In this document: piece by piece, positions 1 through 33,510 of the stretch
How positions within the stretch are numbered: position 1 is the stretch's first letter
Layout of the letters: every line of letters begins with the position of its first letter
From: Dehalococcoidia bacterium
GTDB lineage: Bacteria; Chloroflexota; Dehalococcoidia; SZUA-161; SpSt-899
NCBI GenBank assembly: GCA_028711995.1
Contig: JAQTRE010000021.1
Location: forward strand, 1 to 33,510
DNA length: 33,510 bases
Direction of reading: 5' to 3'
Notes under the pieces: generated by a model
The model's input: the letters and a program-made list of their open reading frames with translations, nothing else
Told to the model about the DNA's origin: nothing
Databases searched by the model: none
Translations under genes and position numbers: made by a program

Positions 1-1205
1 GGCGTGACCAACGCGTCGAAATGCTCAAAGGCTTGGTCGAATTCCTGCCGGATCAGCGTGCGAACCTTTTGCGCCTTCAGATAGTAGGCGTCATAGTAGC
101 CGGAGGAAAGCGCATAGGTGCCCAGCATGATGCGCCGTTTGACCTCAGGACCGAAGCCATATTGCCGGGTTTTTCCCAGCGCTTCCCACATACTCGCGGT
201 ATTCTGGAAGGAGTATCCGTACTTGACGCCGTTGTATCGGGCCAGGTTTGCCGAGGCTTCCGAAGGAGCGATGATATAGTAGACGGCCAGAGCGTATTTG
301 GTGCTGGGAAGGGAAGTCTCCTCGATGATGGCCCCTAATTGCTTGAGTTTGCCGATGGCGGTTCGAATCGCCTGCTCTACGCCCGGCTGCATTCCTTCGA
401 CGAAATACTCCTTCGGCACCCCCATGCGAAGACCTTTGAGATCGGGAATCAGCGACTTGGTGTAGTCGGGCACGGGTTGCGGGACTGAAGTCGAATCCCT
501 TGGATCGTGGCCGGAGATGGCATTCATCACTAGTGCCGCATCGGTGACATCTTTGGTGAGCGGGCCGATCTGATCCAGGGAGCTGGCGAAAGCAATCAGC
601 CCATAGCGGCTCACGCGTCCATAGGTTGGCTTGAACCCAACAACGCTGCAGAAGCTGGCCGGTTGGCGGATGCTGCCTCCGGTATCGGAGCCGAGGGCGA
701 ATATTGTTTCATCTGCAGACACGCCTGCCGCCGATCCTCCGCTCGATCCTCCGGGCACTCGATCCGGATCCCAGGGGTTTCTGGAGGGATAGAAGGCAGA
801 GTTCTCGGTGGAAGACCCCATAGCGAACTCATCCAGGTTTCCCTTGCCCACCATGACGATGTCTTGGGAATTGAGCATCTCCACAACTGTGGCATCATAA
901 GGCGGAATAAAATTTTGAAGCATCTTCGAAGAACAGGTGGTGCGAGTGCCTTTGGTGCACATGTTGTCTTTGATGATCGCTGGTATGCCGGTCAAAGGTG
1001 TGGCCTCCCCGTTCTTGAGCCGCTGATCGGCCTTTTGAGCCTGGCTCAAGGCCAGGTCGGCGGTGACGGTGACAAAGGCGTGGAGTTTGTCCTCCACCTG
1101 GTTGATCTTATTGAGCACCGCCTGGGTCAGTTCAACCGAAGAGATTTGCCGGCTTTTGAGCAGCCGGTGCGCTTCATGGATGGTCAGTTGATTCAGATTC
1201 AACAT
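1..1205 (-). CDS. gatA: Glutamyl-tRNA(Gln) amidotransferase subunit A, 3' part beyond the window
   Basis: Amidase subunit of the GatCAB complex, which releases ammonia from glutamine to convert Glu-tRNA(Gln) (and often Asp-tRNA(Asn)) to the amide form in the cytoplasm. The reading frame opens with ATG at 1205 and stays open to the window edge, giving about 401 residues of a protein normally near 480-490. The amidase-signature triad is intact: Lys79 in GIPAIIKDN, Ser154 in the Gly/Ser-rich [10 protein letters not shown] segment and Ser178 in [11 protein letters not shown]. These positions coincide with those known for characterised GatA. It lies downstream of gatC on the same strand, the usual gatC-gatA order; gatB, if present, would be off the window. 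The 187-bp gap to gatC is filled by a structured repeat. Only the C-terminus is missing. Confidence 0.97.
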
Positions 1206-1260
1206 GTTCTCCTATTCATAGGGGGTACAGCCTGCTCTGTGATAGATGCTTCGCCCTTTA

Positions 1261-1390
1261 CTAAACCCCCTGGCCCCCAATCGTTGGGGGGATTAAAGTA
1301 TATATTTAGGGGACACCCCTAAAACCCCGGCAGGGAAGTGTCCCTGCGCTCTCTTTCTGCGCTTCCTTCTCCCGCAAGGATGAGGGGGAA
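1261..1390. repeat. Structured dispersed repeat, copy A
   Basis: Intergenic repeat between gatC and gatA. On the plus strand it has three successive hairpins. The first is CCCCCAA-tcg-TTGGGGG. The second is TTTAGGGG-aca-CCCCTAAA. The third is GCAGGGA-agtg-TCCCTGC after a CCCCGG linker. The tail ends in a pyrimidine-rich piece and GATGAGGGGGA. Related copies lie at 1685, 8299, 9578, 22383 and 27060. It carries no credible coding sequence. Its role is unknown. Confidence 0.8.
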
Positions 1391-1392
1391 TA

Positions 1393-1680
1393 TTATTCCA
1401 GCACCGCCTTAATTCTGAAAAATCCCTCTTCCGCTTGAGGCGCATTGGCTAATATTTCTTTCTGAAGAAAGGAAGGGGCGGCTTTGTCTTCGCGCATGGT
1501 GTTATCTATTGCAATGACATGAGCGGTGGGTGGAACATTGCTGGTATCCACTTCCTGCAGAATCTCAAAATTCTGCAGGATGACGGAGAGCTGCGTTGTG
1601 AGTTTTTCCGTCTCTTCCTCACTCAAGCCCACCCTGGCCAGGAGGGCAATGCGTCTTACTTCTTCATGGCTTAGTTTCAT
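1393..1680 (-). CDS. gatC: Glutamyl-tRNA(Gln) amidotransferase subunit C
   Basis: Small GatCAB subunit, 95 residues, which wraps around the GatA/GatB interface and stabilises the amidotransferase. The protein begins MKLSHEEVRRIALLARVGLS, the family's conserved N-terminal helix, and continues with a segment around EEETEKLTTQLSVILQNFE and a C-terminal REDKAAPSF patch typical of GatC. The reading frame extends 11 codons further upstream, but that extension runs into a repeat and would not fit the family, so ATG at 1680 is taken as the start. It sits downstream of ahcY and upstream of gatA on the same strand, with a repeat on each side, so co-transcription with either neighbour is possible but not proven. 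Confidence 0.95.
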   Translation of the reverse strand: MKLSHEEVRRIALLARVGLSEEETEKLTTQLSVILQNFEILQEVDTSNVPPTAHVIAIDNTMREDKAAPSFLQKEILANAPQAEEGFFRIKAVLE

Positions 1681-1684
1681 TGTT

Positions 1685-1749
1685 TGATCAACCCCCTGTA
1701 ATCCCCCACTCATGGGGGACAGAAAGAAGATCGGGGCACCCCCGATCCT
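1685..1749. repeat. Structured dispersed repeat, copy F (short)
   Basis: Short copy filling the gap between ahcY and gatC. It keeps hairpin one (CCCCCA-ctca-TGGGGG) and hairpin two (GATCGGGG-cac-CCCCGATC) but lacks the GGCAGGGAAG hairpin. The arms of hairpin two read GATC/GATC, where copy A reads TTTA/TAAA, so pairing is kept while sequence differs. Confidence 0.75.
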
Positions 1750-1750
1750 G

Positions 1751-3148
1751 CTAATACCGGTAGTGTTCCGGCTTGAATGGCCCTTCGACCGGATAGCCGA
1801 GATAGTCGGCCTGCTCTTTGGTCAGCTTGGTCAGCTTGCCGCCCAGTTTTTCCACATGAAGGCGGGCCACTTCTTCATCGAGCGCCTTGGGAAGCCGATA
1901 GACGCCGATCTGGTAATCGTTCTTCCAGAGATCCAGCTGGGCCAGAACCTGGTTGGAAAAGGAGTTGGACATCACAAAGGAGGGATGACCGGTGGCGCAG
2001 CCGAGGTTCACCAGCCTGCCTTCAGCCAGAATGAAAATCTGATGGCCGTCCTTGAAGGTGTAGCGATCCACCTGCGGCTTGATTTCCTCTTTCATGATCC
2101 CGGGCCAGGCATTGAGTTTGGCCACCTGAATCTCGCTGTCGAAATGGCCGATGTTGCAAACGATTGCCTGGTTTTTCATCTTGGACATGTGTTTGGCGGT
2201 GATCACATCCTTATTCCCTGTGGCGGTCACATAGATATCGCCTTCATGAAGGGCATCTTCCAGAGTGGTGACTTCATATCCTTCCATGAGCGCCTGCAGG
2301 GCGCAAATGGGATCGATCTCGGTGATTATCACGCGAGCGCCAAAGCCGCGCATCGATTTGGCGCAGCCTTTGCCCACGTCGCCGTAACCGCAGATCACAA
2401 CGTTCTTTCCGGCAACCATAACATCGGTGGCCCGCTTGATCCCGTCGGCCAGCGATTCGCGGCAGCCGTAGAGGTTATCGAATTTTGACTTGGTGACGGA
2501 ATCGTTCACATTGAAGGCCGGAACCAGCAGTTCGCATCGCTCCGTCATCTGGCACAGACGATGCACGCCGGTGGTGGTCTCTTCCGAAACGCCTTTCCAT
2601 TCCTTCACCCACTTGTGAAAGAGCCCCTTTTTTTTAGCCATGATACTCTTGAGACAGAGGTAGAGTTCGTGCTCGTCTTCCGAGCCTGCTTTCTGGTCCA
2701 AGATCGAAGGATCGTCCTCCGCCTGATATCCCAGGTGCATCATCAGCGTGGCGTCGCCGCCGTCATCGACGATGAGATTGGGCCCTTTTCCTCTGGGGAA
2801 GGAGAGCGCTTTGAAGGTGCAGTCCCAGTATTCGGCCAGGGATTCTCCTTTCCAGGCATACACCGGCGTCCCCGCTTTGGCAATGGCTGCTGCTGCGTGA
2901 TCCTGAGTGGAAAAAATATTGCACGACGCCCAGCGGACATCGGCGCCGAGCTGCTGCAATGTCTCGATGAGCACCGCCGTCTGGATGGTCATATGCAGCG
3001 AACCGGAGATGCGAGCACCGGAAAGGGGCTTTTCCTTGCCGTACTTATCGCGAAGGGCCATCAAGCCGGGCATCTCGTGTTCCGCGATCTGGATTTCTTT
3101 TCTCCCCCAGTCGGCCAGGGAAATATCCTTCACTTTGTAATCCCCCAT
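1751..3148 (-). CDS. ahcY: Adenosylhomocysteinase
   Basis: Reversibly hydrolyses S-adenosylhomocysteine to adenosine and homocysteine, removing the product inhibitor of SAM-dependent methyltransferases and feeding homocysteine back to methionine. The protein has 465 residues, full length for the bacterial family. Visible marks are the N-terminal [16 protein letters not shown] stretch, [13 protein letters not shown], the NAD-binding [10 protein letters not shown] glycine loop, the CNIGHFD segment and the terminal KPEHYRY, whose Lys and Tyr contact the cofactor of the partner subunit. ATG at 3148 is preceded by a strong AGGAGGGGG ribosome site. The first 104 bp overlap the end of the upstream acetyltransferase frame. 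A methionine synthase and methylthioadenosine genes lie a few kilobases upstream on the same strand, giving a methionine-cycle context. Confidence 0.98.
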
Positions 3149-4046
3149 CTGCTTTTACCCCCTCCTGATGTTTGGCATCCATTCTGAATTTCCGCAACAG
3201 GTTAGTGATAATGGAACCGACCAATCTCTGCCGTCGTCCAAATGCCTCGATGATCATACAGTCATCTTTGTATCCCAGACTCGCGTAGGCTCGTATGGCG
3301 GGCACATTATTAGGCTCTACATTGAGGACCACTTCGGTGCAGTAGTCGAAGAGGTCTTCTGTGACGGCGCTGGTACAGGTAGTTGCCAGTCCCTGATTCC
3401 GATATGAAGAGTGAGTGAGCACATTCCCCACATAGGCGATGCCGTGTGTAGGAGAGATAATATGGGTTCCGGCGGCGGCAGCAAGCTGTCCATCACGCCA
3501 GATGCCGTAGTACACGCCCCTTCTGATCTGGTCGGCAAAGAAGACACTATTACCATGTGACTTATACAATCCGTTCAACTCTTTGATGTGACCTGATCTC
3601 AGTCTAGTCGCATCCTCGGGAGTGGGTTTAAAATTATCTCGCGTAACCACCATTCTCTTGAGGACCAGGCGCTGGCTGATCTCGTAGTATTTTTCGATGA
3701 TATTCAGATTCTGAGGCTGGCAGGTGATGAAAGCGTTGGAGGGAAGACGCATTGAGCTGAGAAGAGAATCCAGCATCGATGCCTTCCCCAGGGTGAATAC
3801 GTAGGTTGGAGAGGTGCTTTTGGAGATCAAACACAAGGCGAAGTCATCCATGTGGGTGGCGATCATCCATTCCGAGACATCTGCCAGACTTGGCTCCAGA
3901 TGGGCAATGGCCGATGCTGAGTAAGTGCGTTCCCGTTCCAGGTAGGAGAGAATCTTCGATTTATCGGCTATTCTCTTCACAACTACGGAGGGACTGTTCG
4001 CACCGTTCGTCTTCTCTGATTCCTGTTTGGATGGCTGGCGTTTCAT
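3045..4046 (-). CDS. GNAT-family N-acetyltransferase
   Basis: Predicted acetyl-CoA-dependent acetyltransferase of unknown substrate, 333 residues. The GNAT fold is in the second half: [18 protein letters not shown] around residue 205 is the beta4-alpha3 region with the R/Q-x-x-G-x-A/G-type acetyl-CoA loop (RNQGLA). It is followed by [21 protein letters not shown], the classical N-x-x-A-x-x-x-Y-x-x-x-G-F/Y end of the fold. The first 150 residues are a less conserved N-terminal domain, as in FR47-like proteins. The frame does not stop before ahcY: its last 34 or so codons read through the ahcY ribosome site and start, and this Arg/Gly-rich tail looks non-native. The natural stop may have been lost. 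The start ATG at 4046 has only a weak AGAAG site. Confidence 0.8.
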
Positions 4047-4278
4047 TTTGGCTTCTTTTGGGGGACGTGGCGCACCATTCAGTCGGGTCTTTGCAATGAG
4101 CCCATTACTGGAACGTCACATTCAGTTCTATGCCTGTAATATACGACAATCTTTCCCGTTTGGCTAGTGAGGGTGCTTCATCGTGACATAATATCGGGTT
4201 GCGGTCGGTGATTGAGATTAGCGCAATACCTCTTTCGTAGCTTTGAAGATAGCTTTAATCACTTGGGGTTCAATTCCC

Positions 4279-4390
4279 CGTCGCTTGCGACGAATCGTCA
4301 TTCCGGCGAAGGCCGGAATCCAGAAACTGGATGCCGGATCAAGTCTGGCATGACATCGGATACCCCGCTGCTTGCGGCGGGGTAGTTCAT
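4279..4390. repeat. Composite palindromic repeats in a 395-bp gene-free gap
   Basis: The gap 4047-4441 has no convincing gene. Its left part is unremarkable sequence upstream of the GNAT gene. The part listed here contains a TCGCTTGCGA palindrome, a hairpin ATTCCGGC-gaag-GCCGGAAT, and a second hairpin TACCCCGC-...-GCGGGGTA (4361-4368 with 4377-4384). The first hairpin belongs to a commonly dispersed type; related GTCATTCCCG-type palindromes recur at 9533, 17366, 26896 and 26940. A 75-codon frame through this stretch encodes only translated repeat and is not called as a gene. Confidence 0.7.
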
Positions 4391-4441
4391 TTGTGAGAGT
4401 TTCGCCCGAGCCAGTATGGGTATGGATGCATCGGTCGATCT

Positions 4442-5059
4442 TCATTTTCTTCTGGTATCGATGACATACCAGTTGCCGGGAGAGTCGTTCTGGGTATCGA
4501 CCAGACAGTGCAGGATATTCAAATTGGGATGCAGCCTTTTGAGATCATCAAGATCGACCTCCTCGAACCGGGCCTTGTTATCAAAATAGGCCTGCTCGGT
4601 GATGGCATTCGACTCGCGGCCACTCCTGGTTCGCCTGGCAATCCGCGCCAGGCAAACCTCCTGAGGGCAGACGGTCTGCATGATGACAAACGGCCGATTG
4701 TTTTTGGCGGCAATCTCTGCGGCCTGCCGACGCAATGCCTGGGTGATGAAGGTGGCATCGATGATGACCCCTTTTTCCCTTGCTGCGGCACGATTGGCCC
4801 GGCGGAATACTTCGGCGTACACTTTCCGGCGCTTGGCTGGGTCTGAGGCAACATCCGGGTCAAAAACGTCTTCCCCTTTGAGTACGTCATGTCTCAGCCA
4901 GTCGGTACTGATGATCGGATAGCCGGTGATCCTTTGAACTTCTTCGGCGATTCCACTCTTGGCGCTGGCAGGAAGGCCGCAGGTGATGAGGATGATCTCG
5001 GGCTCCAGATTGTCTTGTACGAATGGCGTGAAGGGCTCTCTCATCTCATTGCGCTCCAT
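4442..5059 (-). CDS. P-loop kinase-like ATP-binding protein (COG0645 type), split from the upstream APH-like gene
   Basis: Predicted small P-loop kinase of 205 residues. A Walker-A-like loop GLPASAKS sits at residues 28-35, after a hydrophobic strand EIILITC. Both usual glycines around it are alanine, a departure from GxxGxGKS, although the Lys-Ser pair is kept. STDWLRHDVL, VIIDATFI and RIARRTRSGRESNAIT resemble the nucleotide-kinase core and its Arg-rich lid. In many bacteria this domain is fused to the C-terminus of an aminoglycoside-phosphotransferase-like domain. Here that domain is the gene directly upstream, in the same frame, separated by a single TGA and 12 sense codons. The ATG used has no clear ribosome site, so expression may depend on coupling or readthrough. 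Substrate unknown. Confidence 0.75.
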   Translation of the reverse strand: MERNEMREPFTPFVQDNLEPEIILITCGLPASAKSGIAEEVQRITGYPIISTDWLRHDVLKGEDVFDPDVASDPAKRRKVYAEVFRRANRAAAREKGVIIDATFITQALRRQAAEIAAKNNRPFVIMQTVCPQEVCLARIARRTRSGRESNAITEQAYFDNKARFEEVDLDDLKRLHPNLNILHCLVDTQNDSPGNWYVIDTRRK

Positions 5060-5095
5060 AGCTGCCTTGAATTTGTCAGTCTGAACAGCCAGGAA

Positions 5096-6103
5096 TCAAC
5101 GGGCTGTTTTTGCATACGAATCAGCCAGCTCAAAATAGCCTTTGGCGATATCCAGTATCCGGCGCTTCTCTGCGGCTGCAATGTACGGGTCATCGAGCTT
5201 GAAGCTTTCCACCTTGCCTCGCACGTAAGCGCGATAGCACTTGTAGAAATCGAGAAGCTGCAATATCCCTTTATCCTGGGACAACTCAATGTAGGAATCG
5301 ATGAAGTGCCTGGACAGGTGAGGCGCGTTATGCACGTCGATATCCATGGCCAGGAAGGCGATTTCGTTGGCCACATCAATGCATCGAAACCGGTCATTGA
5401 AGTCGATGCAGTCGAAAATACAGATATCGTCGCCGAAGCAGACATGGGCGGAATGCAGGTCTCCGTGGCAATCCTTTATCCGGCCGTCTCTGACTCGTTT
5501 GTCAAAGAGCCGGGCATTCTGTTTCATGAATGAGTCGTTGTAGTCGCGTATGGACCGGTATGCTTCGGATGAGAGTGTGATGCCGATATACTTCTCGGTC
5601 TGACTGAGGTTCTCGTCGATGTTCAGGCGCGTCGTCTGAAGGTCGCCAAAACCCTGGCTGATGGTTTGGGTCTGGCGATGAAAGTCGACCAGTTTTTGTG
5701 CCACGCGATCTATCATCTCCGGGGTGACCTGGCCCGAGTCCAGCAGTCTATCCATGGTGCGGCCCTCCGGGAGCCGACGCATTTTCACCGCGTACTCAAC
5801 TGTCTCTCCCTCTCCGGCGATGGCGTATCTCCCGTGACTCTGGGTGATGGGAACCACATCCAGATAGATATCCGTACACAGCCGCCGATTCAGGAGAAGC
5901 TCTTGCCGGCAATAGAATCGCCGCTTTTCCAGAGTAGTAAAATCGAGAAACCCGAAATCAACCGGCTTTTTTACTTTGTAGGCGTAATCCTTCATCAGGA
6001 AGACGAAAGAGAGCTGAGTTTGGATAAGCTCGACTGGTCCGGGCTTCTCAGGATAGGTGTTGGGATTCAAGAGCGCCTGAACCAAAGGCGGGAGGTCAGG
6101 CAT
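5096..6103 (-). CDS. Aminoglycoside-phosphotransferase-like (COG2187) protein
   Basis: Protein of 335 residues with a kinase-like APH fold; natural substrate unknown. The N-terminal lobe shows the strand-and-lysine pattern DYAYKVKKPVDFGFLDF. The C-lobe has KDCHGDLHSAHVCF, the HGDLH catalytic loop of the APH/choline-kinase group, then IFDCIDFNDRFR, the DxD-type metal-binding segment, and IDVANEIAFLAMDID. This matches the N-terminal half of the common two-domain APH/ATP-binding protein. The frame ends at TGA 5098-5096 and the kinase half continues in the same frame. A 32-codon lysine-rich gene ends 4 bp upstream. The name does not imply antibiotic resistance, because chromosomal members of this group are not known resistance enzymes. 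Confidence 0.82.
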   Translation of the reverse strand: MPDLPPLVQALLNPNTYPEKPGPVELIQTQLSFVFLMKDYAYKVKKPVDFGFLDFTTLEKRRFYCRQELLLNRRLCTDIYLDVVPITQSHGRYAIAGEGETVEYAVKMRRLPEGRTMDRLLDSGQVTPEMIDRVAQKLVDFHRQTQTISQGFGDLQTTRLNIDENLSQTEKYIGITLSSEAYRSIRDYNDSFMKQNARLFDKRVRDGRIKDCHGDLHSAHVCFGDDICIFDCIDFNDRFRCIDVANEIAFLAMDIDVHNAPHLSRHFIDSYIELSQDKGILQLLDFYKCYRAYVRGKVESFKLDDPYIAAAEKRRILDIAKGYFELADSYAKTAR

Positions 6104-6107
6104 CGAG

Positions 6108-6206
6108 TCACGCCCCCTTCGTCGGTTTCTTGGCCTTGGCTTTCTCTTCGAATCTCTTCTTCTTGGCGCGCTGTTTGGTCCAGGCTACCCTTTTTGTCTT
6201 GTTCAT
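6108..6206 (-). CDS. Lysine/arginine-rich microprotein, 32 residues
   Basis: Very short frame with about half its residues basic, starting MNKTKRVAWTKQRAKKKR and ending in a KAKAKK-type tail. An AAAGGAG ribosome site lies about 11 nt before ATG 6206. The stop is 4 bp before the APH-like gene, so the two are probably co-transcribed. The composition suggests nucleic-acid or ribosome association, but there is no domain to prove it. Short basic frames can arise by chance; the ribosome site and tight spacing are what support it. Confidence 0.55.
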   Translation of the reverse strand: MNKTKRVAWTKQRAKKKRFEEKAKAKKPTKGA

Positions 6207-6228
6207 GAGCGAATCTACTCCTTTCAGT

Positions 6229-7266
6229 TCAAATCAGACCGTGCGAATGTCTGAACTCCCGCGAGACCTCAGAGGTTAACTCCAGGGCTCTGGATGCGGC
6301 TTCGGCAGAGAGTGTGGCCAGGCCGCAAGATGGCGTGATTAGACATTGCTCCACCAGTATATCATAACGGATGCCCTTGGCTGCAAGCGATCTCATTAGT
6401 TTCTGTAGCCGTTCTGCCAGACGGGGCGCTGTTTCTCCGGAGAGGCTCTTTTCGTCGCTGGGCACGATTCCCCACGCCAGGATTCCTCCCCGGTCAAGGA
6501 AGGCTTTCAAATCCCCGGGATAAAGCGCCAGCGATTCTCCGTAGGCGTAGGCATCGAAATTGAGGATATCGATGGAGGTTTTCATGACTGTAGACCAGTC
6601 GGTATTGCCGCAGCAATGAATACCCTTCAGCCCGCTGATTCCGTCCAGTACCTCATCGATGAGCGTGATCACTGTATTTTCGGATAACGCCACGAAGGCT
6701 GATCCCAGTGAAACCAGATAGGGCTCGTCTACGAAGATGATGGTATGGGGCGAAAGTTTGGCCAGTTCCCTCTCCTGCCAGGCTGCCTTAAGTCTGAGAT
6801 GTTTGGCGAGAGCATCGGCGAGGGTTTCATCGTAGAGGATCGGTTGGCGATTCTGATCGGTGGTGGCCAGCCCGAAGGTGATCGGCCCGGTCACTTGGCC
6901 CTTTACGGCAAAACCGGGCTTCGGTTTTAGCCTCAGGAACTCGTGAAGTCCGGCTGCATGTTTCGGGCTGATGGCATAGCTGTCCAAGTCGTTGGACAGA
7001 TAGGCCGAATAGAGTTCTTCCAGCGGTGCGGAAAGGTCGCCCGATCGATCCACGTAGACTTGATCGTTTTTCAGGGCCGCTCCCGGGAAGCCCTCGCTGA
7101 ATTGAGCGTACATTTCTTCCAGCGGTGAGCGATTGGGCAACTGGGGCCACACCGGGATCTCTTTCAGATTGGCCAGCACGATCGAGCACGCCTCAAGAGG
7201 ATCAACGTGCGGCATGCTGCCGATGGCGGTGGCCAGGCCTCCGGGTTTGAATGTTTTGTGTTCCAA
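6229..7266 (-). CDS. Core-MetE-type methionine synthase (UROD/MetE-like)
   Basis: Likely transfers a methyl group to homocysteine, forming methionine. It is a single UROD/MetE-like barrel of about 345 residues, half the size of full cobalamin-independent MetE. The usual zinc and homocysteine residues can be placed at GIHCCGNTDWS (His and Cys) and LITPSCGLATLS (Cys near the C-terminus); GLATAIGSMPHVDP is the typical family opening. Compact enzymes of this group in Dehalococcoides have been reported to use methylcobalamin as methyl donor, and the same is inferred here. The longest frame starts at TTG 7299 inside a repeat without a ribosome site; TTG 7266, after AAGGAA, is preferred. The neighbours MTAP, mtnA and ahcY support a methionine-cycle role. 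A related methylcobamide methyltransferase is the main alternative. Confidence 0.75.
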   Translation of the reverse strand: MEHKTFKPGGLATAIGSMPHVDPLEACSIVLANLKEIPVWPQLPNRSPLEEMYAQFSEGFPGAALKNDQVYVDRSGDLSAPLEELYSAYLSNDLDSYAISPKHAAGLHEFLRLKPKPGFAVKGQVTGPITFGLATTDQNRQPILYDETLADALAKHLRLKAAWQERELAKLSPHTIIFVDEPYLVSLGSAFVALSENTVITLIDEVLDGISGLKGIHCCGNTDWSTVMKTSIDILNFDAYAYGESLALYPGDLKAFLDRGGILAWGIVPSDEKSLSGETAPRLAERLQKLMRSLAAKGIRYDILVEQCLITPSCGLATLSAEAASRALELTSEVSREFRHSHGLI

Positions 7267-7289
7267 GTCTGTTTCCTTATCGAGACTTT

Positions 7290-7355
7290 CCCTCTCCAAT
7301 CGGAAAAGGGGAGCTAATTTCCTCTCCCTCGATGGGAGAAGGCCAGGATGAGGGT
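7290..7355. repeat. Tail-type repeat segment (CTCTCCC...GATGAGGGTGA)
   Basis: Pyrimidine/purine-rich piece ending GGCCAGGATGAGGGTGA, between MTAP and the methionine synthase. It resembles the end of copy A (1360-1390) and the end of mtnA (8461-8498). A small hairpin CTCCC-tcgat-GGGAG is visible. It pushes the likely start of the methionine synthase downstream. Confidence 0.55.
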
Positions 7356-7363
7356 GATCCCCA

Positions 7364-8227
7364 TCACTTCACATATTTTCCAATCAGCAATTCCAGGTTC
7401 TTCCTGGTCTTGGCGGGAATCAGGTCCGGCGTGGTCATGATGGCTGTTGAGAGCGCGCTGGAGCATTCACAATCCCGTTTGACGGGAATGTGGCTGGCGG
7501 CAATTCTGATGATGCCCTTGGCGGCTTCAATGTTCTGGGAAAGGATGTTGAGGATATCCTCGACCCGCACCGGCTCCAGCTGGTCGTGCCAGGAATCGTA
7601 ATCGGTGACGCAGGCCACACAAGCATAGCAGATCTCCGCTTCCCGGGCGAGCTTGGCCTCCGGCAATACCGTCATCCCGATGATATCGGCCCCCCACGAT
7701 TTATAGAGACGCGATTCTGCTTTGGTGGAAAACTGCGGGCCTTCCATAGCGATGAAGGTGCCGCCCTGGTGAACGTCAGCGCCCACCTCTTTGGCCGAGA
7801 GATAAAGGATCTGGCTGAGCGCCGGACAGAAAGGTTGGGAGAAGGCAATATGCGCCACGATGCCGTTATCGAAGAAGGTGCTCTGGCGGCCCCGGGTGCG
7901 GTCGATGATCTGGTTCGGGATTACGAGGTCGCGAGGTTTAAGGTCCTCTTTGAAGCTGCCGCAGGAGTTGATGGCGATGATGTACTCCACGCCCAGCGAT
8001 TTCAGCGCGTAGATATTGGCCCGTGCCGGCAGTTCGGACGGGCTGATCCGATGTCCCCGGCCGTGGCGGGGAAGAAAGGCGATATTGGTCCCTTCCAGAG
8101 TGCCGACAACAATAGAGTCGCTCGGCTCGCCGAAAGGCGTCTTGGCCTTCACTTCCTGAACGTTCTTCATCCCTTCGATCTCATAAAGTCCCGTTCCCCC
8201 GATCACTCCGATCTTCGCTTGTGGCAT
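7364..8227 (-). CDS. mtnP: S-methyl-5'-thioadenosine phosphorylase
   Basis: Cleaves methylthioadenosine with phosphate to adenine and 5-methylthioribose-1-phosphate. The product is 287 residues, the usual length of the PNP/MTAP class. Residues supporting this are the opening IGVIGGTGLYEIEG, the phosphate-binding LPRHGRGH, INSCGSFKEDLKPRDLVIP and the substrate loop MEGPQFSTKAESR followed by GADIIGMTVLPEAKLA. The Ser-Thr in that loop favours methylthioadenosine over plain purine nucleosides. ATG at 8227 follows AAAGGAG; the longer frame upstream of it has no support. mtnA lies just upstream on the same strand, so consecutive pathway steps are adjacent, separated by a repeat. Confidence 0.93.
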   Translation of the reverse strand: MPQAKIGVIGGTGLYEIEGMKNVQEVKAKTPFGEPSDSIVVGTLEGTNIAFLPRHGRGHRISPSELPARANIYALKSLGVEYIIAINSCGSFKEDLKPRDLVIPNQIIDRTRGRQSTFFDNGIVAHIAFSQPFCPALSQILYLSAKEVGADVHQGGTFIAMEGPQFSTKAESRLYKSWGADIIGMTVLPEAKLAREAEICYACVACVTDYDSWHDQLEPVRVEDILNILSQNIEAAKGIIRIAASHIPVKRDCECSSALSTAIMTTPDLIPAKTRKNLELLIGKYVK

Positions 8228-8298
8228 TGAGGTCTCCTTTCTTGTGAAATGCACATGTTGTCCGGGCGGCAATCTTGATCCTCGTTCACCAGAGTTTG

Positions 8299-8420
8299 AC
8301 TAAACCCCCTTAGTCCCCCAAAGAGTTGGGGGAGAAGGAAACTCTAGGGGACACCCCTAGAACCTCAGCATGGAAGTGTCCCTGCATCCTCTGTCCTGTC
8401 ATTGCAAGCTCAGCGAAGTA
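8299..8420. repeat. Structured dispersed repeat, copy B
   Basis: Copy between mtnA and MTAP in the same orientation as copy A. Hairpin one is CCCCCAA-agag-TTGGGGG and hairpin two TCTAGGGG-aca-CCCCTAGA. Hairpin three is damaged (GCATGGA instead of GCAGGGA). The TCTA/TAGA arms differ from copy A's TTTA/TAAA yet still pair. A TGTCATTGCAAGCTCAGCGAAG tail-like segment follows, related to that behind copy C. Confidence 0.78.
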
Positions 8421-8466
8421 ATCTCTGTTTTCACATGGCTCGCGCCTGGTCTCTTGAGAAATCCCT

Positions 8467-9516
8467 CTACTTTGATGGGAAAGGCTGGGTGAGGGTGGAT
8501 AATCCCTTCAAACTCCGGTGGTAAGGCTTGTGCGCCACGCCCTGTTCTGTGATTATAGCAGATATGTATCGATGCGGCGTCACGTCGAAGGCTGGATTGA
8601 ACACTTTCACTCCTTCTGGCGCGATGCGGACGCCACCTATGTGAGTGACTTCATCAGGGTTCCGCTCCTCAATGGGAATCTGGTCGCCTGATTTGAGGGA
8701 GAAGTCGATGGTGCTCATGGGAGCCGCCACGTAGAAGGGGACTTTGTGTTCCTTGGCCAAAACGGCAACACTGTAGGTGCCGATCTTATTGGCTACGTCG
8801 CCGCTGGCGGTGATCCGGTCAGCGCCGACGATCACGCAGTCGATCTTCCCTTTGTTCATCAGATACCCTGCCATGTTGTCGGTGATGAGGGTTACCGGGA
8901 TTTTCTCCTGCATCAGCTCCCAGGCCGTAATTCGAGCCCCCTGAAGCAGAGGGCGGGTTTCATCGGCGAAGACCTGGATGTTTTTGCCCTGTTCGTGGGC
9001 GGCTTTGATCACTCCCAGTGCGGTGCCATACCCAGCTGTCGCTAGCGCTCCGGCGTTACAGTGGGTCAGGGTGGTGAAACCATCATGGATAAACTCGGCA
9101 CCGAACTGCCCGATGCGCCGGTCCGACTCCTCCGTCTCCTGCTCAATGCGCTTGGCTTCTTCCACCAGAGCAGACTGGATGGCCGAAATGCTGGAGCCTG
9201 TCTGGGCTACCTGTTTCATTCGCTTTAAAGCCCAGAAGAGGTTGACGGCAGTGGGTCGGGTGGCTGCCAGGTTCTGTGAAATCTGGTCCAGATCGTGGAG
9301 AAAATCCTCTTTTGATCGGGCCTTTATTCCGAGCGCTCCCAGCGCCAGTCCATAAGCCGCCGCCACGCCGATGGCCGGTGCTCCCCGCACGCGCAGCGAC
9401 TTGATCGCTTCGCACATCTGGGAATAATCGGTGATGTCCAGAAAGACGACTTCTGAAGGAAGTCGGGTCTGGTCCAGGAGTCTGATTTTTGATCCTTGCC
9501 ATTCGATGATTTTCAT
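8467..9516 (-). CDS. mtnA: S-methyl-5-thioribose-1-phosphate isomerase
   Basis: Converts methylthioribose-1-phosphate, the MTAP product, into methylthioribulose-1-phosphate. It has 349 residues and the eIF2B-alpha/MtnA fold. [17 protein letters not shown] near residue 43 is the N-terminal signature, [18 protein letters not shown] carries the catalytic Cys, and [20 protein letters not shown] carries the catalytic Asp. ATG at 9516 fits the family start but has no strong ribosome site and lies close to a palindromic repeat. The last dozen residues, [11 protein letters not shown], are translated repeat sequence, so the native C-terminus appears to have been replaced or extended by a repeat insertion. 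None of mtnB, mtnC, mtnD or mtnK is present here. Confidence 0.95.
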
Positions 9517-9529
9517 AATTGATACACCA

Positions 9530-9720
9530 CGTCATTCCCGCGTAAGCGGAAATCCATCCGTTGTTCCTATCGCTTCGAACCTCACCCCCCGGCCCCCTCT
9601 CCTCAAGGAGAGGGGGCGAAAAAAGAACTTGGGGGACACCCCCAAACCCCCGGCAGGGAAGTGTCCCTGCACCCTCTGTCTGTCATTGCGAGCCAAGCGA
9701 AGCAATATCTGCGTCATCTC
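9530..9720. repeat. Structured dispersed repeat, copy C, with flanking palindrome
   Basis: Fills the gap between the nuclease gene and mtnA. A GTCATTCCCGCGTAAGCGG palindrome lies at the left. Then come hairpin one (CCCCCTCTCC-tcaa-GGAGAGGGGG, 10 bp), hairpin two (TTGGGGG-aca-CCCCCAA) and an intact hairpin three (GCAGGGA-agtg-TCCCTGC). A GTCATTGCGAGCCAAGCGAA tail follows. Confidence 0.8.
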
Positions 9721-9751
9721 ACGTGTGGCAGACAAGTTCTTGCATACCCTT

Positions 9752-10435
9752 CTATTCTATTTTGTCTCGTTTGGCCAAGTTATGCCTCACGCAAAGCAAT
9801 TGGATATTCTTGGCCACCAGAGATGAACCGCCTTTAGAGTAAGGGATAATATGATCAAAGTGCAGGTTATCTTCTGACGCGCATAGAACGCACCGGCCGT
9901 TATCTCGTTTCCAAACTTCCAGTTTCACTGATGAAGGGATGAGGCGACTCTGTTCGATATCTCTTGTTTCTGCCGAAAGATTCGGCTCATCTATTATCTC
10001 CAATTTGAACTTGAAGACTCGTCGAGTGTTGCTCAGTTCCTGCCAGGCGTCAACCAATCTGAACAAGCCATTGTAGGACCATATCCCGGAGCGAATTTTT
10101 TCATAGACCCTTACAGTCTCAGCCGTATGTCCCTCTTTATGTTTAACCGCTACCTGGTAAAACAAGCCGTTTTGGGTTAATGTGCCACTGGGATTTGTCA
10201 TCGGTTGATCGGCAGCTTTAGGATCGGGTCCCTCTCTCGACCTGGAAATGTCGTGTCCCTCATAGACTAAAACTCGACCGTTTTCTTCAATCCGGTCTGC
10301 ATAAGGAGCGCCCTCTCTCAAGCTCATCAGGACGACGCTCACATTTCCTCTCAAATGATAATTCATCCCTCGCTGGAGATTAACACACTCCTCTGTGCAC
10401 ATTTCCAAGTACGAGACAATATCTCCGGGCTTCAA
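9752..10435 (-). CDS. SRA/YDG-HNH endonuclease, probably modification-dependent
   Basis: Predicted two-domain nuclease of 227 residues. Roughly residues 10-155 resemble an SRA/YDG base-flipping domain (LQRGMNYHLRGNVSVVLMS, GRVLVYEGHD, GLFYQVAVKHKEG, SGIWSYNGLFRLVDAW, the last a YNG variant of YDG). Residues 175-227 form an HNH motif with paired cysteines: CVLCASEDNLHFDHIIPYS, then KNIQLLCVRHN. Known SRA-HNH proteins recognise 5-methylcytosine-type bases and cut nearby, acting as type IV restriction, so that role is inferred. TTG at 10435 overlaps the ispG stop as TTGA, with an AGGAG site 8 nt before it, so translation is coupled to ispG. No methyltransferase is adjacent, as expected for a stand-alone type IV enzyme. 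Confidence 0.8.
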   Translation of the reverse strand: MKPGDIVSYLEMCTEECVNLQRGMNYHLRGNVSVVLMSLREGAPYADRIEENGRVLVYEGHDISRSREGPDPKAADQPMTNPSGTLTQNGLFYQVAVKHKEGHTAETVRVYEKIRSGIWSYNGLFRLVDAWQELSNTRRVFKFKLEIIDEPNLSAETRDIEQSRLIPSSVKLEVWKRDNGRCVLCASEDNLHFDHIIPYSKGGSSLVAKNIQLLCVRHNLAKRDKIE

Positions 10436-11490
10436 CCTACCAACTCCTCCACCTCTTCCATCAGCGCGCTCAGGAAATCGGCTTCTTCAACCGTGCGGAC
10501 CTTCTCGCCCTTCTTGAAGATCACCCCCCGCCCCTTGCCGCAGGCCAGCCCCACATCGGCGTCTTTGGCTTCGCCTGGACCGTTGACCACGCAGCCCATC
10601 ACCGCCACGGTGATGGGCTTTTCCATTCCGGAAAGGCGCTCCTCTATCGCGGCCGCCAGCGAATAGAATCCACTAACCACCTCGCAGCGGCCGCAGGTGG
10701 GGCAACTCACAAACTTGGGGCCGCGCTCTCGCAGATCCAGCGATTTCAATATCTCGTACCCAGCCCAGATTTCCTCGCACGGATCGCGTGTAGTGAGGGA
10801 GACGCGCAGGCTGTCCCCGATGCCTGAGTAGAGGAGTGTTCCCAATCCGACGGCGCTTTTAATGCTGCCCGCTTTGGGCAAACCAGCTTCGGTCACGCCG
10901 ATGTGCAGTGGATAGGGCATTCTTTCGGCAACGGCCTTGTTGGCTTCGATGGTTGTCAAAACGTCAGATGCTTTGAGCGAAACTTCAATGAGATCGAAAT
11001 CCAGGCTTTCGATCAAACGAATCTGCTCCAGCACAGCCTCAGCCATCTGGTTGGCCAAGCTGTCCGTTCCTCGCTTGTGCTGCAGGCTTCCTGCGTTCAC
11101 TCCGATGCGCAATGGTATTGATCGCTCTTTGGCAGCGTGGACAATCGCCGCGACATTCTCGTGGCCCTTGATGTTTCCCGGATTGAACCGGACCTGATCG
11201 ACTCCGCTCTCCATTGAGGCAATCGCCAGACGGTGATCAAAGTGAATATCGGCGATCAGGGGGACGGCAGAACGCTTTTTGATTGTAGCGAGGGCGGAAG
11301 CGGCTTCCTGATCAGGGACGGCCAGTCTGACGATATCGCAGCCGCACTCAGCCAAACATTTGATTTGCTCGGCGGTGGCTTTGGCATCGCGGGTATCCGT
11401 CTTGGTCATCGATTGGACAATGACGTTCCTTGCGCCACCCACGGTGACGTTGCCAACCTGAATGGCCTTGGAAGCGCGGCGCTTGATCAT
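10432..11490 (-). CDS. ispG: 4-hydroxy-3-methylbut-2-enyl diphosphate synthase
   Basis: Penultimate enzyme of the MEP isoprenoid pathway, reducing MEcPP to HMBPP with a [4Fe-4S] cluster. The 352-residue protein shows VQSMTKTDTRD near the start, PLIADIHFD, VRFNPGNIKG and LRIGVNAGSL in the barrel. The C-terminal cluster-binding part has SCPTCGRCE and MGCVVNGPGEAKDADVG, carrying the Cys ligands and the Glu. A longer frame exists, but ATG 11490 fits the family start MIKRRASKAIQVGNVTVGG. It lies downstream of rseP and dxr, another enzyme of the same pathway. The nuclease gene overlaps its stop by 4 bp. Confidence 0.97.
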   Translation of the reverse strand: MIKRRASKAIQVGNVTVGGARNVIVQSMTKTDTRDAKATAEQIKCLAECGCDIVRLAVPDQEAASALATIKKRSAVPLIADIHFDHRLAIASMESGVDQVRFNPGNIKGHENVAAIVHAAKERSIPLRIGVNAGSLQHKRGTDSLANQMAEAVLEQIRLIESLDFDLIEVSLKASDVLTTIEANKAVAERMPYPLHIGVTEAGLPKAGSIKSAVGLGTLLYSGIGDSLRVSLTTRDPCEEIWAGYEILKSLDLRERGPKFVSCPTCGRCEVVSGFYSLAAAIEERLSGMEKPITVAVMGCVVNGPGEAKDADVGLACGKGRGVIFKKGEKVRTVEEADFLSALMEEVEELVG

Positions 11491-11584
11491 GAGATAATGT
11501 CTCCAAAGAGATTCACCTACAGGCGAGCACAAGGATTGCCCCACTGATTACGGACAGCTGATAACTGAGCGCTGACAACTGATC

Positions 11585-12652
11585 CTAACGGAGCAGGCTA
11601 TCGCCCTGAATAATGCGGTCGATATCCTGGAGCGCCAGGAATACCATGAATCCGATAAGGATCACGAAGCCGACCAGGTGAACCAATGCTTCTTTTTGTG
11701 GCGAGACTTTCTTGCCTCTCCGCAGGATTTCCAGCACCACGAAAACGATCCGGCCGCCATCCAGCGCCGGTATGGGCAGAAGATTCACCAGTCCTAGATT
11801 GGCGCTCAGCAGACCGGCCCATATGGCAAGAGACATCCAGCCTTGCTCCGCGATCTCCGTTGTCGCCTGCCCGGCAGCGATCACTCCGCCGCCCTCGAAT
11901 GGGACATCGCCGGAAATCCAACCCTCAAATCCGTCTTTCAACGCCACATACATATCCTTGTTCTTTTCGAGTCCCAGGCGGATAGCTGTCCATGGATAGT
12001 AAGACTTTGTCTCTGTGACTGTCTTCACGTATCCCAGGCCGATTCCCAAAGCCCCTTGACCGGCTGGCGGATTTTCCCTGGGAATCATCTTCAACTCGAC
12101 CGGCTGCTGATCACGTTGAACAACCACAGTGATCTCGGAACCCAGATTGGCGTCGGTTATGTTCTTGAACTCAGTGAGTGTGGTGACATCTGTTCCGTTG
12201 ACGCTCAAAACCTCATCGCCCTTCTGCATTCCGGCAAGATAAGCGGGGGAGTCCTTTACTACCTGTCCAATCTCGATCCCTTCGGTACCGATGACCACCT
12301 GATGCGGAAGCATGAAAACGATGCTGAACAGGATAATGGGGAAGATCAGCATCACCAGCGATCCGGCGCTCAACACCAGAAGTCGGGTAAGGGGACTTTT
12401 GCTTGCCAGGCTGCCCGTTTCCGAGGGGTCCTCTTCGCCCAGCATTTTGCAGAAGCCGCCCAGCGGTATAGCGTTGATGGAATAGAGTGTCTCGCCGTGC
12501 TGCTTTCCCCAGATGCGAGGCGGAAACCCGATCCCGAACTCCTCCACCTTGACGCCCCGCCACTTGGCCGTCAGAAAGTGCCCTCCCTCATGAATGAAGA
12601 TGAGGAAGGTCAGGGTGACGATGAACCAGGGAATCGCCCAGAGCCAAGTCAT
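11585..12652 (-). CDS. rseP: RIP metalloprotease RseP/RasP (site-2 protease)
   Basis: Intramembrane zinc protease that cuts membrane-anchored regulators, such as anti-sigma factors, within the bilayer. The 355-residue protein starts with a hydrophobic helix carrying HEGGH (residues 21-25), followed by EFGIGFPPRIW and NAIPLGGF. A second hydrophobic block lies near residue 95. A single PDZ domain contains IGQVVKDSPAYLAGMQKGD. The C-terminal membrane part has NLLPIPALDGGRI, whose Asp completes the zinc site, and a final helix before the polar tail. ATG 12652 overlaps the dxr stop as ATGA and is preferred to GTG 12664, which is too close to its AAGGGG site. Target substrate unknown. Confidence 0.95.
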   Translation of the reverse strand: MTWLWAIPWFIVTLTFLIFIHEGGHFLTAKWRGVKVEEFGIGFPPRIWGKQHGETLYSINAIPLGGFCKMLGEEDPSETGSLASKSPLTRLLVLSAGSLVMLIFPIILFSIVFMLPHQVVIGTEGIEIGQVVKDSPAYLAGMQKGDEVLSVNGTDVTTLTEFKNITDANLGSEITVVVQRDQQPVELKMIPRENPPAGQGALGIGLGYVKTVTETKSYYPWTAIRLGLEKNKDMYVALKDGFEGWISGDVPFEGGGVIAAGQATTEIAEQGWMSLAIWAGLLSANLGLVNLLPIPALDGGRIVFVVLEILRRGKKVSPQKEALVHLVGFVILIGFMVFLALQDIDRIIQGDSLLR

Positions 12653-13761
12653 TTCGATCGCCACCCCTTCGCTGCTTCCCTGGCCCAGGAGTCAGCCGCT
12701 AGAATATCATTGAGAGTCGGGTTTGAGACCCGTTTGTGCTTGCCCAGAGTGTTTTCCAGCAGTTTGGGGATATCGAGGAATCCGATATCCCCGGAAAGAA
12801 AACGGTCCACAGCGATTTCATCGGCGGCGCTCAAGACGGCCGGGTGAGTATCGCCTGCTTTTCCGGCCTCCAGCGCCAGACGCAGGCAGGGATATCTCTC
12901 CAGATTCACCGGTTCCAGCTTGAGCGATTCCACTTTGTCGAAGTCGATTTTAGGCAGGGCAGGATTGGCCCAGCGTTCCGGATGGGAGAGCGCATATTGA
13001 ATCGGCAGGCGCATATCGGGCATGCCGAGCTGTGCCTTGACCGAGCCGTCGGTGAATTCTACCATCGAATGAATGATGCTGCCGGGATGGACCATCACTT
13101 TGATTTTATCGAACGGGACACCGAAAAGCCAGTGCGCTTCGATGACCTCCATGCCTTTGTTCATCAGATTGGCCGAATCGATGGTCACCTTGCGTCCCAT
13201 CTTCCAGATGGGATGCCTCAGAGCCTCCGAGGCGGTTACCATGGCCAGGTCCTCCATTGAGCGATTTCGGAAGGGGCCGCCCGAGGCGGTGAGGATGATC
13301 TGAGCAATTTTGTTGGACGCCTCTCCCTGAAGACATTGCCAGATGGCGCTGTGTTCGCTATCGACGGGCCTGATCTCTACAGCGTGTTTTTCCGCTTCGG
13401 CCATGACGATCTGGCCTGCCATGACCAGCGCTTCTTTGTTGGCCAGCGCGACGATCTTCCGTGCGCGAATTGCGGCCAGTGTGGGAAGAAGTCCGGCCTT
13501 TCCAGAGGTGGCCACCATCACCAGATCGATATCCGGGTGGCCGGCGATTTCTTCGAGGGGTAGCGATTGGTTAGTTGCCTGGGAGGAGACCAGCTTCGGT
13601 TTGAATTGTTGAGTCTGCTGTTTGAGAAGGGTGGTATTGCTTCCGGCGGCCAGAGCCGCCACTTCGAGTCTATCTGGAAATGCCTGCACTACTTCAAGGG
13701 TTTGCTGCCCGATGGACCCGGTGGAGCCCAGAATGGCCAGCCGCTTTCTCACACGATCCAT
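12649..13761 (-). CDS. dxr: 1-deoxy-D-xylulose 5-phosphate reductoisomerase
   Basis: First committed MEP-pathway enzyme: NADPH-dependent rearrangement and reduction of DXP to MEP. It has 370 residues and is complete. Seen are the NADPH loop ILGSTGSIGQQTLEVV, ALANKEALVMAG, the metal-binding VDSEHSAIWQCL, LTASGGPFRNR, and NLMNKGMEVIEAHWLF with GMPDMRLPIQYAL further on. Start ATG 13761 lies inside the end of cdsA (13-bp overlap) and the stop overlaps rseP, so cdsA-dxr-rseP are tightly coupled. This cdsA-dxr-rseP order is widespread in bacteria. Confidence 0.98.
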   Translation of the reverse strand: MDRVRKRLAILGSTGSIGQQTLEVVQAFPDRLEVAALAAGSNTTLLKQQTQQFKPKLVSSQATNQSLPLEEIAGHPDIDLVMVATSGKAGLLPTLAAIRARKIVALANKEALVMAGQIVMAEAEKHAVEIRPVDSEHSAIWQCLQGEASNKIAQIILTASGGPFRNRSMEDLAMVTASEALRHPIWKMGRKVTIDSANLMNKGMEVIEAHWLFGVPFDKIKVMVHPGSIIHSMVEFTDGSVKAQLGMPDMRLPIQYALSHPERWANPALPKIDFDKVESLKLEPVNLERYPCLRLALEAGKAGDTHPAVLSAADEIAVDRFLSGDIGFLDIPKLLENTLGKHKRVSNPTLNDILAADSWAREAAKGWRSK

Positions 13762-14543
13762 AATATGTAATAGTATACCAGAACCACGCTGAAGATGATG
13801 CTGTCCAGACGGTCGAGGACGCCGCCATGGCCGGGAATGAGGCTCCCGGCATCTTTGATGCCGGAGCTTCTCTTGAGCACCGATTCGGAAAGGTCTCCCA
13901 CCTGGGCAAAAAGGCTGAGCAGGAGTCCCAGCGGGATGAGCTTGACATAACCGATCTCATCGAGTCCGGTGATCATGCCCAGAACGATAACTGCCGCTAT
14001 GGCTCCCGCCACCCCTCCGATTGCTCCCTCCCATGTCTTGCCCGGGCTGATCGAAGGAGCCATCTTGTGTTTTCCAAAAGATCGGCCCACAAAGAAGGCC
14101 ACGGTATCTGAGGTAAAGGTGCCCAGGAGAGCCAGGAATACCCAATCCCGGCCATCATCCAGCTCTCGCAGGAGGACAAAGTGGCTCATTGTCCAGCCGA
14201 TATAGAAAGCGCCGGTGATGGTCCATGCCCAGCTCAAAAAGGCCTTTGATCTATCGGGAGTCCTGATGAACCAGATCAGAGGGAGCAGCACTGCTGTAGT
14301 GACCAGGAGCGGGGGAAGTCGCCCATCATCGGAATGGGCGCCGATGATGAAAGCCAGAACTAGTAGAAAACCCAGGGCGGAAGCCGGTTCTCCATCTACG
14401 GCCTTTGCCATCCGGTAGAATTCCACCGCCCCGAGAATGCCAAACACAGCGACGATAAGAGTGAACCAAGGGTCGCCAAACCAGATGGCGGCTATCAGGA
14501 TGGGGATCAAAACGATTGAACTGAGAACCCTCTGCCGGAGCAT
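13749..14543 (-). CDS. cdsA: Phosphatidate cytidylyltransferase
   Basis: Makes CDP-diacylglycerol from phosphatidate and CTP in the inner membrane, the branch point of phospholipid synthesis. The 264-residue protein is very hydrophobic with about seven to eight membrane segments. The family signature is complete near the C-terminus: SVLKRSSGIKDAG, then IPGHGGVLDRLDS. Also typical are SDTVAFFVGRSFGKHKMAP and ISPGKTWEGAIGG in the middle. ATG 14543 follows an AGAGG site. It lies 32 bp after uppS and overlaps dxr by 13 bp. Confidence 0.97.
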   Translation of the reverse strand: MLRQRVLSSIVLIPILIAAIWFGDPWFTLIVAVFGILGAVEFYRMAKAVDGEPASALGFLLVLAFIIGAHSDDGRLPPLLVTTAVLLPLIWFIRTPDRSKAFLSWAWTITGAFYIGWTMSHFVLLRELDDGRDWVFLALLGTFTSDTVAFFVGRSFGKHKMAPSISPGKTWEGAIGGVAGAIAAVIVLGMITGLDEIGYVKLIPLGLLLSLFAQVGDLSESVLKRSSGIKDAGSLIPGHGGVLDRLDSIIFSVVLVYYYILWIV

Positions 14544-14575
14544 GTCCTCTCAGGGATGCCTGAGGCCGGGCCCCA

Positions 14576-15352
14576 CTAGCTTCCCTTCCCTCCGTTTGGC
14601 CCCAATCCTCCGAAGCGGCGCTCTCGCTGGCTGTAATCTGCCAGGGCTATGGCGATATCTTCTTCATCGAAATCGGGCCAGAGCGTTTTGGTGTAGTGGT
14701 ACTCGCTGTAGGCTGCCTGCCAGGTAAGGAAGTTGCTCAGCCGCAGCTCTCCAGCGGTGCGGATGATCAGGTCAGGATCGGGAAGCCCGCTGGTATAGAG
14801 ATACCGGGCAATCGTGTTTTCATCGATGTCCTGGGCGGGAATTCCGTCTTTGACGATTTGCCGCACGGCGTTGACAATATCGGCGCGGCCTCCGTAGTTG
14901 AATGCCAGGTTGAGGGTCAGCCGCGTATTGTCTCGGGTCAAATCCATGGCTTCGATCACCTTGGCCCGGAGTTCCTCCGATAATCCATCGGGACTTCCCA
15001 GATGAACGAGTTTTATATTCTCCTTGTGGAGGGTTTCCAGCTCGCGATCGATGACTTCAGCCAGTATTTCCAGCAACCCCTTCACTTCCTCGGCCGGGCG
15101 GTTCCAGTTCTCGGTGGAGAAGGCGTAGAGCGTCAGGTATTTCACCCCGTGCCGGGCGAAGGCCTTGATGATGCGGCGGATGTTTTCGGTTCCGGCATGA
15201 TGGCCTTCGATCCGGGATAACCCTCTCTGCTGAGCCCACCTGCCGTTGCCGTCCATGATGATGGCCACGTGGGCGGGAACCGAGATGCTATCGGAATCGG
15301 CAGCGGCCGGCTTTGCTGCAATTGTTTTGCTGTTATTGACAACTTGATCCAT
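14576..15352 (-). CDS. uppS: Isoprenyl (undecaprenyl) diphosphate synthase
   Basis: Cis-prenyltransferase that condenses isopentenyl diphosphate units onto farnesyl diphosphate to give the long-chain carrier for cell-envelope glycans. It has 258 residues. Motifs are HVAIIMDGNGRWAQQRGL with the catalytic Asp, the downstream GHHAGTENIRRI, LTLYAFSTENWNRP, LNLAFNYGGRADI and the C-terminal RTAGELRLSNFLTWQ, where Ala replaces the more usual Ser. The first 25 residues are an Ala/Ser-rich extension of no clear function. It is first in its operon, with a good promoter 24 bp upstream of the ATG, and begins the isoprenoid/lipid gene series. Confidence 0.97.
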   Translation of the reverse strand: MDQVVNNSKTIAAKPAAADSDSISVPAHVAIIMDGNGRWAQQRGLSRIEGHHAGTENIRRIIKAFARHGVKYLTLYAFSTENWNRPAEEVKGLLEILAEVIDRELETLHKENIKLVHLGSPDGLSEELRAKVIEAMDLTRDNTRLTLNLAFNYGGRADIVNAVRQIVKDGIPAQDIDENTIARYLYTSGLPDPDLIIRTAGELRLSNFLTWQAAYSEYHYTKTLWPDFDEEDIAIALADYSQRERRFGGLGPNGGKGS

Positions 15353-15375
15353 ATTGGATAGTGCTCTCTACACTC

Positions 15376-15403
15376 ATTATACTAAAAAGCCCCATTTTGT
15401 GAA
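15376..15403 (-). promoter_or_regulatory. Sigma-70 promoter for uppS operon
   Basis: On the minus strand TTCACA (15403-15398), a 16-bp spacer and TATAAT (15381-15376), one mismatch from consensus overall. It sits 24 bp before the uppS ATG and downstream of the frr hairpin, so it would start uppS-cdsA-dxr-rseP-ispG as a separate unit. Confidence 0.75.
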
Positions 15404-15472
15404 CGGGAATGAGCGGCATCCGTTTTGCGGGGAGATGGGGGGCTGATGAGCCCCTTGGAACTTTAGAGAAAG

Positions 15473-15509
15473 AGGCGTTCCCCTGTTCGCAGGAAACAGG
15501 GGAACGCCT
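15473..15509 (-). terminator. Hairpin downstream of frr, probable terminator
   Basis: Perfect 13-bp inverted repeat (AGGCGTTCCCCTG / CAGGGGAACGCCT) with an 11-nt loop, 40 bp past the frr stop. In the direction of transcription it is followed by a modestly U-rich CTCTTTCTCT, not a clean U run. A second, smaller hairpin, GGGGCT-gatg-AGCCCC, lies at 15439-15454. The uppS promoter follows. Termination or attenuation is inferred from stem strength and position. Confidence 0.6.
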
Positions 15510-15548
15510 TGATTTCAGCAGTGTTTCTTTTGTTTGCTCTTCGACTCT

Positions 15549-16106
15549 TTAGGTTTCCAGGACTTCTGTTTCCTTGTTCTTTCCGATCTGGTTGACTTCC
15601 TCAATAAATCGGTCTGTCAATTCCTGAAGCTGGTGTGTGGCCTTCTTTTCCTCATCCTCGGATATTTCCTTGGATTTCTGCAGGTCCCGCAGTTTTTCCA
15701 GCGCATCCCTTCTGATATTTCGGATGGCGATGCGTCCTTCCTCAACTCTCTTGCGTACCAGTTTCACCAGGTCTTTTCTGCGTTCCTCGGTGAGCGGCGG
15801 TATGTTGAGCCTGATGACGGTACCGTCATTGGACGGGTTCAGGCCCAGCTCCGATTTGCGCAGGGCTTTTTCGATAGCTGCCAACGCCTGTTTATCCCAG
15901 GGCTGTATGAGGATTATTCGGGCTTCCGGGATGGCAATACCGGCAAGCTGGTTGATTGGAGTGGGAGTTCCATAGTAGTCCACCCGGATGTTTTCAACCA
16001 GTCCCGGGCTGGCGCGTCCGGTGCGTATTCCCGCCAAATCCTTCCCCAGCACTTCGCCCGCTTTGATCATCTTAGTCTCGGCCGTAGAAAGAACTTCTCT
16101 TATCAT
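15549..16106 (-). CDS. frr: Ribosome recycling factor
   Basis: Splits post-termination ribosomes together with EF-G. The 185-residue protein has the family length. Landmarks are LAGIRTGRASPGLVENI near residue 26, YYGTPTPINQLAGI, IRLNIPPLTEERRKDLVKL and the long C-terminal helix with RRDALEKLR. The start ATG 16106 has a GAGGAG site 5 nt upstream that overlaps the pyrH stop region. It is the last gene of rpsB-tsf-pyrH-frr and is followed by a strong hairpin. Confidence 0.98.
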   Translation of the reverse strand: MIREVLSTAETKMIKAGEVLGKDLAGIRTGRASPGLVENIRVDYYGTPTPINQLAGIAIPEARIILIQPWDKQALAAIEKALRKSELGLNPSNDGTVIRLNIPPLTEERRKDLVKLVRKRVEEGRIAIRNIRRDALEKLRDLQKSKEISEDEEKKATHQLQELTDRFIEEVNQIGKNKETEVLET

Positions 16107-16115
16107 TTTCTCTCC

Positions 16116-16847
16116 TCAGTTTGAGACGAGCGTTCCAATATCTTCTCCCATCACTGCTTTTTTTATGGCATTCGGTGCCAGGAGATCGAAGACAAGCACA
16201 GGGAGATCGTTTTCCATGCAGAGCGTCAGAGCGGTTGAATCCATGACCTCAAGCCGTTTTCCGATCGCCTCCATGTAGTCCAATCGCGCGAACTTTTTGG
16301 CCGTTTTGTTGGTCCGGGGATCGGAATCATAGACTCCGTCAACCTTGTTTTTCCCCATTAATAGAATGGAGGCACCGATATCAATGGCTCTCAGGGCTGC
16401 GGCTGTATCCGTGGTCATGTAGGGATTACCTGTTCCGGCGGCAAAGAGCACTACCCTGCCTTTTTCCAGATGCCGGATAGCTCTCCTTCTGATATACGGT
16501 TCAGCCACTGATTGCATGGCAATGGCACTTTGTGTTCGGACAGTGATGCCCATTTTTTCTAGGGCATCCTGGAGGGCAAGGGCATTGATTACTGTGGCCA
16601 GCATCCCGGCATAATCAGCTGTGGAGCGATCCATTCCGTTGGCTTTGGCTGCCGATCCTCTCCAGATATTTCCCCCGCCGACAACAATCGCTACTTCCAC
16701 TCCGACTTTGAGGACGGGCTCAATCTGCTGGGAAATGGTAGCTAAGACTTTGGGATCAATGCGGGCTTCGGCGCCGGATAGCCGATCCCCTGCCAAGGCT
16801 TCCCCGCTGATTTTAAGAAGAACTCGTTTGTATCGGGGATTATTCAT
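16116..16847 (-). CDS. pyrH: Uridylate kinase
   Basis: Phosphorylates UMP to UDP in pyrimidine nucleotide synthesis; bacterial enzymes of this type are hexamers of the amino-acid-kinase fold. The 243-residue protein shows [14 protein letters not shown] at the start, [51 protein letters not shown] and the C-terminal [18 protein letters not shown]. The tsf stop is 3 bp upstream and frr starts 9 bp after the stop, so it is translated from the ribosomal-protein operon. Confidence 0.98.
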
Positions 16848-16849
16848 CC

Positions 16850-17347
16850 CTACTCACCCAGTTCAAATCGAGCAATTCTGGCCACGCCGATGTTTTCCCC
16901 AACCTTGGCTATGGTCTCCACCAGTAGATCCTGGATGGTTTTCTTGGGGTCCTTGATGAAAGGCTGGCACAAGAGACAGACCTCCTCAGCGACTTCTCCC
17001 TCCTGGGCCTGATCTGAGGAAATATACTTCGGTTTCATGGCGGCCACTTGCATGGCAATATCGTGAACCAGGTCGGTGAAGTCAGAAGTCCTGGCAACGA
17101 AATCCGTCTCGCATTTGATTTCTACCAGCGCGCCAATTCTGCCGCCAAGATGGATATATGATTGGACCATGCCGCTGCCCATGGCGCGCCCCTTTTTCTT
17201 CTCAGCGACAGCGAACCCTTGTTCTTTTAGCATCTGCGTGGCTGCATCAAGATCGCCCTTGCAATCCTGAAGGGCCTTTTTGCAGTCCATAATCCCGATG
17301 CCGGTTTTTTCGCGTAGCTCTTTTATCAGCTCAACAGTGATTTGCAA
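16850..17347 (-). CDS. tsf: Elongation factor Ts, short form
   Basis: Guanine-nucleotide exchange factor for EF-Tu. At 165 residues it is much shorter than the roughly 280-residue enterobacterial protein. It keeps the N-terminal UBA-like module ([19 protein letters not shown]), the core [29 protein letters not shown] with the conserved Asp-Phe pair, and an abbreviated C-terminus. Short forms of this size are known in Dehalococcoidia-like and some thermophilic bacteria. It begins with TTG after an AAGGGGG site 4 nt away; no ATG or GTG alternative fits. It lies between rpsB and pyrH. Confidence 0.96.
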
Positions 17348-17365
17348 TGTGCCCCCTTGGATAAG

Positions 17366-17390
17366 TCATCCCGGACTCCGCCCGGGATGA
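17366..17390. repeat. Palindrome TCATCCCGG...CCGGGATGA between rpsB and tsf
   Basis: Perfect 9-bp arms with a 7-nt loop in the 57-bp rpsB-tsf gap. The sequence is of the same type as the TATCCCGG...CGGGATA palindrome at 26896, so it may be a repeat member and not an operon-specific attenuator. Either reading is possible. Confidence 0.6.
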
Positions 17391-17404
17391 TCGAATTTAC
17401 TTGA

Positions 17405-18247
17405 TTATTCTTCTTTGCCGTTCTGAGCGAGAGGGACGAGCAGCGCTTCACTCTCTTTGGGCATATCCTCCATGACGATATCCTTATCCGCAGGTTCAAT
17501 CCCCGCTTTGCCTTCCAGTACGGCATTGGCCATAACGCTGCATATGAGCCGAACCGATTTAATGGCATCATCATTGGATGGGATCGGATAGTCGATCTCT
17601 CTCGGATCGCAATCGGTATCCACCATGCCTACGATGGGAATGCCGAGTTGGCGGGCTTCATGGATAGCAATTTTCTCCTTGACCGCGTCCACTATGAACA
17701 TCGCCTTGGGGATTTTCTCCATCTCCTTGACTCCGCCAAAGAGCTGGTTGAGTCGGGCGATCTCCTTTTCCTTTTTTCCTGCCTCTTTCTTTGACAGGCG
17801 ATCAAACTCTCCCCGGGCTTTTTGGTCTTCCAGACGGACGAGGTAATCGATGCGAGCCTGGATGGTGGCGAAGTTGGTTAGTGTTCCGCCCAGCCATCGT
17901 CTGTTGACATAACACGCACCGCACCGCTTAGCTTCGTCTTGGATGACTTCCTGGGCTTGCTTCTTGGTTCCCAGGAAGACGATGTCTCCTCCACCGGCGA
18001 TAAGGTCTCTCACGAACTTACGGGCTTCCTGCAGCTTGACCAGGGTTTTCTGCAGATCGATGATATGAATCCCGTTGCGCTGCGTGAAGACGTATTCGCT
18101 CATGCGGGGATTCCAGCGCCTCTTCTGGTGCCCAAAATGAACGCCAGCCTCGAGCAAGAGCTTAATCGAGACGGGCTCGATCGAAGGGGTCTTGAGTCTA
18201 GTTGTTTCCGTTACTTGAGTTTCAATCATACCTACTTCATCACTCAT
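17405..18247 (-). CDS. rpsB: 30S ribosomal protein S2
   Basis: Small-subunit protein near the mRNA exit region, needed for S1 and mRNA binding. The product is about 280 residues. Typical S2 signatures are LLLEAGVHFGHQKRRWNPRM, NGIHIIDLQKTL, FLGTKKQAQEVI, NRRWLGGTLTNF and VDTDCDPREIDYPIPSNDDA. The start is uncertain: ATG 18247 with an AAGGAA site is preferred; ATG 18229 with a poorer site, or a longer frame to 18313, are alternatives. The C-terminal EPADKDIVMEDMPKESE tail is acidic and lineage-specific. First gene of rpsB-tsf-pyrH-frr. Confidence 0.97.
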   Translation of the reverse strand: MSDEVGMIETQVTETTRLKTPSIEPVSIKLLLEAGVHFGHQKRRWNPRMSEYVFTQRNGIHIIDLQKTLVKLQEARKFVRDLIAGGGDIVFLGTKKQAQEVIQDEAKRCGACYVNRRWLGGTLTNFATIQARIDYLVRLEDQKARGEFDRLSKKEAGKKEKEIARLNQLFGGVKEMEKIPKAMFIVDAVKEKIAIHEARQLGIPIVGMVDTDCDPREIDYPIPSNDDAIKSVRLICSVMANAVLEGKAGIEPADKDIVMEDMPKESEALLVPLAQNGKEE

Positions 18248-18284
18248 CCAATGATAAATTCCTTCTGCCAGTTTACCATAGGTA

Positions 18285-18313
18285 GAAGTAGAAACACAAT
18301 ATATTGAGGTCAA
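18285..18313 (-). promoter_or_regulatory. Weak candidate promoter for rpsB
   Basis: Minus-strand TTGACC (18313-18308), 17-bp spacer, TACTTC (18290-18285). The -35 is good and the -10 poor. It lies 38 bp before the preferred rpsB start, in the short divergent gap with the DNPH1-like gene. Confidence 0.3.
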
Positions 18314-18397
18314 CGCTTGACGAAGGGAATGGGCATGTGTAGGATGAGCTTAATCCGCGACGGGGACGAAACCTCGAATTCTGGAAGGAGAGCACCT

Positions 18398-18898
18398 TTG
18401 CCGGAAAAACATCCATCGGAAATCCCTTTGATCCCGTCTCAGAAGATAGTTTTCTTCGGGTGCTCTATGCTGGGCGGTTATCCCCAGGTCTCGCGGGAGA
18501 CGCTGGCCCTGTTCCCTGCGCTGATCAAAAGCCTCGGCTATGAAATTGCCTCCGATCATCAGACCCGGCCCGGCGTTACTCAAGCAGAGGCCAACCTGGA
18601 CGCGACCTATATTCATGATCGAGATTACCGCTGGCTTCTGGAATCGGATGCCGGAATATGGGAGATCAGCAATCCCAGCCTGGGCGTGGGCGGCGAAATC
18701 TCCGATATGATTCACATGGGCAAGCCGGTGCTGCTGTTGTATCAAGAGGGATTGGAGGCCGAGGTGTCAGCCTATACGCGCGGAAAATGCGGTTCGAAAT
18801 ACATTCAGGGTCCGGTGGTCTGTCAAGCTTATGGAGACATGGCGGCTGCCAGGGAGAAGATCGCAGCATTTCTGAAACGTTATCTGGGGCCTCAGTAG
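18398..18898 (+). CDS. DNPH1/RCL-like nucleoside 2-deoxyribosyltransferase-family protein
   Basis: Probably hydrolyses the glycosidic bond of a (deoxy)nucleoside monophosphate, or transfers deoxyribose; substrate not known. The 166-residue product opens the fold with QKIVFFGCSMLGG, has HDRDYRWLLESDAGIWEISNPS, and then SLGVGGEISDMIHMGKPVLLLY, which matches the DNPH1 active-site strand with its conserved Glu. The last third, GKCGSKYIQGPVVCQAY, is less typical. A longer frame begins at 18317, but TTG 18398 has a near-perfect GGAAGGAG site 7 nt upstream and lies close to the domain start, so it is chosen. The gene is alone on the plus strand, divergent from rpsB and convergent with the U32 gene. 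A nucleotide-pool cleansing role is inference. Confidence 0.75.
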   Translation: MPEKHPSEIPLIPSQKIVFFGCSMLGGYPQVSRETLALFPALIKSLGYEIASDHQTRPGVTQAEANLDATYIHDRDYRWLLESDAGIWEISNPSLGVGGEISDMIHMGKPVLLLYQEGLEAEVSAYTRGKCGSKYIQGPVVCQAYGDMAAAREKIAAFLKRYLGPQ

Positions 18899-18918
18899 GG
18901 AAGGTTCCAGACTTGTCC

Positions 18919-20796
18919 CTATGTTTCCGCGGGGACCCGGCGAGATGATCGAGGCGAGCGTGCCCGCCGCCTTTTGGGCCGTCCGAAATAGACCGACATT
19001 CCGCACGATTCGCAATTGAACTCCAGAAACAAGCGCCGCCCATTCTCATCCTCCAGGTAGAGAGGTTCGGTGATGCCACTCTCGGCCTTTGAAGTTCCAC
19101 AGAGCCCCAGCTCTTTCTTGATGCAGTAGCGGGTGGTCATCACCTTTCGGCCTTCCATATCCAGTCCCGATTCGGCTGCCGGTTCAGTGACCGTGGCGCC
19201 GTGCCGCCGATAGAAAGCCTGCGCCTTCTGGTTCAACACGTTTTCGGTGAAATCGAGCTCTGCATCGGGACAGGGAACGCCATTGGGGAACATCCAGCGC
19301 CATGTGCGAGGCCGGTTGGCTTCACGCATCTCCAGCAGCCGGTCGCAAGCGCCCCGGCGCAGCTGGTTGAGAAGGGAAACGGGCAGGAAATAGGGCTTCT
19401 CCAGATCGATCTGGACCCGTTTGCTCCTGAAGGGAGTGTTTCCCAGTTTGGCCAATTGCCTGCGGATGGTGGCAAAAGACTCGGCTTTTTTCTCCGCCAC
19501 TTCTTTGTGATCCGGTACTTCGAACTCGGCCTCGTTGTCGTCTTCGTCCCGGATGGTCAAACGGAATCCGCTCTTCGTCTCAGAGATCGTCATGTTGACC
19601 TCGATGGTGCGCTCGGTAGGTTTCCCGTCCAGTATCTTCACGAATTGGTGATCATGATTGCGCCAGACCTCGGCGCCTTTTTTCAGAGACTCCATTTTTT
19701 CGGGGTAGACCCTGTCTCCCTGAACCGAGTTGATGGCGGTGCCGCAAAGCTGGTTGCCGGCGTCGAGGAAGCAGATACCGTCGCCGCTGGCCAGATCGTG
19801 CGGATCGGAGAGGACAAAGTAATTCTGGCTGATCCTTTGCACCACCCCGATGCGCTCCCCTAGTGATTTTGGAGTGTAGCGCGCGGCCAGCGAGGGCTCA
19901 TTGCCGTCCATGCCGTAGCTGATATATCCTCGGTTGAAGGTTTTGTAGGGGTTGGGTGTGAAAGTGAAGACAGATTTCCCCGATGAGCCTCTCACCAATG
20001 ATGTGCCGTCCAGAAGGGCATCGAGCCTTTGCCGGTAGAAGCCGACAATATTGGCAACGTAAGCGGCATCCTTCAACCGGCCTTCGATCTTGAACGACGT
20101 AATGCCGGCATCTATTAAGTCGGAGAGGTAGTCCGAGCGGTTGAGGTCTTTCAGGGATAGCAGATGGCAGGAGTCCGTCACGGTTTTCCCTTTACTATCG
20201 CGCAGCTGATATTCTTTGCGGCACGGCTGGGCGCACTGGCCGCGGTTTCCGCTCCTGCCCCCGATGGCATAGCTGAGGTAACATCGCCCGCTGTAGCTGA
20301 CGCACAGGGCGCCATGAACGAAAGCCTCAAGCTCAACGGAGGTCTGGCTTCGGATATCCCGTATTTGCTCCAGGGTCAGCTCGCGGGCCAGGATGACCCG
20401 CTGGAAACCGACTTGTTCCAGAAAGCGCACTTTTTCCGGTGTGCTGTTGTGCATCTGGGTGCTGGCGATCAGCGGAAGCGGAGGCAGCGGAAGCTCCAGA
20501 AGCCCGGCATCCTGAACGATCAGGGCATCGACGCCGATATCGCATAGCTGATGGGCCAGCCGGAGCGCCTGCGGTAATTCCTCATCGCGCAGGATGGTAT
20601 TGAGGGCGACATAGACTCGGGCATAATATCGATGAGCGTAGGCGGCCAGTTTCTCGATCTCGTTCAGGCCGTTTTCAGCTCCCGCACGCGCACCGAACTG
20701 CTCCGCTCCGATGTACACTGCATCAGCGCCGCAGTTGACTGCCACGATTCCGGTTTCAATATTTCGGGCCGGGGCGAGAAGTTCAATCTTTTTCAT
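18919..20796 (-). CDS. U32 family protein, RlhA-like (23S rRNA hydroxylation)
   Basis: Large U32 'peptidase' family protein of 625 residues. The N-terminal TIM-barrel-like U32 domain (residues 1-290) has KKIELLAPARNIETGIVAVNCGADAVYIG, given here only as a landmark, and the U32 signature ELEAFVHGALCVSYSGRC. Cys-containing GNRGQCAQPCRKEY follows. The C-terminal half, with NRGYISYGMDG, a DUF3656-like beta region and paired-Cys segments YCIKKELGLCG and FNCESCGM, matches the layout of E. coli RlhA (YdcP), which makes 5-hydroxycytidine in 23S rRNA. The Cys residues may hold an iron-sulfur cluster. The last 20 residues are Arg/Ser-rich and may bind RNA. No ribosome site is evident before ATG 20796. 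Another U32 hydroxylase paralogue is the alternative. Confidence 0.8.
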   Translation of the reverse strand: MKKIELLAPARNIETGIVAVNCGADAVYIGAEQFGARAGAENGLNEIEKLAAYAHRYYARVYVALNTILRDEELPQALRLAHQLCDIGVDALIVQDAGLLELPLPPLPLIASTQMHNSTPEKVRFLEQVGFQRVILARELTLEQIRDIRSQTSVELEAFVHGALCVSYSGRCYLSYAIGGRSGNRGQCAQPCRKEYQLRDSKGKTVTDSCHLLSLKDLNRSDYLSDLIDAGITSFKIEGRLKDAAYVANIVGFYRQRLDALLDGTSLVRGSSGKSVFTFTPNPYKTFNRGYISYGMDGNEPSLAARYTPKSLGERIGVVQRISQNYFVLSDPHDLASGDGICFLDAGNQLCGTAINSVQGDRVYPEKMESLKKGAEVWRNHDHQFVKILDGKPTERTIEVNMTISETKSGFRLTIRDEDDNEAEFEVPDHKEVAEKKAESFATIRRQLAKLGNTPFRSKRVQIDLEKPYFLPVSLLNQLRRGACDRLLEMREANRPRTWRWMFPNGVPCPDAELDFTENVLNQKAQAFYRRHGATVTEPAAESGLDMEGRKVMTTRYCIKKELGLCGTSKAESGITEPLYLEDENGRRLFLEFNCESCGMSVYFGRPKRRRARSPRSSRRVPAET

Positions 20797-20869
20797 AATA
20801 TCAATACAATTTTAAGCGACCTTGTGTTGTGAAGTGGTGGCAATGGAACGCCGGGGTTGCGTTTGGGAT

Positions 20870-21568
20870 TTACCGTCTTTTCCTGAGGAGTGCAAAGAAT
20901 CGATCCTGGTAGCGTTCGAACAGGCCATAGCTTCGCAGCCTCGACCCTAATTCGTCGACGCCGCGCCGGTTATCCTCAACCTCTCTGAACAGCCCTTCGA
21001 TCTCATCCCTGACGAATTTGGGTATGCCAAACTGCCTTTCAAAAAGACCCCGGCTGTTCATCTCGGCGATGTTCTTGGGCAGCGATGAGCGGGTCATATC
21101 GGTGATGAACATCATCAGGGATACCTGCCAGATATCGTCGGGGCCTTTGAGGATGGCTGCCAGGGTGTCCTTTTCATCGTCCACCTTGGCGTTGATCTTG
21201 AGGATCACCTGGCTGATATCTTCCGAAAGAGTCCATGCATTGCCCATCTCGTTCTTATACCGGTACTCCAGAATATCGGGATCGAAACCGTAACTGGAGA
21301 TAAGCTCTTCGGCTTGCCTTCGGGCGTGGTCTCCGAATCCTTCAAAGGTGTTCAGAATGTACTGCGGCGTTACCAGCTTGGGTTTTTCGGCGATCACCTG
21401 GCCTTCCCGAATTCGGGTCTCATTGACACTCTCCATTGGTTCCGTCAGCAAGTAGTAATGCACATTGGTGGTGCCGAAGGTGTTGAGCCTCTGACCGGGC
21501 GGCCTCACCAGTTGCGTGTGATTTATGGCGTATTCAATTTCGCTTTGATAGTGATAATTGGGGTCCAT
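20870..21568 (-). CDS. Conserved-looking protein of unknown function, 232 residues
   Basis: I do not recognise a family. The protein is soluble, with no signal peptide or membrane segment. The N-terminal third is polar and aromatic-rich (DPNYHYQSEIEYAINHTQLV, NVHYYLLTEPMESVNE). The rest is predicted helical with many charged pairs, ending in an Arg-rich FFALLRKRR. A small Asp/Glu-rich helix (EIEGLFREVEDNRRGVDELG) could form a short coiled coil. ATG 21568 has an AGAGG site 5 nt upstream. It follows the HAD gene on the same strand after 60 bp and may share its promoter. Codon use and base content look like the neighbours. Confidence 0.7.
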   Translation of the reverse strand: MDPNYHYQSEIEYAINHTQLVRPPGQRLNTFGTTNVHYYLLTEPMESVNETRIREGQVIAEKPKLVTPQYILNTFEGFGDHARRQAEELISSYGFDPDILEYRYKNEMGNAWTLSEDISQVILKINAKVDDEKDTLAAILKGPDDIWQVSLMMFITDMTRSSLPKNIAEMNSRGLFERQFGIPKFVRDEIEGLFREVEDNRRGVDELGSRLRSYGLFERYQDRFFALLRKRR

Positions 21569-21628
21569 CTCGACCTCTTGGTCTGGTGATCAGCCTTCGG
21601 CCCTGACCGATGATCACCCGTAGCTTCA

Positions 21629-22261
21629 TTATAACAGCTTTGACTCCAGTTCACTAAGGCTGTGAATGATGAAGTCACCCGCCTGCTCCTTTTGCCGGTC
21701 AAGGTAGAAGGTGGTGATGCCGGCCCCTCGGGGGGCCATGTAATCGAATTGCCAGTGATCGCCCACATGAATCCATCCTGAGGGATCTTCCCCCACGCTC
21801 TGGCAAACCCTGGCGTAGAACTCGGGTGTCTTCTTGACCTCCCCAAAGTCAGAGACGCTGGAAATTATCCTGCTGAAATATTTTTGGATGGAGGCGGTTT
21901 CGATTTCCATGAACTCACGGGCGGCGTTGGTGATCAAGACCAGTTCGTGTGTTTGGCTGAATCGCTCCAGTATGGCGTGTGTTTCGGGATAGAACTCAAT
22001 ATTGGGGATGAACTCTTCGATCAGTTCCGTCCAGCCGGTTCCGAGATCGAATCGGGAAAACCAGTACTTGATATCGTACCATTCCACTGCATGATCGCCG
22101 ACTTCATCGTAGGCTCGCAAAAGGTATTCCTTGGCTTCGTCGAACCCCATGCCGTTTTTAGCGGCGTAAAGTCGGGGTATTCCCTGGAACCAGACGGCAT
22201 CGCAGAAGCTGAATGTCGCCAGCGTTCCCGTCAGGTCGAATGATAGTGTGTTCTTTGCCAA
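21629..22261 (-). CDS. HAD-superfamily hydrolase with DxT motif
   Basis: Rossmann-like HAD protein of 210 residues, substrate unknown. Motif I is SFDLTGTLATF with nucleophile Asp9. Motif II is LVLITNAAR, motif III the Lys in GEVKKTPEFY, and motif IV HVGDHWQFDYMAPRGAG. A helical cap lies at about residues 20-90. Residue +2 from the nucleophile is Thr instead of the Asp that serves as general acid in most phosphatases, so phosphatase activity is not assured. The preferred start is TTG 22261, preceded by AAGGGGG 7 nt away; the longer frame contains the promoter -10 and is rejected. It may be transcribed with the downstream 232-residue gene. Confidence 0.85.
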   Translation of the reverse strand: MAKNTLSFDLTGTLATFSFCDAVWFQGIPRLYAAKNGMGFDEAKEYLLRAYDEVGDHAVEWYDIKYWFSRFDLGTGWTELIEEFIPNIEFYPETHAILERFSQTHELVLITNAAREFMEIETASIQKYFSRIISSVSDFGEVKKTPEFYARVCQSVGEDPSGWIHVGDHWQFDYMAPRGAGITTFYLDRQKEQAGDFIIHSLSELESKLL

Positions 22262-22280
22262 ATTGATCCCCCTTATGCAT

Positions 22281-22289
22281 ATTATACCA
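22281..22289 (-). promoter_or_regulatory. Extended -10 promoter for HAD gene
   Basis: Minus-strand TGG-TATAAT, a perfect -10 with the TGn extension, 20 bp before the TTG start. The -35 region is poor, as is common with extended -10 promoters. Confidence 0.6.
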
Positions 22290-22382
22290 AGCAAATGGCG
22301 CGGATAAACGCAGGTGTGTATTTTGGGGAGACTACTTCGTTTTGCGATTGCTTTGTGGATGCTGTACTCTCAAGCGCTCAGG

Positions 22383-22440
22383 TCAGAGAGTGAAGGGCCG
22401 CTTCCCTGCCGGGGGTTTTGGGGGTTGATTAGAGCTTCCT
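22383..22440. repeat. Structured dispersed repeat, copy E (degenerate, inverted)
   Basis: Reverse complement contains AACCCCCAAAACCCCCGGCAGGGAAG-like sequence, the linker region of copies A and C, but the GGGG-ACA-CCCC hairpin and the TCCCTGC arm are missing. It lies between the divergent HAD gene and the small Cys-rich gene. No other feature was seen in 22300-22450. Confidence 0.6.
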
Positions 22441-22472
22441 CAAAAGATGAATCTTGACCGGCAACCGGTTTC

Positions 22473-22500
22473 TTGACAATATAATTATAACGGATATTCG
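22473..22500 (+). promoter_or_regulatory. Candidate promoter for small Cys-rich gene
   Basis: Perfect TTGACA (22473-22478), 16-bp AT-rich spacer, TATTCG (22495-22500). The -10 is weak (three of six). It is 37 bp before ATG 22538. The AT-rich spacer itself includes TATAAT, so the exact -10 is unsure. Confidence 0.4.
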
Positions 22501-22537
22501 TGATGGCCTTCTTTTTGAAGAGGCCGGGAGGGATGAG

Positions 22538-22798
22538 ATGCCTGAGATGCCAGAGTTCGAAAAGCCGAATGAAGAGCTGCTCAAACAAGGCTGGAAACAC
22601 GCTTCGATTACCGGAGGCAAGCATCTGGACAGAACCCTGGAGATGTATGAAGAGTTAGGTCTTGAGGTGCTGATTGAGGAAGTGAACCCGAGCGACTGCG
22701 GACAATGCACCGTATGCTTTGCCTCGGGAAACGAGAAGATGTATCGAGTCTACACCCGATCGGGGCCTGATTCTGGTACTTCCTCGGAAAACCTCTGA
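22538..22798 (+). CDS. Small Cys-rich protein of unknown function, 86 residues
   Basis: Acidic protein with a CGQCTVC cluster (CxxCxxC) at about residues 54-60, set within VLIEEVNPSDCGQCTVCF. It could bind zinc or an iron-sulfur cluster, or act in redox. The first half is helical (GGKHLDRTLEMYEELGLEVL) and resembles other small uncharacterised bacterial proteins in which a short helix precedes a three-Cys motif. ATG 22538 has a GGGAGGG site 5 nt upstream; the frame opens earlier at a TTG without such a site. It is followed after 130 bp by the NuoE-like gene on the same strand. Function not assigned. Confidence 0.7.
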   Translation: MPEMPEFEKPNEELLKQGWKHASITGGKHLDRTLEMYEELGLEVLIEEVNPSDCGQCTVCFASGNEKMYRVYTRSGPDSGTSSENL

Positions 22799-22930
22799 TG
22801 AAGAGGTTTCGCCTCTCAGCATGAGATTCTTGCTCCTTTTCCGAGTGTCATGGTGTACAATTAGGACAATCAGGCAGGCTGCAGGGCATGATTGAGCATA
22901 CGTGTGATAGAATATCTTGCAGAGGTAAAC

Positions 22931-23455
22931 TTGACTCACCATCAATCGGATATCACCCCGGAGGAACGGCAGAAGCTCTTTGATTTTCTGAACTCCCTGG
23001 GCCAGCATTGCAGCAGGGAGCAGTCTGATCTTATTCCTATTTTGCAGGGCGCTCAGAGCCGAATCGGCTATCTGCCTGCTGAGGCGATGCTCGGTATCGC
23101 GGAATATCTGGGCATTCCTGAGATTGATGTTTACAGCGTGGCCACCTTTTATAATCAGTTCCGGCTCAATCCCCCCGGCAAGCATTCCATCCGGGTGTGC
23201 TTGGGAACGGCTTGCCATATCGGTGGCGGGCACATTATCCTGGATGCCTGGAAACGGCGGCTGGGCATCGATAAGAAACAGACTACTCCCGATCGTGAAT
23301 TCGACCTGGACACCGTTGCCTGTGTGGGGTGTTGTGCCATGGCTCCGGTGACGGTGATCGATAGCACGGAGGTTCACGGGAAAGTGAGCCCGACTCGCGT
23401 GGATGGCCTTCTATTGGGGTACAAACTCCAGAAAGAAAAGGAGGCCTCGGCGTGA
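22931..23455 (+). CDS. NuoE/HndA-like [2Fe-2S] subunit of NADH oxidoreductase
   Basis: 24-kDa thioredoxin-like [2Fe-2S] subunit that pairs with a flavin subunit to oxidise or reduce NAD(P)H. The 174-residue protein has a helical front (ERQKLFDFLNSLGQHC), LIPILQGAQSRIGYLPAEAM, VATFYNQFRLNPPGKHSI and four cluster cysteines in CLGTACHIGG and VACVGCCAMAP, the standard Cx4C plus CxxxC layout. Two starts are possible: TTG 22892 with a poor site, or TTG 22931 preceded by AGAGGT, which suits the family length and is chosen. The stop overlaps the next gene as GTGA. It resembles bifurcating-hydrogenase and formate-dehydrogenase diaphorase subunits more than complex I, because no other nuo gene is present. 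Confidence 0.9.
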   Translation: MTHHQSDITPEERQKLFDFLNSLGQHCSREQSDLIPILQGAQSRIGYLPAEAMLGIAEYLGIPEIDVYSVATFYNQFRLNPPGKHSIRVCLGTACHIGGGHIILDAWKRRLGIDKKQTTPDREFDLDTVACVGCCAMAPVTVIDSTEVHGKVSPTRVDGLLLGYKLQKEKEASA

Positions 23456-25377
23456 ATTCCGGTCCGGCCTTAGCCTTCGAGAAGCGGAAAGCCCTGGCTG
23501 AATCGCGCTGGAAAGAGCTTTTCCAGCAGCCACGGATTCTGGTGGGCACAGCCACCTGCGGTCGGGCAGCCGGGGGACTTGAAGTGTTAAAGACCATCCG
23601 GGAGGAACTCAAAAAAGCGGGCCAGTCTATCCCGGTGATGGAGGTCGGATGCATGGGCCATTGCTATGCCGAACCTCTGGTGGTCATCTCCAAACCGGAT
23701 TCCGACTATGCTCCGATTGTCTATGGCTATGTCACCCCGGAGATTGCGCGTCTTCTGGTGAGGGACTCTATCCTCGGCGATGACCCCTCGCTGGAGTTTA
23801 TGCTCGGTGCTCTGGAAGCCAATGAAGCGCTTCCTTCTCTTACCGATCTCCCCAGGTTCCGCTACGAAAAACCGGTTCTTCTGGAAAACTGCGGCCGGAT
23901 CGACCCGGAGGACGTGGATCAGTATATCGCTAACGGTGGCTATGCGGGGCTGGACAAAGCCCTTGAAATGAAGCCGCAGGATGTGATCGAACTGGTGCGG
24001 AAGGCCGGGTTGAAGGGAAGGGGCGGGGCGGGCTTTTCCACGGTCGTCAAATGGGAAACCTGCCGAAACTCCGCAGAGACTCCTAAATACCTGATTTGCA
24101 ATGGGGATGAGGGAGACCCGGGCGCGTTCATGGATCGGGCGATCTTGGAGAGCGATCCGCATTCGGTGATCGAGGGCATGATCATCGCTGCCTATGCTAT
24201 CGGAGCCGGGTTGGGCTATATTTACGTTCGCGCCGAATATCCGCTGGCGGTGGAGCGTGTCCGGCATGCGCTCAGGCAGGCAGAGGATTCCAATTTGCTG
24301 GGAAAGAATATTCTGGGAAGCGGCTTCAGTTTTACCATTCGCCTTTTTGAGGGATCGGGGGCATTTGTCTGCGGAGAAGAGACGGCGCTGATTGCCTCCA
24401 TCGAGGGGAAGCCGGGATTGCCGCGTCACCGTCCTCCCTTTCCGGCTACGAAAGGATTGTTCGGAAAACCGACGATCATTAACAATGTTAAGACGTTGGC
24501 CTCGGTGTCTCGCATCGTTTCCCGGGGGCTGGGTTGGTATTCAAGTTTAGGCATTAACGATCATTCCAGCGGGACGGCTGTGTTTGCGCTGGCAGGCAAG
24601 GTGGTGAACACCGGTCTGACCGAGGTGCCGATGGGCACCTCTCTGCGGCAGGTGATCTTTGAAGTTGGTGGGGGAATTCCCAAGGGTAAAAAGTTCAAGG
24701 CGGTTCAGATCGGCGGGCCTTCCGGCGGCTGCCTTCCGGAATCGACTTTGGACCTGCCGATCGATTTCGATTCTCTGACCGAAGCCGGGGCGATGATGGG
24801 TTCCGGAGGAATGGTTGTGCTGGATGAAGACGACTGCATGGTGGATGTGGCCCGGTTTTTTCTGGAATTCACCCAGAACGAGTCATGTGGCAAATGCACC
24901 CTGTGTCGATTAGGCACCCGGCAGATGCTTGAAATTCTGCAGAGCATCGCGCAGGGCAAGGCCATGGCCGGAGACCTGAAGGTGCTTGCTGAACTGGCCC
25001 GGGACGTGAAGGCGGCCTCTCTGTGCAATCTGGGAAAGACGGCCCCCAATCCGATTCTGACCACCCTGCGGTATTTCGAAGAGGAATACGAAGCGCATAT
25101 TAAAGAAGGGCGCTGTCCGGCGCGGCGCTGCCCGGATTTGATGGCGTACTATATCATCCCGGAGAAGTGCGAGCGCTCCTGCGATGCTTGTGTGGGCACC
25201 TGCACGGTGGAGGCCATCTATGTGGGGCAGAAGCGGGTGAAGGTGATTGATCAGGCCAAGTGTGTCAAGTGTGGCACTTGTGTGCCTGCCTGCCCGCCGC
25301 AGTACAATGCCATCGTTAAAATCTCGCCGTTGAGCGAGTTGCCGGAAGCGCTTCCGGCGCTGAAAGCGAAGGGTTAA
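23452..25377 (+). CDS. NuoF/HndC-like NADH-binding flavoprotein subunit
   Basis: FMN and iron-sulfur subunit of 641 residues, the NADH-reacting partner of the preceding [2Fe-2S] protein. Domains in order are as follows. A thioredoxin-like [2Fe-2S] domain has VGTATCGRAAGG and GCMGHCYAEP (residues 32-72). The NADH/FMN core has GLKGRGGAGFSTVVKWE near 186, CNGDEGDPGAFMDR near 215 and GSGAFVCGEETAL near 300. A [4Fe-4S] motif SCGKCTLCRLGT lies near 476. The C-terminal two-cluster ferredoxin has CERSCDACVGTC near 571 and CVKCGTCVPACPP near 602. This architecture is that of HndC/HydB-type proteins of soluble hydrogenases and formate dehydrogenases, not of minimal NuoF. GTG start, coupled to the upstream stop. 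No catalytic hydrogenase or formate dehydrogenase subunit is adjacent. Confidence 0.92.
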   Translation: MNSGPALAFEKRKALAESRWKELFQQPRILVGTATCGRAAGGLEVLKTIREELKKAGQSIPVMEVGCMGHCYAEPLVVISKPDSDYAPIVYGYVTPEIARLLVRDSILGDDPSLEFMLGALEANEALPSLTDLPRFRYEKPVLLENCGRIDPEDVDQYIANGGYAGLDKALEMKPQDVIELVRKAGLKGRGGAGFSTVVKWETCRNSAETPKYLICNGDEGDPGAFMDRAILESDPHSVIEGMIIAAYAIGAGLGYIYVRAEYPLAVERVRHALRQAEDSNLLGKNILGSGFSFTIRLFEGSGAFVCGEETALIASIEGKPGLPRHRPPFPATKGLFGKPTIINNVKTLASVSRIVSRGLGWYSSLGINDHSSGTAVFALAGKVVNTGLTEVPMGTSLRQVIFEVGGGIPKGKKFKAVQIGGPSGGCLPESTLDLPIDFDSLTEAGAMMGSGGMVVLDEDDCMVDVARFFLEFTQNESCGKCTLCRLGTRQMLEILQSIAQGKAMAGDLKVLAELARDVKAASLCNLGKTAPNPILTTLRYFEEEYEAHIKEGRCPARRCPDLMAYYIIPEKCERSCDACVGTCTVEAIYVGQKRVKVIDQAKCVKCGTCVPACPPQYNAIVKISPLSELPEALPALKAKG

Positions 25378-25416
25378 TGGCGTTCAGGAGTAAAAATTTC
25401 GCCATAGAGGGAACAC

Positions 25417-26742
25417 ATGAAAATCATTCGTGATATTGAGGTTGCCAAATCTACAGTGCTCAAGCGCATTCCTGCCGAGTCGATAGAGTTGCCGCCGAAC
25501 GTCAAAGAGAGGGTCAGAAAGGTCTTCGGGAAGGATTTAACCGCCGAAGAGGTGGTGAAGCAGATTATAGCGGATGTCCGAAGCAGGGGTGATGTGGCTC
25601 TCTTTGAATATACGGAGAAGCTGGATGGTGCAAAGCTGAGCCATCTGGAGGTCTCGTCGAAAGAGATTGCCGCCGCGAGGGATAAAGTGACCAAGCCCTT
25701 GTTGAATTCGCTTCAGATAGCGGCAGATAGAGTTCTGGAATTCCATACCCGGCAGCGCAACAGCTTGCCGAAAGGTCGGGTCGAGTTTCTAAAAGGGGCC
25801 GGGCAGGTCATTTGGCCTCTGGAACGGGTGGGATGCTACGCCCCTGGCGGAACGGCTTCATATCCTTCCACGGTGCTGATGACCGCCATTCCCGCCCGAG
25901 CTGCCGGAGTTGATGAAGTGATTCTGGCAACGCCGCCACAGCCCAATGGGCAGATTCCGCCGCTTACGCTGGTGGCAGCCGAGATGGCAAAAGTCGATAG
26001 GGTGTTTGCCATCGGCGGAGCGCCGGCCATCGCTGCGCTGGCTTTCGGAACCCCTTCCGTGCCCAAAGTGGATAAAATATGCGGCCCCGGCAATATTTTT
26101 GTTACCCTGGCTAAGAAGCAGGTGTTCGGTGCGGTGGACATCGATGGGCTTCAGGGTCCGACAGAGACCATCGTTCTTGCCGATGATTCGGCAAATCCGG
26201 CATCCTGTGCTGCAGATCTCCTGGCTCAGGCCGAACATGACGAACTGGCCTCGGCGATCATGATTACCCCCTCGTTTGAGATGGCAAAGAAAGTCAGCGC
26301 AGAAGTGGAGCGACAACTTGCTGGGCTGAGCCGCAGAGAAATCGCCCGCAAATCGCTGGAGCATCGAGGGGGAATCGTAGTGGTCAAGAGCCTGGATGAA
26401 GGGATCGATCTGGTTAACGCCTACGCCCCGGAACATCTGTGTCTGCTGGTCGATAAAGCAGAATCCGTTGCGGGTAGAATCAGAAACTCCGGCGGCATTT
26501 TCATCGGGGAAAGCTCCCCTGAGGTTCTCGGCGATTATGTTGCCGGTCCCAGTCACGTGATGCCCACCAGCGGCACCGCTCGCTTCAGTTCGCCGCTCAA
26601 TGTCATCGATTTTCTCAAGGTCATCAATCTGGTGGCGCTGGATGAAAAATCGCTCAAGGAACTTGGGTCTCATGCGGCAGCCATTGCTGATGCTGAAGGA
26701 TTTACCGCCCACGCTGAGGCTGCCCGGATAAGGATTGGGTAA
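25417..26742 (+). CDS. hisD: Histidinol dehydrogenase
   Basis: Last step of histidine synthesis: two successive NAD-dependent oxidations of histidinol to histidine, with zinc. The 441-residue protein is complete. Markers are GCYAPGGTASYPSTVLM, VDKICGPGNIFVTLAKK, the zinc ligands Gln and His in LLAQAEHDE, the catalytic Glu-His in NAYAPEHLCLL, Asp in VLGDYVAGPSHVMPT and His in GFTAHAEAARIR. ATG 25417 has a GAGGG site 6 nt upstream. It follows the flavoprotein gene by 39 bp and may be co-transcribed, but no other his gene is nearby. The following 0.9 kb is gene-free. Confidence 0.98.
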   Translation: MKIIRDIEVAKSTVLKRIPAESIELPPNVKERVRKVFGKDLTAEEVVKQIIADVRSRGDVALFEYTEKLDGAKLSHLEVSSKEIAAARDKVTKPLLNSLQIAADRVLEFHTRQRNSLPKGRVEFLKGAGQVIWPLERVGCYAPGGTASYPSTVLMTAIPARAAGVDEVILATPPQPNGQIPPLTLVAAEMAKVDRVFAIGGAPAIAALAFGTPSVPKVDKICGPGNIFVTLAKKQVFGAVDIDGLQGPTETIVLADDSANPASCAADLLAQAEHDELASAIMITPSFEMAKKVSAEVERQLAGLSRREIARKSLEHRGGIVVVKSLDEGIDLVNAYAPEHLCLLVDKAESVAGRIRNSGGIFIGESSPEVLGDYVAGPSHVMPTSGTARFSSPLNVIDFLKVINLVALDEKSLKELGSHAAAIADAEGFTAHAEAARIRIG

Positions 26743-26889
26743 AAAGCGGCCCCCCGAATTCACAGAAGCCGAAGGGAAGGCTTTAGCGCGGCATTCCCCA
26801 TCCTGCTTGTCCTGAGGTTGCTTCGTCTTCGGTGGCTTTTACTCAGAACTTGCGAAAATGATCTTTGATTGCCGCATGCCATGCATCCG

Positions 26890-26970
26890 GCTCAGTCATG
26901 TTATCCCGGACTTGATTCGGGATATACCCTTTCCGCTCCTCTGGATTCCCGATCGGAGTCGGGAATGACA
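26890..26970. repeat. Two palindromic repeats after hisD
   Basis: TATCCCGG-acttgatt-CGGGATA-type and ATTCCCGA-tcggag-TCGGGAAT palindromes in tandem, of the same kind as those at 4297, 9533 and 17366. They open the 0.9-kb stretch 26743-27654, where no gene is supported. Reading frames across them encode only repeat. Confidence 0.65.
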
Positions 26971-27059
26971 TAATCGCAAGTTTCTTTCTTCTTGCATACT
27001 GTCTCCGGAGGTATCTCTTCCTCGAAAGACATCTTATCGTCATCTCGAGCCCTTCGCCT

Positions 27060-27260
27060 TGTGTCATCCTAAGCGAAGCGAATAATCTGTTCACTGCTCA
27101 GATAAACTCCGGGTGACGATCTTTTTCCCCTTCTTGTACAACTTGGGACATAGTTGAGGGTGCAGGGATACTTCCCTGCCGGGGGATCGGGGGTGTCCCC
27201 CGATCCCCTCTCTTCCCCCAAGAATGGGGGTCAGGGGGTTGATCAAAACTTCATCAGAGG
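27060..27260. repeat. Structured dispersed repeat, copy D (inverted)
   Basis: Inverted relative to copies A-C. In this copy hairpin two is longest: a perfect 12-bp stem GGGGATCGGGGG-tgt-CCCCCGATCCCC. Hairpin one is CCCCCA-agaa-TGGGGG and hairpin three GCAGGGA-tact-TCCCTGC. A GTCATCCTAAGCGAAGCGAA segment lies at the outer edge, like the tails behind copies B and C. Confidence 0.8.
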
Positions 27261-27487
27261 TTACGCAAATTTCCCCATTAACTATTCCACTAGTTAGCTC
27301 ACATATATGGCTCACATATCACCTGTTTACCATTGACTACATCTCCTATAATAGTATCCATTTTTACTCTACATTTTAGCCTGATATATGTTGGTCTATA
27401 TCCGAATATGTAGTCTCAATATTAGACAATAGATAACTCTTTAAAACACGCTGCAATGTTTTGCCTGAAGAAGTCGATTAGTATATA

Positions 27488-27523
27488 GAGTTAACACTAT
27501 ATGTTATATGATAGCGTTAACTC
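27488..27523. other. 13-bp imperfect palindrome in AT-rich intergenic region
   Basis: Arms GAGTTAACACTAT and ATAGCGTTAACTC pair at 12 of 13 positions around a 10-nt ATGTTATATG centre, with both halves containing GTTAAC. The surrounding 27270-27650 is far more AT-rich than the genes on either side. A short direct repeat GCTCACATAT occurs at 27297 and 27310, and a TATAAT lies at 27347. It could be a regulator site for the HARE-HTH gene or an integration remnant; nothing decides between them. Confidence 0.55.
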
Positions 27524-27585
27524 GCTGAATGCCTGTCAGTCAACTATTTTCGTATTAATCTATTTTAATTATTATTTGCATAATG

Positions 27586-27614
27586 TTGTAACTGTTATTT
27601 GTATGATTTATCAT
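27586..27614 (+). promoter_or_regulatory. Sigma-70 promoter for HARE-HTH gene
   Basis: TTGTAA (27586-27591), 17-bp spacer, TATCAT (27609-27614; one mismatch from TATAAT). It lies 40 bp before the GTG start and 62 bp past the palindrome. Confidence 0.55.
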
Positions 27615-27654
27615 AGGAACAATGAAACTGAAATTATTATAATTCGGAGGAACT

Positions 27655-28182
27655 GTGGAGGAAGAAATAATATCAAAAGAAATTGTTGATTCTAATGCTG
27701 ATCCGAAATCATACGGTACTGACCTGAAATCAGCCTTACTGACCAAACGTCAAGGGCTGAGAGGAGAGATCAATCGGATCGATGCCGAGGCCTCCAGGCT
27801 CCAGGATGAGTATTCAAAAAAGTTGGGGCAATTGCAGTCGTTGAGAAAGCAGCTAGAAGAAGCGATTCAGCACGTTGATGCTTTGCTGAAGATCGAGGGT
27901 GGGATCTATGAGCCGGTCGCATTGACCGGCGTCAAGGCGGATGAACCGGCTATAGCGCCAGCCGATATCGCGTTCGGCATTCTGGAGGAGCAGGGGAAGC
28001 CGATGCACTACAGGGATATTGCCGCAGAGGTCAAGAAGCGCGGCACAGATCTTCTCGGCAAGGACCCCGCAGCCACACTGCTGACCAAGTTGAGCCGGGA
28101 TGATCGGTTCAAACGGATCAGCCGAGGAACATATGCGTTATCTGCGTGGAAGGTGCGGAAGGCTAGGAGTAAGACTCGATGA
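27655..28182 (+). CDS. HARE-HTH domain protein with coiled coil
   Basis: Predicted DNA-associated protein of 175 residues. Residues about 30-80 are strongly heptad-like (RGEINRIDAEASRLQDEYSK and onward), suggesting a coiled-coil dimer. Residues about 100-165 match the HARE-HTH winged-helix domain: DIAFGILEEQGKPMHYRDIA, then LLTKLSRDDRFKRISRGTYAL. This domain is known in the RNA polymerase delta factor, in eukaryotic ASXL proteins and fused to restriction enzymes, and is thought to link DNA state to effector activity. Here no nuclease is attached. GTG 27655 follows GGAGG by 5 nt. It is convergent with feoB, the stop codons directly abutting, and is preceded by an AT-rich region with a palindrome. 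Target unknown. Confidence 0.8.
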   Translation: MEEEIISKEIVDSNADPKSYGTDLKSALLTKRQGLRGEINRIDAEASRLQDEYSKKLGQLQSLRKQLEEAIQHVDALLKIEGGIYEPVALTGVKADEPAIAPADIAFGILEEQGKPMHYRDIAAEVKKRGTDLLGKDPAATLLTKLSRDDRFKRISRGTYALSAWKVRKARSKTR

Positions 28183-29889
28183 TCACAAAACCAGATTGAG
28201 CAAGCTGCCCACAACTATAGAGGTCGCCAGCATGATTCCCGTTGCCAGGAGAAGCCGCCTGACTCCTAGTTCTCTGCCCATCACCACAAACGTAGCCAGG
28301 CAGGGGAATATCATGGAGAGCATCAGGCAGCCGATGACCAGTTGGCCTGCAGTCAGGTCGAGGCCGTTCAGCATGCCCACAGCCATATCTTTGCGCAAGG
28401 CGCCGATGATCAGCGGCGCAGACGCGTCCCGGGGCAATCCAAAAAGCCCGCTCACCACCGGTTCAGCAACATTGGCAATATACTGGAATACATGTAGCGC
28501 TTCCAGAACGGTTATCACAAAAATGCCTGCCATCACCAGCGGGACGGCTTCCTGGAGGAAATCGACGATCCGCGCTTGCAGCTTGGAGGCCACAACGTTC
28601 AGCGGGGGCACCCGGTAGGGCGGGATTTCGATCAAAAGTTCAGGCGTGAAACCTTTGATCGTTAGTTTCAGGATGAGGCCCAGCACAATCCAGACCAGAA
28701 GCAGCACGCCATAGGTTATGGCGACGTATTGCAGGCCGTAGTCTCCCACCGTTCCGATGATCATCGCCTGAAGAGCGGCGCAGGGAATACCGATGGAGAT
28801 GAGGGTCGCCACGATGAATCGCTCTCGTTCGCTCTCCAGGACTCGCGTTGCCAGAATCGCCGGAACGTGGCACCCCAGTCCCAGGAGGGTGGGAATGATG
28901 GCATATCCGTGAACGCCGATTCGGTGCATCAGATTATCGAGCAAAACGGCCACGCGGGGCAGATATCCCACGTCTTCCAGGACTCCCAGTATCAGATAGA
29001 AGGCAAAGACGTAGGGCAGAACCACCCCGAAAGGGATGTAAAGGCCGGTTGTCAGCATGCCGAGCGAATCCTTGAAGTTGACTTCTCCTTCGATCAGCCT
29101 GCCGACAAGGACATCGTGCAAAAATCCCTCCGATCCCAGTGCGTCGCTCAGCCGGGTCATCAGCGGGGCCCAGAGGTTATCGAAAAATGGGTCGAACACA
29201 AATCCGATCAGGCCTTCGCCGATAAAACGAATGATGATGAAAGAGCAGAGAAGCACCGTGAGCGCTATCGGAATCCCCGGGAAAGGCTTGATGGAGTTAT
29301 CCCCCAGGTGTTCCAGCCACGTGTGATGCCGGTGGGTGACCGTTTGCACCTGCCCGACGATTCCGCCTACCGTTGCCCATTGTTGGTCCTTTGTTTGGGT
29401 GGGAGTTCGGAGAGCTTTGGCTTGCGGGATGCGGCTGACCAGTTCTTTTATCCCCTCTCCGGTTACGGCCACTGTGGGGGTCACCGGCACACCCAGAAGG
29501 TCTTCCAGCTTCTGGTAATCGATATGCAACCCTCGATGTTTGGTGTCATCCCACATGTTCAGGGCTACGATCATAGGGATTCCTGTCTCCAGGAGTTGCA
29601 GCGTCAGAAAAAGATTGCGCTCCAGATTGGTGGCGTTCACCACGTTGATGATGAGATCGCCATCTTTGATTATCCGAGCGGCAACCGCTTCTTCTTTGGA
29701 GGTTGGATCCAGGGTGTAACTGCCGGGGACGTCGATGATCTCGACTTTCTGGTCTCCCAGCTTCATGTGGCTGGTGGGAATTGCTACCGCTGTGCCGGGG
29801 TAATCTGAGGTGGTGGCTTTCACTTCCGCCAGGCGGGAGAAGAGAGCCTGTTTGCCGACATTGGGGTTCCCTACAAGGAGTATCTTCAC
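28183..29889 (-). CDS. feoB: Ferrous iron transporter B
   Basis: Inner-membrane Fe(II) permease with an N-terminal G domain, 568 residues, a compact form. G domain: GNPNVGKQALFSRL (G1, residues 7-20), YPGTAV (G2), DVPGSYTL (G3), ALNMWDD (G4) and VAVTGEG (G5). In G1 the residue after Lys13 is Gln, where nearly all P-loop GTPases have Ser or Thr for magnesium. The membrane half has two Gate repeats, the first containing GLGCHVPAILATRVLESERERF and IPCAALQAMII, and about eight to ten hydrophobic segments. GTG 29889 overlaps the feoA stop (GTGA), so translation is coupled. Iron control is likely through the fur gene at the start of the operon. Confidence 0.95.
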   Translation of the reverse strand: MKILLVGNPNVGKQALFSRLAEVKATTSDYPGTAVAIPTSHMKLGDQKVEIIDVPGSYTLDPTSKEEAVAARIIKDGDLIINVVNATNLERNLFLTLQLLETGIPMIVALNMWDDTKHRGLHIDYQKLEDLLGVPVTPTVAVTGEGIKELVSRIPQAKALRTPTQTKDQQWATVGGIVGQVQTVTHRHHTWLEHLGDNSIKPFPGIPIALTVLLCSFIIIRFIGEGLIGFVFDPFFDNLWAPLMTRLSDALGSEGFLHDVLVGRLIEGEVNFKDSLGMLTTGLYIPFGVVLPYVFAFYLILGVLEDVGYLPRVAVLLDNLMHRIGVHGYAIIPTLLGLGCHVPAILATRVLESERERFIVATLISIGIPCAALQAMIIGTVGDYGLQYVAITYGVLLLVWIVLGLILKLTIKGFTPELLIEIPPYRVPPLNVVASKLQARIVDFLQEAVPLVMAGIFVITVLEALHVFQYIANVAEPVVSGLFGLPRDASAPLIIGALRKDMAVGMLNGLDLTAGQLVIGCLMLSMIFPCLATFVVMGRELGVRRLLLATGIMLATSIVVGSLLNLVL

Positions 29890-30134
29890 GAATTATCCAG
29901 TTCGACCCATATCTTATCCGCCATGCCAAAACCAATGGCAAGCCGGGAGCCATTGACCTTGATGGTCACTGGGCCGCGCATCGGCATAGCGCTCATTTTG
30001 GTTATGAGCTGCCCGGGTCTGATGCCCATCGCTTCCAGACGGCGGGCCATGCCGCCTCCCCCGTTTATTTCCACCACCGTGCCTTTCTCTTTTGTATTCA
30101 TCTGAGTGAGCGTCATCTGTGTTTTCCGCAACAT
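29886..30134 (-). CDS. feoA: Ferrous iron transport protein A
   Basis: Small SH3-like cytoplasmic partner of FeoB, 82 residues. The conserved pattern is GTVVEINGGGGMARRLEAMGIRPG followed by KMSAMPMRGPVTIKVNGSRLAIGFGMADKIWVE; these are landmarks of the FeoA/DtxR-like SH3 fold. Met1, Met7 and Met12 are all possible starts; the first is nearest a GAGGAA site formed at the end of fur. It lies 5 bp after fur and overlaps feoB. Confidence 0.94.
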   Translation of the reverse strand: MLRKTQMTLTQMNTKEKGTVVEINGGGGMARRLEAMGIRPGQLITKMSAMPMRGPVTIKVNGSRLAIGFGMADKIWVELDNS

Positions 30135-30139
30135 GGTCT

Positions 30140-30559
30140 TTATTCCTCATTCGGCCGTTTGCCCTGGCATTCCCGGCAATAGCCGCGCACATTTATCTCG
30201 ATATCCGAAATCTGGAAGCAGGCTTCTTTTTCCACTGCCAACCGCAGCTCTTCGGTGGCCAGGGTTTTCACTTCGAACACCATGCCGCAATTGTGGCAGA
30301 CCAGGTGGGAGTGTCCCGAGGAGTTCTTGGTCTCGTAATAATGGTGATCTTCGGCGAAATGCCTTTCTGTGACCAACCCTGACTTTTTGAAAAGCTGAAG
30401 GTTTCGATAGACGGTGGAGAGACTGATGCGCAATCCCGACTCCCTGGCCCGCTGATGAAGCTCATCGGCATCCAGATGGCCTTCGGCCTGGCAGATGATA
30501 TCGAACAGGAGCTTTCTCTGCGAGGTCATTCTCTGTCCGGGAAGTTGGTTGCCATTCAT
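30140..30559 (-). CDS. Fur-family transcriptional regulator
   Basis: Metal-dependent repressor of the Fur/PerR/Zur family, 139 residues, and given its operon most likely iron-sensing. The N-terminal winged helix has RMTSQRKLLFDIICQ and the recognition part ISLSTVYRNLQLFKKSGLV. The C-terminal domain has the His-rich HHYYETKNSSGHSHLVCHNCG, whose histidines and acidic residues form metal sites, and the structural-zinc CxxC pairs CHNCG and CREC. A TTG 10 codons upstream could also start translation; ATG 30559 suits the family length. Its own promoter carries a Fur-box-like site, so it probably autoregulates fur-feoA-feoB. Confidence 0.92.
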   Translation of the reverse strand: MNGNQLPGQRMTSQRKLLFDIICQAEGHLDADELHQRARESGLRISLSTVYRNLQLFKKSGLVTERHFAEDHHYYETKNSSGHSHLVCHNCGMVFEVKTLATEELRLAVEKEACFQISDIEINVRGYCRECQGKRPNEE

Positions 30560-30596
30560 CTTCAAATCAACCTGTTTCCTGAAAAGCAATAATGCA

Positions 30597-30642
30597 AATG
30601 ATTCCTATTATCAATAATAACACAGAGCAATCGGGACTTCAA
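30597..30642 (-). promoter_or_regulatory. Promoter and Fur-box-like operator of fur-feoA-feoB
   Basis: Minus-strand TTGAAG (30642-30637), 17-bp spacer, TATTAT (30619-30614; one mismatch). Directly next to the -10 is TGATAAT-agg-AATCATT at 30613-30597, an inverted pair of Fur-like half sites. Binding there would block transcription. The half sites match the Fur box; the spacing is looser than the classical 7-1-7. Confidence 0.5.
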
Positions 30643-30670
30643 TACGCGGATACTTCTTTGAGTAGCACCC

Positions 30671-30856
30671 CTATGTGGCTCTGGGGGTCAACCAGCTTTT
30701 GGATATCGCGGTGCCTTGATACACTAGCAGATAGAACAGGTGATGAGGCTCACCAAGGTAATACCTGAACCGCCCTGGGATTTTGGGATGATAACCTTCA
30801 CTGGCAAGTTGCAGTAGAGGCTGTTCTCTCAGCATGTCCGGAGGGTGGGAATCCAT
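30671..30856 (-). CDS. Doubtful 61-residue frame, possibly a gene remnant
   Basis: The only frame of note in the 30560-30897 gap. It is rich in aromatic residues and prolines (GYHPKIPGRFRYYLGEPHH), and the frame stays open some 16 codons upstream of its first ATG. I recognise no family and see no ribosome site. It could be a decayed gene or chance. Confidence 0.25.
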   Translation of the reverse strand: MDSHPPDMLREQPLLQLASEGYHPKIPGRFRYYLGEPHHLFYLLVYQGTAISKSWLTPRAT

Positions 30857-30897
30857 CAGCAGGAGAAATCCATTGAAAGTATGGGATGAAGGAAATG

Positions 30898-31512
30898 ATG
30901 GTTGATGATAACCTTTATCAAATACTCGGCATCAAGCTGGATGCAACTTCGGTTCAAATAAAGGAAGCCTATCGTTACAAGGCCGTCATACTGCATCCAG
31001 ATCGCCTTGCCAGTATGCCGGACAAATTCCGCGCTAGAGCGGAGGAGGACCTGAAAAAGGTCAACGCAGCATACGAGATTCTATCCGACCCGAACAAACG
31101 GCAGCAATATGATAGAATCATGGAAGCCCAGACGCCTGAAAATCAGTCATCACGTCAAGCACCCCGTCCATGCTCCGCATCAGATATTCCGGCTCACGGC
31201 CATCCCAGATACGAGGTCTATCCGAAGCACATAAATCTGAACAATGCTTTGGTCAATGTTCCAGAACATGGGGCGTTTTTCGTTGAGAGTTCGAACGGCC
31301 CCTTCACAAATGTCTGTTTGGCCTCATCGAAGCCGTGGCTAAAGGTGATCAGAACTACAGCCTTGGGATCTGGTGGATCCAGTTCGGTCATGAGGGTGGA
31401 TATTGAAGGTATAGGTTATGAATGGAATCAAAACTATGCTGGTGTGATTACCGTCAAACTTGACAGAATGCAAGCAGAGGTGAAGGTTAAACTCAGGACG
31501 TTGCGTTTCTAG
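30898..31512 (+). CDS. J-domain protein with C-terminal beta-sandwich-like domain
   Basis: Predicted Hsp70 co-chaperone of about 204 residues. Residues 1-75 are a J domain: NLYQILGIKLDATSVQIKEA, HPD in AVILHPDRLASMP, then EEDLKKVNAAYEILSDPNKR and QQYD. A short Ser/Pro/Gln-rich linker follows, then about 100 residues of alternating hydrophobic pattern (YPKHINLNNALVNVPEHGAF, NYAGVITVKLDRMQAEVKVK) resembling an immunoglobulin-like or BACON-like beta sandwich. There is no Gly/Phe or zinc-finger region, so it is a type III protein and not DnaJ itself. Several ATGs are possible; ATG 30898 is chosen for its AAGGA site, and 30886 is the alternative. No partner chaperone is nearby, though a CIRCE site lies 1 kb away. 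Confidence 0.82.
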   Translation: MVDDNLYQILGIKLDATSVQIKEAYRYKAVILHPDRLASMPDKFRARAEEDLKKVNAAYEILSDPNKRQQYDRIMEAQTPENQSSRQAPRPCSASDIPAHGHPRYEVYPKHINLNNALVNVPEHGAFFVESSNGPFTNVCLASSKPWLKVIRTTALGSGGSSSVMRVDIEGIGYEWNQNYAGVITVKLDRMQAEVKVKLRTLRF

Positions 31513-31693
31513 GCGTAATAAGGCTCGTTTTATGTTTCCTCAGATGATCAATGCGTACAAATCTCGCTGGCATTTCTATGGGCTGGGCAGAGCGTAGCGA
31601 AGAAGATATCTCGTCCGGTTCCTTCATATCTGCAGGCGTACTGCCATGACCAGAGTGTAAGGGGAAGGGATGAAATCGTCAAAAAGGGCAAGA

Positions 31694-32158
31694 TCAGCCC
31701 CTGCGGGGTCTGAGCCGGTTCTGGCTATCGAGGGGAATGGTCACCGGGCCATCGTTGTGGATTTCCACCAGCATGTGAGCCTGGAACTGACCGGTCTCCA
31801 CCTTGATTCCGGCGGAACGGAGAAGCTCGACGAAGGTCCGGAGAAGCGGTTCGGCCTTATCCGGGGGGGCGGCATCGGTAAAACTGGGACGGCGACCTTT
31901 TCGGGTATCGGCGCAGAGGGTGAACTGGCTAACCACCAGAATCTCGCCTCCGGTATCCTGCACTGAGAGGTTGAACTTCCCTTCGGCGTCATTGAAGATG
32001 CGGAGGGTGGTAATTTTGTCGGTGAGGTACTGGGCTTCGTCTTCAGTGTCTTCCGATTCCACTCCCACAAGTACCACCAGTCCCGGCCCGATCCGACCCA
32101 CGGTCTTCCCCTCGACACTCACTGAAGCCTGGGAGACTCGCTGGAGAAGCGCCCTCAT
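31694..32158 (-). CDS. dtd: D-aminoacyl-tRNA deacylase
   Basis: Hydrolyses D-amino acids wrongly attached to tRNA. The 154-residue protein is complete. It starts [18 protein letters not shown] and has [13 protein letters not shown], the signature [17 protein letters not shown] and, near the end, the [12 protein letters not shown] segment; the SQ and GP motifs form the chiral-proofreading site. Start and the FmdB stop overlap as TAATG, so both are translated from the same CIRCE-controlled message. Confidence 0.96.
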
Positions 32159-32457
32159 TACTTATCTGCGCTTGCTGATGTTGCTGCCTTGGCTTCAGGC
32201 TCTGACTTGGCCGAGGTTTCTTTTTTGGATTCAGTTACTGGTGCTTCCTCCGACTTGCTTCTGGCGCCGTTGGCAGACGCACTGGGGTAGTCCGTTACAT
32301 AGAAACCTTTGCCTTTGAAGATGATGGGAGCCGGTGTAAAGAGACGCCTGGCCTCGTTCTGGCACTTGGGACAAACACAGATCGGCTCGGCATCAAAGCC
32401 TTGCCTTTCTTCAAAGCCGAAACTGCAGGATGTACACTTGTACTCATAGATGGGCAT
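32158..32457 (-). CDS. FmdB-family zinc-ribbon protein
   Basis: Small zinc-ribbon protein of 99 residues, of the FmdB group whose molecular role is unsettled (described as putative regulators). The conserved part is [34 protein letters not shown] and [13 protein letters not shown], with two CxxC pairs for zinc. The last 40 residues are a low-complexity Ala/Ser/Glu/Lys tail. ATG 32457 has a very strong AGGAGGT site. It is the first gene after a perfect CIRCE operator and is coupled to dtd. Confidence 0.93.
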
Positions 32458-32504
32458 TGAGGGTTTACCTCCTAAGCTACTTGATGGTTTAGTGATTTAC
32501 ACTA

Positions 32505-32531
32505 TTAGCACTCCCCGACAGAGAGTGCTAA
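32505..32531 (-). promoter_or_regulatory. CIRCE operator (HrcA binding site)
   Basis: Perfect match: TTAGCACTC, nine bases, GAGTGCTAA. It sits just after the -10 of the promoter at 32536-32564 and 48 bp before the FmdB start, the position expected for HrcA repression. An extra partial half site AGCACTT lies at 32541. Confidence 0.93.
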
Positions 32532-32535
32532 TTCA

Positions 32536-32564
32536 AATTTAGCACTTCCGTCTCTCTCTGTCAA
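32536..32564 (-). promoter_or_regulatory. Sigma-70 promoter of FmdB-dtd
   Basis: Minus-strand perfect TTGACA (32564-32559), 17-bp spacer, TAAATT (32541-32536; four of six). The -35 lies inside the last codons of thpR. With the CIRCE site it gives heat-shock-type control. Confidence 0.75.
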
Positions 32565-33135
32565 GAGAAATTGAGGCCAGGCAATTATAGATGGGTCCGC
32601 CCGGAGTGAGAGTGCTCTTCATCAGATGGATGCGGTCCACCTCGAAAGCGATCTGCTCCTTGGTTTTGGTCGCATCGAGCAACCTTCCCAGATCGCTCCG
32701 CTCTCTTGATGTTGCCTGGTCCCGAACCCGACCCAGAGTAAGGTGTGGTGAGAATTCTTTTGTCTCGGGGGCAAAACCCAGATGAGCCAGGGCTTGGTCG
32801 ATCTGTTTTTGTATGGTTGCGATCCTGGAAACTTCACCCCCCACCCCGATCCACACCACCCGGGGCGATCGCAGATTGGGGAATGCGCCTAATTCCTGCA
32901 GTGCCAGTGTGTAGGGCTGGACTTCTGAGGCGGTCTCTTTCATGGCCTCCGCTATCGCGGAGACTTTCTCTCCTGGGATGTTACCCAGGAACTTCAATGT
33001 CAGATGAATCCCATCGGGATCGACCCACTTGACGGCTCTCTCTTGACCTGCCCTGAGTTGGGAGAGCAGTCTGGACAGAACGGCCTTCACTTCTTTCGGA
33101 AGCTCGAGGGCAATAAAGGCTCGGATTTGTTCCAT
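32539..33135 (-). CDS. thpR: RNA 2',3'-cyclic phosphodiesterase (2'-5' RNA ligase family)
   Basis: 2H phosphoesterase acting on RNA ends carrying 2',3'-cyclic phosphate. The 198-residue protein opens RAFIALELPKEVK and carries the two catalytic HxT motifs: HLTLKFLGNI near residue 45 and HLTLGRVRDQ near residue 130, plus the usual VWIGVGG strand. ATG 33135 is taken; a TTG two codons upstream overlaps the stop of the preceding gene. Its 3' end contains the promoter of FmdB-dtd. Confidence 0.95.
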   Translation of the reverse strand: MEQIRAFIALELPKEVKAVLSRLLSQLRAGQERAVKWVDPDGIHLTLKFLGNIPGEKVSAIAEAMKETASEVQPYTLALQELGAFPNLRSPRVVWIGVGGEVSRIATIQKQIDQALAHLGFAPETKEFSPHLTLGRVRDQATSRERSDLGRLLDATKTKEQIAFEVDRIHLMKSTLTPGGPIYNCLASISLDRERRKC

Positions 33136-33137
33136 TT

Positions 33138-33510
33138 TCAAATTCCTAGGATGGTTTGAGCGTTTTCGCCCAGGATTTTATCTCTGCTTTTATTCGGGAT
33201 TTCCACCTTTTGCAGGTCATTGATGATTCGCTTCTGGGCGATGAGCGGATAGTCGCTGCCGAAAAGTATCTTATCTGCTCCAATGATAGCGGCAACGTGA
33301 GGGAAGATATCGTACTTGTAGAGGAACGGCGAGGCTGCCGTATCGAACCAGACGTGTTTCAGTGCCTGTGAAACCTCGGGCATTAAGGCATAGAATGGCA
33401 ACCCGCCGCCCCAGTGGGCGCACACAATCGGTGCATCGGGGAAGCTGGTGATGAACTGATAGAGCATGCCTGGCAGAACATTGCCTTTTCCAGCATAAGG
33501 ATGTCCCACT
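33138..33510 (-). CDS. Amidohydrolase-2 family protein, C-terminal part
   Basis: Metal-dependent TIM-barrel hydrolase or decarboxylase, truncated by the window edge so that the N-terminus is absent. The visible 124 codons have APIVCAHWGGGLPFYALMPE, in which His is a likely metal ligand, HVWFDTAASPFLY, and KILFGSDYPLIAQK, whose Asp is the C-terminal catalytic residue of the family, then a helical end. Substrate cannot be told from this part. It overlaps or abuts thpR, so the two are probably co-transcribed. Confidence 0.85.
   Translation of the reverse strand, partial: VGHPYAGKGNVLPGMLYQFITSFPDAPIVCAHWGGGLPFYALMPEVSQALKHVWFDTAASPFLYKYDIFPHVAAIIGADKILFGSDYPLIAQKRIINDLQKVEIPNKSRDKILGENAQTILGI

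Follow-up and report, generated by a model that had tools for sequence, protein, structure and literature searches.

The window analysed here, the whole stretch of 33,510 nucleotides, comes from a Dehalococcoidia genome of 3.32 Mb in 240 contigs (96% complete) and carries on its minus strand a CIRCE operator followed by fmdB, the gene of a small zinc-ribbon protein, and dtd, the gene of a D-aminoacyl-tRNA deacylase (Table 1). The Dtd protein has a full-length family match (positions 1-144 of 144 in PF02580) and a TIGR00256 equivalog score of 198 bits against a cut-off of 101.5. Its ATG shares one base with the fmdB stop codon (TAATG), and by all sequence signs dtd is probably co-transcribed with fmdB and may also be translationally coupled to it. 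Upstream of fmdB and on the same strand lie thpR and an amidohydrolase gene, in an order that is conserved in the window's family. Converging on dtd from the plus strand is a gene (30886-31512) whose 208-aa product begins with a J domain and has no Pfam match in its C-terminal part; a J-domain reading frame is also found directly after CIRCE-fmdB in another genome of the class (G132).

Table 1. Features of the fmdB-dtd locus in the window.
Feature	Position	Strand	Remarks
-35 hexamer TTGACA	32559-32564	-	of 23 CIRCE-fmdB loci compared in the class, 17 have this hexamer upstream of CIRCE
-10 hexamer TAAATT, TG just before	32536-32541	-	ends 4 nt before CIRCE
CIRCE operator, putative HrcA binding site, palindromic	32505-32531	-	TTAGCACTC-N9-GAGTGCTAA, 0 mismatches
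fmdB, Ruc-type, 99 aa	32158-32457	-	PF09723 48 bits; TIGR02605 61 bits
dtd, D-aminoacyl-tRNA deacylase, 154 aa	31694-32158	-	PF02580 200 bits; TIGR00256 198 bits
thpR, RNA 2',3'-cyclic phosphodiesterase	32539-33141	-	upstream of fmdB, same strand; profile match
terminator-like hairpin with T-rich tail, end of dtd	31688-31704	-	weak; number of such hairpins close to chance expectation

The first-pass annotation had proposed that a perfect CIRCE lies right after a TTGACA-17-TAAATT promoter and controls an FmdB protein and Dtd, and the locus bears out this arrangement: the operator has no mismatch and starts 4 nt past the -10 hexamer, the hexamers are spaced by 17 nt on the minus strand, and Pfam and NCBIfam matches support the identity of both genes. 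From CIRCE to the fmdB start there are 47 nt, which include a good ribosome-binding site (AGGAGG). The promoter looks like a housekeeping-type one and sits in the last codons of thpR, whose stop codon is the TAA with which the -10 hexamer opens. There is no second CIRCE site in the window even if three mismatches are allowed, and the number expected by chance is zero (100 shuffles), which together with the conservation described below rules out a chance palindrome. The CIRCE hairpin folds strongly in the leader, as it must by construction of the operator; a reading of the leader as an RNA thermometer was discarded, with pairing over the ribosome-binding site that is weak and, by eye, not kept in the g2 relatives.

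Control by HrcA and GroEL is established in Bacillus subtilis and other bacteria. Absence of hrcA had been named beforehand as an observation that would speak against such control here, but the genome does encode one HrcA (PF01628 match at C25:4985-5626, 146 bits), as the first gene of hrcA-grpE-dnaK. CIRCE sites with at most one mismatch occur three times genome-wide, before groES-groEL, before hrcA-grpE-dnaK and before fmdB-dtd, and a fourth CIRCE-like place has three mismatches. Sharing its operator with groESL and hrcA-grpE-dnaK, the fmdB gene of the window seems to be co-regulated with chaperone genes. The classical HrcA/CIRCE control of groESL and hrcA-grpE-dnaK-dnaJ (consensus in PMC545781) has the same operator sequence, the same promoter-proximal placing and an hrcA gene in common with this locus, though the genes controlled here would be fmdB and dtd instead. 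We consider it likely that fmdB-dtd adds a third operon to the HrcA regulon, one dedicated to a Ruc-type holdase and Dtd, in which case HrcA would bind the fmdB CIRCE and heat would induce both genes. Elsewhere, two close relatives (L014 and L016, around 1501-1527) share a CIRCE-like site with two mismatches, TTATCACTC-N9-GGGTGCTAA, 150 to 170 nt before a reading frame.

The arrangement was also expected to be kept in close relatives, and this is what we found. A perfect CIRCE precedes fmdB in 7 of the 8 genomes of the window's family (f1), spanning 4 genera, with dtd next in all 7, while the eighth genome, which gave no CIRCE-fmdB match, is 53% complete; the sister family f3, a member of the same taxonomic order, has CIRCE-fmdB-dtd in all 4 genomes. 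Across the 7 family genomes the CIRCE arms are invariant and the 9-nt loop differs among genera, and TTGACA with a -10-like hexamer 3 to 12 nt before CIRCE is present at 17 of the 23 loci compared in the class. With hrcA encoded in the genome and the CIRCE-fmdB-dtd arrangement retained among close relatives, the predicted HrcA control of the operon is well supported at the sequence level, and conservation in the window's family and f3 rules out a recent, genome-specific insertion of CIRCE. All four f3 genomes (L151, L162, L163 and L164) carry a G+C-rich hairpin with a T run between CIRCE and the fmdB start (e.g., GGCCTC-N6-GAGGC followed by T7), a terminator-like structure that is absent from the window's family and possibly an attenuator.

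Across the class, fmdB lies upstream of dtd in 38 of 76 dtd loci (37 by script plus G012), and just 7 of these 38 pairs have a CIRCE with at most one mismatch. Since most of the pairs lack a good CIRCE, heat control is not necessary for the pair, which either is wider than its heat control or has frequently lost it. Parsimony on the dtd tree gives 6 changes of CIRCE, with just 2 forced by well-supported branches, so that the tree says little about single versus repeated origin. In the single genome that represents family f2, CIRCE occurs twice, at groES and at hrcA, and dtd gave no match. Two genomes of the class, G019 and G132, have CIRCE-fmdB without adjacent dtd, and in Tepidiforma-type genomes dtd is around 1.3 kb away from it. 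At two further dtd loci, CIRCE lies upstream of dtd at ca. 1.3 kb (L193, 0 mismatches) and 0.3 kb (L224, 2 mismatches); no fmdB preceding dtd was detected there by script, although one with a variant start may have been overlooked. A strict pattern found CIRCE-fmdB in 11 of 147 class genomes, a lower bound because longer spacers and altered sites escape it (the f3 spacers of 57 to 60 nt were found by further searches), and in a phylum sample of 251 genomes none outside the class had a match, again as a lower bound; CIRCE-fmdB-dtd as a general Chloroflexota trait is not supported.

The FmdB protein of the window has cysteines at positions 8, 11, 27, 29 and 32, with a CxxC-N17-CxxC zinc ribbon at 8, 11, 29 and 32, a FKGxGFY motif, and a hydrophilic tail of 47 residues, of which 91% are disorder-promoting by composition. 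Other FmdB (CxxC_CxxC_SSSS) paralogues have the zinc-ribbon N-terminus in common with it, but in the four read in this genome we found neither the FKGxGFY motif nor a CIRCE. Hsp33 (HslO), the usual redox chaperone, is unrelated to FmdB in sequence but alike in proposed function, i.e., a zinc-controlled holdase activated by oxidation. No Hsp33 was found in the source genome, in agreement with a previous survey in which all 22 Chloroflexi examined had homologues of the Mycobacterium tuberculosis protein Ruc (Rv0991c) and Hsp33 was rare or absent there (PMC7448276). Ruc has zinc cysteines at 8, 11, 29 and 32 (mutated in that study), the 17-residue gap and a disordered tail; its gene is directly repressed by HrcA and induced by heat, and the oxidised protein prevents aggregation and aids the refolding of clients by DnaK (PMC7448276). 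The operon rv0991c-rv0990c is one of the HrcA operons of M. tuberculosis (PMC8557902). This system thus resembles ours in the FmdB-family ribbon, the cysteine positions, the disordered C-terminus, the HrcA operator in the promoter and a regulon shared with groES/groEL, whereas its second gene is rv0990c instead of dtd, ruc is additionally driven by SigH (PMC7448276, PMC8557902) and the promoter in the window is of housekeeping-type appearance, and the window protein has Cys 27 beyond the four Ruc positions. As judged from its sequence, which passes the tests for the Ruc family, the FmdB of the window is Ruc-type, and it would be expected to act as a chaperone.

When GTDB species genomes were scanned with a pattern in which an FmdB start follows the CIRCE core, CIRCE-fmdB was found at no fewer than 117 loci in several phyla. 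Chance would account for about one of these or fewer, as estimated roughly from 12 fixed CIRCE bases, 31 spacings and a total of a few hundred thousand FmdB genes. By record titles, the matches listed are mostly Actinomycetota, then Chloroflexota (Dehalococcoidia and Tepidiforma), with single records of Acidobacteria, Ignavibacteriales, Bacteroidetes, Rubrivirga, Myxococcales, Deltaproteobacteria and Armatimonadota. One record titled Bifidobacterium breve (L116) has an FmdB resembling that of Nanopelagicales-type records, and its title may reflect a mislabelled metagenome bin. Among 112 near-complete proteins in the matches listed, 111 have a [FYIL][KS]GxG[FW] motif after the ribbon and 87 the exact Cys 8-11-29-32 spacing, and their tails average 95% disorder-promoting residues. 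Chloroflexota are the only phylum among the matches listed with dtd near CIRCE-fmdB; in Actinomycetota and the other phyla, no dtd was seen adjacent to it.

We propose that a housekeeping-type promoter drives fmdB-dtd and that HrcA, kept active by free GroEL, would sit on CIRCE at the transcription start and block it until unfolded protein occupies GroEL; HrcA would then lose activity and transcription of the operon could proceed. Of its two products, the Ruc-type protein, encoded first, would release its zinc upon oxidation, hold unfolded proteins and pass them to DnaK, while Dtd, encoded second and presumably translationally coupled, would clear mischarged tRNA of D-amino acids and glycine. 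Deacylation of D-aminoacyl-tRNA is the established function of the Dtd family, and the cell may benefit from raised Dtd, but we think that it is chiefly the chaperone for which the operator has been retained. This explanation is favoured by the promoter-CIRCE layout, the presence of hrcA, the CIRCE sites of the chaperone operons, conservation, the match to the Ruc cysteines and the failure to find Hsp33; against it count possible read-through from thpR, Cys 27, the many class pairs without CIRCE and the lack of a strong phenotype upon ruc deletion in M. tuberculosis (PMC7448276).

How far dtd itself matters to this control is where the readings diverge. HrcA control may have been selected for fmdB (ruc) alone, with dtd a mere passenger carried along in an fmdB-dtd pair that is old in the class, and we lean slightly towards this version, which refines the explanation above, so that the confidences in the two overlap. 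It agrees with fmdB preceding dtd in half of the class dtd loci with or without CIRCE, with CIRCE-fmdB lacking an adjacent dtd in Actinomycetota, other phyla, G019 and G132 (and the distant dtd of Tepidiforma-type genomes), and with the M. tuberculosis partner gene being rv0990c and not dtd (PMC8557902), but the stop/start overlap or very short gap at most loci of f1 and f3 means that dtd output should track the operator. Conversely, the operon could mainly tie heat shock to Dtd proofreading with FmdB in an accessory or regulatory role, as would fit a dtd that by all signs belongs to the fmdB transcription unit and a pair conserved across many class families. We regard this as improbable, given that fmdB and not dtd is the constant CIRCE partner across phyla among the matches listed, that FmdB of the Ruc type has a published chaperone function (PMC7448276), and that no publication was found that ties HrcA to dtd. 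The first-pass annotation had similarly linked heat-shock control to translation quality control, which holds insofar as dtd is the second gene of the operon; it is for this reason only that proofreading is involved, and the main link runs from HrcA to a predicted redox chaperone and protein folding because the first and constant gene encodes the Ruc-type zinc-ribbon protein.

It is far less credible that CIRCE is a relic or chance palindrome to which HrcA does not bind, leaving fmdB-dtd constitutive or transcribed by read-through from thpR. While the position of the promoter inside the thpR 3' end would suit such a scenario, intact arms around a variable loop in all 7 family genomes are the pattern of selection on the arms, and no site is expected by chance.

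With HrcA control of an FmdB-family gene, M. tuberculosis ruc, already published, CIRCE before fmdB is an established kind of HrcA target. The view of the locus as a departure from the usual groESL and hrcA targets therefore stands for the arrangement but not as an isolated oddity, given the ruc precedent (PMC7448276, PMC8557902) and its occurrence at 117 or more loci. Our literature search did not find FmdB together with CIRCE and HrcA, and for the CIRCE/HrcA regulon with Chloroflexi the sole match concerns, by its title, Myxococcus. FmdB as a name is absent from the Ruc paper (PMC7448276), which may be why the HrcA-FmdB link is easy to miss. What appears newer is the predicted co-control of dtd by HrcA in Dehalococcoidia and the breadth of CIRCE-fmdB. 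One might go further and suppose that HrcA of Dehalococcoidia deliberately raises Dtd and a redox chaperone together in heat or oxidative stress and that CIRCE-ruc is a widespread, little-noticed branch of HrcA control in several phyla, a proposal that we advance only tentatively and with considerable doubt. If true, it would constitute a regulatory tie of protein folding to aminoacyl-tRNA quality control, of which we found no description. The sequence signs of the HrcA-Ruc link, which according to the papers found is experimentally known from M. tuberculosis only, recur in Dehalococcoidia and several other phyla. This supports Ruc as a regular member of the heat-shock regulon of HrcA in bacteria that lack Hsp33, and the locus described here provides a concrete case of a tRNA-proofreading gene under the predicted control of a heat-shock repressor.
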